DNA of 64,000 nucleotides from Glycomyces sp. YM15 (lineage in GTDB: Bacteria > Actinomycetota > Actinomycetes > Mycobacteriales > Micromonosporaceae), in the NCBI RefSeq assembly GCF_016918015.1, contig NZ_JAERMK010000004.1, positions 121,264-185,263 on the forward strand, in the 5' to 3' direction. Shown in pieces: positions 1 through 64,000 of the stretch. The translations under genes and the position numbers were made by a program. The notes below the pieces were generated by a model. The model was given only the letters and a program-made list of their open reading frames with translations. It was not told where the DNA came from and ran no database searches. How positions within the stretch are numbered: the stretch's first letter is position 1; each line of letters starts with the position of its first letter.

Positions 1-38
1 CGCGTGGCCGGGCGGTGGGTGATGCGGGCCGGCTGCGC

Positions 39-74
39 GCGGGGGGGGCGGGGGGCCCCCGGGGCCCCCCCCGG
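39..74. repeat. G/C homopolymer-rich low-complexity tract
   Basis: Alternating long runs of G and C lie just beyond the 3' end of the chitinase gene. The tract carries no credible gene. Two similar tracts occur at 12145-12260 and 28732-28779, also at gene ends. I suspect poor base calling or assembly at strong GC hairpins, although a real terminator could lie underneath. The first 83 bases of the window hold nothing else I can support. Confidence 0.6.
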
Positions 75-83
75 CCTGGCGGG

Positions 84-1556
84 TCAGCTCTTTCGGGTTC
101 TGTTCAGCCCGCTGGCGATGGCGCTGACGAGGGCGCCGTCGCTCGTGTCGCCGGAGAGTTCCCAGGCGAACGCGCCGCCGAGGCCCTGGCTGTCGGCCCA
201 GGCCGTCTTGGTCGCGATCGTGGCCGGGGTGTCGTAACTCCACCATTCGCCGTTGCAGTAGGCGTAAGCGGTGCCGCCGACGGTTCCCGTTGCGGGGCAT
301 TTGTTCACGAGGACCTTGTAGTCCTCGATGCCGGCCTCGTAAGTGCCCGTCGCAGGGCCCGTCGCCGATCCTCCCGGCGTCGATTGGGTGACGCCGGTCC
401 AGCCTCTGCCGTAGTACCCGAAGCCGAGCAGGAGTTTCTCGGAGGGGATGCCGAGGGCTTTGAGCTTGGCGATGGCGGTGGCGCCGTCGAAGCCCGCGAT
501 CGGCTGTCCGCTGTAGCCGTTCAGCGGCGAGTGGGGGGCGGTCGGTCCGTCCTTGTCCCAGGCGCCGAAGTAGTCGTAGGTCATGACCATGTAGAAGTCG
601 ACGTACTGGGCGGCCTTGCCGTAGCCGCCGAGGTCGATCTTGCCGCCCGAGGTGCCGTCGCCGGTGATCGCCGAGGTGACCAGTTCGTCGCCGAACTTGG
701 TTCTCAAGGCGCTCATCAGGTTCGGGTACGCGTTCGTGCCGCTGGCGTCGCAGGTCAGGCCGCAGGCGTTGGGGTATTCCCAGTCGATGTCGATGCCGTC
801 GAACACGCCGTTCCAGCGAGGGTCGTGCAGCAGGTTGTAGCAGGACTCCGCGAAGGCCGCCGGGTTCTGCGCGGCCTGTCCGAAGCCGCCGGAGTAGGTC
901 CAGCCGCCGAAGGACCAGAGGATCTGGAGGTCGGGGTACTTCTCCTTGAGCTTCTTGAGCTGGTTGAAGTTGCCGCGGAGGGGCTGGTCCCAGGTGTCGG
1001 CCTTGCCGTCGACCGACTGGTCGGCCGTGTAGGCCTTGTCGATCGCCGCGTACGAGTCGTCCATCGTGCACTGGCCGTTCTTGACGTTGCCGAACGCGTA
1101 CACGATGTGGGTGAGGTCCTCGGCCGAGCCGGAGGAGACGATGTTCTTGACGTGGTAGTCGCGTCCGTACACGCCCCACTCGGTGAAGTAGGCCGCGTTG
1201 ATCTTGCCGCCCTGGCCGGGGTCGCCGGTGGGCTGCTCAGTGGGGGTCTCGGTGGGGCTCTCGGACTGGGTGGGGTCGGTGTCGCCGCCGCAGGCGCCCT
1301 TGGACTCCCAGACGCCCCATTCGCCGGTGGTGCCGGGGGTCTCGCCCTGGGTCCACCACTTGGCGCGGTACTCCGTGCCGTTGTGGCTGGCGGTGTCGCC
1401 GCCGACGTAGACCTTGGACGAGGACCATGCGGCGGAGCAGGCGGTGGCGGCGGAGGCCGTGAAGGGGTTGGCGACGGTGTAGATCACTCCTGCGGTCATC
1501 ACGGCCAGGGCCGCGGTGAGCGCTGCGATCATCCGTCTCGTTTTCAGTCGTCTCAA
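84..1556 (-). CDS. Secreted chitinase, CBM5/12-like domain plus GH18
   Basis: Secreted endochitinase that would hydrolyse beta-1,4-GlcNAc polymers outside the cell. The 490-residue product starts at a TTG preceded by GGGAGG. It has a basic n-region and hydrophobic stretch ending near TASAA at about residue 36, then an aromatic chitin-binding module (residues 39-90, AKWWTQGETPG), a Thr/Pro/Glu linker (95-117) and a GH18 barrel. The catalytic motif DGIDIDWEY lies near residue 255, with the final Glu as acid/base. A later GFGYYGRGW motif and a C-terminal WELSGD segment also fit GH18. An ATG eight codons further in is a less likely start because the SD sits close to the TTG. An inverted repeat lies upstream. 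The exact family subgroup is not assigned. Confidence 0.93.
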   Translation of the reverse strand: MRRLKTRRMIAALTAALAVMTAGVIYTVANPFTASAATACSAAWSSSKVYVGGDTASHNGTEYRAKWWTQGETPGTTGEWGVWESKGACGGDTDPTQSESPTETPTEQPTGDPGQGGKINAAYFTEWGVYGRDYHVKNIVSSGSAEDLTHIVYAFGNVKNGQCTMDDSYAAIDKAYTADQSVDGKADTWDQPLRGNFNQLKKLKEKYPDLQILWSFGGWTYSGGFGQAAQNPAAFAESCYNLLHDPRWNGVFDGIDIDWEYPNACGLTCDASGTNAYPNLMSALRTKFGDELVTSAITGDGTSGGKIDLGGYGKAAQYVDFYMVMTYDYFGAWDKDGPTAPHSPLNGYSGQPIAGFDGATAIAKLKALGIPSEKLLLGFGYYGRGWTGVTQSTPGGSATGPATGTYEAGIEDYKVLVNKCPATGTVGGTAYAYCNGEWWSYDTPATIATKTAWADSQGLGGAFAWELSGDTSDGALVSAIASGLNRTRKS

Positions 1557-1573
1557 CGTTCCTCCCGAAAAGT

Positions 1574-1600
1574 AAAGAGACTTAACTAAAAGGTCTCTTT
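1574..1600 (-). promoter_or_regulatory. Inverted repeat upstream of chitinase (candidate operator)
   Basis: A perfect 8-bp inverted repeat (AAAGAGAC / GTCTCTTT, 11-base spacer) lies 18-44 bases upstream of the chitinase TTG. On the minus strand a TTGACT and, 18 bases on, an ATGATA precede it, so the repeat would fall at or just after the transcription start. It could be a repressor site or a leader hairpin. It does not match the DasR consensus well. Confidence 0.4.
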
Positions 1601-1640
1601 ATCATTGCGGGAACGTCCAATGAAGTCAAGTATCTGGATT

Positions 1641-1865
1641 GAAAAATTTCAATAGCCCGGTAGGTCTGAAATGGGAGCGTTCTATTGCAACGCAGCGCGA
1701 CCATTGCCTCCACACTTTCGTTTCGCGCGGCACCGCTACAGTGGTCTGCGAAGGCAGGCAGGGCCAGAGGGGCGGTGGCCTCGCGGCGGCACTCGCGAGT
1801 CGAGCGCGGACGCGACGGCACCGCCCCTCGCTCGTCTCCAAAGGGCGCGTGCGCGGTGCGGTGCC
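1641..1865. other. Intergenic region between chitinase and corA
   Basis: Part of the 309-base space between the chitinase start and the corA stop. It is relatively AT-rich near 1640-1670 and GC-rich towards corA. I see no gene, tRNA or clear terminator in it. Confidence 0.5.
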
Positions 1866-2831
1866 TCAGAGCCAGCCGTTGCGCCGGAAGCCGCGGTACA
1901 GCAGGACGCAGACGGTCACCATCAGGAGCAGCGCGAACGGGTACCCGATCACCCAGTGCAGCTCGGGCATGTCCTCGAAGTTCATGCCGTAGATCCCCGC
2001 GATGATGGTGGGCGCGATGGCGATCGCGGCCCAGGACGAGATCTTCTTCGTGTCCTCGTTCTGCCAGGTGCCGATCTGTCCCTGATGGGCGGTGAGCACG
2101 GTCGTCAAGAGGCTCATGCAGGTCTCGATCGCGGCGTCCACGCGGATGAGGCGGCCCGCGACCGTGCCGAATCCCTTGTGCCGCAGTGCGCCCGCGCCGT
2201 CGCGCCGCTGCTTGAGCGAACGGGCGAACGGCACGAGCGGGCGTACCGCGTTCTGGAACTCGAGGGTCTCGCGGATGAGGAAGTAGATCTCCTGGTTGCG
2301 GTCGATGCGCTCGCCGGAGAAGACCGCGCGCTCGAGGTCGCCCACGTCGTCGGCGAGATCCTCGACCGCGCCGTCGTACTGCTCGACGATCGCGTCGAAC
2401 AGGGCGTGGACGAGCCCCGGCAGGCCCTCGGCGCGGAACTCGGGTTCGGCGGCGTAGCGGCGGCGGACGCCGGGAACGGGATCGACGACGCCGCGGCGGA
2501 CGGTCACGAGCGAGCGGCCGTCGCTGTAGAAGGTGAGGTCGCCGGTCTCGACCTGCCGGGTCTGCTCGATGTACCAGACGGTCTTCACGAGGACGAGCAC
2601 CGCGTCTCCGACGGTCTCGACCTTGGGGCGTCGGTGGATCGGGTGCGCGGGGTCGGTGCTGAAGCGGTCGAGTCCGAGGGCCTCGAGAGCGGCGTTGAGC
2701 AGTTCGGAGTCGGGGGCGTCGAGCTCGACCCAGACGAAAGTGCCCTCGGAAGCCGCGGCCGCGCGGAGGTCCTCGGCGCTGCCGCGCTCGTCCACGGCCC
2801 CATCGGGACCGATCACGGTGTACTCGATCAT
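1866..2831 (-). CDS. corA: CorA-family magnesium/cobalt channel
   Basis: Inner-membrane divalent-cation (Mg2+/Co2+) channel, expected to work as a pentamer. The 321-residue product has a long cytosolic N-terminal domain rich in charged helices. Two C-terminal membrane helices follow, and the first ends in the family signature YGMNF near residue 282. The start is the ATG with GGAGGT four bases upstream; an upstream in-frame ATG would add 13 residues but has no SD. The basic tail RRNGW after the last helix is typical. It is monocistronic, between the chitinase gene and glnE, with a 12-bp palindrome just upstream. Confidence 0.92.
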   Translation of the reverse strand: MIEYTVIGPDGAVDERGSAEDLRAAAASEGTFVWVELDAPDSELLNAALEALGLDRFSTDPAHPIHRRPKVETVGDAVLVLVKTVWYIEQTRQVETGDLTFYSDGRSLVTVRRGVVDPVPGVRRRYAAEPEFRAEGLPGLVHALFDAIVEQYDGAVEDLADDVGDLERAVFSGERIDRNQEIYFLIRETLEFQNAVRPLVPFARSLKQRRDGAGALRHKGFGTVAGRLIRVDAAIETCMSLLTTVLTAHQGQIGTWQNEDTKKISSWAAIAIAPTIIAGIYGMNFEDMPELHWVIGYPFALLLMVTVCVLLYRGFRRNGWL

Positions 2832-2853
2832 CCGCACCTCCGATCTCGGCTCG

Positions 2854-2865
2854 CGGCAATTGCCG
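2854..2865 (-). promoter_or_regulatory. 12-bp palindrome upstream of corA
   Basis: The perfect palindrome CGGCAATTGCCG lies 22-34 bases upstream of the corA ATG. Its position suits an operator or a leader element; no binding protein can be named. Confidence 0.3.
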
Positions 2866-3149
2866 TCCACAACCCCCGCCCACCACTAGAGGGGAAGCGA
2901 GTCGTCTGCCGCGATCATGTCGCGCCCGACCGACGAAAACCGCCGCCGAACGAACCCTAGCGGCCGAAGTTCACCGGATCGAGTGAAATCCGAGTCTCGG
3001 AGCCGATCGAGTGCGAGAGCGGGTCGGTGAGGGCGAACGGCCCGGCCGTGCGAGCGATCGGGATCGGGATCGGGTGAAGAGTGGGGCCGGCGAACGGCTC
3101 GGGCGCTCAGGCGATCCGGCTCGAGCGGACGACCGGCGCCGTTCCCCGC
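2866..3149. other. Intergenic region between corA and glnE
   Basis: A non-coding stretch between the corA leader and the glnE stop. It contains a short GGGATC tandem (about 3058-3076) and GC-rich imperfect dyads that could end glnE transcription. I see no supported gene here. Confidence 0.45.
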
Positions 3150-5765
3150 TCAGGACTCGTAGACGATCCGGTGCGCCGCGTCGTGGGCGCGGCGGGTGAG
3201 CCTGCGGTAGTGGTTGAGGAACCGCTCGGTGTCCTCGCCGAAGCCGAGGGTCTGCGCCAGCGCCGCGAGTTCGGGGCCCGAACGCGGCAGGTCGTCGCGC
3301 GGGACGCCCCGCGCGAGCGTCATGTCGTTGCGCACCCGTGACACGAACTCCCAGGCCTCGCGCAGCGCCGCCAGGTCGTCGCGACTCAGGTACCCGGCCA
3401 CTGCGGCGGCCTCCAATGCCGGCACCGTCCGCGTCGTGCGCAGCGAGACGTCGGCCCCGTGTTCGAGCTGCAGCAGCTGCGCGGTCCACTCGATGTCGAC
3501 CAGTCCCCCGCGGCCGAGTTTGGTGTGGCCGTTGGGGTCCGCGCCTCGCGGCAGCCGCTCCGAGTCGACGCGGGCCTTCACCCGCCGGAACTCGATCCGC
3601 TCGGCTTCGGTCAGCCCGCCGGGCCGGTACCGGACCTTGTCCGCGAACGCGATCCAGGCCTGGCACAGGTCCGGATCTCCGGCGACCGGCCGCGCCCGCA
3701 GCAGCGCCTGGCGCTCCCACAGTCTCGCCCGGTCCGCGTAGTACCGCTGGTACGCGGCGAAACTCGGCGCGATCGGGCCGCCCTTGCCCTCGGGCCGCAG
3801 GTCGAGATCGATCTGGAGTGGAGGGTCGGCGGTCGGGGCGGCGAGGAGGGTGCGCACCGATTCGACGATCTTGGTGGCAGCCCTCGGGGAGCCTTCGCCC
3901 TCTCCGGTGTGGATGAATACGACGTCGGCGTCGGAGCCGAAGCCGGTCTCCCGTCCTCCCAAGCGGCCCATGCCGATCACGGCGATCGGCGGGGCGTCGG
4001 GGACGTCTCGTGAGGCGATGTGGAGGGCCGCGTCGAGCACCGAGTCGGTGAGGTCGGTGAGCGCGAGGCCGACAGCCTGGTCGTCGAGGAGCCCGAGGAG
4101 GTCGGCGGCGGCGACGCGGATGAGCTCGCGGCGGCGGATCGCGCGCACCGCGCCGATCGCGGCGGCCGGCTCGGCGTGCCGCGCGGCGGCCTGGCTCATG
4201 CCCATCGCGAGTTCGGCGCGCGAGCGCGGCGTGAGGTCGGCGTTGTCCGAGAGGTACCGAAGCGATTGCGGCACATGGAGCAGCAGACTGGTGAAGTAGC
4301 GGGAGGTGCCGAGGAGCCGGGCGAGGCGCACCGCCGCCGGGCCGCCGTCACGCAGCAGCCGCAGGTACCAAGGGGTGGAGCCGAGCTTGTCGGAGACCTG
4401 CCGGTACGCGAGGAGCCCTCGGTCGGGTTCGGGCGAGTCGGCGAGTTCGTGGAGCACGACCGGCAGCAGGGCCTTCTGCACTGTGGCCGTGCGGGAGACG
4501 CCGGCGGTGAGCTGCTTGATGTGGGTGAGCGCGCTCGCGGGGTCGGCGAAACCGAGCACGGCCAGACGCGAGGCGGCCTCGGATTCGGTCATGCGCAGTT
4601 CGTGGGTGGGCACGCGCGTCACGGCATCGAGCAGCGGCTTGTACAGCAGTTTCTCGTGCAGGCGGCGGGCGGTGGCCGCGTGGGCGCGCCACGCCGCGAG
4701 GAACGCCTCCTCGGTCTTGTAGCCGAGGGTCCGGGCGAGGTGGTGGAGCGGTTCGCCGCCTTCGGGGACCCGGTGGGTGCGCAGCAGCCGCTGGAGCTGC
4801 AGTCGGTGTTCGACGGTGCGCAGGAAGACGTAGGTGTCGGCGAGCTCGTCGCCGTCGCGCCGGGAGAGGAAGCCCGCGGCCACGAGGACTTCGAGTGCTT
4901 CCAATGTGGATCGGACGCGGAGGGTCGCGTCGCCGCGGCCGTGCACGAGTTGGAGCAGCTGCACCGCGAACTCGATGTCGCGAAGGCCTCCCGGGCCGAG
5001 TTTGATCTCGAAGCGGCGCTCGGCGCTCGGCACCGACTCGGCGACCTTGCGGCGCATGTCGCGGATGTCGGCGACGACGCCGGGCCGGTCGGCCGCGCCC
5101 CAGATGAACGGCTGCACGGCCGCGAGCCAGTCGAGCCCGAGCTGCAGGTCACCCGCGGCGGGCCGGGCCTTCAAGAGCGCCTGGAACTCCCAGGTGCGGG
5201 CCCAGTCCTTGAGATAGGCGAGGTACGAGTCGATCGAGCGCACGAGCGCGCCGTGGCGGCCCTCGGGCCGCAGCCCCGCGTCGACGGGCCAGGTCGCGGG
5301 CCCGACGATCTGGATCATACGGGCGGCCCGCCGGGTGGCGAGGTCGAGGTCGCCGTCGGCGACGAACACCACGTCCACATCGGACACATAGTTGAGCTCT
5401 TCCGCGCCGGTCTTGCCCATGGCGACGACCGCGAGCCTGGTCTCACCGGGGAGGTCTTCGCGGGCGAGTTCGAGGCCGCGGGCGAGCACCGCGTCCGCCA
5501 GGCGGGACAGGGCGGCCGAGGTGGCGCGCAGGTCCGTTCCGCCGGTGAGGTCGCGCGCGGCGATCCGCAGCAGGTTCGTCTTCCACGCGGCGTTGAGCTC
5601 GAACGCGCCCGCCTCGCGGATGCGCGCGAGCCCGGACTCCTCGTCCTCGGTGAGCGCGGCCTCCGTCTCGGGGTGGGCGCGCATGAAGTCGCCCAGCGCG
5701 TTGCTCGCCTCGATGACGGCGAGTCGTGCCTCGTCAGTGTTCGCGCTCTTCTCCGATTCAGGCAT
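3150..5765 (-). CDS. glnE: Glutamine synthetase adenylyltransferase / deadenylylase GlnE
   Basis: Bifunctional enzyme that adds AMP to, or removes it from, a tyrosine of glutamine synthetase I, tuning nitrogen assimilation. Both nucleotidyltransferase domains are visible. The N-terminal one has GKTGAEELNYVSDVDVVF near residue 118 and the C-terminal one has GMGRLGG followed by GFGSDADVVF near residue 605, each with its metal-binding Asp pair. The product is 871 residues, about 100 shorter than the M. tuberculosis protein; the missing part is the extreme N-terminus before the conserved ALGDxxxxHP segment. The ATG start overlaps the 3' end of the upstream amidotransferase gene by 8 bases, implying translational coupling. 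No in-frame upstream sequence looks like the missing part. Confidence 0.95.
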   Translation of the reverse strand: MPESEKSANTDEARLAVIEASNALGDFMRAHPETEAALTEDEESGLARIREAGAFELNAAWKTNLLRIAARDLTGGTDLRATSAALSRLADAVLARGLELAREDLPGETRLAVVAMGKTGAEELNYVSDVDVVFVADGDLDLATRRAARMIQIVGPATWPVDAGLRPEGRHGALVRSIDSYLAYLKDWARTWEFQALLKARPAAGDLQLGLDWLAAVQPFIWGAADRPGVVADIRDMRRKVAESVPSAERRFEIKLGPGGLRDIEFAVQLLQLVHGRGDATLRVRSTLEALEVLVAAGFLSRRDGDELADTYVFLRTVEHRLQLQRLLRTHRVPEGGEPLHHLARTLGYKTEEAFLAAWRAHAATARRLHEKLLYKPLLDAVTRVPTHELRMTESEAASRLAVLGFADPASALTHIKQLTAGVSRTATVQKALLPVVLHELADSPEPDRGLLAYRQVSDKLGSTPWYLRLLRDGGPAAVRLARLLGTSRYFTSLLLHVPQSLRYLSDNADLTPRSRAELAMGMSQAAARHAEPAAAIGAVRAIRRRELIRVAAADLLGLLDDQAVGLALTDLTDSVLDAALHIASRDVPDAPPIAVIGMGRLGGRETGFGSDADVVFIHTGEGEGSPRAATKIVESVRTLLAAPTADPPLQIDLDLRPEGKGGPIAPSFAAYQRYYADRARLWERQALLRARPVAGDPDLCQAWIAFADKVRYRPGGLTEAERIEFRRVKARVDSERLPRGADPNGHTKLGRGGLVDIEWTAQLLQLEHGADVSLRTTRTVPALEAAAVAGYLSRDDLAALREAWEFVSRVRNDMTLARGVPRDDLPRSGPELAALAQTLGFGEDTERFLNHYRRLTRRAHDAAHRIVYES

Positions 5766-6441
5766 CGAGTACCGGCAGCGCCTTCCGCTCGCCCGCGGTG
5801 ACGCGCGCGAACCGCTGGAGGATCGGCTTCCAGGTGGCGACGATGTGCTCGTCCACCGCCGCGGCCTTCGCGAGGGCGGCCTCGTCGAAGGCGCCGAAGC
5901 CCGCGAGCTGCTCGGGGGTGAACTCGAAGTGGGACTGGACGCCCCAGGCGGTGTCGCCGATGCGGAAGACCTCGAGTGCACCCTGCGGGGAGGCCGCGAG
6001 GAGCGTGGCCTCCGGCGGGAGTTCGACGAGCTCCTGGCGACGCCAGCGGATCACGTCGAGGGTCATCGGCGCGGGGCCGAAGATGAGGTCGCGTCCGGCG
6101 GCGTCGCGCTTGGCGAGCATCCGGGGCCCGAAGGGCTCATCGCGATCCTCGACGGTGCCGCCGAAGGCGGTGGCGAGCATCCGCGAGGAGGAGCAGACGG
6201 CGAAGACGGGGGTGGTGTCGGCGACCGCGGTCTCCATGAGCCCGGTGAGGTCGTCGGCCCAGTCCTTGCCGCGGCCGCCGCCGAGGGCGATGAGGGCGTC
6301 GTGCCCCCCGGCGGAGTTCGGCACGGCCTCACCGAGGTGGGGCCGCACCGTGTCGAATTCCATACCGGCTTCGGCGAGCCATGAGGCGGCCCGCCCGAGC
6401 CCTTGCGCGGGATCGTTCTCGACGACGAGTGCGGTGGTCAC
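5758..6441 (-). CDS. Class I glutamine amidotransferase-like protein
   Basis: The 227-residue protein has a class I glutamine amidotransferase fold, related to the GATase domain of GMP synthase. The nucleophile Cys is in FAVCSSSRM (about residue 82) and the His/Glu pair is in GVQSHFEFTPE (about residue 171), where HFE replaces the usual HPE. The oxyanion strand GGGRGKDW is present. The start is a GTG. It is directly upstream of and overlaps glnE, so the two are probably co-transcribed. The substrate is not known; a role in nitrogen metabolism is inferred only from the neighbour. The altered motif surroundings leave open a non-glutamine substrate. Confidence 0.75.
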   Translation of the reverse strand: MTTALVVENDPAQGLGRAASWLAEAGMEFDTVRPHLGEAVPNSAGGHDALIALGGGRGKDWADDLTGLMETAVADTTPVFAVCSSSRMLATAFGGTVEDRDEPFGPRMLAKRDAAGRDLIFGPAPMTLDVIRWRRQELVELPPEATLLAASPQGALEVFRIGDTAWGVQSHFEFTPEQLAGFGAFDEAALAKAAAVDEHIVATWKPILQRFARVTAGERKALPVLDA

Positions 6442-6795
6442 TCCCCCATGCTAATCCGTCGCGTGATCGCCACGTCGCGCTCCACCGCCACCGCCCGTCC
6501 GGGTCGGCGGCGGCAGGTGCGCGGCCCGGCGCCCGCGCGGCGGATTCGATAACGATTCGGTCGCTTTTGTGTCGAAAGCCGTTGCGCGCGTGCGAAACAG
6601 TTTTGGTTCTTCGCCAATTCGCCGCCGCCCGAGACTCCGCGGGGGCCTCGTCCCCGCAGGTGGGAAACCCAGCAATCACGAATCGATATTCACACGTGCA
6701 CATATAGTGCGTTCGAGTGGTTAACCGATGTTTCAGAGAACTGTGCTAAATATTGCCTTCTTCTCGGATCATTCCCCCACCCACCAGGAGATCCC
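6442..6795. promoter_or_regulatory. Divergent intergenic region before the WXG100-like cassette
   Basis: 354 bases separate the amidotransferase gene (minus) from the first cassette gene (plus), so promoters for both should lie here. The distal half is AT-richer, with a TAAATATT stretch around 6747-6755 that could be the -10 region for the cassette. A GCGGGG/CCCCGC hairpin is at 6639-6657. The TTG start at 6796 is preceded by AGGAG. No gene is seen. Confidence 0.4.
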
Positions 6796-7608
6796 TTGAC
6801 CGACACCGAATCCGGGGAGCGCTCTCACAACAGCTCCTGCGGCAACGTCTCCGTCATCACCGCCCCCGGGCGGTTCCCCGAGATCGCGCTCGCCGACGGC
6901 GCCGAACGCCTGTACACCCGCGATCTGGCCGAGCTCATCGCGACGACCGCCCGCGCCGCCGCCGACGCCGACCGGGCCGCCGCCCCCGCACCCGAAGCCG
7001 CGCCATCGGTCGAGGACACGATCGCCGTGCTCGCCGGACTGCGCGGCGACCTGCGCGACAAGGGCCTGCAGGCGACCATCGAGCAGCGACGGGACGAGGC
7101 CGTTCCCCCCGGCGAACGCGACCACCGCGACGAGCGGCTCACCGGCGGCCCGACCGGTCTGGCCATGCCCCCCTTCGCCGACGAACTCCTGTCCGACTCC
7201 ATCGCACTGCTGGAGCGCTTCAGCAAGCGGCCGCCGGGCAGCGGGAAGGACGACCAGAACCCCGAGCCCACGGGCACCGCCAAGAGCGAGAGCAAGCTCG
7301 TCGCCATCGAGTCCACCATGGCCTACCCCATCGCGAGCGTCTGGCTGAGCAAGCGCGCCTTCGAGATCGGCCCGAGGGCCCTCACCCGGGAGTTGAACGA
7401 GACCGCCGCGGCGGCCGCCGCCGACCTGGCGACCCGGGAGGACGACTACTTCTCCGGCCTCGGCCTCCCCCTCAGCCCCGGCGACCTCACCCCGCTCGCC
7501 GAGGAGAACCAGGCCCGGAGCGACCGGGCCTCGCAGGACCTCGCCACGCTCCAGGACCAGCAACGCCACATGACACGACTGTTCAACCAGGGAGGCTACT
7601 TTGCCTGA
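6796..7608 (+). CDS. Hypothetical protein, first gene of WXG100-like cassette
   Basis: I do not recognise a family for this 270-residue protein. It starts at a TTG with AGGAG five bases upstream. It has no signal peptide or membrane helix. Residues 1-60 include a Cys and a possible beta segment. Residues 60-150 are rich in Ala, Asp and Glu, followed by a charged linker with Pro/Gly (about 138-165) and a helical C-terminal half ending in a Gln-rich segment. Its stop overlaps the start of the next gene by 8 bases, so it belongs to the same operon as five downstream genes. The helical character would suit a secreted substrate or chaperone of a type VII-like system; that is inference. Confidence 0.6.
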   Translation: MTDTESGERSHNSSCGNVSVITAPGRFPEIALADGAERLYTRDLAELIATTARAAADADRAAAPAPEAAPSVEDTIAVLAGLRGDLRDKGLQATIEQRRDEAVPPGERDHRDERLTGGPTGLAMPPFADELLSDSIALLERFSKRPPGSGKDDQNPEPTGTAKSESKLVAIESTMAYPIASVWLSKRAFEIGPRALTRELNETAAAAAADLATREDDYFSGLGLPLSPGDLTPLAEENQARSDRASQDLATLQDQQRHMTRLFNQGGYFA

Positions 7609-7894
7609 GATCGACGGCGCCCGCATCGACCGGCTCGGCGACGACATCGAGCGCGAAGTCGGCGACATCCTCGTCGAGGCCAACGAGATCATCCCCGTGT
7701 TCCGCACCCTCGACCAGACGCTCTACACCTCCGTCGACGTCTCGCTCGCGGTCGCCTACACGCTCGCCACCAGCTACATGAGCTCCATGGTGCAGGGCGC
7801 CGCGGAGTGCTTCACGGGACTCAACGAAGACCTGACCGCGTCCGTGCAGGCCTGGAACGACGCCGACGACGCCGCCGCCAAGGACCTCACCTGA
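7601..7894 (+). CDS. Small helical WXG100-size protein
   Basis: A 97-residue, mostly helical protein of the size of ESX/WXG100 secretion substrates. It begins at a TTG with GGAGG five bases upstream, overlapping the previous stop. The likely layout is helix (residues 5-45), turn, helix (46-95), with an aromatic W near residue 85 (QAWNDADD) rather than a central WXG. The central part is hydrophobic (VSLAVAYTLATSYM), which suits coiled-coil packing with a partner. Its place directly before a protein with a DWSGDD motif supports a type VII-like link. The family assignment is tentative. Confidence 0.6.
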   Translation: MPEIDGARIDRLGDDIEREVGDILVEANEIIPVFRTLDQTLYTSVDVSLAVAYTLATSYMSSMVQGAAECFTGLNEDLTASVQAWNDADDAAAKDLT

Positions 7895-7927
7895 CCACCG
7901 CCCCGCCTCCCTGAGGAGCTTCACCGC

Positions 7928-8971
7928 ATGTCCTACACCGCCCCGGATCCCGCGCAGTTCGCCGGAATGGAACAGGCCTACTCGTACATGGCGCCCCTGG
8001 CCGCCGTCCAGATCGTCATGCCCGCGTTCACCTTCGCGGGACCCACCACCCAGATCTCCCGCATCATCTACATGAACCAGTGCAATCCCGGCCTCATCAT
8101 GCAGGTCGGCGCCTCCTGGCTCCAGCTCGCCGAGAAGTACCTGGCCGCCAGCGCGAAACTCAAGGAGAAGACCGGCGAGATCACCGAGCAGGACTGGTCG
8201 GGCGACGACCGCACGGCCTTCGACGACAAGGCCGACAAGATGGACGCCCAGCTCGTCATCATCGCCGCCTTCGCAATGCACGTGGGCATCTCGCTGTTCA
8301 TCATCGCCGCGATGCTCGCCGTCATGGTCCCCCTCATGCTCGCCGTCGCCACCTCGCTCATGGCGCTGTCGGTCTTCTACCTGGCCGTCAAGTTCGTTCC
8401 CGTCATCGGGTTGGCGGTGTCCGAGAACGTCCGCGTCATCGCCACCACCGTCGGCATGAGCTGCCTGGCCGTGCTCGAGACCCTCGACAAGGCGATCACC
8501 GCGGCCGCGCAGACGCTGGCGGCCTTCATCGGCGGCAACATGACCGCCTCCTGGGGCGCGCTGGCCTCGAAGGGCAACATGATCAACCCCCTGGACACGA
8601 TCGGCTCGACCGGGTTCAGCCTGCTCCAAGGGCTCTCGCAGATGGCGCTGCGCAACCTCATGGCCCCCGGCCGCACCGGCACCGGCACCATCGGCAAGTT
8701 CTCCCCCAAACTCGACGGGATGCTGGCGAAGGGGAACCCCGCCCTGACCAACTTCACCGGCGGCCAGGGCGTCTACAACATCGGCAACAACATCAACGGC
8801 GACGTCAACCCCGAAGGCGACGCCGAGCGATGGGACCGGCAGACCGGCGTCGACTTCGGCGGCCTCGACTTCATGCCCAACACCTTCGAGGAGCGGGCCC
8901 GCGAGGACGACACCGCTCCCCAGTGGCGCGACCCCGACGAATACCCCGAGGACGAGGCGGAGGAAGCCTGA
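7928..8971 (+). CDS. WXG100-domain protein with membrane-spanning helices
   Basis: The 347-residue protein has an N-terminal helical hairpin like that of WXG100/ESX proteins; the turn is marked by QDWSGDDRTAF near residue 89. Three or so strongly hydrophobic helices follow (about 115-180), rich in Met, Ala and Val. Then comes a Gly/Asn-rich region (210-300) and a very acidic C-terminus (EYPEDEAEEA). The start is ATG with GAGGAG upstream. The layout of hairpin plus membrane region plus variable tail resembles polymorphic type VII effectors or channel-like proteins, but no toxin motif is recognisable. It lies between two small helical proteins in the cassette. Confidence 0.65.
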   Translation: MSYTAPDPAQFAGMEQAYSYMAPLAAVQIVMPAFTFAGPTTQISRIIYMNQCNPGLIMQVGASWLQLAEKYLAASAKLKEKTGEITEQDWSGDDRTAFDDKADKMDAQLVIIAAFAMHVGISLFIIAAMLAVMVPLMLAVATSLMALSVFYLAVKFVPVIGLAVSENVRVIATTVGMSCLAVLETLDKAITAAAQTLAAFIGGNMTASWGALASKGNMINPLDTIGSTGFSLLQGLSQMALRNLMAPGRTGTGTIGKFSPKLDGMLAKGNPALTNFTGGQGVYNIGNNINGDVNPEGDAERWDRQTGVDFGGLDFMPNTFEERAREDDTAPQWRDPDEYPEDEAEEA

Positions 8972-8973
8972 GC

Positions 8974-9297
8974 ATGGCCGAGAGAACGATCGACCCCGAA
9001 GCCCTGGAGGAGTACCGAGCGGTCATCCGCGAGCAGCTCGACCTCCTCGACGCCATCGTCGGCAGGCTCGAGAACGGGCAGCCGCTCGGCCGCCTGCCCG
9101 CGTTCGGCCAGCTCGACGGCGCCGTGAGCGCCCGGCAGCACTACACGACCTTCCACGAGACGACCTGGACCAACCTGCAGAACCTGCGCGAATCCCTGCA
9201 CGGCATGATCACCACCCTCAACGACTCCGCGGAGCTCGCCGAGGAGGCCGACACGGACGCCGAAGCCGAAATGCTGGACTATGAGTCGCAGCTCTGA
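8974..9297 (+). CDS. Small helical WXG100-size protein
   Basis: A 107-residue protein that starts three codons after the start-proximal gene ends (TGAGCATG) and overlaps the following lipoprotein gene by 17 bases. It is predicted to be almost wholly helical. The turn carries Trp within TFHETTWTNLQNL (about residue 65), and the tail is acidic. Size, helix content and gene order resemble the paired small partners of WXG100 loci. No WXG tripeptide is present, so membership in that family is inferred rather than seen. Confidence 0.6.
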   Translation: MAERTIDPEALEEYRAVIREQLDLLDAIVGRLENGQPLGRLPAFGQLDGAVSARQHYTTFHETTWTNLQNLRESLHGMITTLNDSAELAEEADTDAEAEMLDYESQL

Positions 9298-10051
9298 CCG
9301 GTCCCGGCGCGCGCCCCACAGCCGCGGCGCCCTCGCGGCGGCCGTACTCGCGGTGACGCTGGCCGCGACCGCCGCCTGCGGCGGCGAAGCCCCCGCCACC
9401 GGCGACACGCCGCCCGGATCGCTGGCCGTGATGTCCGATTGGGACGGCTGCGACGTGTTCGCCGACCTCGCGGCGATCCAGGACCGCCTGGGCGTCACCG
9501 CGATCGACGGCGAGCTCCAGAGCGACGGCCTGGGCGAAGGCATCGACGCCGAGGCCGCCGGCTGCTCCGGACTGTTCGACCTGGCCACCTTCGAGGACAC
9601 CCAGGGGACGTTCGAATACCGGTCCACCGGGGACGCCGCCGTCCGCGCCGGACTCGCCCCCTGGAGCACCGAGGCCGAAGCCGAGGCGAACTTCTCCGAC
9701 CGCGTCGACCAGCGCCGCCGGAACCTTCCCGGCATCGACTACCTCGACGAGGTCGAAGGCGCACTCGGCGGCGCATGGGACGAGAGCCTCACCATCACCG
9801 CCGAGACCGAGCACCGCACCTACCTGGACGTATACGGCCGGTACGGGTCATGGGTCGTCTACGTGTCCGTCGACTACCTGCACGATCCCGGCGTCGGCGC
9901 CTACGAGTCCGCCCCCGAGTTCTACCCGGACTCCAGCGCCGAGCAGCTCGCCGTGTACCCCTTCACAACCGCACAGTTCACCGACTGGCTCGCGCAGGAG
10001 CACCTGCCGCAGATCCAGACCGACATCCTCGACCGAGCCGGAGGCGAGTAG
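9281..10051 (+). CDS. Secreted lipoprotein (DUF3558-like)
   Basis: A 256-residue lipoprotein with an Arg-rich n-region (residues 2-15), a hydrophobic stretch and a lipobox ending ATAAC, so Cys33 would be lipidated and the mature protein anchored outside the membrane. The mature part has paired cysteines (GCDVF and AGCSGLF), many acidic residues and a WVVYVSVDY strand. This pattern is like DUF3558 lipoproteins found beside actinobacterial WXG100 genes. The ATG lies inside the previous gene, suggesting coupled translation. It may guide or cap a surface-exposed cassette product; the function is unknown. Confidence 0.7.
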   Translation: MSRSSDRSRRAPHSRGALAAAVLAVTLAATAACGGEAPATGDTPPGSLAVMSDWDGCDVFADLAAIQDRLGVTAIDGELQSDGLGEGIDAEAAGCSGLFDLATFEDTQGTFEYRSTGDAAVRAGLAPWSTEAEAEANFSDRVDQRRRNLPGIDYLDEVEGALGGAWDESLTITAETEHRTYLDVYGRYGSWVVYVSVDYLHDPGVGAYESAPEFYPDSSAEQLAVYPFTTAQFTDWLAQEHLPQIQTDILDRAGGE

Positions 10052-10056
10052 CGGCC

Positions 10057-12015
10057 ATGGCCGAAGCAGACGACTTCGAACGCACTGAGTACGGCAAGAC
10101 GACCGAGGGCATGACCGGCTCTCAATACCAGGTGGCCGAGAACGCGCTCCTGGTCCAGCCGCAATGCGGCACCGACTCCTGCACCTGCAAGACCGAGGAG
10201 CCGGCCGAGGCGGCCTGGGTCAAACTCATGTCGGCCGTCCCCCAAGCGAACCAGATCAACAACCTGCGGGCCGCCCGCGAGGGCACCATGATGCTCCCGG
10301 AGGGCCAGACCATCCAGTCCATGGTCTCCTCGATCCGGCCTCAGCCCGAGGCCGACTACGCCCTCGACACCATCCGCGACGAGTGGAAGGACTTCTACGA
10401 GGACTTCCGCGTCATCGGGCCGAAGCTCCAGCAGGGCCTCACGGCCCTGTCGAGCGCTTGGAAGGGCGACGATTTCGACGCGTTCGAAGAGCAGGCCGAG
10501 ACCGTCGTCAAGAACTGCCAGACCCTCCAGGACGACATCGGCGGCGAGGACGGGACCGAGGGGATCATCAAGATCCTGGACGACAAGCAGCTGGAGATCT
10601 TCGAGCAGCAGGGCGGGACCGCGTGCGTCTACCCGGCGCCGAAGTTCTACATGGAGGGCACCTCCTGCGGTTCGCACCGCATCCACATCAGGCCCCCGTT
10701 CTTCAAGAACTGCGTGATCGAGGCCAACGACGAGATCAAGCACGCCGTCGAGCTGGCCGGATTCGACCCGACCGTGGTCGACGAGGTCCAGGAGGGCCGC
10801 CAGTCCACCTACGACCGGTGGATGGAGTACGTCACCGCCAATCCCGACTACGAGCAGAACGGGCTCAAAGGCGAGGCGCTGGCGCGGTCGAAGGCCGACG
10901 AGTACGCCGACCGGCAGCTGGTCGCCATGGGCGCCAAGGGCTCCGATCAGCTCGAGGAGCAGGCCGCGATCGTCAACGAGGAGGTGACCGAGCGGCACTC
11001 CAATGTGGAGGCGCAGGTGACCGAGATCCAGCCCGACGCGAAGCCGAGCGAGCCCACGACCTTCAACGACGGCCAGACCGACCTCCCCGACACCGGCGGG
11101 CTCGACATCGGCGACGGCGGCAGCGGCATGCCCGACCTCGGCGGCGGCGGTGGCGACCTGGACGGGATGGGCAAACCCGAGGACCTCACCAGCCTCAGCA
11201 CGGACGGCCTCGGCGGTCCGGGCGGCCAGTCCGGCGGCGGACCCACCCCCGACGCGTACAGCGGCGGCGACCTCGGCGGCCTCGACGAGGAGAACCCGTT
11301 CTCCTCCGGCGTGACCGACCCCGACGACCTCGGCGGACAGCCGCACGGATCGTACGGCGGCCCGGACCTGTCGACCACCGGCGGCAACCCGCCGGGGTAC
11401 ACCGGCAGCACCCCGGGCGAGTACACCGGCGGCGGCGACCTCGGCGGCCTCGACGACGACCCGTGGACCTCGAGCGAACTGCCCGATCCGGACGACGTGA
11501 GCGGCGGTCTCGCCTCCGGCGGCGGCGGCCAGATCCCCGGCGGTGTCGGGGGACCCAACAGCCTCGGCGGCGGAGGCACGGGGCTCAACCCGCCCGTGGG
11601 GCTCGGCGGAGTCGGCGGACGCACGCCCTCCACGCCGGCCGTCCGCGGGTTGACGACCGGAGCCAGCGGTCACACTTCCAAGCGTCCCAGCAGCATCGGC
11701 GGCGGGCTCAGAGGCGGATCGGGGTCGGCTCCCGGCGGCGGCCGGACCCCGAGCGGTCTCGGCGGCGGAGTCGGACGCGGCGCGGGCGGCATGGGCAGCG
11801 GAGCCGGAGCCGGACGCAGTGCGGGCGGAATCGGCGGCGCGGCCGGTCGCACCGCCGGCGCCGCGGGCGCCGGTGCGCACGGCATGGCGCCCGGCGTCGG
11901 CGCCAGGGGCGCCGGCGCCAACGAGGAGACGAAAGGCACCGAGACCTGGCTCGTGGAGGAGGACGACGTCTGGGGCGGTATGCCCGAAGACGAGGACGAC
12001 GACCCCTACGCGTAG
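10057..12015 (+). CDS. Large WXG100-domain protein with Gly-rich tail
   Basis: The 652-residue product has three regions. Residues 1-100 contain a Cys cluster (CGTDSCTCK, about residues 35-43). Residues 100-330 are helical and include the WXG-type turn SAWKGDDFDAF near 134, as in WXG100/PPE-like partners. Residues about 340-620 are low-complexity Gly/Ser/Pro/Asp repeats with recurring LGG and DLGGLD motifs. The C-terminus (ETWLVEEDDVWGG onwards) is acidic with two Trp, recalling the conserved tails of EspB-like or PPE-like proteins. It is the last gene of the six-gene operon and is followed by strong hairpins. It probably is an exported structural or adhesin-like protein; no enzyme motif is seen. 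Confidence 0.7.
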   Translation: MAEADDFERTEYGKTTEGMTGSQYQVAENALLVQPQCGTDSCTCKTEEPAEAAWVKLMSAVPQANQINNLRAAREGTMMLPEGQTIQSMVSSIRPQPEADYALDTIRDEWKDFYEDFRVIGPKLQQGLTALSSAWKGDDFDAFEEQAETVVKNCQTLQDDIGGEDGTEGIIKILDDKQLEIFEQQGGTACVYPAPKFYMEGTSCGSHRIHIRPPFFKNCVIEANDEIKHAVELAGFDPTVVDEVQEGRQSTYDRWMEYVTANPDYEQNGLKGEALARSKADEYADRQLVAMGAKGSDQLEEQAAIVNEEVTERHSNVEAQVTEIQPDAKPSEPTTFNDGQTDLPDTGGLDIGDGGSGMPDLGGGGGDLDGMGKPEDLTSLSTDGLGGPGGQSGGGPTPDAYSGGDLGGLDEENPFSSGVTDPDDLGGQPHGSYGGPDLSTTGGNPPGYTGSTPGEYTGGGDLGGLDDDPWTSSELPDPDDVSGGLASGGGGQIPGGVGGPNSLGGGGTGLNPPVGLGGVGGRTPSTPAVRGLTTGASGHTSKRPSSIGGGLRGGSGSAPGGGRTPSGLGGGVGRGAGGMGSGAGAGRSAGGIGGAAGRTAGAAGAGAHGMAPGVGARGAGANEETKGTETWLVEEDDVWGGMPEDEDDDPYA

Positions 12016-12023
12016 GCCGCGCC

Positions 12024-12092
12024 CTGGTCGGATCCCGGCCCTCCCGGCGAGGCGGCGAAGCCCGCGCCGGGCCGGGATCCGCTCCGCGACCA
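12024..12092. terminator. Long imperfect stem downstream of the cassette
   Basis: GGATCCCGGCC at 12030-12040 pairs with GGCCGGGATCC at 12070-12080, and CTGGTCG at 12024-12030 pairs with CGACCAG at the outer end. Located between convergent genes (cassette ends 12015, glnA2 ends 12291), it can serve as a terminator for both sides. Confidence 0.5.
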
Positions 12093-12124
12093 GCGTTCAG
12101 GTGCGGGCGGCCGCACCTGAACGC
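12093..12124. terminator. Perfect 13-bp hairpin between convergent genes
   Basis: GCGTTCAGGTGCG pairs exactly with CGCACCTGAACGC around a 6-base loop. There is no T-tract, as is common in high-GC actinobacteria. With the preceding stem it should insulate the cassette operon from glnA2. Confidence 0.6.
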
Positions 12125-12144
12125 CTCCGCTCACGACTCGGGCC

Positions 12145-12260
12145 GGGGGGGGGGGGCCGGGGGGGGGGGGGGGGCGGCCGGGGGGCCGGGGCCGGCGGCG
12201 GGGGTGTGGCGCCCCGGCGGGCCCCGCGCCGGGCCCGGCGGGGGCCGCCCGGCCCGTCGC
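12145..12260. repeat. Poly-G tracts and GC-only low-complexity DNA
   Basis: G12 (12145-12156) and G16 (12159-12174) runs are followed by about 80 bases of nearly pure G/C. The tract is non-coding and follows a strong hairpin. I suspect a base-calling or assembly problem here; true length and content are uncertain. Confidence 0.6.
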
Positions 12261-12290
12261 TTCGTGTATCCCCCTCAGGAGGGGAGGCGG

Positions 12291-13643
12291 TCACAGGTTG
12301 ATGTACCGCTTGCGTTCGAGAGGCGTCACGAACGTGCGGTAGTCCTCCCACTCCTGGCGCTTGTTCTTCAGGAAGTAGTCGAACACGTGCTCGCCGAGGA
12401 CCTCGGCGACGAGCTCGGAGGACTCCATCTTGTCGAGGGCCTCGGAGAGGTTCGCCGGGAGCGGCTGGTAACCGGCGGCGGTGCGCTCGGCGCTGGTGAG
12501 CGCCGAGACGTCGTCCTCGGTGCCCGGGGGCAGCTCGTAGCCTTCTTCGATGCCTTTGAGGCCGGCGCCGAGGAGCACGGCGTAGGCGAGGTACGGGTTG
12601 GTCGCGGAGTCGAGCGAGCGGATCTCGACGCGGGCCGAGTTCGGCTTGCCGTAGGCCGGGACGCGCACGAGCGCGGAGCGGTTGGCCTTGCCCCAGGAGA
12701 CGTACGAGGGCGCCTCCGAGATCTGGCCGGGCTGCGGGCTGGTGAACAGGCGCTTGTACGAGTTGACCCACTGGTTGGTGATCGCGGTGTACTCGGGCGC
12801 GTGGCGCAGGAGCCCGGCGATGAAGGCCTTGGCGGTCTTGGAGAGCCGCTGCTCGTCGCCCGGGTCGTGGAAGGCGTTGTCCTCGCCTTCGAAGAGCGAG
12901 AGGTGGCTGTGCATGCCGGAGCCGGGCTGCGTGTTGTACGGCTTGGGCATGAAGGAGGCGGTGACGCCGGAGGTCAGCGCCACTTCCTTGATGGTGTGCC
13001 GGAACGTCATGATGTTGTCGGCGGTGGTGAGCGCGTCCGCGTAGCGGAGGTCGATCTCCTGCTGGCCGGGGGCCACCTCGTGGTGCGAGAACTCGACGGA
13101 GATGCCGATGCGCTCGAGGGCGAGGATCGCCTGGCGGCGGAAGTCGCGGGCCACGGAGTGCGTGGTGTGGTCGAAGTAGCCGCCGTCGTCGACGGGCTCG
13201 GGCTTGGCGCCGGTCTCCGGGAAGATGTCCTTGAACAGGAAGAACTCGATCTCGGGGTGCACGTAGAAGGTGAACCCGCGGTCGGCGGCCTTGGAGAGCG
13301 CGCGGCGCAGCACGTGGCGCGGATCGGCCCAGGACGGTGCGCCTTCGGGGGTGAGGATGTCGCAGAACATGCGGGCGGACTCGCCGATGCCGCGGCCCTC
13401 GAACGGGAAGACCTGGAACGTGGTCGGGTCGGGCATGGCGACCATGTCCGACTCGTAGACGCGCGCGAAGCCCTCGATGGCGGAGCCGTCGAAGCCGATG
13501 CCCTCGTCGAAGGCGGATTCGAGCTCGGCGGGCGCGACGCTCACGGACTTGAGCGTGCCGAGGACGTCCGTGAACCACAGCCGCACGAAGCGGATGTCGC
13601 GTTCTTCGAGCGTGCGAAGCACGAACTCCTTCTGGCGTTCCAT
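12291..13643 (-). CDS. glnA2: Glutamine synthetase family protein GlnA2
   Basis: A 450-residue type I glutamine synthetase-fold ligase, close to actinobacterial GlnA2 (the starting segment RQKEFVLRTLEERDIRF is nearly identical to the mycobacterial one). Metal and substrate motifs are visible: HPEIEFFLF, a HHEVAPGQQEIDLR segment, NQWVNSYKRL and the RVEIRSLDSATNPYL segment. The ATG has GGAGG about six bases upstream; an upstream in-frame start has no SD. The tyrosine that GlnE adenylylates in GlnA1 (NLYDLP) is replaced here by a Ser in DDVSALT near residue 379, so this enzyme is probably not controlled by GlnE at that site. In other actinobacteria such enzymes can prefer polyamines or other amines over ammonia. 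Confidence 0.92.
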   Translation of the reverse strand: MERQKEFVLRTLEERDIRFVRLWFTDVLGTLKSVSVAPAELESAFDEGIGFDGSAIEGFARVYESDMVAMPDPTTFQVFPFEGRGIGESARMFCDILTPEGAPSWADPRHVLRRALSKAADRGFTFYVHPEIEFFLFKDIFPETGAKPEPVDDGGYFDHTTHSVARDFRRQAILALERIGISVEFSHHEVAPGQQEIDLRYADALTTADNIMTFRHTIKEVALTSGVTASFMPKPYNTQPGSGMHSHLSLFEGEDNAFHDPGDEQRLSKTAKAFIAGLLRHAPEYTAITNQWVNSYKRLFTSPQPGQISEAPSYVSWGKANRSALVRVPAYGKPNSARVEIRSLDSATNPYLAYAVLLGAGLKGIEEGYELPPGTEDDVSALTSAERTAAGYQPLPANLSEALDKMESSELVAEVLGEHVFDYFLKNKRQEWEDYRTFVTPLERKRYINL

Positions 13644-13770
13644 GGTGTGTCCTCCTAGGTCCTGGGGCCGCAATTGTCTCACCTGTTTATGTCACCGACG
13701 TTAACCGGACTTGGCGAGCGTGCGAGGCATAACCGTGCTCCGCGGATGGCTGCCGAAACGTGAGGCTGGG

Positions 13771-13776
13771 TACATT
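13771..13776 (+). promoter_or_regulatory. -10 element of the MOSC gene (leaderless)
   Basis: TACATT ends seven bases before the ATG at 13784, placing the transcription start at or next to the start codon. There is no SD, in keeping with a leaderless mRNA. No clear -35 is visible. Confidence 0.5.
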
Positions 13777-13783
13777 GGTGAGC

Positions 13784-14488
13784 ATGTTCGCAGGCGAGAT
13801 CAAAGAGTTGTGGCGCTACCCCGTCAAGGGGCTTCGGGGCGAGTCGCTCCGGTCGGCGGTGATCGATTTCGACGGGCTGGCCGGCGACCGGCTGTTCGGG
13901 CTGTTCGAGCCGGGCTCGGACAAGTCGGTGTGGGGCGGCAGCCACCCGAAGCTGATGGGCTGGGAGGCGGCCTGGCCCGCGCAGTGCGGCTGCGCCGACG
14001 CGGTGTCGGGCGAGCCGGTGCTGTACGAGCCGGGCGGGGCCGCATGGGGCGCCGACGAGGCCGGGCTCCCCGAGCGGCTGGCCGAGACCGTCGACGCCGA
14101 GAAGGGCGTCGAACTGCGGAAGGTCAAACGCGACTACGGCCGCATCCTGGTGGTCTTCGAGGCCAGCGTGCGGAGGCTGAGCGAGCAGCTGGGCCGCGAG
14201 ATCGAGGCCTCCCGGTTCCGACCGAACGTGATCGTGGACGCCGACCTGGCGCCGTTCGCCGAGTACGCGATCGAACGCGGCACCGGGATCCGGCTGGGCG
14301 ACCACGAGTTCACGGTGCAGAAGCCGTGCGAGCGGTGCGTGCTCCCGAGCTGGGACCCGGCCGGGGCCAATGTGCGCGACATGGAGCTGCACAAGCACAT
14401 CATCACCGAATTGGACAACCACTTCGGCATCTACCTGCGGATCAGCGATCCGGTGACGGTCAAGGTCGGCGACGCGATCGCCGCGTGA
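13784..14488 (+). CDS. MOSC domain protein (YiiM/YcbX-like)
   Basis: The 234-residue protein has an N-terminal beta-barrel of the MOSC_N type (KELWRYPVKGLRGE) followed by a MOSC domain with the conserved Cys in KPCERCVLPS, the likely Moco-sulfur or persulfide ligand. MOSC proteins carry sulfur or bind molybdenum cofactor; some reduce N-hydroxylated bases together with a reductase. No ferredoxin domain is fused here. I chose the ATG at 13784 over an upstream GTG because a TACATT -10 ends exactly seven bases before it. It is convergent with the HAD gene, with a shared hairpin between them. Confidence 0.85.
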   Translation: MFAGEIKELWRYPVKGLRGESLRSAVIDFDGLAGDRLFGLFEPGSDKSVWGGSHPKLMGWEAAWPAQCGCADAVSGEPVLYEPGGAAWGADEAGLPERLAETVDAEKGVELRKVKRDYGRILVVFEASVRRLSEQLGREIEASRFRPNVIVDADLAPFAEYAIERGTGIRLGDHEFTVQKPCERCVLPSWDPAGANVRDMELHKHIITELDNHFGIYLRISDPVTVKVGDAIAA

Positions 14489-14508
14489 AGCGCCGCTGAA
14501 CGAAAGGA

Positions 14509-14541
14509 CGCCCTGAGCCGGGGATCGGTCGGCTCAGGGCG
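14509..14541. terminator. Bidirectional hairpin between MOSC and HAD genes
   Basis: CGCCCTGAGCC and GGCTCAGGGCG form a perfect 11-bp stem with an 11-base loop between two convergent stops (14488 and 14605). It can terminate both transcripts. Confidence 0.7.
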
Positions 14542-14604
14542 CAGTCCCAGCATAAAGCGTGGGTGCGACAAGCTGGGTTCACGCGCTGCGCTTCCCGGCG
14601 GACG

Positions 14605-15288
14605 TCACTCGCGCTCGGTCACCCAGCGGTGGATGAACGGGTACAGCTCCTCAAGGGACACAGCCGAGACCGTGGCGCGCGGCCACGGCCGCCCGTAGTG
14701 GTCGATGTACGCGGTCGCGCAGCCGCGGTCGGCGGCGGGCGCGAGGTCGTTGCGGGGGATGTCGCCGATGCTCAGCAGCGCCTCGGCGGGGCGCTCTTCC
14801 AGCAACTCGTCGATGATCGCGTCGAGGCCTTCGGGCTTTCCGGCGTCGCCTATCACGTGATCGAAGAGACCGTCGAGCCCCAGTCGCTCCAGGGTGTCCT
14901 CCAGTCCCGCGGCGGGGGCGTTCGTCACCAGCGCCACCTCCACGCCGCGCGGCAGGCTCCAGATGAACTCCTGGAAGCCCTTCGGGGCCCAGATCTCGAA
15001 ATCGCCGGCGGCCATGCGCTTGCGCGTCTCGACGTAGGCGTCGTGGCGGATCGCCTCGTCGACGCCGTACTCGCCCGCGAGGCGGCGCACCGCGTTGTCG
15101 GCGTCGTAGGCGTCGAAAGTGGAGGCGGTCGTGGGCTTGCCCGCGACGAACGCGGCGTGCGCGGCCAGGAAGGCGCGCTCGTCCGCGGCGTCGAGGTGGG
15201 AGGCCACGAGACGGGCGTAATGGGTCGCGTGCTCGGAGCCGAGCCGCACGGTGCCGTCGTAGTCGAACAGCAGGATCGCGTCGTTCAC
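14605..15288 (-). CDS. HAD-superfamily hydrolase
   Basis: A 227-residue haloacid dehalogenase-type phosphatase. Motif I is LFDYDGTV at the N-terminus (nucleophile and acid Asp), motif II is VALVTNAP, and motif III/IV is GKPEG followed by SIGDIPRND; a helical cap separates them. The substrate is a small phosphate ester of unknown identity. The GTG start at 15288 is preferred: the longer TTG start lies inside the panB terminator loop, whereas TAGCGT ends eight bases before the GTG, fitting a leaderless message. The gene is independent of panB. Confidence 0.85.
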   Translation of the reverse strand: MNDAILLFDYDGTVRLGSEHATHYARLVASHLDAADERAFLAAHAAFVAGKPTTASTFDAYDADNAVRRLAGEYGVDEAIRHDAYVETRKRMAAGDFEIWAPKGFQEFIWSLPRGVEVALVTNAPAAGLEDTLERLGLDGLFDHVIGDAGKPEGLDAIIDELLEERPAEALLSIGDIPRNDLAPAADRGCATAYIDHYGRPWPRATVSAVSLEELYPFIHRWVTERE

Positions 15289-15309
15289 GTACTGAGACGC
15301 TACGCGAAA

Positions 15310-15338
15310 GGTCGCCTCGCCCAAAGGGCAAGGCGACC
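15310..15338 (-). terminator. Intrinsic terminator of panB
   Basis: On the minus strand GGTCGCCTTGCCC and GGGCGAGGCGACC pair (13 bp with one mismatch or wobble) around a TTT loop and are followed by TTT. It lies 12 bases after the panB stop and separates panB from the HAD gene. Confidence 0.7.
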
Positions 15339-15349
15339 AGACTCACGAC

Positions 15350-16207
15350 TTATTCGAAGCTGTGGGCCTTCGTGGGGAACTCCCCGGACCGCACCTCGTC
15401 CGCGAACGCCTTCGCGGCGTCCTGCAGCACGTCCGCGACTTCGGCGTAGCGCTTGACGAACCGCTGCGGGCGGCCGCGCCGGAGACCGGCCATGTCCTGC
15501 CAGACGAGGACCTGCGCGTCCGTGTCGGGCCCGGCCCCGATGCCGACCGTCGGTATGGGCAGCTGCTTGGTGATCTCGGCGGCCACCGAGGAGGTGACCA
15601 TCTCCAGGACCACGGCGAACGCGCCCGCCTCGGCCACGGCGTGCGCGTCGGCCTCGACCTCGGCCGCTTGGGCGTCGCGGCCCTGCACGCGGTAGCCGCC
15701 CACCGCGTGCTCGCTCTGCGGCGTGAACCCGATGTGGCCCATCACCGGGATGCCCGCGTTGGTGAGGGCCCGGATCTGGGCGGCCATGCGGCGCCCGCCT
15801 TCGAGCTTGACCGCGTGGGCCCCGGCCTTCATGAACCGCACGGCGGTCTCGAGGGCCTGGGCCGGACCGGTCTCATAGGACCCGAACGGCAGGTCGGCGA
15901 TGACGAGCGTCCGCTGGGTCGAGCGGGCGACGGCCGCGACCAGCGGCACGAGCTCGTCGACCGAGACCTGGAGGGTCGTCTCGTAGCCGTAGACGTTGTT
16001 GGCCGCCGAGTCGCCGACGAGCAGCGCCGGGATGCCGGCCTCGTCGAAGAGGGCGGCCGTGTACATGTCGTAGGAGGTCAGCATCGCCCATTTCTCGCCG
16101 CGCTCTTTGGCTTCGACGAGGTGGCGGGTGCGGACGCGCTTGACGTTCTTGCCCGGCCCGTACAGGCTCGGGATCTCGTCAGGGGAAGAATTCGATGAGG
16201 ACGTCAT
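15350..16207 (-). CDS. panB: 3-methyl-2-oxobutanoate hydroxymethyltransferase
   Basis: PanB transfers a hydroxymethyl group from 5,10-methylene-THF to alpha-ketoisovalerate, giving ketopantoate for pantothenate and CoA. The 285-residue product is of normal length and carries the TIM-barrel motifs [39 protein letters not shown] and [17 protein letters not shown], with the catalytic Glu in VLEMV. The ATG start has GGAG about eight bases upstream. A terminator follows. It lies 156 bases downstream of nadE in the same direction; co-transcription is possible but not shown. Confidence 0.96.
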
Positions 16208-16363
16208 CGTCGGTGCTCCAGAATCTCCTCGTGGCCGGCTGCGCCGGTCCCCGGGTAATACCGATCCAAACTAACGCTCATCGATGTCCCTGTCATCCGG
16301 CGAAGCGCTTGCTGTGACAAATTCCCCCGCTCGGCCGAGCTTGCGAGCCGCGAATCGGCACGG

Positions 16364-18130
16364 CTACGCGCCCCCGCTGCGCTTCCCACGGCCGGGCTTC
16401 CCACGGAAGTGGTTGGTGATCGGCAGGCGCCGGTCGCGGCCGAACGACTTCACGGTGATCTTCGTGCCCGGAGCGGACTGGCGGCGCTTGTACTCGGCGC
16501 GGTCCACCAGCCCGGCGATCCGCTCGACGACCTCGGCGGGGTAGCCCTGCTCGACGAGGTCCTCGCGTCCCGCGTCGCCGTCTACATAGCCGACGAGGAT
16601 GCCGTCGAGCACCGCGTAGTCCGGCAGCGAATCGGAGTCGAGCTGGTCGGGCCGCAGCTCCGCGCTCGGCGGCTTCATGATGATGTTCTCGGGGATCGGC
16701 TCGGTCTCGCCGAGGCTGCGGGCCTTCTCGTTGCGCCAGTTCGCGAGCTCGTAGACGAGGGTCTTCAGCACGTCCTTGATCGGCGCGAAGCCGCCGCAGG
16801 AGTCGCCGTACAGCGTCGAGTAGCCCACGGCGTACTCGCTCTTGTTGCCCGCCGCGAGCACCAGGTGCCCGTGCTGGTTCGACAGCGACATCCAGATCAC
16901 GCCGCGCACGCGGGCCTGCAGGTTCTCCAGGGCGAGACCCGAGACGGCTATCTCCGAGAGGTACGCGTCGACGATCGGCTGGATCGGCTCCACGACGTGG
17001 GTGATGCCGCAGCGCGCCGCCAGGTCGGCGGCGTCGTCGAGCGAGTGCTGCGACGAGAACTGGCTCGGGTTCGCGACCGTGTAGACGCGATCGCCGCCGA
17101 TCGCGTCGCGGGCGAGGACGGCGGTGACCGCCGAGTCGATGCCGCCGGAGAGGCCGATGAGCACCGACGGGAAGCCGTTCTTGTTCACGTAGTCGGCCAG
17201 GCCGAGGCGCAGGGCCTCCCAGACCTCCTCGTGGCGGCTGAGCTCGGGCGCGAACGACGGCTCGATGCGCGTCTCAAGGGCCTTCGGCTCGGCGGAGAGG
17301 ACGTGGAGCGAGGTGCTCATGAGCGACGAGGAGTGATTCGCGATGTCGCGACCGGACGAGGCCGGGCATTCGACATCGGTGACGAGCAGCTCCGAGGCGA
17401 AGCGCTTGGCGCTGGAGAGGATCGTGCCGTCGGCGGCGCAGATCATCGAACCGCCGTCGAACACCAGGTCGTCCTGGCCGCCCACGGTGTTCAGGTACGC
17501 GATCGGCGCGCCCAGCCCGGCGGCCCGCTCCTTGACGACCGCGAGCCGCCGCTCGTGCTTGCCCTGTTCGTAAGGCGAGGCGTTGATGTTGACCACGAGG
17601 CCCGCGCCGGCCTCTTCGGCGACGGTGAACGGCACGCCGCCCCACACGTCCTCGCACACGGTGAACGCCACGTCGACCCCGCCGATGCGCGCGAGGTGCA
17701 GTTCGTGGCCCGCGACGAACCAACGGTCCTCATCGAACACCCCGTAGTTCGGAAGATGGTGCTTGTAGTAGCGGAACAGGACCTTGCCGTCCTGAAGCAG
17801 CGCCAAGGCATTGCGGATGCCGTGACCTGTGGTCGAACCGATGGGTCCGTCCGCGTCCAGATATCCGACGGCGACGGGCAGCGATCCGTTCCCGTCCGCG
17901 GCGATCTCTTCGGCGAGGCGGACGAGGCGGTCGCGGCTGGCTTCCACGAACGAGTGGCGCAGCGCGAGGTCCTCGACCGGGTAGCCGGTGAGGGACTGCT
18001 CGCCGGTCGCGAGCAGGTGCGCCCCGGCGGCCGTGGCCGCGGAGGCGGCCCGGCGGACGAGGTCGGCGTTGTGGTCGAGGTCGCCCACGATGGGGTTGTC
18101 CTGGGCGAGTGCGATTCGGAGCGTCGGCAT
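16364..18130 (-). CDS. nadE: Glutamine-dependent NAD+ synthetase
   Basis: NadE makes NAD+ from nicotinate adenine dinucleotide, using ATP and ammonia that it draws from glutamine. The 588-residue product has an N-terminal nitrilase-type glutaminase domain with the Glu-Lys-Cys triad (GEQSLTGYP, YYKHHLPNYG, FTVCEDVW) and a C-terminal ATP-pyrophosphatase domain (LIGLSGGIDSAVT, then GNKSEYAVGY). The start is the ATG at 18130; a longer in-frame option has no family homology. AAGAAT ends six bases before the ATG, so the message may be leaderless. It complements nadA at 37.5 kb. Confidence 0.96.
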   Translation of the reverse strand: MPTLRIALAQDNPIVGDLDHNADLVRRAASAATAAGAHLLATGEQSLTGYPVEDLALRHSFVEASRDRLVRLAEEIAADGNGSLPVAVGYLDADGPIGSTTGHGIRNALALLQDGKVLFRYYKHHLPNYGVFDEDRWFVAGHELHLARIGGVDVAFTVCEDVWGGVPFTVAEEAGAGLVVNINASPYEQGKHERRLAVVKERAAGLGAPIAYLNTVGGQDDLVFDGGSMICAADGTILSSAKRFASELLVTDVECPASSGRDIANHSSSLMSTSLHVLSAEPKALETRIEPSFAPELSRHEEVWEALRLGLADYVNKNGFPSVLIGLSGGIDSAVTAVLARDAIGGDRVYTVANPSQFSSQHSLDDAADLAARCGITHVVEPIQPIVDAYLSEIAVSGLALENLQARVRGVIWMSLSNQHGHLVLAAGNKSEYAVGYSTLYGDSCGGFAPIKDVLKTLVYELANWRNEKARSLGETEPIPENIIMKPPSAELRPDQLDSDSLPDYAVLDGILVGYVDGDAGREDLVEQGYPAEVVERIAGLVDRAEYKRRQSAPGTKITVKSFGRDRRLPITNHFRGKPGRGKRSGGA

Positions 18131-18190
18131 ACGCCTATTCTTCCGCGCCCGCGGTCCTCCCGTCACGGGAGTTCCGGGAAGTGGTCTGGA

Positions 18191-18949
18191 TCAGAGTGAG
18201 CGGACCAGCAGGACCGCGGAGAGCACGAGACCGTAGACGACGATCGCGATCCGCAGCGGCCGTTCGGGAATCCGCTGGAACACCCGAGCGCCGATGTACC
18301 CGCCGATGAACGTCGCGGGCACCAGTACGCCGATCGCCCCCCACGCGACGTCGGCCCAGACCCCGTACATGACGCTGGTGACGACGCCGACGAGCATGGT
18401 GCAGAAGTTCTTCAGCGCGCCCACGCGGCCGAGCGTCTCGGAGACGCCCATGGCGATCACGGCCATGAGGATCAGGCCGAGGGCCGCGTTGAAATAGGAA
18501 CCGTAGAGGCACCCGGCGAACACGCCGATGTGGAGGACCACCGGATGGAGCGCGCGGCCGCCGTTGAGTTCGGTCACCCTCCGGTTGACCCACGGGCCGA
18601 TCGCCATGAGCAGCGTCGCCGCCAGCACCAGGAACGGCACGATCGACTCGAACACCGAATGCGGCGTGTTCAGCAGCAGCAGCGCGCCGCAGACCGACGC
18701 GACCAGCGCGGTGGGGATGAGCATCAGCGCCCGGCGCTTCTGGCCGCGGAGGTTCTCGTGTGAGCCGACCGCGGCGGCCGCGTAGGCGGGTGCGACCGCG
18801 ATGCCGTTGGTGGCGTTCGCCTGGAGCGGCGGCACCCCCACGGCCATCAGGGTCGGGTAGGTGATGAGCGAGCCGCCTCCGGCAACGGCGTTGAGCCCGC
18901 CGCCGACGAGGCCGGCGAGAAGCAGGGCGGAGACCTGGAGCAGATTCAT
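18191..18949 (-). CDS. TauE/SafE-family sulfite/anion permease
   Basis: A 252-residue membrane protein with about seven or eight helices and two copies of the TauE/SafE repeat: the first starts VGGGLNAVAGGGSLITYP, the second contains GCLYGSYFNAALG. The family exports sulfite or sulfoacetate or imports organosulfur anions; the substrate here is unknown. The ATG is divergent from rnpB. A TACGCT hexamer on its strand ends nine bases before the ATG, so the leader is two bases or less. No SD is present. Confidence 0.88.
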   Translation of the reverse strand: MNLLQVSALLLAGLVGGGLNAVAGGGSLITYPTLMAVGVPPLQANATNGIAVAPAYAAAAVGSHENLRGQKRRALMLIPTALVASVCGALLLLNTPHSVFESIVPFLVLAATLLMAIGPWVNRRVTELNGGRALHPVVLHIGVFAGCLYGSYFNAALGLILMAVIAMGVSETLGRVGALKNFCTMLVGVVTSVMYGVWADVAWGAIGVLVPATFIGGYIGARVFQRIPERPLRIAIVVYGLVLSAVLLVRSL

Positions 18950-18958
18950 GACTCAGGC

Positions 18959-18968
18959 AGCGTACGCT
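18959..18968. promoter_or_regulatory. Palindromic -10 shared by rnpB and the TauE gene
   Basis: AGCGTACGCT is its own reverse complement. Read on the plus strand it gives TACGCT (18963-18968) seven bases before the inferred rnpB 5' end. Read on the minus strand it gives TACGCT nine bases before the TauE ATG. Thus one 10-bp site may hold both -10 boxes. Confidence 0.5.
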
Positions 18969-18974
18969 TGAGCG

Positions 18975-19371
18975 CTGGAACGAGATGGCCAGGCGGTCGC
19001 GGCGGATGCGGGAGACCACATCCGGCGAGGAACGTCCGGGCTCCACAGGGCAGGGTGGTTGCTAACGGCAACCCGGGGCGACCCGCGGGACAGTGCCACA
19101 GAAAGCAGACCGCCGGTCTTCGGGCCGGTAAGGGTGAAACGGTGGTGTAAGAGACCACCAGCGCCGTCGGTGACGGCGGCGGCTCGGTAAACCCCACCCG
19201 GAGCAAGGTCAAGAGGAGCCGTGAGGCTCTGCGCGGAGGTTCGAGGGCGGCCCGCCCGAGCTCGCAGGAGCGCCTTCGCGGGTAGACCGCTCGAGCGCGT
19301 CAGCGATGGCGCGCCTAGATGGATGACCGCTCAACGACAGAACCCGGCGTATCGGCCATCTCGTTCCCAGT
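18975..19371 (+). ncRNA. rnpB: RNase P RNA (type A)
   Basis: The catalytic RNA of RNase P, which matures tRNA 5' ends. The P1 strands are visible: CTGGAACGAGATGGCC at 18975-18990 pairs with GGCCATCTCGTTCCCAG at 19354-19370 with one bulged base. Conserved core segments appear in order: GAGGAACGTCCGGGCTCC with ACAGGGCAGG, GTGCCACAGAAAGCAGACC, GGTAAGGGTGAAACGGTG, CTCGGTAAACCCCACC, GAGCAAGGTCAAGAGGAGCC, the GGTAGACCGCTCGAG segment and ACGACAGAACCCGGC. The length of about 400 nt is normal for actinobacteria. The ends are inferred from P1 and from a -10 at 18963-18968. Confidence 0.96.
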
Positions 19372-19393
19372 TGCCGCACGGCAGGATGGCCGT

Positions 19394-20170
19394 ATGCAGA
19401 TCTCCGCGTTCTCCTCGCCCGGCGGTGGCGCCCCGAATGAGGATCATTTCGTGGTCTCGGCCGAGTCGGCGGTGGTGCTCGATGGCATCACCCGGTATCC
19501 GGACGACGGTTGCGTTCATGACGTGCCCTGGTACGTGCGGCGGCTCGGGGCTGCGGTCGAGCGGCGGATCGGGGTGGTGGGGAACGGGTTGCGGCGGGTG
19601 CTCGCGGAGGCGATCGCGGCGACCGGCGAATCGCACGGTGCGGCCGGGACCTGCGATCTGGGCAATCCCGTGACGCCGGGGTCGACGGTGGGGATGGTCC
19701 GGCGTGAGGGGGATCGGCTCGGTTGGCTGCTCCTCGGCGATTGCACGGTGGCCTGGCGTGATCGCGAGGGCCGGGTCGGGTTCCGGTCGGACGACCGGTT
19801 GGCGCGAATCGCCGGTGTGCCGGCCGAGTCGGTGGGCGGGGTGCGGCGCTGGCCGGTCGCGTTTGTCGAGTCGGTGCGGAATCGTGAGGACGGGTACTGG
19901 GTGGCGGCCGCCGATTCCAGGGCCGCTTCGCAGGCGCTCAGCGGGTCGCTGGCGTTGCGCGAGGTGAGCGAGGTACTGCTCTGCACCGACGGGTTGACGC
20001 GGCTCGTCGACCGGTACGGCTACTCGTGGCCGGAGTTGTTCGAGCGGGTCGCGGACGGCGGTGTCGAGGGCCTGGTCGAGCTCGTCAGGGAGTGCGGGGA
20101 GCGGGATACACGGCTCCACCCGGAGGCGAAGCGGCATGACGACGCGACCGGGGTGCACGTGCGGTTCTAG
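19394..20170 (+). CDS. PP2C-like serine/threonine phosphatase
   Basis: A 258-residue protein with the layout of a PP2C-type metal-dependent phosphatase. PNEDHFVV and VVLDGIT match the first metal-binding motifs, GWLLLGDCTVAW the central strand, EVLLCTDGLTRL the TDGL motif and HDDATGVHV the C-terminal DD motif. It would remove phosphate from Ser/Thr; the target is unknown. I chose the ATG at 19394: a CAGGAT hexamer ends six bases before it, and a longer in-frame ORF would start inside rnpB. The gene follows rnpB by 22 bases. Its stop overlaps that of the convergent NUDIX gene. Confidence 0.75.
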   Translation: MQISAFSSPGGGAPNEDHFVVSAESAVVLDGITRYPDDGCVHDVPWYVRRLGAAVERRIGVVGNGLRRVLAEAIAATGESHGAAGTCDLGNPVTPGSTVGMVRREGDRLGWLLLGDCTVAWRDREGRVGFRSDDRLARIAGVPAESVGGVRRWPVAFVESVRNREDGYWVAAADSRAASQALSGSLALREVSEVLLCTDGLTRLVDRYGYSWPELFERVADGGVEGLVELVRECGERDTRLHPEAKRHDDATGVHVRF

Positions 20171-20688
20171 TCCGCCAGCGGGCCGAGTTCGTAGTGGGCC
20201 AGGAGTTTCGCGGTGGCGCGGGTCATCTCGGGGAGGTTGTCGACGGAGTGCCAGCCGGCGTCCCAGACTTCGTGGCCGTCGACGAGGATCTGGGTGGTCT
20301 CGGGGTCGCGTTCGAGGTGGAAGACGTTGTCGACCCAGCGGCCGGAGGTGTGGACGACCGCGCAGGGGTTCGCGGGGACGAGCTCGTCGAGTTCGGCCTC
20401 GATGCCGGTCTCCTCGGCGAGTTCGCGGCGGGCCCCTTCGATGGGCTGCTCGAGGCGGTTGAGCAGGCCCGCGGGGAGGGACCAGCGCTTCCCGGGTGGC
20501 TGGCGCAGCATGAGCAGGCGCTCGCGAGGCTCGTCCATGACGAGGACGACGGAGCCGAGCGTGTACGTGGGCGTGGCGATCCGCACGATCCGGCGCCGCA
20601 TCGGGTGCGGCAGGTTGTAGAACACCACTCCGGCGAGGCGCCGCAGCAGCGGCGCCTTCCGGCGCTGCACAGAGGGAGTCACCGCCAC
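20167..20688 (-). CDS. NUDIX hydrolase
   Basis: A 173-residue NUDIX hydrolase with an almost perfect box, the G-x5-E-x7-REUxEExGU pattern beginning GLLNRLE and ending RRELAEETGIE (about residues 73-96). An N-terminal basic helical extension (residues 1-35) precedes the domain. It hydrolyses a nucleoside diphosphate derivative of unknown identity. The GTG at 20688 is used; GTG two codons later would fit a TAGGGT -10 better and may be the true start. Its stop overlaps the stop of the PP2C gene tail to tail. Confidence 0.85.
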   Translation of the reverse strand: MAVTPSVQRRKAPLLRRLAGVVFYNLPHPMRRRIVRIATPTYTLGSVVLVMDEPRERLLMLRQPPGKRWSLPAGLLNRLEQPIEGARRELAEETGIEAELDELVPANPCAVVHTSGRWVDNVFHLERDPETTQILVDGHEVWDAGWHSVDNLPEMTRATAKLLAHYELGPLAD

Positions 20689-20757
20689 ACCCTACCCAGA
20701 AGGTCCGATCGCGCCTGCGGGTGGCGTGGCGAACCCCTTGGGGCGCGGGAGGACACG

Positions 20758-20791
20758 ACGACGGCCCGGCGCCGAAGCGCCGGGCCGTCGT
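20758..20791 (-). terminator. 15-bp TTCG-loop terminator of ctaCF
   Basis: On the minus strand ACGACGGCCCGGCGC and GCGCCGGGCCGTCGT pair perfectly around a TTCG tetraloop, ten bases after the ctaF stop. This extra-stable hairpin is the best intrinsic terminator in the window. Confidence 0.8.
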
Positions 20792-20801
20792 GCGGAGCGT
20801 G

Positions 20802-21248
20802 TTACTGCGGGCCGAGCTTGCGCGTGCCCGTGTAGTACTCGAACGTCAGGCCGCCCACGGCGAACAGGATCGCGACGCCGCCCGCGGTTATGAGCCACGG
20901 GAGCCAGAACACGACGCCCACACCGGCGAGCACGGCGGTGAGCGCCAGGCCCAGCGGCCAGTACGAGCCGGGGCTGAAGAAGCCGACCTCGCCCGAGACG
21001 TCGGAGATCTCGCCGTCGGGGCGGTCCTCCGGGCGCGGGTCGATGCGGCGGGAGATCACCCAGAACACCAGCCACACCATGCCGGTCAGCAGACCGGAGA
21101 AGATGAGGGCGACGGTGCCGACCCATTCGACCTGGTTCGGCACGCCGTAGGCCGGGTTGTCGTTGATCCAGGTGACGTATCCGTAGATGGCCGCGAAGAT
21201 GAACATCGAGATCATCACGATGAAAAAGAGGCGGTTCTCGGTCTTCAT
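20802..21248 (-). CDS. ctaF: Cytochrome c oxidase subunit 4, actinobacterial type
   Basis: A small subunit of the actinobacterial aa3-type cytochrome c oxidase in the bc1-aa3 supercomplex. The 148-residue product has four hydrophobic helices (residues 8-26, 42-64, 95-112, 115-135) and the family pattern MKTENRLFFIV at the N-terminus and LTFEYYTG near the end. ATG start with GGGGAGA upstream. It is 11 bases downstream of ctaC and surely in the same operon, as Rv2199c-Rv2200c are in M. tuberculosis. Confidence 0.92.
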   Translation of the reverse strand: MKTENRLFFIVMISMFIFAAIYGYVTWINDNPAYGVPNQVEWVGTVALIFSGLLTGMVWLVFWVISRRIDPRPEDRPDGEISDVSGEVGFFSPGSYWPLGLALTAVLAGVGVVFWLPWLITAGGVAILFAVGGLTFEYYTGTRKLGPQ

Positions 21249-21259
21249 GGCGGTCTCCC

Positions 21260-22189
21260 CTAGCTCGCTTCGCCAGTGGCCTGGTCGGTGTCGAACGGGT
21301 GGGTGGTGGTCGCGTACCTGTCGTCGCCGGTGAAGCCGATGAGTTCAAGCGCTTCCGGCGTGGTCATGCCCTCGACGCGGGCGTTCACGAAGGTCTCGTA
21401 GTCCTCCGGCGAGACCACGCGCATCTCGAAGTTCATGAAGGCGTGGTAGGCGCCGCAGAGCTCGGCGCACCGGCCCACGAAGGTGCCCTCGGACTCGAAG
21501 TCGACCTCCCAGCGGGTGGTCTGCGCGTCCGAGCCCGGGATGAGGTCGCGCTTGAAGAGCAGGTCGGGGACCCAGAAGGAGTGGATGACGTCTTCGGCGT
21601 TGCCGACGAAGCGCACGTCCTCCTGGTTGGGGACCACGATGATCGGGATGTAGTCCGAGTCGCCGGTCTCGGTGACGGGCTGGCCGTCGGCGCCGATGAG
21701 CGGCTCGCACTGCTCGTCGGAGTAGGTGAACTGCCAGTTCCACTTGAACGCGGTGACGTTCGTGCAGTTGCTGGGCTCGTCGCTCATCTCGGTGACGTTG
21801 TCCTGCACGATGACCGTGTAGTAGAACAGGATGCCGATGAGCACGAACGGCAGCGCCGTGAAGGTGAGCTCGGCGGGCAGGTTGTACTTGGTCTGGCGGG
21901 GCAGCTCGGTGTCGCTGTCCTTCTTCTTGTAGGCGGCGATGCACCAGAAGGTCAGACCCCACACGATGACGCCGACCGCGAGCGCGGCGACCGTGGAGCC
22001 GATCCACAGATCGAACATCTGCTCGGACTGGGTCGTGGGGCGCGTGCGCGGCCAGCCCAGGTAGAACGCGTCGTCAAGGCTGCACCCCGCGAGCACGATC
22101 GGGAGCAGCGCGGCGATCCCGGTGAGACCTATCGCGCGGCGGGCTCGGCCGCGACGTACTCGGGACGGTTTTCCGACCACCTGTCTCAT
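21260..22189 (-). CDS. ctaC: Cytochrome c oxidase subunit II
   Basis: CuA-carrying subunit II of the aa3 oxidase, accepting electrons from the cytochrome bc1-cc complex. The 309-residue product starts at ATG with AAGG just upstream. It has a basic n-region and a lipobox VLAGC near residue 36, two membrane helices (about 60-85 and 108-130) and the CuA cupredoxin domain outside. Ligands are seen: the His in DVIHSFWVP, and CAELCGAYHAFM with its two Cys, His and Met. The aromatic electron-entry motif is KWNWQF. The GTG/TTG-rich longer ORF upstream is not part of the gene. Confidence 0.96.
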   Translation of the reverse strand: MRQVVGKPSRVRRGRARRAIGLTGIAALLPIVLAGCSLDDAFYLGWPRTRPTTQSEQMFDLWIGSTVAALAVGVIVWGLTFWCIAAYKKKDSDTELPRQTKYNLPAELTFTALPFVLIGILFYYTVIVQDNVTEMSDEPSNCTNVTAFKWNWQFTYSDEQCEPLIGADGQPVTETGDSDYIPIIVVPNQEDVRFVGNAEDVIHSFWVPDLLFKRDLIPGSDAQTTRWEVDFESEGTFVGRCAELCGAYHAFMNFEMRVVSPEDYETFVNARVEGMTTPEALELIGFTGDDRYATTTHPFDTDQATGEAS

Positions 22190-22330
22190 GCCTTTCTCAG
22201 CGCTCGGCTCCGCGTCCGCCGCCGGGCGGGCGGCAAGGCGCAGATCTTGACGGCAAGAGCCTACTGCTTGGCCCGGGCCCGGAAGTGCAAGGGGTTGGGT
22301 TCGCGGCGAGATGTCTTCTACATTTGACAG

Positions 22331-23446
22331 GTGACCGACACGTACTTCGACGGCGCGACCGCGCAGCCGCCCCATCCGGCGGCCCGCGATGCTTATGCTG
22401 CGGCTTTGTCGGAGGGCTGGGCGGGTCCCGGCCGACTGTACACATTGGGCCGGAGGTCCCGGATGCTCCTGGAGGCCGCCCGCCGGTCGGCGGCCGCCTC
22501 CTTGGGCGTGAGTCCTGATGAGGTCACTTTCACATCGAGTGGGACACAGGCCGTACACGCTGGCGTACTCGGCGTCATCGCGGCCCGGAGCGAGCCGGGG
22601 CCGCTGGTGCACAGCGCGGTGGAGCACTCGTCGGTGCTGCACGCGGCAGCGTGGCACGAGCGGTCGGGCGGGACGGCGGTGGCGGTCCCGGTGGACCGGC
22701 TCGGGCGCGTCGACGCCGATCCTCTGGCCGGGGTCGAGGACGCCTCGGTGCTGGTCGTGCAGAGCGCGAACCACGAGGTCGGCACCAGGCAGCCGATCGC
22801 CGAGATCGCGGCGAACGCGGGCGGCGTGCCGCTGGTGTGCGACGCGGCCGCGAGCCTGCCGTGGGAGCCCGTACCCGAGGGGTGGTCGGTGCTGGCCGCC
22901 AGCGCCCGGAAGTGGGGCGGGCTGTCCGGGGCCGGGATCCTCGTGGTGCGCAAGGGGACGCGTTGGCGGAATCCGTTCCCCGGGGAGGACTCCTCGATCC
23001 GGGAGGCGATCGGCGAGATCGACGTGCCGGCGGCGGTGGCGGCGGCGGCGTCGCTGCGTGCGGTGACCGCTGAGCGTGACGCGCTGTCGAAGCGGGCGCG
23101 GGCGATGACGGAGCGGATCAGGGAGCACATCGCCGAGACGATTCAGGAGGTGGAGCTGCCGGGCGATCCGGTGGACCGGCTGCCGCACATCGTGACGTTC
23201 TCCTGTCTCGGGGTGGACGGCGAGGTGCTGCTGACGGAGTTGAACCGGGCCGGGTTCGCGGTGTCGTCGGGTTCGGCGTGCGCGTCGACGCGGTTGCGGC
23301 CTTCGCATGTGCTGCAGGCGATGGGCGTGCTCAGTCACGGGAACGTGCGGGTGTCGCTGCACCGGGAGACCACGGAGGACGAGGTGGACCGGTTCCTGGA
23401 GGTGCTGCCGGGCCTGGTCGAGGGCATTCGGCGGCTGTCGAGGTAG
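22331..23446 (+). CDS. Cysteine desulfurase / class V aminotransferase
   Basis: A 371-residue PLP enzyme of the NifS/IscS type, expected to take sulfur from cysteine for Fe-S clusters or thiolation. Visible are the N-terminal YFDGATAQP, FTSSGTQAVH, the His in EHSS, Asp-Ala in CDAAAS, the PLP lysine in ASARKWGG (Arg where His is usual) and the sulfur-acceptor cysteine in SSGSACAST. The GTG start has TACATT ending six bases upstream, fitting a leaderless message. It is divergent from ctaC. The HesB/ErpA gene at 35.8 kb is a possible partner in cluster assembly. Confidence 0.87.
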   Translation: MTDTYFDGATAQPPHPAARDAYAAALSEGWAGPGRLYTLGRRSRMLLEAARRSAAASLGVSPDEVTFTSSGTQAVHAGVLGVIAARSEPGPLVHSAVEHSSVLHAAAWHERSGGTAVAVPVDRLGRVDADPLAGVEDASVLVVQSANHEVGTRQPIAEIAANAGGVPLVCDAAASLPWEPVPEGWSVLAASARKWGGLSGAGILVVRKGTRWRNPFPGEDSSIREAIGEIDVPAAVAAAASLRAVTAERDALSKRARAMTERIREHIAETIQEVELPGDPVDRLPHIVTFSCLGVDGEVLLTELNRAGFAVSSGSACASTRLRPSHVLQAMGVLSHGNVRVSLHRETTEDEVDRFLEVLPGLVEGIRRLSR

Positions 23447-23528
23447 CGGCCCGGGGCTCGGTGCGGTCGCGACCCCGGCGGCGCGAATCGGATTGCCGTG
23501 CCGGGCGGCTCCTGGCAGGATGCGGGCC

Positions 23529-24134
23529 ATGTCGGCCCCCTCACGCCAGATCCGCGCCGTCTTCGACGCGGACGCGATCACCGTCTACCAGGCGTACTCC
23601 CCCGCGATCGCCGAACCGGCGCTGGCCGCGCAGCGGTTCGCACCGCCGTTCAAGCGCGAGCGCATGACCTGGATCAAGCCTTCGTTCCTGTGGATGATGT
23701 ACCGCTGCGGCTGGGCCTCGAAGCCCGGTCAGGAGCGGGTCCTCGCGGTGCGGATCGCCCGGGAGGGCTTCGAGTGGGCGCTGGCGCATTCGTGCGGCAG
23801 CCGGCCGGCCGAGGGCGAGACCGTAGCGGCCTGGAAGGCCCGGCTCGCCGCGTCGCCCGTGCGGATCCAGTGGGACCCCGAGCGGGGTCCTGGTCTGGAG
23901 CGGCTGGAGCACCGGTCGATCCAGATCGGCCTCTCGGGCGAGGCGGTGGACCGGTATGTCGACCAGTGGATCACCGCGATCGAGGACGTCACCGATCTCG
24001 CCGTGCGCGCCGGTGCGGCGGCCCGGGCAGGGCGCGGCGAGGAGGTCCGCCGACTGCTGCCGGTCGAACGGGCGTATCCGCTGACGGCGCGGCTCGCCGT
24101 GTTCGCGGGCGCCTCGGATCAGGCGAGGCCGTAA
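23529..24134 (+). CDS. DUF4291 domain protein
   Basis: A 201-residue DUF4291 protein. The family signature is intact: AITVYQAYSPAIAE, the run RMTWIKPSFLWMMYR and the segments GQERVLAVRI and GFEWALAHS. The function of the family is unknown; related domains are linked to RNA repair or toxin-like contexts, but I cannot assign a role. The ATG start is preceded by CAGGAT seven bases upstream (leaderless). Its 3' end overlaps the convergent TetR gene by 16 bases, so the two transcripts are antisense at their ends. Confidence 0.85.
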   Translation: MSAPSRQIRAVFDADAITVYQAYSPAIAEPALAAQRFAPPFKRERMTWIKPSFLWMMYRCGWASKPGQERVLAVRIAREGFEWALAHSCGSRPAEGETVAAWKARLAASPVRIQWDPERGPGLERLEHRSIQIGLSGEAVDRYVDQWITAIEDVTDLAVRAGAAARAGRGEEVRRLLPVERAYPLTARLAVFAGASDQARP

Positions 24135-24733
24135 GCGTCCAGTAGGGAGTCGAGCATCGCCTCCTGGGTCTCGGCGCTGTAGGACTCGGGGTCGAAGCAG
24201 GCGAGTTGGGCCGCGCCTTCGGCGGCGCCGACGAGGGCGAAGGCGGCGGCGCGGACCCGGGCGGGCCCCCAGTCCGGGGCGGCGTCCGCCACGAGGCGCT
24301 CGACGCGGTCGCGCCAGGCGCGGTTGTTCTTGCGGTGCAGGGCGATCAGGTCGTCGTCGCCCACTGAGGCCGCGAGGAATCCCATCCACACCAGGGCTTC
24401 CTGCGCCGAGTCCTCGTTCAGCGCCATGCCCTGGGCGAGGATCGCGCGCAGTGCCGCGCGCGGCGTCCCGGTCTCGGCTTCGAGGCGTTCGACGCGCACT
24501 CGGGTGCGTGCGTGCAGCAGGTCGCGCGCGTGGGCGAGCAGTGCCTTGCGCCCGGGGAACCGGTGCATGACCAGGCCGGTGGTGCAGCCCGCCTCGGCCG
24601 CGACGGAGCGGATCGTCAGGTGCTCGATCCCCTTGCCCGCCAGGATGCTCCAGACCGCCTTCGAGATGCGCTCCTGCTGCGCCCCGTGATCCGCCCTGCG
24701 TGCGATGGCCCGCTCCCCTCGTTGTCGTAACAA
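24119..24733 (-). CDS. TetR-family transcriptional regulator
   Basis: A TetR-type repressor with a helix-turn-helix near the N-terminus (LTIRSVAAEAGCTTGLVMHRF) and an all-helical ligand domain; about 204 residues as drawn. The open frame begins with a TTG inside the operator pair at 24727-24755 and has no SD. A strong GGGGAG instead lies six bases before an ATC codon at 24706, where the protein would begin ARRADHGAQQERI, the usual TetR N-terminus. I suspect initiation at that ATC or a base error. It is divergent from the GNAT gene, which it likely controls together with itself. Confidence 0.85.
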   Translation of the reverse strand: MLRQRGERAIARRADHGAQQERISKAVWSILAGKGIEHLTIRSVAAEAGCTTGLVMHRFPGRKALLAHARDLLHARTRVRVERLEAETGTPRAALRAILAQGMALNEDSAQEALVWMGFLAASVGDDDLIALHRKNNRAWRDRVERLVADAAPDWGPARVRAAAFALVGAAEGAAQLACFDPESYSAETQEAMLDSLLDAYGLA

Positions 24734-24755
24734 GTGTTACCGTAACATCTGTTAC
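24727..24755. promoter_or_regulatory. Tandem TetR operators GTAACANNTGTTAC
   Basis: Two 14-bp palindromes, GTAACAAGTGTTAC (24727-24740) and GTAACATCTGTTAC (24742-24755), lie between the divergent tetR and GNAT genes with centres 15 bp apart. A TACGGT -10 for tetR falls between them, so repressor binding would block transcription. Two copies suggest a dimer pair. Confidence 0.75.
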
Positions 24756-24781
24756 GACACTCCCGACGACGAGGACCCGCC

Positions 24782-25252
24782 ATGCCGACCACCGCCACCT
24801 GGACCATCGAGGCCCGCGACTGGGAAGACCCGCAAGGCGTCGCACTCCGCACGAGCCAGCGCGCCGAACTCGACGAGCGGTACGGCTGCGACGACCACGA
24901 ACCCGGTCCGCTGCCGTCCGCCGAGGACGTCTCGGTATTCCTCATGGCGTTCGGCCCCGACGGAGCGGCGATCGGGTGCGGTGCGCTCCGCGAACTCGAC
25001 GCCGAGTCGGCCGAGGTCAAGCGCATGTACGTCGTCCCCGGGTCGCGCGGCTCCGGCGTGGCCCCGGCGCTGCTCGCCGCACTGGAGGACGCCGCCCGCG
25101 AACGTGGCTGGGTCACGGTGAAACTCGAGACCGGCGTCGCCCAGCCCGACGCGATCCGCTTCTACGAGCGCGAGGGCTACCACCGGATCCCCCGCTTCGG
25201 GCACTACGCCGACTGGGACCTCTCGGTCTGCTACGCGAAGTCCCTCGCGTAG
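24782..25252 (+). CDS. GNAT-family N-acetyltransferase
   Basis: A 156-residue acetyltransferase of the GNAT fold. The acetyl-CoA loop is in VVPGSRGSGVAPALL (R/QxxGxG/A pattern) preceded by EVKRMYV, and the C-terminal AIRFYEREGYHRIP is the usual motif B. It would acetylate a small amine or protein N-terminus; the substrate is unknown. ATG start with GAGG upstream. It is divergent from tetR across two operator palindromes, so its expression is probably induced by the ligand of that regulator. Confidence 0.85.
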   Translation: MPTTATWTIEARDWEDPQGVALRTSQRAELDERYGCDDHEPGPLPSAEDVSVFLMAFGPDGAAIGCGALRELDAESAEVKRMYVVPGSRGSGVAPALLAALEDAARERGWVTVKLETGVAQPDAIRFYEREGYHRIPRFGHYADWDLSVCYAKSLA

Positions 25253-25333
25253 AAATCCTTGCGCCGCGGGCAACCCGGCCGCGGTTTACCGCGTATTCCT
25301 CTTGCACCCCTTTGCGCTCGAGAGGAACCCCCG

Positions 25334-26584
25334 ATGCGACGGTCCCCCATCACACCGTTGAGAGCCGCGGCCGGAACGGCCGCGATGCTGACGTCCCTTG
25401 CGGCCCTGGGCGCCTGCACGGAGGGCGGGCCCGAGCGGGAGCAGCCGCCGGAGGAGACGAAGGTCGACCTCGTGGCGCTGCTGAACGAGAACGACCGGCT
25501 CTTCAAGGAGCTCTATGAGATCGAACCGGACATCACCCGCGCGTGCCTCGAGAACGAGGGGTTCTCGGTGCACGACGAGATGGCGCTGTACCAGTTCCAG
25601 GTGATCGGTGTCGATGAAGGCGGGCTCCAGGAGGACTACTACAGCTTCAGCGAATGGCTCCCCGAGCCCGACCTGGCCGCCCAATGGGGCTTCGGCCAGT
25701 GGGTCTACCAGGCAGGGGAATCGGACGACCTGATCACCGAGTACAACGAGCTTCGGTACCCCGAGGAGCCCCAGCCGGTCGAAGAGGAGTACCCGGACAA
25801 CTCGGCGTTCGAGGCGCTCGACGCCGAGGACAAGATCGCCTGGTACACGGCGTTCATGGGCGAGGAGAAGATGACGTACGAGGACCGCGCCTGGCAGTTG
25901 CGCAACCCCGACGCGTCTGACGAGGAGGTCTCGCAGCGGCTCTCCAAGATCCAGAACCGCGAGGACGACGGCTCCATCGGAGGCGACCTCGAGATCATCC
26001 CGCCGAAGCCGGGCGGCTGCGAACTCGCGACGATCGAGGCGCTGTACGGCGAGCCGCAGCTGATCGAAGAGGACTTGGGCGAGGGTGTCGAGGAGGGGCT
26101 GGCGATCTTCACCTGGAAGTTCCGGCCCGAGGAGCCCCCGGTCCCGCCGACGGACCAGGCGTCGATCGACGCGGCGACCGCCGACGTGTCGGCCGCGTTC
26201 CTGACCTGCGTCGCCGAGGCCGGACACGGCGAATGGGAGTTCCAGGAAGGCGGCTGGCTGCCGGTGTCCGAGTACTTCTACCGGGTCTACCTGGGCGAGG
26301 ACCACGAAGAGCGCTATGAGGAGGGCTTCGAACCGCCCGAGGTGACGATCCCCGACCCGCCCGCCGACCTCCCCGGCGATTTCGAGGGCAAGAAGGCGTA
26401 CGAGATCGAGATGGCCGTCGCCTTCAGCGACTGCTCGGAGGAGGTCGGGTACCGCGAGGCGGTCATCGCGGCGATGGACGCGGAGGAGCTGGCGTCGTAC
26501 GAGGCGATCGAAACGGACCTGTTCGCCTACCAGGACCGGCTCCGCGAGGCGCTGAAAACCGCGCAGGACCTCCTCGAAGCCTGA
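25334..26584 (+). CDS. Hypothetical secreted lipoprotein
   Basis: A 416-residue protein that I do not assign to a family. The N-terminus has an Arg pair, a hydrophobic segment and the lipobox ALGAC, so Cys27 would be lipidated and the mature protein exported. The mature part is very acidic (many Glu and Asp), Tyr- and Trp-rich, and holds spaced Cys residues (for example RACLEN, GGCEL, FLTCV, FSDCS) that could form disulfides outside the cell. The ATG at 25334 with AGAGGA upstream is chosen over a GTG-like upstream start because of the signal peptide. It stands alone in its surroundings. Confidence 0.75.
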   Translation: MRRSPITPLRAAAGTAAMLTSLAALGACTEGGPEREQPPEETKVDLVALLNENDRLFKELYEIEPDITRACLENEGFSVHDEMALYQFQVIGVDEGGLQEDYYSFSEWLPEPDLAAQWGFGQWVYQAGESDDLITEYNELRYPEEPQPVEEEYPDNSAFEALDAEDKIAWYTAFMGEEKMTYEDRAWQLRNPDASDEEVSQRLSKIQNREDDGSIGGDLEIIPPKPGGCELATIEALYGEPQLIEEDLGEGVEEGLAIFTWKFRPEEPPVPPTDQASIDAATADVSAAFLTCVAEAGHGEWEFQEGGWLPVSEYFYRVYLGEDHEERYEEGFEPPEVTIPDPPADLPGDFEGKKAYEIEMAVAFSDCSEEVGYREAVIAAMDAEELASYEAIETDLFAYQDRLREALKTAQDLLEA

Positions 26585-26662
26585 GTGCCCGCCCCGCGGA
26601 GCGCCTAGGCTCAGCGGTGGGCCGCCCGCCGGGCGGCCCACCGAGCAGACGGGAGGTCGAGC

Positions 26663-27085
26663 ATGGGACGGCAGGAAAGGCCGCGACCCGAGGACGCCGA
26701 GAACCGCCTCGACGACGAGGGCCGCAAGACCGGGCTGTGGTCGGAGGAGGACGCCCGCGGCGGCTTCGTCGTCGGCGAGTACGTCGCGGACCAGCGCGAG
26801 GGCATCTGGCGGCACTATGCGAGGGACGGCCGCCTCCGGTCCGAAGGCGGCTACGCCGACGGCCTCCTGCACGGCCAGTGGACCTGGTGGCGCGCCAACG
26901 GCCAGGTCCTCCAGCGCGGCGACTTCGACCACGAGAAGCGCGAAGGGCTCTGGGAACGGTGGACCGCCGACGGGGCCCTCATCGACAGCGGGCGCTACGA
27001 GCAGGACAAGAAGGTCGGCGAGTGGCACTACTACAACCCCGACGGCACCCTCAAGAAGTCCGTGAGCCACAAGCCCCGCAGGTGA
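26663..27085 (+). CDS. MORN-repeat / YwqK-like protein
   Basis: A 140-residue protein composed of MORN-variant repeats of the YwqK type. The repeating pattern is DGRLRSEGGYADGLLHGQW, GQVLQRGDFDHEKREGLW and DGALIDSGRYEQDKKVGEW, each about 22 residues. Such repeats are often annotated as antitoxin-like, but that label is weak. The protein is soluble and starts at ATG with GGGAGG upstream. It may bind a partner protein or a membrane; the role is unknown. Confidence 0.75.
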   Translation: MGRQERPRPEDAENRLDDEGRKTGLWSEEDARGGFVVGEYVADQREGIWRHYARDGRLRSEGGYADGLLHGQWTWWRANGQVLQRGDFDHEKREGLWERWTADGALIDSGRYEQDKKVGEWHYYNPDGTLKKSVSHKPRR

Positions 27086-27096
27086 GCGCAGCCGCC

Positions 27097-27582
27097 TTAC
27101 GCCGCTTGGCGATAGGGCTGATACGCCGTCCTCCCGGTCAGCCGCGCCTCCATCGCAAGGCCGAGCCTCGCACGGTTGAACTCCCCGCAGCGCGCCATCG
27201 CGGCCGCGGGGGCGAGGAACTCGAACGCCTCGATCTCTCCGGCTCGGGGCCGGATGCCTCGAGGGTCCGCGACGACGCCGGCATCGAAGAGGTAGAACGT
27301 CATCGGCAGCCCGGCGTAACCGGGGTCGGGCAGCCAGTCGAGGACGAGCAGGTCGCCGACCGTCAGGTCGAGGCCGATCTCCTCCCGGATCTCGCGGGCG
27401 CAGGCTTCGTGGGGCGACTCGCCGCGGTCCACCCAGCCGCCCGCGAAGCCCCACTCGTCCCGGTACGTCGCCTTGACCAGCAGCACGCGGCCTTCGGCAT
27501 CGGTCATGAACGCGCCCGCGACCGTGGCCGAGACGGCGATGCGGTCGCTGAGCGCCCGACTCGGGGCTTCACTGTTCGTCAT
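27097..27582 (-). CDS. NUDIX hydrolase
   Basis: A 161-residue NUDIX domain hydrolase with the box starting GGWVDRGES and ending EIREEIGLDL (about residues 46-70). The C-terminus carries a Trp/Phe-rich lid. The ATG at 27582 has TACGTT ending seven bases upstream, so the transcript is likely leaderless; the longer frame lacks support. The substrate cannot be told from sequence. It runs tail to tail with the MORN gene and follows the APH-like gene in the same direction. Confidence 0.85.
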   Translation of the reverse strand: MTNSEAPSRALSDRIAVSATVAGAFMTDAEGRVLLVKATYRDEWGFAGGWVDRGESPHEACAREIREEIGLDLTVGDLLVLDWLPDPGYAGLPMTFYLFDAGVVADPRGIRPRAGEIEAFEFLAPAAAMARCGEFNRARLGLAMEARLTGRTAYQPYRQAA

Positions 27583-27636
27583 GCGCCCGAACGTATCGGA
27601 CTCCGGCGACATCGCAACCGCAATTCGAGGCAGTGG

Positions 27637-28656
27637 TCACGCGCGGAAGGCCGCCTCCACCGCGTCGAGGTTCGCCGTCCACCAGGTGATGAGCCGGTGG
27701 TCCCGGAAGAACAGGTCGTCGCACCCGGCGTCGTCGCGGTCGTAGTGGAAGTCGAGTTGCCAGCAGTGCGCCAGGATCTTCCACCAGCGGAGGCGGGAAG
27801 CCCTCGCCAGGTCTACGGGGTCGATCGGGCGGACGCTTCGGTAGCCGGCGAGGAAGGCGGCGACCTTGGGCAGGTCGATCCGGGCGTCGGGCGTGCAGAA
27901 CTGATAGGCCGCGGTGCGGGCGAGTTCCTCGGCGTAGGAGCCGACCCGGACGCGGTCCCAGTCGATGACGGCGCCGATGCGCCCGCCCGACCAGACGAGG
28001 TTGTAGTTCTGGCAATCGCCGTGCGTCCAGCCGCCGGGGCCGGTGGCCGCGTCCGGGCCGGGGCGGAGGTGAGCGTTGGCGGCGATGAGGTCGAGGCGCT
28101 GCTGGAGCACCGGGACGGCGGCGCGGTCGAACTCGTTCTGAGAGGGGCGCTCGGCGGCGAGTTCGAGAAAGCGTCCGGTCTCGGCGAGGGCCGCGTCCGG
28201 ATCGGAAACGTCCGTCGGAGACTGCTGGGGCGCGGGGAGACCCGAGTCGGGGTCGGCGAGCGCGTCATGGATGCGGGCGATCACGGCGCCCATGTGCCCG
28301 GCCTGGGCGAGGGACAACTCCGCGCCGGGGTGAGTGCCGTCGACCCATTCGCAGAGGTAGTACGCGTTGCCCTCGATCTCGTGGACCAGGTCGCCGGTGC
28401 TGTCGGCGACGGGCGCGGCGACCGGGATGCCCCCAGCGGCAAGGCGTTCGAGGAGGCCGAGGTTGCGGCGGACCGCGGCCGGGTCGCGGTCGGTGAGGTG
28501 TTTGAGCGCGAAGCGGCCGCGGTCGGAATCGAGGTACCAGTTCCGGTTCATGCGGCCGTCCGTGAGGTGACGGATCTCGCGGAGCCCGCCGAGCAGGTAG
28601 GCGGAGGCCAGGGCGTCGAGGTCGGTCGGGGCGGCGGGGTAAGGGTCCTGGTGCAC
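27637..28656 (-). CDS. Phosphotransferase of the APH/ChoK family
   Basis: A 339-residue protein kinase-like small-molecule kinase. It shows the nucleotide-binding strand FALKHLTD, the Brenner motif THGDCQNYNLVW (catalytic Asp) and the metal-binding Asp in VIDWDRV. Family members phosphorylate aminoglycosides, choline, homoserine or thiamine-like molecules; this one is unassigned, and resistance should not be assumed. I choose the GTG at 28656: TACCCT ends six bases before it, which indicates a leaderless start. A longer frame has no conserved sequence. Confidence 0.82.
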   Translation of the reverse strand: MHQDPYPAAPTDLDALASAYLLGGLREIRHLTDGRMNRNWYLDSDRGRFALKHLTDRDPAAVRRNLGLLERLAAGGIPVAAPVADSTGDLVHEIEGNAYYLCEWVDGTHPGAELSLAQAGHMGAVIARIHDALADPDSGLPAPQQSPTDVSDPDAALAETGRFLELAAERPSQNEFDRAAVPVLQQRLDLIAANAHLRPGPDAATGPGGWTHGDCQNYNLVWSGGRIGAVIDWDRVRVGSYAEELARTAAYQFCTPDARIDLPKVAAFLAGYRSVRPIDPVDLARASRLRWWKILAHCWQLDFHYDRDDAGCDDLFFRDHRLITWWTANLDAVEAAFRA

Positions 28657-28730
28657 CCGAGCAGGGTAGACCCGGGACCGCTTCGCGGCCACGAGTACTG
28701 GCAGCGCGGAAGCCGCCGACATCGATGTCG

Positions 28731-28779
<49 letters not shown>

Positions 28780-28791
28780 GCCGGGGATCGA

Positions 28792-29832
28792 TTATTTCAC
28801 GGCGTGCGTGACATCCCGCTCCTCGGCGTAGAAGCAGGCCGTCGGGTGCGTTCCCTTGTCCCCCACCTCAAGCGAGGGCATCTCCTCCGCGCAGTGGTCC
28901 GTGGCCTTCCAGCAACGGGTGCGGAACCGGCAGCCCGAGGGCGGATTGATCGGGGACGGGACGTCGCCCTGCAGGATGATCTCGTCGCGCTGGCCCCGCA
29001 GGTCCGGGTCCGGCACGGGCACCGCCGAGAGCAGGGCCTGCGTGTACGGGTGCCGGGGGTGGTCGTAGATCTCACGGCCCGTGCCGCGCTCGACCACCTT
29101 GCCGAGGTACATCACCGCGACCTCGTCGGCGATGTGGCGCACCACCGAGAGGTCGTGCGCGATGAACACGTACGCCAGTCCGAGCTCGTCCTGCAGGCGC
29201 TCGAGGAGATTGATGACCTGCCCCTGGATCGATACGTCCAGGGCGCTCACCGGTTCGTCGCAGACGAGCACCTGCGGGCGCAGCGCCAGCGCGCGGGCGA
29301 TGCCGATGCGCTGGCGCTGCCCGCCGGAGAACTGGTGCGGGTAGCGGTTCACGTGGTCGGGGCTGAGGCCGACCATGTCGAGCAGGTCCTTGACCTCGGC
29401 GGCGCGCTGCTGCTTCGGGATCACCTCGGGGTGGATCTCGAACGGCTCGCCCACGATGTCGCCCACGGTCATCCGCGGATTGAGCGAGGTGTACGGGTCC
29501 TGGAAGACCAGCTGGATGTCCCGCCGGAACGGCCGGATGCGGCGGGCCGAGAGATTACCGATCTCCTTGCCCTGCAGTTTGATCGAACCTGAGGTCGGGG
29601 TTTCCAGGCCCACCAGGAGCTTCGCGAGCGTCGACTTGCCGCAGCCCGATTCGCCCACGACGCCGAGGGTCTTGCCCGGGTAGAGCTTGAGGTCCACGCC
29701 GTCGACGGCCTGCACCTGCCCCACGGTGCGTTTGATGACGACGCCCCGCTGGATCGGGAAGTGCTTGACCAGGTCCTTCGCTTCCAGGGCCGGCTCGGTA
29801 CTCGTGTTCGCTTGGCCGAGTTCAGCGTTCAT
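28792..29832 (-). CDS. Dipeptide/oligopeptide ABC transporter ATPase (DppF/OppF type)
   Basis: ATP-binding subunit of a peptide importer, 346 residues. It has Walker A GESGCGKST, signature FSGGQRQRIGIARAL, Walker B VLVCDEPVSALD and the H-loop IAHDLS, plus the C-terminal oligopeptide-transporter extension with a Cys cluster (CRFRTRC, HCAEE, TACFY) that may bind an Fe-S cluster. It overlaps the 3' end of the sister ATPase gene by 11 bases and is the last gene of a five-gene operon reading leftwards. The 3' end runs into a poly-G/C tract. Confidence 0.9.
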   Translation of the reverse strand: MNAELGQANTSTEPALEAKDLVKHFPIQRGVVIKRTVGQVQAVDGVDLKLYPGKTLGVVGESGCGKSTLAKLLVGLETPTSGSIKLQGKEIGNLSARRIRPFRRDIQLVFQDPYTSLNPRMTVGDIVGEPFEIHPEVIPKQQRAAEVKDLLDMVGLSPDHVNRYPHQFSGGQRQRIGIARALALRPQVLVCDEPVSALDVSIQGQVINLLERLQDELGLAYVFIAHDLSVVRHIADEVAVMYLGKVVERGTGREIYDHPRHPYTQALLSAVPVPDPDLRGQRDEIILQGDVPSPINPPSGCRFRTRCWKATDHCAEEMPSLEVGDKGTHPTACFYAEERDVTHAVK

Positions 29833-30859
29833 CGGCGTAGACCTCCTCGGCGAAATGGCAGCGGCTGCCGTGCCCGTCGGCCGGCTCGAGCCAGGGCGGC
29901 ACGTCCGTGACGCATTCGTCTTCGGCGGCGAAGCAGCGCGGATGGAACGGGCACCCGCTCGGCAGGTTCGCCGGGTTCGGCGGGAGCCCTCGGATGACCT
30001 CGAGCTCCTGCCCGACGGTGTCGACGCGCGGGATCGAGCGCAGCAGGGACTTCGTGTAGGGGTGGGCCGGGCGTTTGAACGCGTCGCGGATGCCCGCGCG
30101 CTCGACCACCTCCCCGGCGTACATGACGGCGACCTCGTCGGCGACGTCAGCCACCACCCCGAGGTCGTGGGTGATGAGGATCAGGCCCATGTTCCGCTCG
30201 GTCTGGATGTCCTTGAGCAGCCGCATGATCTGGGCCTGGACGGTGACGTCGAGGGCGGTGGTCGGCTCGTCGGCGATGAGGATCTCCGGGTCGAGCGCGA
30301 GCGCCATCGCGATCATGACGCGCTGGCGCATACCGCCGGAGAACTGGTGCGGGTAGTGCCCGACGCGGCGCTTCGCGTCCGGGATGCCGACGAGGTCGAG
30401 GAGCTCGATCGCCTTCGCCTTCGCCTCGGCGCGGCTGAGCCCGCGGTGCACGCGGAACAGCTCGCCGATCTGGAAACCGACCGACCACACCGGGTTGAGG
30501 GCCGAGAGGGCGTCCTGGAAGACCATCGCGATGTGGTTGGCGCGCACGCCGCGGCGGGACTCGGCGTCGAGTTTGAGGAGGTCGACGCCCTGCAGCCGCA
30601 CCTCCCCCGCGGTGATCCGCGCGGGCGGCGTGTCGAGGATGCCCATGACGGCCTGGCTCGTCACGGACTTGCCGGAACCGGATTCGCCCACGATGGCGAG
30701 GGTCCGGCCCAGTTCGAGCGTGAAGCTCGCCCCGCGCACCGCAGGGATCCTGACGCCGCGCAGCCGGAACTCGACGTGCAGATCGTCCACTTCGAGCAGC
30801 GGCTGGTTCTGGTCGATGCCCGGCAGCGTGTCGCCGATGACTCGGATTTGCGTGACCAT
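29822..30859 (-). CDS. Dipeptide/oligopeptide ABC transporter ATPase (DppD/OppD type)
   Basis: The other ATPase of the importer, 345 residues. Walker [10 protein letters not shown] (Val after the Ser), signature [15 protein letters not shown], Walker [13 protein letters not shown] and H-loop ITHDLG are all visible, with the C-terminal domain [14 protein letters not shown] as a second Cys cluster. ATG start, seven bases after the upstream permease gene ends. The pair with the DppF-type gene fits a heterodimer. The imported peptide is unknown. Confidence 0.9.
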
Positions 30860-30866
30860 CGCTCGC

Positions 30867-31814
30867 TCACCTCAGTTTCGGGTCAAGGGCGTCGCGCAGG
30901 GCGTCGCCGAAGGTCGCGAATGCGAACACGGTGATGAGCAGGAACGCCATCGGCCACAGCAGCAGGTACAGGTACCCGCCGGCGGCCCAGCCCGTGCCCT
31001 CGGCCAGCAGGATGCCCCAGCTCGTCGCGGGCGGGCGGATGCCCAGGCCCAGGACGGCCAGCACCGACTCGGTGACGATGATCCCGCCGACGGTGGTCGG
31101 CACGATCGCCGTCACCGGAACGATCGCGTTGGGCATGATGTGGCGGAACATGATCCGCCGGTCCCGGGCGCCCAGGCAGCGCGCCGCCGCCACGTAGTCG
31201 AGGTTGCGCGTCTCGATGGTCGCCGCCCGCACGTACCGGGCGAACTCCATCCACCCGAACACCGCCAGCGCGAGCGCCGCCGGGGCCACCGCTGGTATGA
31301 GCTCTTCGGAGCTGCTGCGCCCGCGGAACAGGGCCAGGAGCAGCAGGGCGCCGAGGAGGAACGGCACGACCATGAACACCTCGAGGGCGCGGGAGATCAC
31401 CGCGTCGGTCCAGCCGCCGTAGTAGCCCGAGAGGATCCCCATGACGAGTCCGATGAGGACGCTGAGGACGATCACGGAGACCGCGAGGAGCAGGGTCGGC
31501 CTGGTGCCGTATACGAGTTTGGCGGCGAAGTCGCAGCCGAACGCGTCGGTGCCGAGCGGGTGGTCGCCGGTGAACCAGGTGTCGGGGCGCTGGCGGGCGA
31601 GGCGGCCGGAGCAGCTGCGCGGGTCGGCGTCGGTGAACAGGGTCGGGAAGAGCGCCATGGCGACCGCGACGAGGATGAGGAGCGCCGCGATGATGACGTC
31701 GACGCGGCGGACCATGCGGTGGAAGGCGTCCTTCCACAGCGAGGCCTGCGGGGCGTCGGGGCTCTTGACGGCGCCGGGTACGGGCTCGGGGAGGGGTTCG
31801 GTGCGGTCAGGCAT
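30867..31814 (-). CDS. ABC peptide transporter permease (DppC/OppC type)
   Basis: A 315-residue inner-membrane permease. After a cytosolic N-terminal tail (residues 1-30) come a first helix and then a six-helix binding-protein-dependent transport domain. The EAA loop that contacts the ATPase is EFARYVRAATIETR followed by YVAAARCLGA and HIMPN. Four-to-eight-base overlap with the upstream permease gene (8 bases) indicates tight operon structure. The periplasmic loop has a Cys pair (RSCSG and FGCDF). Confidence 0.9.
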   Translation of the reverse strand: MPDRTEPLPEPVPGAVKSPDAPQASLWKDAFHRMVRRVDVIIAALLILVAVAMALFPTLFTDADPRSCSGRLARQRPDTWFTGDHPLGTDAFGCDFAAKLVYGTRPTLLLAVSVIVLSVLIGLVMGILSGYYGGWTDAVISRALEVFMVVPFLLGALLLLALFRGRSSSEELIPAVAPAALALAVFGWMEFARYVRAATIETRNLDYVAAARCLGARDRRIMFRHIMPNAIVPVTAIVPTTVGGIIVTESVLAVLGLGIRPPATSWGILLAEGTGWAAGGYLYLLLWPMAFLLITVFAFATFGDALRDALDPKLR

Positions 31815-32814
31815 AGCGAATCCTCGGGTCGAGTAGGGCGTACATGAGGTCCACGACGAGGTTCACGGCGAGCACGACGACGGCGATGACCACGAACGAG
31901 GTGATCACGATGCTGACTTCGGTGCCGAGCAGCGCGTTCCACAGCAGTTGGCCCATGCCGGGGATCTGCATGATGCCCTCGGTGACGACGGCCCCGGTGA
32001 GGATGAACGCGAAGTTGTAGCCGATCGCGGTCACCACGGGGATGAGCGAGTTGCGGACGATGTGGACGTTGGCGACGCGTCTTCTGCTGAGGCCCTTGGC
32101 GTGTGCGGTGCGCACGAAGTCGGCGTGGTAGTTCTCGAGCTGGCTGGCCCGTACGAGGCGGGTCATGCTGGCGAGCCCGGCGGTGCCGAGGAGCAGGCCC
32201 GGGATGATGATCGTCATCCATGGATGGTCGACGTCGTAGGTGGGTCTGAAGAGCTGGCCTATGGCGGAGTCGCCGCCGAATATGCCTCTGACCCAGCGGG
32301 TCAGGGGCACGGCGATGAGCGACGAGTAGATCAGCATGATGAGGAAGACCGGCACCGAGTCGACGAGGATGGTGCCGCCGCGCACGAAGTGGTCTTGGAA
32401 GCGATTGCGGTGGCGGGCGGCCCAGGAGCCGAAGACCATCGCGAGCACCACGAGGGTGACGATGGAGAAGGCGAAGAGCCGCAAGGTGTTCGGGATGGAG
32501 ATGGCGAGGAGTTCGCCGACGTCCCGGTTGCCGCGGAGGGTGGTGCCGAAGTCGCCCGCGGCGTAGGCCTGGAGCCGTTCGATGAACGGGGCGATGCAGG
32601 GGTCGCCGGTGCGTTCATAGCACGGGTTGTCGAGGTTGTACATGGCTTCGACCTGGGCCAGTGCGGCGGCGTTGGGCGTGCGGTCGCCGAAGAAGAGGCG
32701 GGCCGGGTTCCCGCGGACCTGGACCGAGAGGGCCATCAGCCAGTGCATCAGGAAGAGCACCAGGCCCAGTGTCAGGAGTGCCTGCAGCAGGCGGCGAATG
32801 ACGTAGCGTCCCAT
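31807..32814 (-). CDS. ABC peptide transporter permease (DppB/OppB type)
   Basis: A 335-residue permease and partner of the DppC-type protein. The first helix (VIRRLLQALLTLGLVLFL) and a large extracytoplasmic loop with a Cys pair (NPCYERTGDPC) precede the transport domain, whose EAA loop reads LVRASQLENYHADFVRTA with AKGLSRRRV. The ATG start is preceded by AACTTCAATG-type sequence with a weak SD. It lies 121 bases downstream of the substrate-binding gene. Confidence 0.9.
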   Translation of the reverse strand: MGRYVIRRLLQALLTLGLVLFLMHWLMALSVQVRGNPARLFFGDRTPNAAALAQVEAMYNLDNPCYERTGDPCIAPFIERLQAYAAGDFGTTLRGNRDVGELLAISIPNTLRLFAFSIVTLVVLAMVFGSWAARHRNRFQDHFVRGGTILVDSVPVFLIMLIYSSLIAVPLTRWVRGIFGGDSAIGQLFRPTYDVDHPWMTIIIPGLLLGTAGLASMTRLVRASQLENYHADFVRTAHAKGLSRRRVANVHIVRNSLIPVVTAIGYNFAFILTGAVVTEGIMQIPGMGQLLWNALLGTEVSIVITSFVVIAVVVLAVNLVVDLMYALLDPRIRYA

Positions 32815-32935
32815 TGAAGTTGTTCCCGTTCCATTGGGGCGGCACGGCCGGGTTCGGGGCGGGCGGGTCCCACGGACGACGGAGGCGTCGTTCGTGTGGA
32901 CCCGGCCCGCTTCGGCTGTGCCGCAATCCGTTCGG

Positions 32936-34600
32936 CTACTGGACTACCGTGATCTCACGGAGCTCGCAGTCGCCGCCGGGGGCGACATAGATCGGGTTGA
33001 GGACGACGTTCTCGACGTCTTCGCTGTAGAACACGTTGTCGGAGGAGTAGAGGACCGGTGCGGCCGGCATGGCGTCGGCGATGAGCTTCTCCGCCTCGGC
33101 GTAGAGCGGGACGGCCTCTTCGAGGGTCGGCGCCTGGTCGGCGGCGAGGATCGCGGCGTCGAACTCGGGGCTGGCGTAACCGAAGACGTTCATGGCCTCG
33201 CCGCCGCCGTAGACCGGCGTCAGGAAGTTCTCGTTGAGGTTGTAGTCCGGTCCCCACGCGTAGCGGAACGGGCCTTCGACCGTGTGCTCGTCGCGGGCGG
33301 TCAGGAACTCGGGCCAGTCCAGCGGGACGAGCTCGTACTCGATGCCGAGGGTCTCCTTGATGGAGTCGCCGACGGCCCGGAACAGTGTCTGGTTGTCGGC
33401 GGATTCGTTGTACCAGAGCTCGAAGACCTCGCCCTCGGGCCAGCCGCCGGCCTCCTCGAGGAGCCGCTTGGCCTCCTCGGGGTCGTACTCGCAGTACTCG
33501 CAGCTGCCGGTGCCGCCGCCGAAGATCGATTCGGGGATGAAGCCGTCGGCGGGGACGCCGCGGGCCTGGCCGATGACGGTGAGCACGGCTTCGCGGTCGA
33601 TGGCGGTGGAGAAGGCGCGGCGGAGGTTGACGTCCTGCCATTCCTCCATCCACAGCGGGAACCCGAGCGCGGTGAACGTGGTGCCCGGCTGGCTCACGAG
33701 GCGCTCGGTGAGCTCCGGATCGGCCATCGCGGTCTCGAAGTCGGCCGCGCGGGGCGAGCAGACGTCGATGTCACCGGTCTTGAAGTCGTTCCAGCAGTCG
33801 GACTCGCCGAGGTAGGGGTGCCAGTTGACCTTGTCGATCTTGGCGGGCATCCCGCCCTCGTAGTCCTCCCAGCGGACGGCGGAAGCACCGGCCTCAGGGT
33901 CGTATTCGCCTTCGAGCATGAAGGGGCCGTTGCCGATCGGGTTCCACATGCAGGCTTCGAGGTCGGCGAGGCATTCCTCGGCCATCGGCAGGAAGGCCGC
34001 GTAGCCGAGCATGGTGGCGAAGCCGCTGAACTGCTGGGTGAGCTTGACCTCGATGGTGAGGTCGTCGATCGCGGTGACGCCGGAGAGGGTGTCGGCCTCG
34101 GGTTCGGGGAACTCGGGGACCTCCGGGTCGGCCCACTGGTCCTCGGGCAGCGGCGCGGGGTTCATCTCGGCGTAGCCCTGGAAGCGGCCGAAGAAGTAGT
34201 TGAGGCCGGCCACGTTGGGCCCGTAGGCGGTGTTGTTCCAGGAGCGGATGAAGGCCTCGGCGTCCACCGGCTCGCCGTTCTGGAACTGCAGACCTTCCTT
34301 GATCGTGATGGTCCAGGTCTGGTTGTCCTCACTGGTGATCGCTTCGGCCACGAGGTTGATCGGCTCGCCGGTCTCGTTGTCGTAGTACACGAGGCCGTCG
34401 TAGATGTTCTTGACGATGCGGTAGCACTCCGAGTCGTCGCAGTCGCTGACCACAAGGGTCGGAACTTCGCCGATCTGCATGTCGACGGTGCCGCCGCCGT
34501 CGCCGCCGCCGTCTCCTACGTCGTTCGGGTCGCCTGTGCATGCGGTCAGTGCGAGTGCGGCCGCCGCGCAGACGGCGGCCGCTGTCCGGATTCGTTTCAC
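32936..34600 (-). CDS. Extracellular solute-binding lipoprotein, family 5 (peptide)
   Basis: The 554-residue binding protein that captures peptides and delivers them to the DppBC-type permease. The N-terminal signal (VKRIRTAAAV) ends in the lipobox ALTAC at about residue 17-21, followed by a Gly/Asp-rich linker and the SBP_bac_5 fold (NIYDGLV, LQFQNGEPVDA, NPIGNGPF, AFSTAIDREAV). Several Cys pairs are present in the mature part. The start is a GTG with TGGAG six bases upstream, not the longer frame. It is the first gene of the operon and has an inverted repeat 16-44 bases ahead of the start. Confidence 0.92.
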   Translation of the reverse strand: MKRIRTAAAVCAAAALALTACTGDPNDVGDGGGDGGGTVDMQIGEVPTLVVSDCDDSECYRIVKNIYDGLVYYDNETGEPINLVAEAITSEDNQTWTITIKEGLQFQNGEPVDAEAFIRSWNNTAYGPNVAGLNYFFGRFQGYAEMNPAPLPEDQWADPEVPEFPEPEADTLSGVTAIDDLTIEVKLTQQFSGFATMLGYAAFLPMAEECLADLEACMWNPIGNGPFMLEGEYDPEAGASAVRWEDYEGGMPAKIDKVNWHPYLGESDCWNDFKTGDIDVCSPRAADFETAMADPELTERLVSQPGTTFTALGFPLWMEEWQDVNLRRAFSTAIDREAVLTVIGQARGVPADGFIPESIFGGGTGSCEYCEYDPEEAKRLLEEAGGWPEGEVFELWYNESADNQTLFRAVGDSIKETLGIEYELVPLDWPEFLTARDEHTVEGPFRYAWGPDYNLNENFLTPVYGGGEAMNVFGYASPEFDAAILAADQAPTLEEAVPLYAEAEKLIADAMPAAPVLYSSDNVFYSEDVENVVLNPIYVAPGGDCELREITVVQ

Positions 34601-34615
34601 CAGGGTCTCCAGAGC

Positions 34616-34644
34616 GTGTGAGTGGGTCGTGGGATAACTCACAC
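34616..34644 (-). promoter_or_regulatory. Inverted repeat upstream of the peptide ABC operon
   Basis: GTGTGAGT (34616-34623) and ACTCACAC (34637-34644) form a perfect 8-bp dyad with a 13-base spacer, 16-44 bases before the GTG start. Its place resembles the chitinase dyad but the sequence differs. Candidate repressor site. The rest of the space up to 34806 is relatively AT-rich and shows nothing else clear. Confidence 0.4.
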
Positions 34645-34806
34645 CATGGCGTACAACACCCCTAAAAGATAGAGTGCGTTGTGAAATCGTTACCGTGCAG
34701 ACGGTTGGCAGAGACCTTGGGCTGCAATTGTTTCGTCCGTATTGCCTCTGTAATCCCAATTTCTGAGACGCGTGTTTCCTCTGAACATTCAAGAGGCGCT
34801 TGGGGA

Positions 34807-35511
34807 TCACTCCGGCAGCAGGTACGCGGAGGCCTCGGCCGCGGCGGCCGGGCCGTAGGACTGCTCCAGCCGGTGCACGAACTCGACCGGGTTCACGGCA
34901 TAACCTTGCGGCCCTATGGATTCGAGGGCGAGCGCGGTCATCTGCGAGCCGACCTCCGCCGCACGGCGCAGGCCCATCCCCCAGCCCAGGCCGGCCAGGA
35001 GGCCGGCGGTGAAGGCGTCGCCCGCACCGGCGGGGTCGATGATCTCGCGGGCGCGCGGGAAGGGCACGCGGACGCGTTCGATGTCGTGGCCGGCGATCTC
35101 GACGCCGTCCTGGTCGAGTGTGGTCACGCGGACGCGCACCCGCTCCAGGATCTCGTCGTCGCTCAGGCCGGTGGTGGCCTGCAGCAGCTGGTACCGGTCC
35201 TGGCTCGTGACGAGGAACTTGGCGCCGGTCAGGAAGTCCACGGCCTCTTCGCCTTCGAGCTCGCCGGGGTCGGCGCTGAACTCGAGGCCGAGGTCGCGGC
35301 ACTGGTCGGCGTAGGCGTGCATGGCTTTGGCCTCGCCAGGCCCGATGTGGACGAGGCGGAGGGTGCCGCCGCGCTCCATGACCTCGATGAGGTCGAGTTC
35401 TTCGCCGTCGATCACGACCGGCGCTTGGCCGAGTCGGCTCATGCCGTGGCCGACCGTTTCAGCGGTCGATCCGGTGACGGCGGTCTTCATGCCTTGCACG
35501 ACAAGTGGCAC
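34807..35511 (-). CDS. PfkB-type kinase, internally truncated (AdoK-like)
   Basis: A PfkB-family sugar/nucleoside kinase in the position of AdoK (Rv2202c) beside ctaC and HesB in mycobacteria. The C-terminal half is intact: the DPAGAGDAFTAG motif (anion hole and catalytic Asp), then the ATP-binding tail. The N-terminus MKTAVTGS resembles the AdoK start, but the next roughly 100 residues, including the first PfkB motif with its GG pair and the substrate lid, are absent; the sequence jumps to the stretch equivalent to mid-protein. The product is about 234 residues instead of 324. The start may be GTG (35511, GAGGA upstream) or the ATG at 35490. It could be inactive. Confidence 0.75.
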   Translation of the reverse strand: MPLVVQGMKTAVTGSTAETVGHGMSRLGQAPVVIDGEELDLIEVMERGGTLRLVHIGPGEAKAMHAYADQCRDLGLEFSADPGELEGEEAVDFLTGAKFLVTSQDRYQLLQATTGLSDDEILERVRVRVTTLDQDGVEIAGHDIERVRVPFPRAREIIDPAGAGDAFTAGLLAGLGWGMGLRRAAEVGSQMTALALESIGPQGYAVNPVEFVHRLEQSYGPAAAAEASAYLLPE

Positions 35512-35566
35512 TGGGAGAGTCCTCGTTAATGGTCGGGGACATGCGGAAAGCGACAAACAATAACGC

Positions 35567-35598
35567 AGCCCGGTCGACGCAGAGCGTGCGACCGGGCT
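35567..35598 (-). terminator. Intrinsic terminator of the HesB/ErpA gene
   Basis: On the minus strand AGCCCGGTCG and CGACCGGGCT pair (10 bp, 12-base loop) and are followed by GCGTTATTGTTTGTC, which is T-rich. It lies about 175 bases after the ErpA stop and before the kinase gene. Confidence 0.7.
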
Positions 35599-35772
35599 GG
35601 AGTAGAACGGCGGTCGGGTCACCAGCCGGGCCATAGGGGGCTTCTGAGTGGAAGACTGGCAAGGCTTCGTAGCGAAGCTCGTGCTTTGAGCGAAGCGGCA
35701 CGTGCGAGGCGTGAACCGCAGTCCAGTTCTTCTCTCAGGAGTCCCTGCCGGGCCACAGCGGACCCTTACCCC

Positions 35773-36144
35773 TTAGTGGAAGGAGTCGCCGCAGGCGCAG
35801 GAGCCCTGGGCGTTCGGGTTGTCGATGGTGAAGCCCTGGGCGTCGATGCGGTCGGCGAAGTCGATGCTGGCACCGATGAGGTAGGGGATGCTCATCTTGT
35901 CGACCACGACGCCGAAGCCTTCGTAGTCCTGGACGGTGTCGCCCTCGCGCACGTCGGTGTCGAAGTACAGGCCGTAGCGCAGGCCGGAACAGCCGCCGGG
36001 GCTGACCTCTACGCGCAGGCGCAGGCCTTCCTCGCCTTCCTGCTCGATCAGGGCCTTGACCTTGGTGGCGGCCGCTTCCGTGAGCACGACGCCGACCTTG
36101 GTGGCGTTGTCCTTGACGTCGTCGGCCTGCTGGGTGGCGCTCAC
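35773..36144 (-). CDS. erpA: Iron-sulfur cluster insertion protein, HesB/IscA family
   Basis: A 123-residue A-type Fe-S carrier. The three ligand cysteines are in VSPGGCSGLRYG and at the C-terminus in SCACGDSF, the typical CxC pair. It hands Fe-S clusters to apo-enzymes, for example NadA encoded 1.4 kb away. The start is a GTG with GAGGGAG six bases upstream. This gene, the kinase and glycerate kinase keep the order seen in mycobacteria (Rv2202c, Rv2204c, Rv2205c). Confidence 0.93.
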   Translation of the reverse strand: MSATQQADDVKDNATKVGVVLTEAAATKVKALIEQEGEEGLRLRVEVSPGGCSGLRYGLYFDTDVREGDTVQDYEGFGVVVDKMSIPYLIGASIDFADRIDAQGFTIDNPNAQGSCACGDSFH

Positions 36145-36292
36145 TGGCAACTCCCTCGTGTGTGTGCGAGATCCAAGTCGATCGGGTCTCTTCGACAGGT
36201 CAACAGTACCCAACGGCTTCGCGTGTGTCGTTATTCCGGAGGTCACATACCCGGAGGTGTGACGTGTCCTGATGACCAGTCCTCGACCGTAC

Positions 36293-37396
36293 CTACTCCT
36301 GCCATTCCTCCGCCACCTTCTCGGCGAGTGAAGTGAGGCCCTGCACGGGTTCGCGCATGGCGGCCTCGGAGCTGCCGAGGAGGTCGGTGACCGAATGGAC
36401 GCCCGCGAGGTCGGGGTGGCCCTCGACGTCGGACCGGCCGGCCATGACCAGGCAGGGCTTCCCGTGGGCGCTCGCGCCGGAGGCGACCTCGGCGGCGAGC
36501 TTGCCGCGCAGGCTCTGGGCGTCGAAGGAGCCCTCACCGGTGATGACGAGGTCGGCTTCGGCGATCTGGGCGTCGAGACCGACTGCGTCGCAGGTGAGGC
36601 GGGCGCCCGATTCACGGTGGCCGCCGAGGAGGAAGAACGCGAAGCCGAGCCCGCCGGCGGCTCCGGCGCCGGGCAGCTCGGAGGCGCCGACCGGGCCGAG
36701 ACGGCGCTCGGCGAGTTCGGCGAAGGACGAGAGGGACATCTCCAGGAACGGCAGCGCGTTGCCGCTCGCGCCCTTCTGCGGGCCGAACATGTAGGTCGCG
36801 CCGTGGGGGCCGAGGAGCGGCGAGTCGACGTCGGTGGCCGCGACGAACTCGACGCCGCGGGTGCGGGCGTGGCCTTCGATGTCGGTGCAGGCCGAGAGCA
36901 CGCCGCCGCCGTAGGGCAGTGCGGCGCCGGTCGAGTCGAGGAGGGTGAGGCCGAGGGCGGTGAGCATCCCGGCGCCGGCGTCGTTGGTGGCCGAGCCGCC
37001 GAGGCCGACGACGATGCGGCGGGCGCCGGTCTCGATCGCGTCGGCGACGATGAGGCCGAGCCCGTAGGTGGTGGTGCGGCGCGGGTCGCGTTCGGCCGCT
37101 TCGAGGAGGTGGAGTCCGCAGGCGGCGGCCGATTCGATGTACGCGGTCTCGCCGTCGCGCAGGTAGTCGGCCTTGACGGGGCGGCCGAGCGGGTCGCAGG
37201 TCGCCACGGTGCGGCGGAGCGCGCCGGGGATGGCGTGGGCGAGGACGTCGACGAAGCCGGGGCCGCCGTCGGCGAGCGGCAGCGTGACCGCGGTGTCGTC
37301 GGGCCGGGCGCGGCGCCAGCCCGCGGCGACGGCGTCGGCGGCTTCGGCGGCGCTCATGGTGCCGGCGAACTTGTCGGGAGCTATGAGGATGCGCAC
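36293..37396 (-). CDS. Glycerate 2-kinase
   Basis: A 367-residue type II (GarK/GlxK) glycerate kinase that makes 2-phosphoglycerate from D-glycerate with ATP. Motifs seen: APDKFAGTMSA, PLADGG, GLGGSATNDAGAGM, GPQKGA and TGEGSFDAQSLRGK. The GTG start is preceded by TAGGCT ending six bases upstream, so it is likely leaderless. It is divergent from nadA. Rv2205c occupies the same place in mycobacteria. Confidence 0.92.
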   Translation of the reverse strand: MRILIAPDKFAGTMSAAEAADAVAAGWRRARPDDTAVTLPLADGGPGFVDVLAHAIPGALRRTVATCDPLGRPVKADYLRDGETAYIESAAACGLHLLEAAERDPRRTTTYGLGLIVADAIETGARRIVVGLGGSATNDAGAGMLTALGLTLLDSTGAALPYGGGVLSACTDIEGHARTRGVEFVAATDVDSPLLGPHGATYMFGPQKGASGNALPFLEMSLSSFAELAERRLGPVGASELPGAGAAGGLGFAFFLLGGHRESGARLTCDAVGLDAQIAEADLVITGEGSFDAQSLRGKLAAEVASGASAHGKPCLVMAGRSDVEGHPDLAGVHSVTDLLGSSEAAMREPVQGLTSLAEKVAEEWQE

Positions 37397-37534
37397 ACCA
37401 AGAGCCTAGTGGATGCCCCGAACCAGGGTGTAACCGCTTGCCGGGTGACCGGAGAGCCCAGCCTGTGGACGGCTTGTCCGCATGGCGGATTCAGGGAGAC
37501 CGGGAAGGGCTCGAAAAGGTTTACCATTGCCGCC

Positions 37535-38701
37535 ATGACGGGCTTCAACGAACCTGCTTCCACTCAGACCGCGCTCCTGCTCCTGGGACGCGGCACCGAC
37601 TCCGGCTCCGAGCGCGGCGTCGACTGCCCCGGTGAACTGCCCGCGCCCTCCGACCCCGACCTGGTCGAACGCGCCCGCGCCGCCAAGGAGGCGCTCGGCG
37701 GCAACGTCTTCATCCTGGGCCACCACTACCAGCGCGACGAGGTGATCCAGTTCGCCGACGTCACCGGCGACTCGTTCAAACTCGCCCAGCAGGCCGCCGC
37801 GCGGCCCGACGCCGAGTACATCCTGTTCTGCGGCGTGCACTTCATGGCCGAGAGCGCCGACATCCTCACCGGCGAGCACCAGCAGGTCATCCTGCCCGAC
37901 CTGGCAGCGGGCTGTTCCATGGCCGACATGGCCACCGCCTCGCAGGTCGAGCAGTGCTGGGAGGACCTGGGGCGCATCGGGATCGCCGACGTCACCGTGC
38001 CGGTGACCTACATGAACTCGACGGCCGCGATCAAGGGCTTCGTGGGCCGTGAAGGCGGCCTCGTGTGCACCTCCTCGAACGCCGAGCGGGCGCTGCGGTG
38101 GGCCTACGACCAGGGCGAGAAGGTCCTGTTCCTGCCCGACCAGCACCTGGGCCGCAACACGATGGTCCGCGAGATGGGCTATTCGCTCGAGGACTGCGTG
38201 CTCTACAACCCGCACAAGCCGAACGGCGGCCTCACCGACGAGGAGCTGCGGAACGCCAAGATCATCCTGTGGAAGGGCCACTGCTCGGTCCACGGGCGCT
38301 TCACGCTCGAGTGCGTGGAGGAGATGCGCCGCCTCGACCCCGAGGTCAACATCCTGGTGCACCCCGAATGCAAGCACGAGGTCGTCGAGGCCGCGGACTT
38401 CGTGGGCTCGACCGAGTACATCATCAAGCAGCTCGAAGCGGCCGAGCCGGGCTCGTCGTGGGCCATCGGCACCGAGCTGAACCTGGTGCGCCGCTTGGCG
38501 AACCAGTTCCCGGACAAGAAGATCTCGTTCCTGGACAAGACGGTCTGCTACTGCTCCACCATGAACCGGATCGACCTGCCGCACCTGGTGTGGGCGCTCG
38601 AGGAGCTCGTGGCCGGGCGGGTGCCGAACACGATCACCGTGGACGCCGAGACCGCCGGTCACGCGCGCGAGGCGCTCGACCGGATGCTCGCGCTGCCGTA
38701 G
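37535..38701 (+). CDS. nadA: Quinolinate synthase A
   Basis: NadA condenses iminoaspartate with dihydroxyacetone phosphate to give quinolinate in de novo NAD synthesis, using a 4Fe-4S cluster. The 388-residue product shows FILGHHYQRDEVI, FCGVHFMAESADIL (Cys), GCSMADM, WKGHCSVHGRF (Cys) and KTVCYCSTMNR (Cys). Start ATG with TACCAT ending seven bases upstream: leaderless. nadB and nadC are not next to it, so iminoaspartate must come from elsewhere. The longer in-frame ORF from 36395 reads antisense to glycerate kinase and is rejected. Confidence 0.96.
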   Translation: MTGFNEPASTQTALLLLGRGTDSGSERGVDCPGELPAPSDPDLVERARAAKEALGGNVFILGHHYQRDEVIQFADVTGDSFKLAQQAAARPDAEYILFCGVHFMAESADILTGEHQQVILPDLAAGCSMADMATASQVEQCWEDLGRIGIADVTVPVTYMNSTAAIKGFVGREGGLVCTSSNAERALRWAYDQGEKVLFLPDQHLGRNTMVREMGYSLEDCVLYNPHKPNGGLTDEELRNAKIILWKGHCSVHGRFTLECVEEMRRLDPEVNILVHPECKHEVVEAADFVGSTEYIIKQLEAAEPGSSWAIGTELNLVRRLANQFPDKKISFLDKTVCYCSTMNRIDLPHLVWALEELVAGRVPNTITVDAETAGHAREALDRMLALP

Positions 38702-38791
38702 CGCGAGTGCCGTCACAAGTGCAACCGCCGACGCGGGTCGCCGCGTGTCCCTGGAGGGGCTCGCAGCGGCCCGCGTCGGGCGTTCACCTCG

Positions 38792-38833
38792 GCGCCGCTT
38801 CCCGGCCATGAAGCGCCGCTTCCAAGCCATGAA
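38792..38833 (+). repeat. 21-bp imperfect tandem repeat
   Basis: Two adjacent copies of a 21-base unit (GCGCCGCTTCCNNGCCATGAA, 19/21 identical) lie in the 334-base gap between nadA and murA (38702-39035). The rest of that gap is GC-rich, with no gene; the murA promoter must be within its last 150 bases. Confidence 0.5.
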
Positions 38834-39035
38834 TGAGCGGGGGCTTCGCCGGGTTCGCGCGTTGCGGCGTTTCCGGTGCGCATGATCACCGTGGGTTATG
38901 TCGCTACCTGGGCGTTTTCCCCGTGCCCGTTCCGTTATCGTTGGTCCGCCGAGTGCAATCGAGGCGTCCACCGCCTTACGATTCACTCCCAGTTCCCGGC
39001 TTCAGTCCCAGAACTCCACCCACCGAGGAGACCTC

Positions 39036-40415
39036 TTGAGCAGCACCGACGCCACCCCTGAAACCGCGCCCGCCGAAGACATGCTGATCATCCACGGCGG
39101 CACCCCCCTCGACGGCGAGGTCCAGGTCCGCGGTGCGAAGAACCTCGTCTCCAAGGCCATGGTCGCCGCCCTGCTGGGCACCTCCCCCTCAGTACTGCGC
39201 TCGGTGCCCGCCATCCGCGACGTCGAGGTCGTGACGGGGCTCCTCCGCGTCCACGGCGTCGACGTCGATCTCGACGGCGACACGCTCTACATGGACCCCA
39301 CCTCGGTCGAGTCCGCCGGCGTGGAGGAGATCAACGTCCACGCCGGGACGAGCCGCATCCCGATCCTCCTGTGCGGGCCCCTCCTGCACCGCCTCGGCCG
39401 CGCCTTCATCCCCGACCTGGGCGGATGCAACATCGGTGGTCGCCCTATCGACTTCCACCTCGACGCGCTCCGCAAGTTCGGAGCGGTCGTCGAGAAGGGC
39501 GCCGACGGCACGCACCTCTCGGCCCCCAACGGCCTCCACGGCATTCGCTACGAGCTTGAGTTCCCGTCCGTCGGCGCCACCGAGCAGGTGCTGCTCACCG
39601 CCGTGATGGCCAAGGGCACCACGGAACTGCGCAACGCCGCGATCGAGCCGGAGATCATCGACCTCATCTGCATCCTGCAGAAGATGGGCGCGATCATCAA
39701 GGTCCACACCAACCGCGTGATCGAGATCGTGGGCGTGGAGGAGCTCAAGGGCTACTCGCACCGGGCCCTGCCCGACCGCATCGAGGCCGCCTCGTGGGCC
39801 TCGGCGGCGCTCGCCACCCAGGGCAGCGTGTTCGTGCGCGGCGCGCAGCAGGCCGACATGATGACGTTCCTCAACGTGTTCCGCTCCATCGGCGGCGCGT
39901 ACGACGTGAACGACGACCCGATCGAGGGCGGCATCCGCTTCTGGCACCCGGGCACCCCGCTCAAGCCGGTCGCGCTCGAGACCGACGTGCACCCCGGGCT
40001 CATGACCGACTGGCAGCAGCCGATCGTCGTGGCGCTGACGCAGGCCGACGGCCTGTCGATCATGCACGAGACGGTGTACGAGAACCGTTTCGGCTACACC
40101 TCCGAGCTGCGCCGCATGGGCGCGAACATCGAGCTGTACTCGGACTGCCTGGGCGGCACGCCGTGCCGCTGGGGCCGCCGCAACTTCCTGCACTCGGCCG
40201 TCATCGCCGGGCCCTCGAAGCTGCACGCCGCCGACCTCCAGATCCCCGACCTGCGCGCCGGGTTCAGCCACCTCATCGCCGCGATGGCCGCCGAGGGCAC
40301 CTCGCGCGTCTACGGCGTCGACCGCTACATCACGCGCGGCTACGAGAACTTCGAGGCGAAGCTCGTCGGTCTCGGCGCGAAGATCGAACGGCCGGCCTCG
40401 GCGACGCTCGCGTAG
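39036..40415 (+). CDS. murA: UDP-N-acetylglucosamine 1-carboxyvinyltransferase
   Basis: MurA adds enolpyruvyl to UDP-GlcNAc, the first committed step of peptidoglycan synthesis. The 459-residue product is about 40 longer than E. coli MurA, mainly by an N-terminal tail. It carries VRGAKNLVSKA, the fosfomycin-target cysteine in LGGCNIGGRPIDFH, and RADGLS-type active-site loops including GGIRFWHPGTPL. The start is a TTG with GAGGAG five bases upstream; the longer frame from 38898 has no homology. The stop sits inside a short hairpin (40394-40423). Confidence 0.93.
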   Translation: MSSTDATPETAPAEDMLIIHGGTPLDGEVQVRGAKNLVSKAMVAALLGTSPSVLRSVPAIRDVEVVTGLLRVHGVDVDLDGDTLYMDPTSVESAGVEEINVHAGTSRIPILLCGPLLHRLGRAFIPDLGGCNIGGRPIDFHLDALRKFGAVVEKGADGTHLSAPNGLHGIRYELEFPSVGATEQVLLTAVMAKGTTELRNAAIEPEIIDLICILQKMGAIIKVHTNRVIEIVGVEELKGYSHRALPDRIEAASWASAALATQGSVFVRGAQQADMMTFLNVFRSIGGAYDVNDDPIEGGIRFWHPGTPLKPVALETDVHPGLMTDWQQPIVVALTQADGLSIMHETVYENRFGYTSELRRMGANIELYSDCLGGTPCRWGRRNFLHSAVIAGPSKLHAADLQIPDLRAGFSHLIAAMAAEGTSRVYGVDRYITRGYENFEAKLVGLGAKIERPASATLA

Positions 40416-40423
40416 CCGAGGCC
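40394..40423 (+). terminator. Hairpin overlapping the murA stop
   Basis: GGCCTCGG (40394-40401) pairs with CCGAGGCC (40416-40423) around the stop codon. A second, longer dyad CGGCTTGCGG / CCGCAAGCCG spans 40470-40516. Either could end murA transcription. No T-tract is present. Confidence 0.35.
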
Positions 40424-40573
40424 GAGCACGTCGGCGAAGCTCGCGAGCCGCGATCGAACACCCTCTGCGCGGCTTGCGGGCCGTAGCCGATCGCCCTCGG
40501 CACAGTCCGCAAGCCGTAACCGAGCTGAGACCGTCCGGACGAGCTGAGCCGGAGTCAGGCGAATCCGCGTAGG

Positions 40574-40579
40574 TATGCT
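40574..40579 (+). promoter_or_regulatory. -10 element of the DUF3043 gene
   Basis: TATGCT within GTAGGTATGCTTGG lies about 45 bases before the GTG start, with GAGGAAGG in between. The same 14-base word recurs upstream of vapBC (53482-53495). Confidence 0.5.
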
Positions 40580-40623
40580 TGGAGGGCAGCATCCCGCAGC
40601 GAGTCGAGGAAGGCCTTAAGTCC

Positions 40624-41277
40624 GTGGCGAAGAAGTCCGTGCAGGCGGAGACACCTGCCCCCGAGGAAACCCAGCCGGCTTCCGCCACCGACAAGAAGGG
40701 GAAGGCCACTCCCAAGCGGCCCAACCAGTCCAAGGCGCGCCCCCCGGCCAACCCCCCGCTGACCGCGAAGGAGAAGCGGGAGGCCCAGAAGAAGGCCGGG
40801 CCGCTCACCAAGGAGCAGAAGAAGCAGGCGAAGGACGACCTCCGCGCCGAGCGCTCCCGCATCGCCGAGGGCCAGTGGAAGGGCGACCCGCTCTTCGACA
40901 AGTACCACCTGCCGCGCGACCGCGGAGCCGAGCGGCTCCTGGTGCGCGACATCGTGGACTCGCGCTGGTCCGTCGGCCAGTACTACATGTTCGGCGCGTT
41001 CGCGATCCTGATCCTCTCCACCGGATCGGTGCAGCTCCAGAGCTACCTGTTCATCGCGCTCCTCGTGATGACGGCCGTCATCGTGTTCGAATCGGTCCTG
41101 CTGGCGCGCCGCGTGAAGCGGATCGTGACCAAGCGCCACCCGAGGACCGAGCAGCGCATGGGCGCCCTGTACTGGTACGCGATCCAGCGGAGCATCATGC
41201 CCCGCTCGATGCGCAACCCGCGGCCGCGCATGAGCTACAAGGCGAAGGAAGACGACCTCGGCAAGGTCGTCAAGTAG
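40624..41277 (+). CDS. DUF3043 membrane protein
   Basis: A 217-residue protein of the actinobacterial DUF3043 family. The first 60 residues are Lys/Ala/Pro-rich and disordered, followed by a conserved charged segment (DPLFDKYHLPRDRG) and two membrane helices (about residues 118-160, LSTGS between them), then a basic C-terminal tail (RSIMPRSMRNPRPRM). The family function is unknown, perhaps envelope related. The GTG at 40624 has GAGGAAGG upstream. It follows murA, as DUF3043 (Rv2206) does near glycerate kinase in mycobacteria. Confidence 0.85.
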   Translation: MAKKSVQAETPAPEETQPASATDKKGKATPKRPNQSKARPPANPPLTAKEKREAQKKAGPLTKEQKKQAKDDLRAERSRIAEGQWKGDPLFDKYHLPRDRGAERLLVRDIVDSRWSVGQYYMFGAFAILILSTGSVQLQSYLFIALLVMTAVIVFESVLLARRVKRIVTKRHPRTEQRMGALYWYAIQRSIMPRSMRNPRPRMSYKAKEDDLGKVVK

Positions 41278-41432
41278 GACGGGCGCGGGCTGCTCCACGA
41301 CTCGCAGGCGTCGTCGAGGGGCTGTCCGCTTTGCACCGGTCCGGCCCGGGATCGTTCTGCTGTCGTTCCCGGGTCTCCCATGGCCTACCCTCGAATTGTC
41401 GTAGCCCTCTCTGACCCCGGAAAGTAGTCAAC

Positions 41433-42512
41433 GTGGTGGATGTCGCGGCGGACTTGCGGGCGGGGCTGTTCCGCGCCCTCGGCCCACTCGATCGCGCCAC
41501 CATGCGGCACGCGATCGCCGACACCGTCGCCCTCCAGCAGATCCGTGAAGAGGCGACCATGCGCCTCGCCCGGTCCGCGGTCGAGGCCGACCAGTCGCGG
41601 CTGCTCGGCGTGCGAGCCGTGATCCTGCGCGTGCTCGGCGACTTCGACGGCGCCGAAGTCGACGCCGCCGCGGCCGTCAAGTACGCCGAAGCGGTCGGCG
41701 CCGACCTCCTGCTGGCCCCCGCGAGGGCGCGGCTGGCGCAGGTGCTGCGCGTGCGCGGCCGCTTCGAGGAGGCCGACCAGCTGTTCGCGCTCGCCGAGGC
41801 CGGAGAGCTGCCGAGGACGCTCACCGGCGCCGTGCGGGCCTACGCCGGCCTCTCCTGCATCGCGCAGGGGCGCATCACCGAATCGCTCATCCACGTGCAG
41901 CGCGCCTCCGAGCAGAACCCGCACGGGTTCGTCATGCAGATCGTCGAGACCGCCCTCTCGCTCATCGAGGAGCACGCCGCGAAGGCCGGCTTCGGGCCGC
42001 CGCCGCGCGGCTGGCCCGAACGCGCCGGGCACCCCGCCCCCGACCGGTTCCAGGACCCGCAGACCGGGCGCTTCGGGTACCTCGGCGTGGACGGACGGCC
42101 GGTCGTGCAGGCCGCGTTCAGCCAGGCCGGGGACTTCCGCGGCGGTGTGGCCGCCGTGCGCCAGGCCGACTGGGGCGCGATCGACCGCACCGGCACCGTC
42201 GTCGTCCCGATGCTCTACACCTCCATGGAGACCCCCACCGCCGACGGGCGCACCGTCACCGGGTTCGTCAACGGCGTCGCCGTCGCCGCCCAGCGCGGGC
42301 GCGTGCTCGTCGTGCACAAGACCGGGCGCGTCGTCGTGCCCCCGCGCTACCAGCGCGTCGAGGTGCACCCCTCCGGCTTCCTCGCCTCCGACGGGTACTC
42401 GTGGGGCGCACTCGGCTTGGACGGCAACGAGATCGTGCCGCTGCGGGCCGACCGGGCCGAGGCGCTGCGGATGCTCGACGCGGCCGTCTCGATCGACGAC
42501 GGGCCGCTGTAG
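41433..42512 (+). CDS. TPR-like and WG-repeat protein
   Basis: A 359-residue protein with two parts. Residues about 30-190 are all-helical and look like tetratricopeptide repeats (for example LLLAPARARLAQVLRVRGRF with EEADQLFALAEAG). Residues about 200-330 contain WG-type beta repeats: RFGYLGVDGRPVV, ADWGAIDRTGTVVVP, RVLVVHKTGRVVVPP and YSWGALGLDGNEIVP. WG repeats are usually surface or binding modules; the function is unknown. The GTG at 41433 has a weak GGAAAG upstream. No signal peptide is seen, so it is probably cytosolic. Confidence 0.7.
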   Translation: MVDVAADLRAGLFRALGPLDRATMRHAIADTVALQQIREEATMRLARSAVEADQSRLLGVRAVILRVLGDFDGAEVDAAAAVKYAEAVGADLLLAPARARLAQVLRVRGRFEEADQLFALAEAGELPRTLTGAVRAYAGLSCIAQGRITESLIHVQRASEQNPHGFVMQIVETALSLIEEHAAKAGFGPPPRGWPERAGHPAPDRFQDPQTGRFGYLGVDGRPVVQAAFSQAGDFRGGVAAVRQADWGAIDRTGTVVVPMLYTSMETPTADGRTVTGFVNGVAVAAQRGRVLVVHKTGRVVVPPRYQRVEVHPSGFLASDGYSWGALGLDGNEIVPLRADRAEALRMLDAAVSIDDGPL

Positions 42513-42550
42513 CCGCACCGTCCGTTCGCCTGCCTGTGACACTCGAGTCG

Positions 42551-42578
42551 TTGACGCTAGCCGCGCGGCAGGTAATCT
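42551..42578 (+). promoter_or_regulatory. Complete -35/-10 promoter of the aldo/keto reductase
   Basis: TTGACG (42551-42556), a 16-base spacer and TAATCT (42573-42578) lie seven bases before the ATG. This is a near-consensus sigma-70 promoter and implies a leaderless mRNA. Confidence 0.75.
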
Positions 42579-42585
42579 CTTGGAC

Positions 42586-43581
42586 ATGGAGTTTCGTCAT
42601 CTCGGCCGTTCAGGCCTCGTCATTTCCGAACTGGTCTACGGCAACTGGATCACCCACGGCAGGCAGGTGGAAGAGGACGCCGCCGTCGCGTGCGTGAACG
42701 CCGCCCTCGAAGCCGGCATCACCACCTTCGACACCGCCGACGTCTACGCGCAGGGCGCCGCTGAAGAGGTCCTCGGCCGCGCGCTGAAGGACCAGCGCCG
42801 CGACGGGCTGGAGATCTTCACCAAGGTCTACTGGCCGATGGGCCCGGGCAAGAACGACCGCGGCCTCTCGACCAAGCACATCAAGGAGTCGATCGACAAC
42901 TCGCTGCGGCGCCTCCAGACCGACCGCGTCGAGCTGTACCAGGCCCACCGCTGGGACGTCGAGACGCCGCTCGAGGAGACCATGCAGGCGTTCGCCGACG
43001 TCGTGCACTCCGGCAAGGCCCATTACATCGGCGTCTCCGAGTGGACCGCCGACCAGATCCGCGCCGGTGCGGCGCTCGCCAAGGAGCTGAAGATCCAGCT
43101 CGTGTCGAGCCAGCCGCAGTACTCCGCCCTGTGGCGGGTCATCGAGGCCGAGGTCGTCCCGGCCTCCGAGGAGCTCGGCATCGGCCAGATCGTCTGGTCG
43201 CCGCTGGCCGGCGGCGTCCTCTCCGGCAAGTACAAGCCGGGCCAGGACGCTCCCGCGGGCTCGCGCGGCGCCGACCCCAAGTTCGGCCGCTTCGTCGAGG
43301 GCTGGATGAACGACGACGTGCTCACGCGCGTTCAGCAGCTCGGCCCGATCGCCGAGAAGCAGGGCCTCACCATCGCGCAGCTGAGCCTCGCGTGGGTGCT
43401 GCAGCACTCGAACGTGTCCGCCGCGATCATCGGCGCGACCCGTCCCGAGCAGGTCGTCGAGAACGTCAAGGCCGTCGGCGTCAAGCTCGACGCCGAGGTC
43501 ATGGACGAGATCAACAAGCTCCTCGAGCCGGTCGCCGTGACCGACCCGAAGGAGACCACCGCCCCGAACCCCCGCGCGTAA
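42586..43581 (+). CDS. Aldo/keto reductase, Kv-beta-like
   Basis: A 331-residue NAD(P)H-dependent aldo/keto reductase. The tetrad Asp-Tyr-Lys-His is visible: FDTADVYAQG (Asp, Tyr), EIFTKVYW (Lys) and LYQAHRWD (His). The sequence is close to the family of voltage-channel beta-subunit-like oxidoreductases. The substrate is an unknown carbonyl. It has its own strong leaderless promoter. The open frame of miaA on the other strand overlaps it almost fully, which is noted at that gene. Confidence 0.92.
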   Translation: MEFRHLGRSGLVISELVYGNWITHGRQVEEDAAVACVNAALEAGITTFDTADVYAQGAAEEVLGRALKDQRRDGLEIFTKVYWPMGPGKNDRGLSTKHIKESIDNSLRRLQTDRVELYQAHRWDVETPLEETMQAFADVVHSGKAHYIGVSEWTADQIRAGAALAKELKIQLVSSQPQYSALWRVIEAEVVPASEELGIGQIVWSPLAGGVLSGKYKPGQDAPAGSRGADPKFGRFVEGWMNDDVLTRVQQLGPIAEKQGLTIAQLSLAWVLQHSNVSAAIIGATRPEQVVENVKAVGVKLDAEVMDEINKLLEPVAVTDPKETTAPNPRA

Positions 43582-43611
43582 CGAGCGCTTCGCGACGCCC
43601 GACCGCGACTC

Positions 43612-44571
43612 GATCGTCGCGAGTGCGAGCGGTAGGAGCTCAGGAACGGCCGCATCGAGCCACTCGATGCGGCCGTCTCTTCTGAACCAGGAGCGCTGGC
43701 GGCGCACGAAGCGGCGCGTGCCCTGCACCGTGAGACGGAAGGCTTCGGCTTCGTCGTATTCGCCCGAGAAATGGGCGAGGACCTGCTGGTAGCCGAGGGC
43801 GCGGGACGCGGTGCGGCCTTCGCGCAGGCCCCGTGACTCGAGCGCGCGGACCTCGTCGAGGAGCCCGGCGTCCCACATGTGCCGCACGCGGCGCTCGATG
43901 CGCTCGTCGAGGACCGCGGTGTCGAGGTCGACGCCGATGCGGATCGCCTCGAAATGGGCCTTCGGCACGGGCAGGCTCGCGGTGAACGAGCCGGTGAGCT
44001 CCACGACCTCCAGGGCGCGCACGACACGGCGGCCGTTCGAGGGCAGGATCGCCTTCGCGGCGGCGGCGTCGAGCGCCTTCAGGCGCTCCCAGAGGGCCGC
44101 TGGGCCCTCCCGCTCCAATTCGGCCTCGAGCCGGGCCCGGATCACCGGGTCGGTGCCGGGGAAGTCCATCTCGTCGAGCGCGGCCTGCACATAGAGTCCG
44201 GAGCCGCCGACGAGGACCGGGCGCTTCCCGCGGGAGCGGATGTCCGCGATCGCCTCCCGGGCGAGGCGCTGGTAACTGGCCACATCGGCCGGTTCGGTGA
44301 CGTCCAGGACGTCGAAGACATGATGGGGGACACCGCGCTTCTCGGACTCGGTGATCTTCGCGGTCCCGATGTCCATGCCCCGGTAGAGCTGCATCGAGTC
44401 GGCGTTCACCACCTCGCCGTCCAGTGCTTCCGCCAGCGCGACCGACAGCGCGGTCTTCCCCGCCGCGGTGGGGCCTACGACGGCGATCACCGGCGGCTGT
44501 AGGGTGGGGAGGCTGCCGGCGTGCGTTGCAGAGCCCAACTGAACGACCCCTTCGGTTCGAGCGGCGACCAC
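43612..44571 (-). CDS. miaA: tRNA dimethylallyltransferase (MiaA), no stop at family end
   Basis: MiaA transfers a dimethylallyl group to A37 of tRNAs that read UNN codons; MiaB (55-56.5 kb) then methylthiolates it. Seen are the P-loop VVGPTAAGKTALS, the DSMQLYRGMDIGTAKI segment, GGSGLYVQA, ALGYQQV and RRFVRRQRSWFRRD. The family part ends near residue 315-320 (about 43612), but no stop follows: the frame stays open to 42610, antisense through the aldo/keto gene, for another 330 codons. A stop in another frame lies at 43638-43640, so a frameshift or base error at the 3' end is likely. The start is uncertain: GTG 44571, TTG 44538 (AAGGGG upstream) or GTG 44490. Confidence 0.85.
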
Positions 44572-44653
44572 CCGGCTGGCGGAGACCCGTCAACCACCGT
44601 AAGGTACGGGAAGTACGTCCCTAAGTTCGTGTGAAGGATTTGAGATTACCGCG

Positions 44654-45871
44654 ATGAGTGACCTCGGAGACTGGACCAGCTTCGGCCGCGTTGACGCCGA
44701 CGGCACGGTCTATGTGAAAACCTCCTCCGGCGAGCGCGCGGTCGGCTCGTGGCAGGCCGGCTCCACGGAGGAGGGCCTCGCGCACTTCGCGCGCAAGTAC
44801 GCCGACCTCGTGGTCGAAGTCGATCTCATCGCCGCCCGTCTGAACTCGGAGTCCGCCGACGTCGAGCAGGCCGCCTCGCAGCTGCGCAAGCTCCGCGAAG
44901 GCCTCGACACCGCGGCCGTGGTCGGGGACGTCGACGCCCTCGCCGCGCGCCTCGACGGCCTGTCCAAGCACGCCGAGGACAAGCTCGGCGAGTTCAAGGC
45001 CGCGAAGGACGCCGAGCGCGCCGAAGCGGTCGCCGCCAAGGAGGCCCTCGTGGCCGAGGCGGAGGAGCTCGCGGCGAAGGACAGCCACTGGAAGGCCTCG
45101 GGCGCCCGCTTCTCGGAGATCATCGAGGAGTGGAAGGCGATCCACGGGGTCGACCGGAAGACCGACCAGAAGCTGTGGCGCCGGTTCTCCGCCGCCCGCG
45201 ACACGTTCACGCGCCACCGCGGCGCCTACTTCTCGCAGCTCGACGCCGAGCGCAAGGTGATCGGGCAGAAGAAGGAAGAGCTGATCGCGCGCGCCGAGGC
45301 GCTCTCGACCTCGACCGACTGGGGACCGACCGCCGACGCGCTCAAGGGCCTCATGGCCGAGTGGAAGGACGCCGGGCGACTGGCGCCCGACGCCGAGCAG
45401 AAGGCCTGGAAGCGGTTCCGGGCCGCGCAGGACGTGTTCTTCAACGCCCGCTCCGAGGTCTTCTCGGCCCGCGACGCGGAACTCGAGGCCAACCAGGCCG
45501 CGAAGGAAGAGCTCCTGAAGCAGGCCGAGGCGCTGGACATCGAGGCCGACCCGAAGGCCGCGCAGAACGCGTTCCGCGAGCTGCAGGCCGGCTGGCACGA
45601 CATCGGCGCGGTCCCGCGCAAGAACCAGGCCAAGCTGCAGCGGCGCCTGCGCAACGTCGAGGACAAGCTCCGCGACGCGCTGGACACCGCCTGGCGCAAG
45701 GTCCCGGTCGAGAAGAACCCGCTGCTGCTCCAGATGCGCCAGCAGGTCGCCGAGGCCGAGGAGAAGCTGGAGCGTGCGAAGGCCGACGGGAACGCGAGCC
45801 GCATCAAGAAGGCGGAAGCGGACCTGGCGAGCAAGAAGCAGTTCCTGCAGCTTGCGGAGGGAACCAAGTAG
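44654..45871 (+). CDS. DUF349 repeat protein
   Basis: A 405-residue, highly charged helical protein with several DUF349 repeats (WKASGARFSEIIEEWKAI, then TADALKGLMAEWKDAGR and QNAFRELQAGWHDIGA), each with a Trp and an amphipathic helix. The C-terminus (RQQVAEAEEKLERAKAD) is coiled coil. The family function is unknown; some members are linked to cell envelope or RNA binding. ATG start. It is divergent from miaA, and a hairpin terminator follows. Confidence 0.88.
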   Translation: MSDLGDWTSFGRVDADGTVYVKTSSGERAVGSWQAGSTEEGLAHFARKYADLVVEVDLIAARLNSESADVEQAASQLRKLREGLDTAAVVGDVDALAARLDGLSKHAEDKLGEFKAAKDAERAEAVAAKEALVAEAEELAAKDSHWKASGARFSEIIEEWKAIHGVDRKTDQKLWRRFSAARDTFTRHRGAYFSQLDAERKVIGQKKEELIARAEALSTSTDWGPTADALKGLMAEWKDAGRLAPDAEQKAWKRFRAAQDVFFNARSEVFSARDAELEANQAAKEELLKQAEALDIEADPKAAQNAFRELQAGWHDIGAVPRKNQAKLQRRLRNVEDKLRDALDTAWRKVPVEKNPLLLQMRQQVAEAEEKLERAKADGNASRIKKAEADLASKKQFLQLAEGTK

Positions 45872-45952
45872 GCGAAATCTGCCGTTGTCCCGGGATTCGC
45901 GGGAACGCGTGAGCGCGTTCGCCGACGGAACGGGATAATGGGACAGGGCTAC

Positions 45953-45983
45953 AACGGCGTGGACCGATCCGGTTCACGCCGTT
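45953..45983 (+). terminator. Terminator after the DUF349 gene
   Basis: AACGGCGTGGACC pairs with GGTTCACGCCGTT (13 bp, one G-U) around a 5-base loop, followed by CGCTTTG. It separates the DUF349 gene from the phosphatase gene. Confidence 0.65.
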
Positions 45984-46037
45984 CGCTTTGCCCGCCGTTC
46001 CCCGCCGCGCACCCCGTCGAAAGGAAGGCAGTCGCCC

Positions 46038-46796
46038 ATGGCCATGGATAACACCGCACTGGAGACGCTCCCCCCGCAGTTCGTCCCGACCGAGAACGTG
46101 TTCAACCTCCGCGATGTCGGCGGCTGGAACGCCCTGGGCGGCAAGAAGGTCAAGACCGGTCAGGTCTTCCGCTCCGACAACTTCGGCAACGCGACCGAGG
46201 CCGATATCGACCACGTCGTCAACCACCTCGGCGTGAAGCACGTGATCGACCTGCGCCGGGCCGAGGAGTGGGACGAGTCCGGCCGGTTCCCGGACCTCGA
46301 CGGCGTCGATTTCCACCACTTCGAACTGCTCCACATCAAGTGGGAGCAGATCGGGATGCGGGTGAACGGCGTCTCGGACGAGGCCGAGGTGATCGAGTTC
46401 CTCCGGCACCGCTACACCGGGATGATGGAGTCCGGGTACCTGTCCGTGCGCAACTCGCTCGAAGTGATCGCGAGCGGCGAACCGGTGGTGTTCCACTGCA
46501 TGGCCGGGAAGGACCGCACCGGGATCGTCGCGGCGGTCCTGCTCTCGATCCTCGGGGTCGACGACGAGGACATCGCCGCGGATTACGCCCTCACCTCGTT
46601 CGGCTCGGCGCGCTGGCGCGCATGGCGCGACGAGAAGTTCGGGAAGCCGGAGGTCGAGGGCGGCCTGGCCACCCCGGCCGAGGCGATGCTCCAGACCATC
46701 AGGGAGATCAACGCCCGCTTCGGTTCCATGGAGCGGTACGCCGAGGCGACCGGGTTCAAGGGCGCGGACGACCTGCGCGACCTGCTGCTCCAATAG
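46038..46796 (+). CDS. Tyrosine-protein phosphatase, PTP/dual-specificity type
   Basis: A 252-residue phosphatase of the lipid- and tyrosine-phosphatase (Y_phosphatase3/MptpB-like) family. The P-loop is FHCMAGKDRTG with the Cys nucleophile and Arg; NLRDVGGW at the N-terminus and an RRAEEWDESG segment also fit. It may dephosphorylate Tyr or phosphoinositides. ATG start with GGAAGG upstream (a second ATG two codons in is possible). No signal peptide is seen. A perfect hairpin follows its stop. Confidence 0.9.
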   Translation: MAMDNTALETLPPQFVPTENVFNLRDVGGWNALGGKKVKTGQVFRSDNFGNATEADIDHVVNHLGVKHVIDLRRAEEWDESGRFPDLDGVDFHHFELLHIKWEQIGMRVNGVSDEAEVIEFLRHRYTGMMESGYLSVRNSLEVIASGEPVVFHCMAGKDRTGIVAAVLLSILGVDDEDIAADYALTSFGSARWRAWRDEKFGKPEVEGGLATPAEAMLQTIREINARFGSMERYAEATGFKGADDLRDLLLQ

Positions 46797-46807
46797 GACG
46801 CGGACCG

Positions 46808-46842
46808 TTCACCTGCCGGCCGCCTACCGGTCGGCAGGTGAA
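46808..46842 (+). terminator. Terminator after the phosphatase gene
   Basis: TTCACCTGCCG (46808-46818) and CGGCAGGTGAA (46832-46842) form a perfect 11-bp stem with a 13-base, partly pairing loop, followed by ATTCGATT. Confidence 0.65.
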
Positions 46843-46884
46843 ATTCGATTGCCCGGTGTCATACCCTGCTCGTACGGTGGATGA

Positions 46885-48708
46885 GTGGGCTCAGAGCGGT
46901 TGAAAACTCCAGAACTGTCCGAAACAGACGATCTCGAGCCGCAGCGTCCGGCACCTGCCCGTACGACGGCGCTGACGAACCTGTGGCGCATCAAGAAGTA
47001 CCTGTACCCCTACCGGTTCCGGCTGGCGCTGCTGTGGACGATGGTGCTCTTGAACATCGCCTCCGGCCTGGCCATCCCCCCGCTGGTCGGCAGGGCCATC
47101 GACGGCCCGATCGCAGACCGCGACATGCGGGGCCTGTGGATCATCGTCGGCGTCATCGCCCTCCTCGGCGCGGCCGACGCGATCCTCCAGCTCTCCCGGC
47201 GCTACATGCAGACCACGACCGCGATGGCGATCGAGGCGGACATGCGGGCCGGGCTCTACGAGCACCTCCAGCGGCTCCACACCGGCTTCCACGACCGCTG
47301 GCAGACCGGGCAGCTCCTCGCCCGCGTCACCTCCGACCTCGGCATGATCCGGCGGTTCTTCGCCGGAGGCCTGGTCTTCGCCATCACCTCGATCGGCATG
47401 ATCGTGATCATCATGGGCCAGCTGCTGTTCATCGAATGGCGCCTGGCCCTCATCGTCGCGGCCTCGGCCGTGCCGCTGTTCCTCATCGGCCGCAAGTTCT
47501 TCAAGGGCTACCTGCCCGCGGCCAGGTCCGAGCAGGACCAGTCCGGCGAGGTCTCCAGCGCCGCCGAGGAATCCGCGCTCGGCATCCGCGCGATCAAGGC
47601 GCTCGGGCGCGGCCCGCTCATGGCGGCGCGCTTCGAGAAGGAGGCCGCCGAACTGCGCGACCGGGGCATCCGCAAGAGCCTCATCGCCTCCCGTTCCTGG
47701 TCGGGCTACGACGCGATCGCGACCGCCGCGATCGGCGCGGTCCTCGTCTTCGGCTCGGTGATGGTCGCCGAAGGGCGAATGACCGTGGGCGACCTGACCG
47801 CGTTCGTCATGCTGCAACTGGCGCTGCTGTGGCCGATCGAGGCCTCCGGCTGGGTCATGGCCCACGGCAACGAGGCCATGACCGCCGCCGACCGCGTCTA
47901 CGAGGTCTTCGACACCGAACCGGCCATCAAGGACCGGCCCGGCGCGAAGGCGCTCGACCGCGGCCAGGTGCGCGGCGAACTCGTCTTCGAAGGCGTGCGC
48001 TTCGGCTACGAGGACGACTCGCGCGACATCCTGCGCGGCGTCGACCTGCGGGTCAAGCCCGGCGAGACCGTCGCGATCGCGGGCAAGACCGGATCGGGCA
48101 AGTCGACGCTCGTGTCGCTGCCGTCCCGGTTGAACGACCCCACCGGCGGTCGCATCCTGCTCGACGGCACGGACCTCCGCGACCTGCAGCTCGCGAACCT
48201 GCGATCCGTGGTGACCACGGCCTTCGAGGAGGCGACGCTCTTCTCGATGAGCGTGCGCGAGAACCTGGCGCTCGGCCGCCCCGACGCGGACGAGGCCGAT
48301 CTCCAAGAGGCCCTTCGGGTCGCGCAGGCCGAATTCGTGCACGACCTGCCGTACGGACTCGACACCCGCATCGGCGAGCAGGGCCTCTCGCTCTCCGGCG
48401 GCCAGCGCCAGCGCCTCGCGCTCGCCCGCGCCGTGGTCGTGCGGCCCGCGGTGCTGGTGCTCGACGACCCGCTGTCGGCACTGGACGTGCACACCGAGGA
48501 GCTGGTGGAGAAGGCGCTGGCGCAGGTGCTGCGGGAGACCACGGCGCTCGTCGTGGTGCACCGGCCGTCGACGGTGGCGCTCGCGGACCGCGTTGCGCTG
48601 CTGCACGAGGGCCGCATCGCCGCGTTCGGGAAGCATTCCGAGCTGATGGCCACGAGCCCCGAATACGTCGAGGTGCTCTCTGCGGAGTCTGAGGAGATGG
48701 CGGCGTGA
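46885..48708 (+). CDS. ABC exporter half-transporter with degenerate ATP site
   Basis: A 607-residue type IV ABC exporter subunit: six membrane helices (residues 40-330) followed by the ATPase domain. Walker A GKTGSGKSTL and signature LSLSGGQRQRL are canonical. Walker B, however, is VLVLDDPLSALD, with Asp in place of the catalytic Glu. That is the hallmark of the degenerate-site partner in heterodimeric exporters. The GTG start at 46885 has TACGGT ending six bases upstream. Its stop overlaps the next gene start by four bases (GTGA). Substrate unknown; drugs or lipids are possible. Confidence 0.9.
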   Translation: MGSERLKTPELSETDDLEPQRPAPARTTALTNLWRIKKYLYPYRFRLALLWTMVLLNIASGLAIPPLVGRAIDGPIADRDMRGLWIIVGVIALLGAADAILQLSRRYMQTTTAMAIEADMRAGLYEHLQRLHTGFHDRWQTGQLLARVTSDLGMIRRFFAGGLVFAITSIGMIVIIMGQLLFIEWRLALIVAASAVPLFLIGRKFFKGYLPAARSEQDQSGEVSSAAEESALGIRAIKALGRGPLMAARFEKEAAELRDRGIRKSLIASRSWSGYDAIATAAIGAVLVFGSVMVAEGRMTVGDLTAFVMLQLALLWPIEASGWVMAHGNEAMTAADRVYEVFDTEPAIKDRPGAKALDRGQVRGELVFEGVRFGYEDDSRDILRGVDLRVKPGETVAIAGKTGSGKSTLVSLPSRLNDPTGGRILLDGTDLRDLQLANLRSVVTTAFEEATLFSMSVRENLALGRPDADEADLQEALRVAQAEFVHDLPYGLDTRIGEQGLSLSGGQRQRLALARAVVVRPAVLVLDDPLSALDVHTEELVEKALAQVLRETTALVVVHRPSTVALADRVALLHEGRIAAFGKHSELMATSPEYVEVLSAESEEMAA

Positions 48709-50576
48709 CGATGACCGAAGAGACCGCTGGCAAGCCTGCTGACAAGCACGTTTCCTGGCGGGGACAGGCCGAGTCGGCCGAGGCCGATCGCACGAGCGCC
48801 GAATCGGACGACGCGGCGTCGATCAAGGAGCTGCGGAGCCGGTCGCGGAAGCTGCTGGGTTCGATGATCCGGCCGCATAAGAAGGCGATCGCGTTCCTGT
48901 GCGGGATCCTGCTGGTGCAGAACTTCACGAGCATGGCCACGCCGCTGCTGGTCATGTTCGGGATCGACAACGCGATCCCGGCGATCCGCGACCGCGGGGA
49001 CTATTCGGTGCTGATCGGCATCGCGGTGGCGTTCGCGGTCGTCTCGGTGCTCAAGTACGTGTGCGTGCGGCTCTACATCGCGCAGTCGGCGAAGGTCGGC
49101 AACGCGATGCTGTTCGCGCTGCGGGGCAGGGTGTTCCGCAAGTTCCAGGACCTTTCGGTGTCGTTCCACGAGCGGTTCACCTCGGGGCGGGTGACGGCGC
49201 GGCAGAGCTCCGACATGGAGTCGATCCGGGAGATGACCGAGAACGGCGTCGACGATCTGGTGCTCGCCGGGCTCAACGTCGTCACGATCACGGTGGTCAT
49301 GCTGGTGATCGACCCGCGCCTGGCGGCGGTGACGCTGTTGACGTTCCCGTTGATGATACTGCTGGGCCGCTGGTTCAACCGGGTGTCGACGCTGGCGTAC
49401 CGGCGGGCGCGCGAGACCGTGGCGCTCTTGATCGTCTACTTCGTGGAGTCGATGGGCGGGGTGCGCGCGGTGCAGGCGTACCGGCGCGAGGAGCGCGACC
49501 GGGAGCTGTTCGCGGGTCTGAACACCGACAACCGGTTCGCGCAGGCCAGGGGCCACCAGCAGAACGCGTTCATGTCCGGCGGGATGCGCGGCATCGGGCA
49601 CCTCGCCACGGTCGTGGTGCTGGTGTTCGGCGGCTGGCAGGTCATGCAGGGCAACACCGAGGTCGGTGTGCTCGCGGCGTTCCTGCTGTACATGAAGCGG
49701 TTCTTCGACCCGCTGAACGAGCTGGTGCAGTTCTACAACGTGCTGCAGTCGGCGACTTCGGCGCTCGAGAAGATCTCCGGTGTCCTCGACGAGGAGGTGG
49801 AGGTCGCCGAACCGGAGGAGCCGCGCACGATCGAGCGTCCTCGCGGGGAGCTGCGGTTCGACGACGTGCGCTTCCAGTACCGGGAGGACCAGGTGGTGCT
49901 GCCGGGCCTGGACCTGCGCATCCCGGGCGGCCAGACCGTGGCGCTCGTGGGCGCCACGGGCGCGGGGAAGACGACGATCGCGAAGCTCGTGAGCCGCTTC
50001 TACGATCCGAAGGCCGGAACGGTCTCGCTCGACGGGGTGGACCTGCGGGACCTGACCGAGCGAGACCTGCGCGAGCACATCGTGATGATCACGCAGGAGA
50101 ACTTCCTGTTCAACGGCACGATCGCGGAGAACATCGAGCTCGGCAGGCCGGGGGCGAGCCGGGAGCGGATCATCGAGGCGGCCGAGGTCGTGGGGGCGCA
50201 CGAGTTCATCGACGCGCTGCCGGACGGCTACGACACGCACGTGCGCAAGCGCGGCGGGCGGCTCTCGGCCGGGCAGCGGCAGCTCGTGGTGTTCGCGCGG
50301 GCGTTCCTCGCCGATCCGCGGGTGCTGATCCTGGACGAGGCGACTTCGTCGCTCGACATCCCCTCGGAGCGGCTCGTGCAGCGCGCGCTGCGCACGATCC
50401 TGGCCGACCGGACGGCGATCATCATCGCCCACCGGTTGTCCACGGTGGAGATCGCTGACCGGGTGCTCGTGCTCGAGCACGGCCGCATCATCGAGGACGG
50501 CCACCCGGACGAGCTCATCGACCACGGCGGCGAATACGCGACCCTGCACCGCCAGTGGGAGGACAGCCTCGTCTGA
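48705..50576 (+). CDS. ABC exporter half-transporter, catalytic partner
   Basis: The 623-residue partner of the preceding half-transporter. It has a charged N-terminal extension (1-45), six membrane helices, Walker A GATGAGKTT, Walker B LILDEATSSLD with the intact catalytic Glu, and H-loop IAHRLS. Its signature is RLSAGQRQL with Ala in place of the second Gly, so it contributes the degenerate signature half of the pair. Thus one ATP site is canonical and one degenerate. The start is GTG at 48705; ATG at 48711 is equally possible. A strong terminator follows. Confidence 0.9.
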   Translation: MTMTEETAGKPADKHVSWRGQAESAEADRTSAESDDAASIKELRSRSRKLLGSMIRPHKKAIAFLCGILLVQNFTSMATPLLVMFGIDNAIPAIRDRGDYSVLIGIAVAFAVVSVLKYVCVRLYIAQSAKVGNAMLFALRGRVFRKFQDLSVSFHERFTSGRVTARQSSDMESIREMTENGVDDLVLAGLNVVTITVVMLVIDPRLAAVTLLTFPLMILLGRWFNRVSTLAYRRARETVALLIVYFVESMGGVRAVQAYRREERDRELFAGLNTDNRFAQARGHQQNAFMSGGMRGIGHLATVVVLVFGGWQVMQGNTEVGVLAAFLLYMKRFFDPLNELVQFYNVLQSATSALEKISGVLDEEVEVAEPEEPRTIERPRGELRFDDVRFQYREDQVVLPGLDLRIPGGQTVALVGATGAGKTTIAKLVSRFYDPKAGTVSLDGVDLRDLTERDLREHIVMITQENFLFNGTIAENIELGRPGASRERIIEAAEVVGAHEFIDALPDGYDTHVRKRGGRLSAGQRQLVVFARAFLADPRVLILDEATSSLDIPSERLVQRALRTILADRTAIIIAHRLSTVEIADRVLVLEHGRIIEDGHPDELIDHGGEYATLHRQWEDSLV

Positions 50577-50578
50577 GT

Positions 50579-50604
50579 CCCGGGCGGGCCGCGGCCCGCC
50601 CGGG
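50579..50604 (+). terminator. Intrinsic terminator of the ABC exporter operon
   Basis: CCCGGGCGGGCC and GGCCCGCCCGGG form a perfect 12-bp stem with a 2-base loop, followed by TCTTCTC. It begins directly after the stop codon. Confidence 0.8.
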
Positions 50605-50685
50605 TCTTCTCTGTCCCGCCGTGCGCTTCCCGGTGGCGTTGTGGCTCGCGGAGGGCCGGACGGTGGTGTTCGACGGCGCGGGCGG

Positions 50686-50710
50686 CGCCGGTTCGCTTCC
50701 CGAACCGGCG
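50686..50710. terminator. Hairpin downstream of the methyltransferase gene
   Basis: CGCCGGTTCG and CGAACCGGCG form a 10-bp stem with a 5-base loop. A second stem (GGTGAGGCG at 50710-50718 with CGCCTCACC at 50744-50752) overlaps the methyltransferase stop. Either may stop the leftward transcript. Confidence 0.45.
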
Positions 50711-50747
50711 GTGAGGCGTCAGCGATCCGGTGGGGCGGCGCTCCGCC

Positions 50748-51551
50748 TCACCGGTGACCGGTGACGAGGTAGTAGTCGACCCAGCCGTTCTCGTAGCAGC
50801 GCAGCCAGTTGCGGCCCCACGAGTCGCGGTACTCGGTCTGGGCGACCCAGCGGTCGAACTGGCGCCACACGTGCTCGCCGATCGCGGTCACGGTGACCTC
50901 GAATCCGGCTGCGGTGAGGTCGGCGGCGAACTCCCCCACCGGCCTGATGATGTCGACGCCGGAGGCGACGGTCTCGAGGAGATCGACGACCGGCACGGTG
51001 TCCGCGCCGTCGGGCGCGAAGAACGTCGCGGCGGCGAATCGCCCGCCCGGTTTGAGGACCCGGTGCGCTTCGCGGGCGACGGCGGCGAGGTCGTCGACGT
51101 GCTGGAGCATCTCGACGGCGTAGACGCCGTCGAAAGACCCGTCACCCCAGGGGATTTCGGTGACCGATCCCCGGTGGAACGAGAGCCGGTCGGGCATCTC
51201 CTTCAAGGTGAAGTCGTTGGTCTCGGCGGCCCGGGCGAGCTGCGCGGCCGACCGGTCGAGCCCGGACACGTGCACGCTGAATTCGCGGGCGACGAGCGCC
51301 GCTCCGACGCCGAGGCCGGATCCGAGTTCGAGCAGCGCCTCCCGCGCGCGGGGCTCGAGCCGCGAGACGACCTGCCGGTACAGCTCGGCCTGGCTGGCGG
51401 TCCGCTCCTCGATCGAGATCTCGCGGGCGGGGTCGAGTTCGCCCCAGTACCCGTAGTTGATGAACGACCCCGAGAAGATCGAGAGCGAGCCGAGGTCCAG
51501 CTCGCCGTACATGAGATCGCGCTTCGCCTGAACGTCGAGTTCCTGTTCCAT
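50748..51551 (-). CDS. Class I SAM-dependent methyltransferase
   Basis: A 267-residue methyltransferase. Motif I is LELGSGLGVGAAL and motif III is SFDGVYAVEMLQHVDD; an acidic residue in SGLDRS binds the ribose of SAM. It resembles small-molecule O- or C-methyltransferases (natural-product or lipid type), with a Trp/Tyr-rich C-terminus. The substrate is unknown. The ATG at 51551 is chosen because CAGAAT ends eight bases before it; the longer frame adds six residues. Confidence 0.85.
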   Translation of the reverse strand: MEQELDVQAKRDLMYGELDLGSLSIFSGSFINYGYWGELDPAREISIEERTASQAELYRQVVSRLEPRAREALLELGSGLGVGAALVAREFSVHVSGLDRSAAQLARAAETNDFTLKEMPDRLSFHRGSVTEIPWGDGSFDGVYAVEMLQHVDDLAAVAREAHRVLKPGGRFAAATFFAPDGADTVPVVDLLETVASGVDIIRPVGEFAADLTAAGFEVTVTAIGEHVWRQFDRWVAQTEYRDSWGRNWLRCYENGWVDYYLVTGHR

Positions 51552-51604
51552 ACCGTCTGATTCTGGCACGAATCCAACCGTCGTTCCACTGTCGCTCCGG
51601 TGGC

Positions 51605-52618
51605 TCAGGTGTCCTCCGAAGCCCGGCCTTCGATCACTCCGGCGAGGGCGGCGGCGGTGCGGGCGACCGTGCGGTCCGCGTCCTCGGTCAGGTTGCTCAG
51701 CAGTGCCAGGGCGATGGGACTCGGCAGTTCGGCGAGGGCCTGGACCAGCCGCATCCGAACCGCGTGGTCCGCTGACGGGGCGGCGAGTTCGCTTGTCAGC
51801 GCTTGCGTGATCGGTTCCGCCCGCTCCGGGTCGCTTGCCAACGCCCCCAGCACTTCGGCCGCTTCGACGTCGTTCTCGCCGGCCACGATCATGGTGACGA
51901 GAACGGGCACGGCCTCGGTGTCGCCGCGTGCGCCCGAAGCCAGCGCGGCTCGCCAGCGGACCTGAGGGTCCGGGTCGGCGAGCGCGTCGGCGAGGATCGC
52001 GGTCGCTTCATCGCCGGGGATCTCGGCGAGCATCTGCACCGCGCGGCGGCGCACCTCGATGTCATGGCTCGCCAGGCCGAGCGCGAGATCCGACACCACG
52101 TCGTCGCCGACTCGGGCCAGCGCCCAGCGGAGGGCTCCGGCGACGTGGGGATCGGGTTCGTTGAGGACCGCCTCGGCCAGCACCGGGGCGGGCATGTCGG
52201 ACGCCGGAGCGAGGACGGCCTGCTGTCGTCTTGCGGCGCTTGGTGAGCCGAGGCCTCGCAGGAGTTCGACGATCCGCAGGACTCCTTCCCAGCCCGCGGG
52301 TTCCGACGCGTCGACCGCGCGGAGGCGCCTGAGGAGTTCCTGTTCGCGGGCCAGGCGCCGTTCGGTCTCGCGGATGAGGTCGCCGATGAGCGCGGACGGG
52401 GTGAACCCCGGGTCGTCGAGGACCTGGCCGATCTGGCGCAGCGACAGGCCCAGGGTCCGCAGGCTCTCCACGTGGAAGATCCGCTGGATGTCCGCGTCGG
52501 CGTATTCGCGATATCCACTGACGGTGCGGCCGGTGGGCCGCACCAGCCCGAGGGTCTCGTAGTGCCTGAGCATCCGGGCGCTCACCCCCGAGCGTCGTGC
52601 GACCTCACCGATGAGCAT
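51605..52618 (-). CDS. MerR-family regulator fused to HEAT repeats
   Basis: A 337-residue regulator. Residues 1-70 form the MerR winged helix (LIGEVARRSGVSARMLRHYETLGLV with the usual GYREYADADI), followed by the long dimer helix (about 80-115). The rest (130-330) is HEAT/PBS-lyase-like repeats, about six, each with the pattern of an Asp/Pro turn (for example DPHVAGALRWAL, ALADPDPQVRWRA). The expected metal or drug pocket of MerR proteins is absent. ATG with GGAG seven bases upstream, three bases after the stop of the HEAT gene. It should bind DNA and regulate the operon; the HEAT part probably binds the partner. Confidence 0.85.
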   Translation of the reverse strand: MLIGEVARRSGVSARMLRHYETLGLVRPTGRTVSGYREYADADIQRIFHVESLRTLGLSLRQIGQVLDDPGFTPSALIGDLIRETERRLAREQELLRRLRAVDASEPAGWEGVLRIVELLRGLGSPSAARRQQAVLAPASDMPAPVLAEAVLNEPDPHVAGALRWALARVGDDVVSDLALGLASHDIEVRRRAVQMLAEIPGDEATAILADALADPDPQVRWRAALASGARGDTEAVPVLVTMIVAGENDVEAAEVLGALASDPERAEPITQALTSELAAPSADHAVRMRLVQALAELPSPIALALLSNLTEDADRTVARTAAALAGVIEGRASEDT

Positions 52619-52621
52619 CCG

Positions 52622-53302
52622 TCAGCTCCGTTCCCCACCGAGGGCGAAGATCCGCTTCGCCGCCTTCACGGCCGGTTCGAAGGAGGCGTCCGGGTCCTCC
52701 AGGAGCCGTTCCGTGGCGGCGGCGTGGGCTGCGACGACTGGGTCGTCGCTGGTCGAGGCGCGCTGAAGGATCGGCTCGATGACGGTGCCCAGCTCGATCA
52801 TGGCCCGGCTCAGGCTGAGCTGCACTTCGCGCTCGCCGCGACCGAGCTGCGCGGCCAGTTCCTCGGCCAGGTCCCGCATCTGGTCCTCGGGGACGACCGC
52901 GACGGCGGCGCGCCAAGCGGCGCGGGCGACCTCGTCGTCGGGGTCGCGTATGAGCGCCGGGGTCATCGCCGGCCAGGCGCGGAGGTCCCCGATCTTGGAC
53001 AGGGTGTGCAGGGCCTGGCTCCGGGCCTGCGAGCGGTCCGAGTCGAGCTCGGCGAGCAGGCGCGGGACCGTGAGGTCCGCCGGGAGCCGGGTCAGGGCCC
53101 AGGTGAGCATGTCGCGCACGTAGAAGTCCGGTTCGATGGCGCAGCGGGCCACGAGGGCCTCGAGCACGGCCGGATCGGCGTCGGTGCCGATCGTGAGCGC
53201 GGCCTTGAGCCGCGTCGACGAGGCGCCGGCGGCCAGCGCCTCGGTCAGCTGCGTGGCCTGGGCGTTCGTGCGTTCCGTGTTGATGGGAACCACCTCCTGC
53301 AC
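52622..53302 (-). CDS. HEAT-repeat protein upstream of MerR-HEAT gene
   Basis: A 226-residue protein built of HEAT repeats (patterns DFYVRDMLTWAL, DSDRSQARSQALHTL, DPDDEVARAAWRAA, repeated every 30 residues or so). It has no catalytic motif and is likely a scaffold. The open frame starts with GTG at 53302, but this codon overlaps the SD AGGAGGT. An ATC at 53284 has that SD at seven bases and would make the N-terminus NTERTNAQATQL; a real ATC start or base error is possible. It forms an operon with the MerR-HEAT gene and has a palindromic site upstream. Confidence 0.8.
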   Translation of the reverse strand: MQEVVPINTERTNAQATQLTEALAAGASSTRLKAALTIGTDADPAVLEALVARCAIEPDFYVRDMLTWALTRLPADLTVPRLLAELDSDRSQARSQALHTLSKIGDLRAWPAMTPALIRDPDDEVARAAWRAAVAVVPEDQMRDLAEELAAQLGRGEREVQLSLSRAMIELGTVIEPILQRASTSDDPVVAAHAAATERLLEDPDASFEPAVKAAKRIFALGGERS

Positions 53303-53314
53303 ACCAGTGAACGC

Positions 53315-53337
53315 CTTGACATCGTGTCAATGTCAAG
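53315..53337 (-). promoter_or_regulatory. Nested palindromes upstream of the HEAT/MerR operon
   Basis: TTGACATCGTGTCAA (53316-53330) is a 6-bp dyad with a 3-base centre. A second pairing of CTTGACAT (53315-53322) with ATGTCAAG (53330-53337) overlaps it. Read leftwards, TTGACA at 53336-53331 could be the -35 with a 19-base spacer to TTCACT, a spacing typical of MerR-controlled promoters. Confidence 0.6.
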
Positions 53338-53400
53338 CATGGGGTGATCCACGCATCCTCCACCGATGCCGCGTACCCGCAGCCAACGATCCGATATCTA

Positions 53401-53492
53401 CGTGAGTCAATTCACGATATCGATCAATCTTAAAATGAAATGTCGGCAACACGACATAAGCGGTCGAGACACGCGCTCGCGGTAGGTATGCT
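53401..53492 (+). promoter_or_regulatory. vapBC upstream region with two palindromes and a -10
   Basis: CGTGAGTCAATTCACG (53401-53416) and TGTCGGCAACACGACA (53441-53456) are two dyads in a locally AT-rich patch. TATGCT at 53487-53492 is the likely -10, inside the word GTAGGTATGCTTGG seen also before the DUF3043 gene. VapB-type antitoxins bind such repeats to control their own operon. Confidence 0.5.
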
Positions 53493-53530
53493 TGGGCCTC
53501 ACACACAGCTACGGTGAGGGGGTGAAAACA

Positions 53531-53737
53531 ATGTCACGAACAGTCATCAACCTCGACGACGATCTCTGCGCCCAGGCGGCGGAGATCCTCGGAACCTCGA
53601 CGAAGGTCAGTACCGTCAACGCCGCGCTCAAGGAGATCGTCGACCGCCGGCGCCGCCAGCAGTTCCTGGATTGGCTCGCCGAGGGCGGCCTCGAATTCGA
53701 AGACCACAATGAGCTGCGGAGGCAGGCGTGGGGGTAG
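53531..53737 (+). CDS. vapB: VapB-type antitoxin
   Basis: A 68-residue antitoxin of the VapB / ribbon-helix-helix-like type: SRTVINLDDDLCAQAAEILG is the DNA-binding beta strand and helix, and the C-terminal half (RRRRQQFLDWLAEGGLEF) is the toxin-neutralising helix. ATG with GAGGGGG upstream; a GTG three codons earlier is less likely. The stop overlaps the toxin start by ten bases, so translation is coupled. Confidence 0.85.
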   Translation: MSRTVINLDDDLCAQAAEILGTSTKVSTVNAALKEIVDRRRRQQFLDWLAEGGLEFEDHNELRRQAWG

Positions 53738-54147
53738 CGACGCACCTCATCGACACCAGCGTGCTCAGTCGCATGAGGAAGCCGGCTGTGGCCGAACGGG
53801 CCGTTCCCCTCGTGCAACGCGGGATGCTGGCGCTATGCCGCCCGGTCGAAATGGAGATCATCTACGGCGCGCGAAATCCCGACCATTGCGCGTCGCTCAA
53901 GGACTGGCTGCTGGGTTTCGAACTGCTTCCCATGACCGACCAGATCATGGAACGAGCCGTCGAGGTGCAGACCGCGCTCGTGCCTTCGGCCGAGCACCGC
54001 ACCGTCCGGATGCCGGACCTCCTGATCGCCGCCACCGCCGAGCGATATGAAGTGCCCCTGCTTCACTACGACCGCGACTTCGACCGGATCGCGAAGATCA
54101 CCGGTCAGCCCACCGAGTGGGTCGTTCCCCCAGGAGAAGCGGACTGA
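53728..54147 (+). CDS. vapC: VapC-type PIN ribonuclease toxin
   Basis: A 139-residue PIN-domain RNase. The acidic site is complete: LIDTS (Asp9), EMEII (Glu), MPDLLIAA (Asp) and HYDRDFD (Asp). VapC toxins cleave specific RNAs, often tRNA, and are blocked by VapB. GTG start with GGAGG five bases upstream. A strong terminator follows the stop at 54167-54193. Confidence 0.88.
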   Translation: MGVATHLIDTSVLSRMRKPAVAERAVPLVQRGMLALCRPVEMEIIYGARNPDHCASLKDWLLGFELLPMTDQIMERAVEVQTALVPSAEHRTVRMPDLLIAATAERYEVPLLHYDRDFDRIAKITGQPTEWVVPPGEAD

Positions 54148-54166
54148 CGCTCCCCCGCGATCGTCC

Positions 54167-54193
54167 AGCCCATCGGCGGTGCGCCGGTGGGCT
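54167..54193 (+). terminator. Intrinsic terminator of vapBC
   Basis: AGCCCATCGGC and GCCGGTGGGCT pair (11 bp with one G-U) around a 5-base loop and are followed by TTCTTGCCGTTTCTTTG, a clear T-tract. It separates the two convergent toxin modules. Confidence 0.8.
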
Positions 54194-54217
54194 TTCTTGC
54201 CGTTTCTTTGTTGCCCT

Positions 54218-54655
54218 TCAGACGAGGGTGAAGCCCCGCAGTTCGGCTACGGCCGCCTGTTCCTTGTCGCGGGAGGCGAACGCGTAGGGTTCGCCGGCGG
54301 CCAGGTCGGGGAGCAGGAGCGTGGCGGTGGCGATGTGCCAGGCGTCCATGGCGCGGATGCCGTGGGTCGCGACGATCTCGAAGGCCTCGCCTTCGACGTC
54401 GTCCTGCGGGGCGGAGATGACCGTGATCGGGCCGTCGGGACCGGTGTCGGCGCGCCAGATGTCGAGCAGCTGGTCCTTGTCGCGGCGCTTGGCGCGGGCC
54501 GTGCGGACCAGGGCCCCGGCCACTTCGATGCGGGTCCACGAGCCGGTGACCACCAGGATCTCGGGGTCGCGCAGGAGTTTCAGGGCCTCGGCGTGGCCGC
54601 GTTCGTCGGGCAGGTACGAGCGCGCGAGCACCGACGAGTCGGCGTAGACGATCAC
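54218..54655 (-). CDS. PIN-domain ribonuclease toxin (second TA module)
   Basis: A 145-residue PIN-domain protein with VYADSSVL (Asp6), WTRIEVAGAL (Glu), MDAWHIA (Asp) and ASRDKEQ (Asp), the usual four acidic residues. It is a VapC-like RNase toxin. The GTG start overlaps the antitoxin stop by four bases (GTGA). It is convergent with vapBC. The target RNA is unknown. Confidence 0.87.
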   Translation of the reverse strand: MIVYADSSVLARSYLPDERGHAEALKLLRDPEILVVTGSWTRIEVAGALVRTARAKRRDKDQLLDIWRADTGPDGPITVISAPQDDVEGEAFEIVATHGIRAMDAWHIATATLLLPDLAAGEPYAFASRDKEQAAVAELRGFTLV

Positions 54656-54972
54656 AGGAGGCGGTCCCGGTCTTCCTCGAAGATCTGGTCGATGATCGGG
54701 CCGACGCCGCGCATCGAGTCGAGCACGCGGGCGCGCAGCGCTTCGACGTCGCGGACCGGTGTCGGTTCCTTCGCGACCTTCAGCGGCGGCGCGAGCATGC
54801 CGAGGGCCGCGGCCTTCGCCCGGACTTTCTCAGTCGCGGTGCGGCCGTCCTTCTCGCCGATGACGGAGAGGATCTCGTTCGCGATCGCGTTGACCGAACG
54901 GTGCTCACGCTTCGCCCGTTCGGTGAGGCGAGCGTGAAGATCGTCGTCAACGCGCAAGAGCAGCTGTTTCAT
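54652..54972 (-). CDS. Ribbon-helix-helix antitoxin (second TA module)
   Basis: A 106-residue antitoxin: the N-terminal LLLRVDDDLHARLTERAKRE with SVNAIANEIL is the RHH DNA-binding fold, as in FitA/VapB, and the C-terminal half (ILDQ/IFEEDRDR) would cover the toxin. ATG with TATCAT ending six bases upstream, so the mRNA is probably leaderless, and an ATAGCACTAT palindrome overlaps this -10, fitting self-repression. Confidence 0.85.
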   Translation of the reverse strand: MKQLLLRVDDDLHARLTERAKREHRSVNAIANEILSVIGEKDGRTATEKVRAKAAALGMLAPPLKVAKEPTPVRDVEALRARVLDSMRGVGPIIDQIFEEDRDRLL

Positions 54973-54981
54973 ACCTCGATG

Positions 54982-54991
54982 ATAGCACTAT
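54982..54991 (-). promoter_or_regulatory. Palindrome overlapping the antitoxin promoter
   Basis: ATAGCACTAT is a 10-base dyad (ATAG/CTAT) that overlaps or adjoins the TATCAT -10 of the antitoxin gene. It probably is the autoregulatory site. Confidence 0.45.
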
Positions 54992-55012
54992 TGGAGGCCT
55001 GATATCACTTGC

Positions 55013-56518
55013 TCAGCAGGCGCAGCCGGGGCCTTCCTGCTTCGGGAGGGGCTTCTTGCCGATGCTCGGCATGCCGAGGCTGACGCCGGGGAGCTTGGTG
55101 GCCTTGCCCGCCGCCCAGGCGTCGCCCGCCCTGGTCTTGCGGTGGGTCAGGACCTCGCCGTCGGCGACCAGGTGGTGCGGCGCGCCGTAGGTGACCACGG
55201 TGGTGACGACATCGCCGGGGCGCACGCCTTCGGCGTTGCCGGCCGGGTCGGTCTCGCTCGGCGTCACGTTGAAGTGGACGAGGCGGCCGTCGCGGGCGCG
55301 GCCCGAGAGGCGGCCGGTGGCGGCGTCCTTGCGGCCGTCCCCGACGGTGACGAGGACTTCGACCTCGGTGCCCTCGAGCTTGCGGTTCTCCTCCCAGGAG
55401 ATGCGCTCCTGAAGGGCCACGAGGCGTTCGTAGCGCTCCTGGACGACGGCCTTCGGGATCTGGTCCGCCATCGTCGCGGCCGGGGTGCCGGGGCGGATCG
55501 AGTACTGGAAGGTGAAGGCGCTGGAGAAGCGGGCCTTCTCGACCACGTCGAGGGTGGCCTGGAAGTCCTCTTCGGTCTCGCCCGGGAAGCCCACGATGAT
55601 GTCCGTGGTGATCGCCGCGTCGGGCATGGCCTCGCGGACATCGGCGATGATCTGCAGGTACTTCTCGGAGCGGTAGGAGCGGCGCATCTCCTTGAGCACC
55701 CGGTCGGAGCCGGACTGAAGCGGCATGTGGAGCGAGTGGCAGACGTTCGGGGTCTCGGCCATCGCGGCGATCACGTCGCCGGTGAAGTTCTTCGGGTGCG
55801 GGCTGGTGAATCGCACGCGCTCGAGGCCCTCGATCGCGCCGCACGCGCGCAGGAGCTTGCCGAACGCGAGCTTGTCGCCGAACTCGACGCCATAGGTGTT
55901 GACGTTCTGGCCCAGCAGGGTCACTTCGGTGACGCCTTCGTCGACGAGGGCCTGGACCTCGGCGAGGATCTCGCCGGGACGGCGGTCCTTCTCCTTGCCG
56001 CGCAGGCTCGGCACGATGCAGAACGTGCAGGTGTTGTTGCAGCCCACCGAGATCGAGACCCAACCGGAGTAGTTGGAGTCACGCTTGGTGGGGAGGGCGG
56101 AGGGGAACGTCTCGAGGGTCTCGAGGATCTCGACCTCGGCCTCCTGGTTGTGGCGGGCGCGTTCCAGGAGCACCGGCAGCGAGCCGATGTTGTGGGTCCC
56201 GAACACGGCGTCGACCCAGGGGGCGCGCTTGACGATCTCGCCGCGGTCCTTCTGGGCGAGGCAGCCGCCGACGGCGATCTGCATGTCCGGGTTCTCACGC
56301 TTCGCGGGGGCGAGGTGGCTGAGGTTGCCGTAGAGCTTGTTGTCGGCGTTCTCGCGCACCGCGCAGGTGTTGAACACGACGAGGTCGGGCGCGGCGTCGG
56401 CGGCGACCGGCACGTACCCGGCCGCTTCGAGCAGGCCCCCGATGCGCTCGGAGTCGTGCACGTTCATCTGACAGCCGTACGTCTTCACCTGGTACGTCTT
56501 CACCGCTTGGTCAACCAC
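55013..56518 (-). CDS. miaB: tRNA-2-methylthio-N6-dimethylallyladenosine synthase
   Basis: MiaB adds the methylthio group to i6A37 made by MiaA. The 501-residue radical-SAM enzyme has the N-terminal UPF0004 cysteines (YGCQMN, NTCAVRE, GGCLAQ), the radical-SAM triad in [15 protein letters not shown] and a C-terminal TRAM domain ([11 protein letters not shown]). It binds two 4Fe-4S clusters. The GTG start has TAAGCT ending six bases upstream, i.e. a leaderless message. The C-terminus ends in GPGCAC. Confidence 0.96.
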
Positions 56519-56584
56519 CCACCTAGCTTAGCCAGCACCCCCCTGGCGCTCCATCGAGCGACCGGTGCTCACTGCCACAGTGCC

Positions 56585-56959
<375 letters not shown>

Positions 56960-57135
56960 GATGCTGCTCCTCCCTGTCCGGCCGGAGCACGCGCCGCGAC
57001 GCCTGGCGATCGGTCGAAGGCCTCGTCACTCGCCTCGCGCGTTCCCGGCCGCGATGGCGCGGGTATCCCTCAATCATCGCCGGGTGCGGGGCGGCCGGTC
57101 CGCGATCGGGGAAATCGCGGCCCGGCCGCCGCGCG

Positions 57136-58176
57136 TCAGGTGGAGAGGAGCGGCGGGTTGAGACGGGCGAAGCCCTCCTGGATCTCGTACGGGTAGTAGG
57201 GGTAGGGCGCGGTGCGGGCGCTGGCCTTGTCGAGGCGGGCGACCTGGTCGGGGGTCAGTTCCCAGCCGATCGCGCCGAGGTTGTCCCGCAGCTGGCGCTC
57301 GTTGCGGGCGCCGACGATGACGGAGGCGACGGTGGGGCGGCGCAGGAGCCAGTTGAGGGCGATCTGGGGGATCGTCTTCCCGGTCTCCTCGCTGAGCGCG
57401 TCGAGGACGTCGACGACGTCGTAGAGGAGCTCGTCGGCGACCGGCGGGCCCCACTGCGCGGTCTCGTGGAGGCGGCTGCCTTCGGGAAGCGGCTGCCCGC
57501 GGCGGATCCTGCCGGTGAGGCGGCCCCAGCCGAGGGGGCTCCAGACGACCGCGCCGACGCCCTGGTCATGGGCCAGCGGCATGAGCTCCCACTCGTAGTC
57601 GCGGCCGACGAGGGAGTAGTAGACCTGGTGGGCCGCATAGCGGGTCCAGCCGTGCGCGTCGGCGGCGGCGAGGGACTTCATGAGCTGCCAGCCCGCGAAG
57701 TTCGAGACGCCGATGTAGCGGAGCTTGCCCGCGCGGACGAGGTCGTCGAGGGCCGCGACGGTCTCCTCGACGGGAGTGCCCGCGTCGAAGGCGTGGAGCT
57801 GGAAGAGGTCGATGTAGTCGGTGCCGAGGCGCTCGAGCGCGGACTCGACGGAGGCGACGAGGCGTGAGCGGCCGGTGCCCGCGTCCTGCGGCCCCTCCCC
57901 CATCGGGAGGCCCGCCTTGGTGGAGATGAGGGCTCGGTGCCTGCGTCCCTTGAGGGCCCGGCCGAGGACGCGCTCGGATTCGCCGTCGGAGTAGACGTCG
58001 GCCGAGTCGAACATGGTGACTCCCGCGTCGAGCGCCATGTCGACCATGCGGCGGGCCTCCTCGGCGCCGGTGTCGCCCCAGGCGCTGAAGAGCGGGCCGC
58101 GCCCGCCGAAGGTGCCCGCGCCGAAGCTGAGGGCGGGGACGTGGAGGCCTGAGGCGCCGAGCCTGCGGTATTCCAT
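57136..58176 (-). CDS. Aldo/keto reductase
   Basis: A 346-residue NADPH-dependent aldo/keto reductase. The catalytic tetrad lies in MFDSADVYSDG (Asp, Tyr), ISTKAG (Lys) and FQLHAFD (His). The phosphate-binding end IVGARNERQLRDNLGA is intact. It is divergent from a TetR gene with repeated elements between, so the regulator probably controls it. The substrate is unknown. ATG with GAAGGG upstream. Confidence 0.92.
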   Translation of the reverse strand: MEYRRLGASGLHVPALSFGAGTFGGRGPLFSAWGDTGAEEARRMVDMALDAGVTMFDSADVYSDGESERVLGRALKGRRHRALISTKAGLPMGEGPQDAGTGRSRLVASVESALERLGTDYIDLFQLHAFDAGTPVEETVAALDDLVRAGKLRYIGVSNFAGWQLMKSLAAADAHGWTRYAAHQVYYSLVGRDYEWELMPLAHDQGVGAVVWSPLGWGRLTGRIRRGQPLPEGSRLHETAQWGPPVADELLYDVVDVLDALSEETGKTIPQIALNWLLRRPTVASVIVGARNERQLRDNLGAIGWELTPDQVARLDKASARTAPYPYYPYEIQEGFARLNPPLLST

Positions 58177-58197
58177 GACGGTTCCCTTCTAAAGGTT

Positions 58198-58267
58198 CTG
58201 GAGTTCCGTTAAGAACTTCGACTAAGCTAACTCGCGAAGCACCTTTAACGCAACTGGAGTCCCGTTA
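58198..58267. promoter_or_regulatory. Repeated operator-like elements between the AKR and tetR genes
   Basis: CTGGAGTTCCGTTA (58198-58211) and CTGGAGTCCCGTTA (58254-58267) are direct repeats. TTAACGCAACTGGAG (58245-58259) matches, in inverted orientation, TTAACGGAACTCCAG at 58198-58212 on the minus strand (12/15). The elements lie in the divergent promoter region and are candidate sites for the TetR protein. Confidence 0.5.
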
Positions 58268-58893
58268 TGAGTGACGAGCGTCCCGAACCCGGCACCGTCA
58301 GACCCGGCGGTCGGACCGCGAAGGTCCGCGAGGCCGTGCTCCGCGCCGCCGGGGACGCCCTCGCCGAGGACGGCTTCGACCGCCTCGACCTGGCCGAGAT
58401 CGCCCGCCGCGCCGGAGTCGGCAAGACGACGGTGTACCGGCGCTGGGGCACCGTGCCCGGGCTCGTGGCCGACCTGCTGACCGAGATGGCCGAGGAATCC
58501 CTGCCGCGCACCGAGACCGGTACGCTCCTGGGCGACCTCACCGCGCAGGCCCGCCTCGTCCAGTCCACATTGAGCGACACAAGGCAGGGACCGCTCTTCA
58601 AGGCCCTCATCACCGCCGCCGCCTGCGACCGCCAGACCGCCGACGCGTTGCACCGCTTCTACCGCATCCGCACCGAGGAATGGGCGCCGTGCGTCACCGC
58701 GGCGATCGAACGCGGCGAGGTCCCCGAGGGCACCGACCCCGCGGAAGTCATCCGCGCCGTCTCAGCGCCCCTCTACTACCGCCTCCTCATCGGCGGCGAC
58801 CCCATCGACCGGGCCGCCGCCGACCGCGCCGCCCTCGCAGCCGCCACCGCGGCCCGAGCCGGGGCCTTCGCCGTACGAACCGCGAACGGCTGA
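58267..58893 (+). CDS. TetR-family regulator
   Basis: A 208-residue regulator. The HTH is LDLAEIARRAGVGKTTVYRRW (residues about 41-61). The C-terminal domain has the TetR_C-type pattern with LHRFYRIRTEEWAP, a segment found again in the remnant at 60844-61075. ATG with GGAG seven bases upstream. It is divergent from the aldo/keto reductase, and a run of short or partial genes follows it. Confidence 0.9.
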   Translation: MSDERPEPGTVRPGGRTAKVREAVLRAAGDALAEDGFDRLDLAEIARRAGVGKTTVYRRWGTVPGLVADLLTEMAEESLPRTETGTLLGDLTAQARLVQSTLSDTRQGPLFKALITAAACDRQTADALHRFYRIRTEEWAPCVTAAIERGEVPEGTDPAEVIRAVSAPLYYRLLIGGDPIDRAAADRAALAAATAARAGAFAVRTANG

Positions 58894-58991
58894 CCCGACG
58901 GATCCCCGGCCCGATGCAATGGCGCCCTCGTCCTAGAAGACAGCGGTCGTCCACTCGGCCGCCCCAGGACTCGAAAAAGGAGGGGAGCCGG

Positions 58992-59213
58992 ATGACCACC
59001 ACCACGATCCGCAACGGGATCGACGTCGACCAACTGCTCGCGACCATCGGCGCGATCGAGGACGACGGCGCCCTCGGCGCGTTCACGTTCCGCGCATCCA
59101 GCAGTTGGAAGGACGGCACCCACAACCCGCCATGCCCACCGACACGCAGCGCCTCCTTCAAACGTTCATCGACGGACTCGAGGACTAGGGAGTTCGCATG
59201 GCCCAGGACCTGA
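58992..59213 (+). pseudogene. OsmC-family fragment
   Basis: The first 45 codons read as the N-terminus of an OsmC/Ohr-like peroxiredoxin (TTTTIRNGIDVDQLLATI, then a FRASSSWKDGTHN segment). After that the frame continues for about 28 codons without OsmC similarity and stops inside the next gene. The catalytic cysteines of OsmC lie further on and are missing, so the gene is a remnant. ATG with GGGGAG upstream. In another frame a short MPTDTQRLLQTF peptide follows, which may be a piece of the lost gene or of another. Confidence 0.7.
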
Positions 59214-59773
59214 TGTTCCAGGCGGAGATCCGCCACGTCATCCGCTCGACCTACGGGCGGCTGCCCAACGGGGCGGGCCGCACCATGGCCGCGCGGCTCT
59301 ACCGCGACGACCAGCTCGACGGGCTCCCGGACGAGGCGATCGACTGGTCGCTCGGCGTCGGCAACCCCGTCGCGCACGCCGCGCTGCGGCCGGGCGAGCG
59401 CGTCGTCGACCTCTCGCCGCGCAAGAGCCGGGCGCTGGCGGAGGCCGCGCGGGTGCTGCGCCCCGGCGGGCGCCTCCGCATCGCCGACTTCGTCGTCAAC
59501 GACGACCTGCCTCCCGAGGTCCTGACCTCGGCGGCGGCCTGGGCCGGCTGCCTGTCCGGGGCCCTGTCGGAATCGGTGCTGGTCAAGAAACTCGCGAAGG
59601 CCGGCTTCACCGAGATCGAACTGGGCGAGCGGACACCGTTCGGCATCGACGACATCGCCGTCTACCCGCTGTTCGACGACGCGGTCATCGAGCTGATGCG
59701 GCGAACCGTGCCCGCCGGGCAGCAGCGGCGGATCGCCACCAGCGTCATAGCGAAAGCGCGGTTTCCCGGTTGA
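59198..59773 (+). CDS. Methyltransferase-like protein lacking the SAM-binding core
   Basis: A 191-residue protein that aligns to the ArsM-like methyltransferase encoded downstream. After GERVVDL it jumps directly to SPRKSRALAEAARVLRPGGRLRIADF, whereas the intact paralogue has about 73 residues between these points, including motif I (DIGSGGGFDAF). The SAM loop is therefore lost, in frame. The WAGCLSGAL cysteine motif of the C-terminal half is kept. It is probably inactive as a methyltransferase. GGGAG lies upstream of the ATG. Confidence 0.75.
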   Translation: MAQDLMFQAEIRHVIRSTYGRLPNGAGRTMAARLYRDDQLDGLPDEAIDWSLGVGNPVAHAALRPGERVVDLSPRKSRALAEAARVLRPGGRLRIADFVVNDDLPPEVLTSAAAWAGCLSGALSESVLVKKLAKAGFTEIELGERTPFGIDDIAVYPLFDDAVIELMRRTVPAGQQRRIATSVIAKARFPG

Positions 59774-59841
59774 CGCAACGGACGGCACCGCCCGGTCGTC
59801 CTCACCCATGACCCCATCCGGGCCGAGGATTGGAGGAGACC

Positions 59842-60630
59842 ATGAAGACGCTCATCGACACGGGCCCGCCAGTCGACCCCGAGCGGCTGCGCGCGTCCGT
59901 TCGCGAGAAGTACCGGGAGGTGGCGCTCAATCCGAACGGCCGCTTCCATTTCCACACCGGGCGGGCCCTGGCCTCGCGGCTGGGGTACGCCGAACCGCTG
60001 ACCAGCGCCTTTCCCGACCGGGCCGTGGCGTCCTTCGCAGGGGTCGCGAACCCGTTCGGGTTCCACCCGGTCGGTCAGGAGGACCGGCTCGTCGACATCG
60101 GCAGCGGCGGCGGCTTCGACGCCTTCGTCGCGGCGCGGCTGGTCGGCCCGAACGGCCGCGTCATCGGCGTCGACATGACACCGGAGATGCTCGCCAAGGC
60201 CCGCGAGACGGCGGTCCGCCTCGGGCTCCTCAACGTGGAGTTCCGGGAGGGCATCGCCGAAGACCTGCCCGTCGACCGTGGCTGGGCCGACGTGGTCATC
60301 GCCAACGGCGTGCTGAACCTGGTCGCCGACAAGGCCACCGCGCTCGCCGAGGCGTGCAGAGTGCTGCGACCCGGGGGCCGGCTGCAGTTCGCCGACATCG
60401 CCGTGGGCCGGACGCTCCCCGAGGCCGCCACGTGCGACATCGGCCTGTGGACCGACTGCATCGCGGGCGGACTCTCGCTGGACGAGTGGCGAACACTGAT
60501 CGAGGCGGCCGGCTTCACCGGCGTGCGGATCGGACCCGCGGTCGACACGTTCGAAGGGGCGGCGGGCGAGCGCAACGCCCGGCGCTACGAGGTCCTCGCC
60601 CACGTCTTCTACCCGCGCAAACCGGAATGA
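59842..60630 (+). CDS. SAM-dependent methyltransferase, ArsM-like
   Basis: A 262-residue methyltransferase of the arsenite methyltransferase-like group. Motif I is LVDIGSGGGFDAF, an acidic VDMTPEML strand follows, then motif III DRGWADVVIANGVLNLV and RVLRPGGRLQFADI. The C-terminal half keeps the cysteine in WTDCIAGGL, which in ArsM enzymes takes part in arsenite binding. Two other cysteines expected for full ArsM function are not clear, so the substrate could be another metalloid or small molecule. I chose the ATG at 59842 with GGAGGAG over a TTG four codons upstream. Confidence 0.85.
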   Translation: MKTLIDTGPPVDPERLRASVREKYREVALNPNGRFHFHTGRALASRLGYAEPLTSAFPDRAVASFAGVANPFGFHPVGQEDRLVDIGSGGGFDAFVAARLVGPNGRVIGVDMTPEMLAKARETAVRLGLLNVEFREGIAEDLPVDRGWADVVIANGVLNLVADKATALAEACRVLRPGGRLQFADIAVGRTLPEAATCDIGLWTDCIAGGLSLDEWRTLIEAAGFTGVRIGPAVDTFEGAAGERNARRYEVLAHVFYPRKPE

Positions 60631-60843
60631 CCAGGACCGGTGGCCCGGAACCGCGGTGCGGTTCCCGGCCGCCGGCGCTTGCGACCTGGTCGGCCTCAGG
60701 GTGGAACCGGAGACCCGTCATGAATGACGCGCGCCCCGAATATGGCCGCCGATTCACTGCCGCGCGCGATAACCGGATCGCTCCTGGGCTACTGACCGCG
60801 CCGACCCGACTAGTTCCGTCCATATTGCACTTATGAGCGACCG

Positions 60844-61075
60844 CGACCGCCACTCCGGGCACTCATCGGTGCGGCGAACCGCGACCGGCGGACGCCCGCC
60901 GCGCCGCACCGGTGTCACCGCGCGCGGACCGAGGAGTGGGCGCCGTGCGCCAGGGCGGCGGTCGAGCGCGGCGCGATCCCCGCGAGGACCGACCCCGACG
61001 ATGTGATTCGCGCCGTGTCGGCGCCCCTGCGCCACCGAGCGCTGGTCAGCGGCGGGCACCGGCGGCGGTGGCGGG
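60844..61075 (+). pseudogene. Remnant of a TetR-family gene
   Basis: One frame reads RPPLRALIGAANRDRRTP and goes on into HRARTEEWAPCARAAVERG and TDPDDVIRAVSAPLRHRALV. This matches the C-terminal half of the TetR protein encoded at 58267 (for example GPLFKALITAA, RTEEWAPCVTAAIERG, VIRAVSAPL). The upstream frame is closed by a stop and the N-terminal HTH is absent, so it is a decayed paralogue. It extends to about 61188 in frame without further similarity. Confidence 0.75.
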
Positions 61076-61374
61076 CGACGAAGGGAGTCGTGCTCACTCG
61101 CCGAACATCGCGACGCACGATCAGTATGCCGATCTTGCGTGACTATTCGGTATATGGCCTGGTCCACCTGGGACGGGCAGAAATGTGACCGCCCACAACG
61201 AGCGCCCCGGAGACCCGGAGGCGAACCCACCGCGACCCTTCGATCGCCCACAGTGCACAGTTCGTCGGGAGAACGACCGTAACATTTCACTGAATGAGAT
61301 GCGTTCTCCCCCAATGTTTCCGGGGAGGCGAGCCATTCGCGGAAACTAATTCTAGTCCGCTCTTGTGCCTCACT
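61076..61374. other. Non-coding stretch before the liv-type operon
   Basis: About 300 bases with moderate AT content, no gene of its own and no tRNA. The two neighbouring frames that could be drawn here do not look like proteins. It likely holds regulatory sequence for the operon at 61476 and the tail of the decayed TetR region. Confidence 0.4.
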
Positions 61375-61398
61375 GGTGGTCCTTATAAGGTGACCACC
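61375..61398 (+). promoter_or_regulatory. Palindrome in the leader of the liv-type operon
   Basis: GGTGGTC (61375-61381) and GACCACC (61392-61398) form a dyad around CTTATAAGGT; the centre CCTTATAAGG is itself a perfect 10-bp palindrome and resembles a -10. It lies about 80 bases before the ATG at 61476. Candidate operator. Confidence 0.45.
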
Positions 61399-61475
61399 GT
61401 GCCGCTGCGTCCACGACCGGACGCCGGCGCGCCCCACCGATAGACCCCCGACTGCCTCATCACTCAGGGAAGTAC

Positions 61476-62651
61476 ATGCGCCTCAAGACCTCCTCCGGCG
61501 CGGCCTTGGCCGCAGCCGCCCTGCTCGCGACCGCCGCGTGCGTCTCCGAAACCGGTGCCGACACCACCAGCGACAGCGCGCTCTCCGGCGCCGGCGCCGG
61601 CGAAGAGTGCACCATCGACGAGACCGTCAAGCTCGGCGCCGTCTTCAGCCTCACCGAGGCCGCCGCGTTCGCCGGTGAATACCAGAAGCAGGGTCTGGAA
61701 CTCGCCGTCGAAGAGCTCAACGCCGCCGGCGGCATCCAATACGAACTCATCCTCGAGGACGACGGCACCACCCTCGACGGCTCCACCGTCGCCTTCGAGA
61801 AGCTCATCAATCGCGACGAGGTGAGCGCCATCATCGGCCCCACCCTCTCCGGCATGGCCTTCTCGACCTACACCGACGCCCAGAGCGCCGGCGTCCCCGC
61901 CCTCGGCGTCTCCACCACCGCCGAAGGCATCCCCGAGATCGGCGACTACATCTTCCGCGCCTCGGTCCCCGAGCAGGTCGCGCTGGCCGCCAGCATCCCG
62001 GCCGCCAAAGCGACGCTGGACATGCAGAAAGTCGCCGTCCTCCACGACAGCGCCGACGAGTTCACCGCCTCCGCCTACAACACCATCACCGACGAGCTCC
62101 GCGACCAGAACATCGAGATCGTCGTCGACGAGAGCTTCGGGACCACCGACACCGACTTCTCGGCCCAGCTCGGCAAGGTCCTGGAAGAGGAGGTGGACGC
62201 CGTCATCCTCTCGGCCCTGCCCGGCGCCACGGTGCCGCTCGTCAAGCAGGCCCGCGACCTGGGCATCACGGCCCCGATCGTCGGCGGCAACGCCTTCAAC
62301 TCCCCCGTCCTCGTCGGCGCCCTCGGCGACGCCGCCGAAGGCCTCATCGTCGGCGGCGCCTGGAGCGCGGCCTCCGAGACCACGGGCAACGCCGAGTTCA
62401 TCTCGGCCTTCACCGCGAAGTACGACCGCGAGCCCGACCAGTTCGCCGCCCAGGCCTACACCGGTGCGTACCTGATCGACCAGGCGATCCGCGCCGACTG
62501 CGACGCCAACCGCGAGTCGATCAAGGACAACCTCGGCCAGATCCTCGAGTTCGACTCCATCCTCGGCCCGATCTCGATCGACGAGGGCGGCGAGGTCACC
62601 CAGACCCCGGTCGTCCAGATCATCCGCGACGGCGCCTTCACCATCCTTTAA
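61476..62651 (+). CDS. Branched-chain amino-acid type ABC substrate-binding lipoprotein
   Basis: A 391-residue binding protein for hydrophobic amino acids or related molecules, of the LivJ/LivK fold. Lipobox LATAAC at about residue 18-22 predicts a lipid-anchored protein outside the membrane. Domains: GAVFSLTEAAAFAGEYQ (first lobe), a SAIIGPTLSGMAFS segment and VAVLHDSADEFTAS (second lobe). ATG with AGGGAAG upstream. The permease gene follows 53 bases downstream. The ligand is not known. Confidence 0.9.
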   Translation: MRLKTSSGAALAAAALLATAACVSETGADTTSDSALSGAGAGEECTIDETVKLGAVFSLTEAAAFAGEYQKQGLELAVEELNAAGGIQYELILEDDGTTLDGSTVAFEKLINRDEVSAIIGPTLSGMAFSTYTDAQSAGVPALGVSTTAEGIPEIGDYIFRASVPEQVALAASIPAAKATLDMQKVAVLHDSADEFTASAYNTITDELRDQNIEIVVDESFGTTDTDFSAQLGKVLEEEVDAVILSALPGATVPLVKQARDLGITAPIVGGNAFNSPVLVGALGDAAEGLIVGGAWSAASETTGNAEFISAFTAKYDREPDQFAAQAYTGAYLIDQAIRADCDANRESIKDNLGQILEFDSILGPISIDEGGEVTQTPVVQIIRDGAFTIL

Positions 62652-62704
62652 GCACCACCGATCCCGGTGGCTCTCGTCCCAACCTCCTTACAGGGAAACC
62701 AGAG

Positions 62705-63583
62705 ATGGCACAGCAGTTGGCGAACGGCGTGTTCGCAGGCTCGATCTACACGCTCTTCGCGATCGGGTTCACCCTCGTGTTCGGGATCCTCCGACACCTG
62801 AACCTCGCCCACCCCGCGATCTTCACCGCCGGCGCGTTCGTCGGCATCGAAGTCGCGACGCGGACCGAGATCCCGGTGTGGATCCTGTTCCCGGTCATCG
62901 CCGCCTTCGGCGCGCTCGCCGGAGTCCTGGTGGAGCGCATCGCATTCCGACCGCTCCGCGGCCGGGACGACGAGCACTTCGCGGGGCTCATCTCCTCGGT
63001 GGCCCTCGGCGGCGTCGTCATCGCGCTCCTCCAAGCGCGCTACGGCACCGAACCGCAGAGCTTCCCGCAGGAGTACTTCCCCAACCAACTGTTCGAGTTC
63101 GCCGGGATCCGCGTGACCCTCACGCAACTGGTGACCCTGGGCCTGGCCCTGGTCCTCATGCTCGGACTCGCATGGCTCGTCTCGGCGACACCGCTGGGAC
63201 GGGCCATGCGGGCCGTGGCCGAGAACCCCACGGCCGCGACCGTGGTCGGCGTCAACGTCGGCCGCGTCACCGCCGGGACCTACGCGCTGTCCTCCGGCCT
63301 CGGCGCCATCGCCGGGGCCCTGCTGGCGCTCAACCTCGGCCAGGCCGGACGCGAACTCGGCGCCTCGATCGAGCTCATCGGCTTCGCCGTCATCATCCTC
63401 GGCGGCCTCGGATCCCTCTGGGGCGCCATGGCCGCCGGGGTGATCCTGGGCCTCGCCGAGGCCCTCACGATCCACCTGTTCGACTCCACGTGGAAGAGCC
63501 TGGTCGCCTTCGCGCTGCTGTTCGCCGTACTCGTGCTGCGCCCGCGCGGCCTCTTCGGACACGTCAAGGTCAGGGAGGTCTGA
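62705..63583 (+). CDS. livH: Branched-chain amino-acid ABC transporter permease (LivH type)
   Basis: A 292-residue inner-membrane permease with about eight hydrophobic helices. The N-terminal ANGVFAGSIYTLFAIGFTLVFG and the cytoplasmic EAA-like loop RAVAENPTAATVVGVNVGR are typical of LivH. ATG start, no strong SD (GGGAAACC upstream). Its stop overlaps the next start (TGATG), so translation is coupled. With the binding protein it forms an importer. Confidence 0.9.
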   Translation: MAQQLANGVFAGSIYTLFAIGFTLVFGILRHLNLAHPAIFTAGAFVGIEVATRTEIPVWILFPVIAAFGALAGVLVERIAFRPLRGRDDEHFAGLISSVALGGVVIALLQARYGTEPQSFPQEYFPNQLFEFAGIRVTLTQLVTLGLALVLMLGLAWLVSATPLGRAMRAVAENPTAATVVGVNVGRVTAGTYALSSGLGAIAGALLALNLGQAGRELGASIELIGFAVIILGGLGSLWGAMAAGVILGLAEALTIHLFDSTWKSLVAFALLFAVLVLRPRGLFGHVKVREV

Positions 63584-64000
63584 TGTTCGCCGGATACGAG
63601 ACGCTCATCACCACGATCGCGCTCGGCGCGATCCTGGCCTACTCGTTCCACGTCGTCCTCATGGCCGGGCAGCTCAGTCTCGGCCAAGCCGGGTTCGCTT
63701 CGCTCGCAGCGTATGTCGCCACCCTCGTGGTCCCCACCGAGCCGCTGTTCGGCTCGCTCTCCCCCGTCATCGTCGGCCTCCCCGTGGGCGCGGCGGTCGG
63801 CGCGGCGGCCGCGTTCCTCGTCGGGATGCCGGTGCTGCGCCTGCGCGGCGTCTTCCTCGCCATCGGCACCATCGCCTTCGGCGAGATGGTCCGCGTGTTC
63901 ATGAACAACGCCGAATGGACCAACGGCGCGCTCGGCATGCGCGTCGAGAAATGGGTGACGTTCGACTTCGCGTGGATCGTCGTCGCCGTCCTGGCCTACC
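63583..64000 (+). CDS. livM: Branched-chain amino-acid ABC transporter permease (LivM type), partial
   Basis: The N-terminal 139 residues of a LivM-type permease, cut off by the window end. Four hydrophobic helices and a SLGQAGFASLAAYV motif are seen, as well as GMPVLRLRGVFLAIGTIAF, the LivM-specific segment. ATG overlaps the livH stop with GGGAGG upstream. The ATPases livG and livF would be expected to follow beyond 64000. Confidence 0.85.
   Translation, partial: MFAGYETLITTIALGAILAYSFHVVLMAGQLSLGQAGFASLAAYVATLVVPTEPLFGSLSPVIVGLPVGAAVGAAAAFLVGMPVLRLRGVFLAIGTIAFGEMVRVFMNNAEWTNGALGMRVEKWVTFDFAWIVVAVLAY

What the first reader, a model, noticed from the sequence alone, without database searches (positions are those of the whole stretch)
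6796..12015. Six-gene WXG100-like cassette without secretion machinery
Six co-directional, overlapping genes encode two small helical proteins of ESX size, two larger proteins with WSGDD or WKGDD turns, a DUF3558-like lipoprotein and an unrecognised first protein. No EccC-type ATPase or other type VII component is in the window, so the products would have to use a system encoded elsewhere. The gene combination (a hairpin protein with membrane helices plus a large Gly-rich protein with acidic tail) does not match any locus I can name.
Basis: partly seen in the sequence, partly recalled or inferred. Interest (0 to 1): 0.72.

Follow-up and report, generated by a model that had tools for sequence, protein, structure and literature searches.

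The report
Two-module ESX substrate and chaperone operon
A soil actinomycete carries a six-gene unit that most likely makes two pairs of proteins for export by the cell's type VII secretion machine, encoded elsewhere in the genome, together with a dedicated chaperone and a lipid-anchored surface protein; it resembles a protein trio known from mycobacteria but has unfamiliar parts.

Summary
In detail: six coding genes (A-F) at 6796-12015, and no type VII component in the window. The genus is Glycomyces. The gap is only local: another contig carries an ESX locus (EccB, EccC, EccD, mycosin-like protease, WXG100 pair).

The unit is two modules. ABC: A is YbaB-like, B EspC-like, C a WxG protein with hydrophobic helices; the modelled B-C pair aligns best to EspB (low-confidence model). 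Mycobacterial EspH-EspF-EspE and EspD-EspC-EspA have this make-up, with the YbaB-like member proposed as chaperone. B precedes C in 31 of 33 loci and is fused to it in one. DEF: D is small, E a lipoprotein (not DUF3558), F a WXG protein with a Gly-rich stretch and a conserved C-terminal tail. D adjoins F in 56 of 57 F calls. The modules occur apart, and one site keeps DEF without ABC.

A similar tail ends WXG proteins of other genera; 22 of 23 clear cases lie within 10 kb of EccC or a mycosin-like gene.

Most likely these are ESX substrates plus chaperone. Secretion, the tail's role and the final function are untested. New variant of a known kind.

The parts
6796..7608 (+). A: YbaB/EbfC-like protein, 270 aa, probably two YbaB-like halves; proposed cytosolic chaperone of B-C
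7601..7894 (+). B: EspC-like small helical partner, 97 aa, C-terminal [W/Y/M]xxx[D/E]
   Evidence: Pfam EspC PF10824 in 14 of 32 family members, best 3.3e-4, window member none; hhalign to WXG-type partner proteins 82.7%; motif 32 of 32
7928..8971 (+). C: PPE/EspE-like WxG protein with hydrophobic helices, 347 aa
8974..9297 (+). D: small partner of F, 107 aa
   Evidence: next to F, or with E between, in 56 of 57 F calls; hhalign to WXG partners 50% for the paralogue group but 4.6% for D's own group; no consistent Pfam match
9281..10051 (+). E: predicted lipoprotein with two further invariant cysteines, no known family
   Evidence: lipobox-type Cys33 and Cys57, Cys95 invariant in 16 of 16; no useful Pfam match and no PDB match
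10057..12015 (+). F: WXG-domain protein with two invariant N-terminal Cys, Gly-rich stretch and conserved C-terminal tail, 652 aa
   Evidence: Pfam WXG100 in 7 of 14 members, best 2.7e-6, window member 0.075; one own-genome paralogue passes the WXG100 cut-off (contig 2); PDB profile: 4 of 11 rows are EsxA/WXG100-type, incl. the top two, E 0.02-0.05 (3gvm and 3o9o recalled as EsxA); strong matches only in Glycomyces in the samples searched, 22 of 22 genomes
11923..12012 (+). conserved C-terminal tail of F (TWLVEEDDVWG...DDDPYA)
   Evidence: 52 of 54 long F calls pass a filter for a D-P ending and show W-G before it; profile A10 finds a match in 62 of 298 genomes of the order, many near ESX genes

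Best explanation
The six genes are an accessory ESX (type VIIa) operon built of two modules. In the cytosol the YbaB-like protein A holds the B-C pair, an EspC/PE-like small protein and a PPE/EspE-like WxG protein that form a four-helix bundle, until it is handed to the ESX membrane complex encoded elsewhere in the genome. D and F form a second WXG-type pair; the conserved acidic-aromatic tail of F is the likeliest contact with the machine (EccC or mycosin). E is exported on its own as a lipoprotein and holds or receives D-F at the outer face of the membrane. The products end as an envelope or surface complex rather than as a toxin. Shown by computation: gene content, family-level homologies, pairings, modularity, presence of ESX in the genome, a tail shared with proteins encoded in ESX loci. 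Inferred: chaperoning, secretion route, role of the tail, role of E, final function.
Confidence: 0.72

Rival explanations
1. ABC is a stripped or divergent antibacterial effector module: YbaB-like, WXG and WXG100_2 genes in this order are candidate toxin-delivery triads, and the window copy is one of them or derives from one.
For: YbaB-WXG-WXG100_2 triads in the same order occur in the same genome and in another family (L050, L054, L097, L068), and C is related to WXG100_2 (75.7%). In seven loci a 406-427-aa gene of no known NCBIfam family follows C, which could be a partner or immunity gene.
Against: No toxin family is among the Pfam matches of C or F members. C aligns over most of its length across the genus without a swapped C-terminal domain, and B-C is kept at one site between the same flanking genes in three genomes of another genus. 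Immunity genes were not searched for.
Confidence: 0.12
2. The proteins serve a chromosomal type IV-like (VirB4/Tcp-like) machine rather than ESX.
For: The paralogous A'-B'-C'-F'-D' set lies beside a VirB4/TcpF-like ATPase and small membrane proteins, seen in L050, L064, L065, L108 and, cut, L142.
Against: The window copy and the copies in another genus of the family have no such neighbours. WXG, EspC and PPE proteins are type VII substrates by established knowledge, and tailed F relatives sit in ESX loci.
Confidence: 0.1
3. The six proteins stay in the cell or membrane and work in regulation: A as a nucleoid DNA-binding protein, C as a membrane protein, with no secretion.
For: YbaB is reported to bind DNA (passages of PMC6107294); C has strong hydrophobic helices.
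Against: Invariant WxG in C and F, partner genes fixed to each, a predicted lipoprotein in the operon, and a tail shared with proteins of ESX loci.
Confidence: 0.06

Closest known systems
Mycobacterial EspE-EspF-EspH and EspA-EspC-EspD trios (ESX-1)
   Same: A YbaB-like protein, an EspC-family small protein and a larger partner encoded together; EspH binds EspE, EspD stabilises EspA/EspC (PMC6107294, PMC6319747, passages seen).
   Different: A appears to carry two YbaB-like halves; C matches PPE/WXG100 models and no EspA/EspE model was listed; the host is a Glycomyces, whose order was reported with ESX-4 type clusters (PMC4791881, passages).
EspB / PE-PPE pairs
   Different: Two chains here, 7-14% identity in those rows, low-confidence model; no EspG- or EspK-like chaperone was looked for; long hydrophobic helices after the hairpin.
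   Same: W-x-G region and a C-terminal W-L-x-E-D-x-D-x-W-G tail; both F profiles hit the same ORF in 6 of 6 genomes.
   Different: F is longer, has two invariant N-terminal Cys, ends in D-P-Y-A instead of P-G-V/I-L-R, is encoded away from ESX with D, and has 2-7 strong copies per genome.
LXG toxins with Lap partner proteins (type VIIb)
   Same: Small helical partner genes beside a large substrate (recalled; search listing only).
   Different: No LXG or toxin family among the Pfam matches.

Membership tests
ESX (type VIIa) secretion substrates | helical hairpin with W-x-G in one member of a pair | tested here: met
   WxG invariant in 27 of 27 C and 14 of 14 F; helices on both sides of it in the B-C model; F not modelled
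ESX (type VIIa) secretion substrates | YxxxD/E signal after the hairpin of the partner | tested here: inconclusive
   B has W/Y/M-xxx-D/E in 32 of 32, but Y in 2 and W or Y in 22; no such conserved motif seen by eye in D
ESX (type VIIa) secretion substrates | ESX machinery in the same genome | tested here: met
   EccB, EccC, EccD, subtilase and WXG100 pair on contig 12
ESX (type VIIa) secretion substrates | export that depends on EccC | not testable with these tools
   needs culture and mutants
EspH/EspD-type trio (works like) | YbaB-like protein encoded with the pair | tested here: met
   A: 19 of 24 members match Pfam YbaB, hhalign 93.4%; full-length A two genes upstream of C in 26 of 33 loci
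EspH/EspD-type trio (works like) | EspC-family small partner | tested here: met
   PF10824 in 14 of 32 B members, best 3.3e-4; family level only, window member none
EspA/EspE protein family | match to the family's own model | tested here: inconclusive
   not among the 7 families listed for C members at E <= 0.1; not claimed as a member
WXG100 (PF06013) | small proteins B and D match the model | tested here: not met
   1 of 32 B members (0.078) and 2 of 22 D members (best 0.02); window B and D none
DUF3558 lipoproteins | match to the DUF3558 model | tested here: not met
   not listed for any of 16 E members at E <= 0.5
Polymorphic type VII toxin loci | toxin domain in the WXG protein | tested here: not met
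   no toxin family among Pfam matches of C or F members
Polymorphic type VII toxin loci | adjacent immunity gene | not tested
   no search for immunity genes was made; seven loci have a 406-427-aa gene of unknown kind after C

The most novel reading that the evidence does not exclude
The W-L-x-E-D-x-D-V-W-G tail is an undescribed C-terminal export or processing signal of large WXG substrates in the family of Glycomyces and its relatives, read by EccC or by the mycosin encoded next to it. In Glycomyces it has been multiplied with partner D and, in part, lipoprotein E into a family of surface complexes, and the Esp-type chaperone trio known from pathogenic mycobacteria is a general module of soil actinomycetes.
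Probability: 0.3. Interest if true: 0.75.

Novelty: new variant of a known kind. Interest (0 to 1): 0.55.

Why it matters
[quoted passage not shown] A YbaB/EspC/PPE-like trio in Glycomyces, with B-C and a YbaB-like gene also in another genus of the family, would give a genetically distant and harmless model for how such chaperones and partners work. A shared tail near EccC and mycosin gives a testable candidate for a targeting signal. What ESX does in soil actinomycetes is, to my knowledge, poorly known.

Tried and rejected
Single-sequence Pfam, NCBIfam and PADLOC scans of the six window proteins gave nothing above a curated cut-off and only one weak, unlikely PADLOC match for C (Cas3HD, 0.0014). 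An iterative HMM search at a loose threshold in a small database drifted until C joined F and B joined C through the fused gene; I discarded it and used fixed seed families with controls. Co-occurrence of C homologues with EccC: 8 of 8 genomes tested have EccC, chosen mostly from the best of 29 non-Glycomyces C-positive genomes, but so do 16 of 16 own-order genomes of the phylum sample, so this is uninformative. Across the phylum sample C hits 4 of 396 genomes, all with EccC against 32 of 396 overall; three of these four are short WxG-region matches only. Foldseek alone gave no match with E <= 0.001 for either model. Profile searches of PDB sequences gave nothing of use for D and E, and only weak rows for B and C. 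Outputs were cut in the listing; the counts were made by script on the full data, with eight short loci left out beforehand. Of the 57 F calls one (L064) repeats L115 at a locus edge, and the one without an adjacent D is the second half of a broken F in L143.

Full report
What is there. The window lies on contig 34 of a 5.67-Mb genome. Between a glnE-side gene and a glnA-like gene (names recalled from sequence), both on the minus strand, six plus-strand genes A-F fill 6796-12015. Two junctions overlap, three are gaps of at most 33 nt. tblastn with the genome's own EccB, EccC, EccD, presumed EccE and mycosin finds nothing in the window.

The machine is elsewhere in the same genome. Contig 12 carries EccB (7.6e-58), EccC with three FtsK stretches, EccD (1.4e-76), a subtilase of mycosin type and two WXG100 proteins within 20 kb. 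EccC over the curated cut-off is found in 22 of 22 Glycomyces genomes. ESX-4 clusters in Glycomycetales and Micromonosporales are in print (PMC4791881, passages seen).

Two modules, not one cassette. A-B-C-D-E-F in order is seen in 8 of 22 Glycomyces genomes and A-D up to a contig end in a ninth. Seven loci carry A-B-C followed by a 406-427-aa gene of another kind, one carries A-B-C alone, and D-E-F or D-F stand alone at many places. In G010 the site that holds A-F in G013 holds only D-E-F (L144 against L058); in G012 the site that holds A-F in G015 keeps D, F and a 169-aa ORF that begins like A (L093 against L060). The F profile matches in 22 of 22 genomes, with 2 to 7 strong copies (E < 1e-30) each by my count of the listing; the C profile matches in 21 of 22.

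Module ABC. Per-member Pfam scans give a consistent picture that single scans miss: YbaB for A in 19 of 24 members (best 4.2e-10; four of the 24 are single-domain relatives), EspC for B in 14 of 32 (best 3.3e-4), PPE for C in 18 of 27 (best 1.3e-6) and WXG100 in 12 of 27 (best 3.7e-5). The window's own A and B are among the non-matching members. Profile-profile comparison agrees: A with YbaB proteins 93.4% over residues 130-267, B with WXG-type partners 82.7%, C with WXG100_2 75.7%; against seven control families the only value above 5% is 12.6%. Against the reading, the same call gives low values with the own ESX locus's WXG100 pair (B 3.7%, D 9.6%, C 2.0%, F 1.7%). In Glycomyces and in another family, YbaB-WXG-WXG100_2 triads stand in the same order. 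Outside Glycomyces, B-C with a single-domain YbaB-like gene nearby is kept at one site in three genomes of one other genus of the family (L100-L102; unnamed, taken to be Micromonospora by recall), and A-, B- and C-like genes lie together in two genomes of another family (L103, L104).

How ABC likely works. In Mycobacterium marinum EspH binds EspE and is needed for EspE and EspF secretion; EspH is YbaB-like by structure prediction, and the authors propose such YbaB-like proteins as dedicated chaperones. EspD stabilises EspA/EspC, and EspL is predicted YbaB-like (PMC6107294 and PMC6319747, passages seen). The Glycomyces trio has the same three ingredients. I therefore propose that A chaperones B-C to ESX. 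This is inference by analogy.

Module DEF. F starts with a region holding two invariant cysteines and an invariant P49 and W54, then a WXG region (W135, G137, D139 in 14 of 14), a Gly-rich stretch and a tail. WXG100 is matched by 7 of 14 members (best 2.7e-6), one own-genome paralogue passes its cut-off, and the PDB profile search finds WXG100/EsxA-type chains at that region in 4 of 11 rows, E 0.02-0.05. D adjoins F upstream, upstream with E between, or downstream in 11, 26 and 19 of 57 F calls; the one exception is the second half of a broken F and one call is a duplicate. D has no recognisable family. E has an invariant lipobox-type cysteine and two more invariant cysteines in 16 of 16 and no useful Pfam or PDB match.

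The tail. 52 of 54 long F calls pass a filter for a D-P ending and show W-G before it; six proteins of 376-388 aa encoded next to D-F pairs end alike, the own-genome one of which matches WXG100 over the cut-off. A 30-column profile of the tail (18 rows) hits 62 of 298 genomes of the order at E <= 0.01, 54 of them outside Glycomyces. The six same-family non-Glycomyces genomes that the F N-terminal profile had hit all have the tail in the same ORF and frame; the eight hits in other families do not. I fetched 39 regions around the 40 best of 62 non-Glycomyces tail hits (E up to 0.0012). EccC lies in 22 of 39, a mycosin-like subtilase without EccC in 13, neither in 4, two of these 4 being cut by contig ends. 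In 23 regions the tail is the very end of a called gene with a W-x-G; 22 of these 23 have EccC or the subtilase (EccC 10, subtilase alone 12). In 9 regions the tail lies inside a longer called gene and in 7 no gene was called there. None of 8 control regions from comparable genomes had any of the five ESX genes. Among 64 Glycomyces loci including the window there were only weak EccC-like hits in L106 and L099 and a weak subtilase hit in L094. So F is related to proteins that are part of ESX loci in other genera. C-terminal sequences of WXG100 proteins that bind EccC/EssC are known (PMC11217815, passages seen); whether this tail does so is open.

Limits. Nothing shows secretion. EccC is nearly universal in this order, so genome co-occurrence does not discriminate. 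A paralogous cassette, found by similarity in most Glycomyces genomes, lies beside a VirB4-like ATPase where the context was read, which keeps a type IV rival alive. The library holds no paper with both Glycomyces and type VII secretion; of three with YbaB, WXG100 and type VII secretion, one is the EspL paper (listing). PMC3482391 (passages) and PMC11217815 do not mention YbaB. The tail was not searched for in print as a motif; searched around it by topic only.

Noticed in passing
L050 (G000:C2:18001-38000); also L064, L065, L108 and, cut, L142: The paralogous set A'-B'-C' with F'-D' lies beside a VirB4/TcpF-like ATPase (864-872 aa) and small membrane proteins, a type IV-like chromosomal cluster; in L066, L113 and L143 only the small neighbours were in view.
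   Followed up: partly
window 12140-12260: Almost pure G/C stretch with long G runs between F and glnA, possibly an assembly or low-complexity artefact.
   Followed up: no
window 53531-54147 and 54218-54972: Two small gene pairs that look like VapBC toxin-antitoxin pairs end to end (gene calls only).
   Followed up: no
L050:12646-13905, L053:8218-9650, L054:7692-9480, L097:8842-10601: YbaB-WXG-WXG100_2-type triads in the own genome, candidate type VII effector modules separate from the window unit.
   Followed up: partly
L069:6778-8178: B and C fused into one 466-aa ORF with a Gly-Ala-rich linker.
   Followed up: yes
L143:5015-6725: An F gene in G003 is split into two calls, with a shortened E call beside it: probably a decaying copy.
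   Followed up: no
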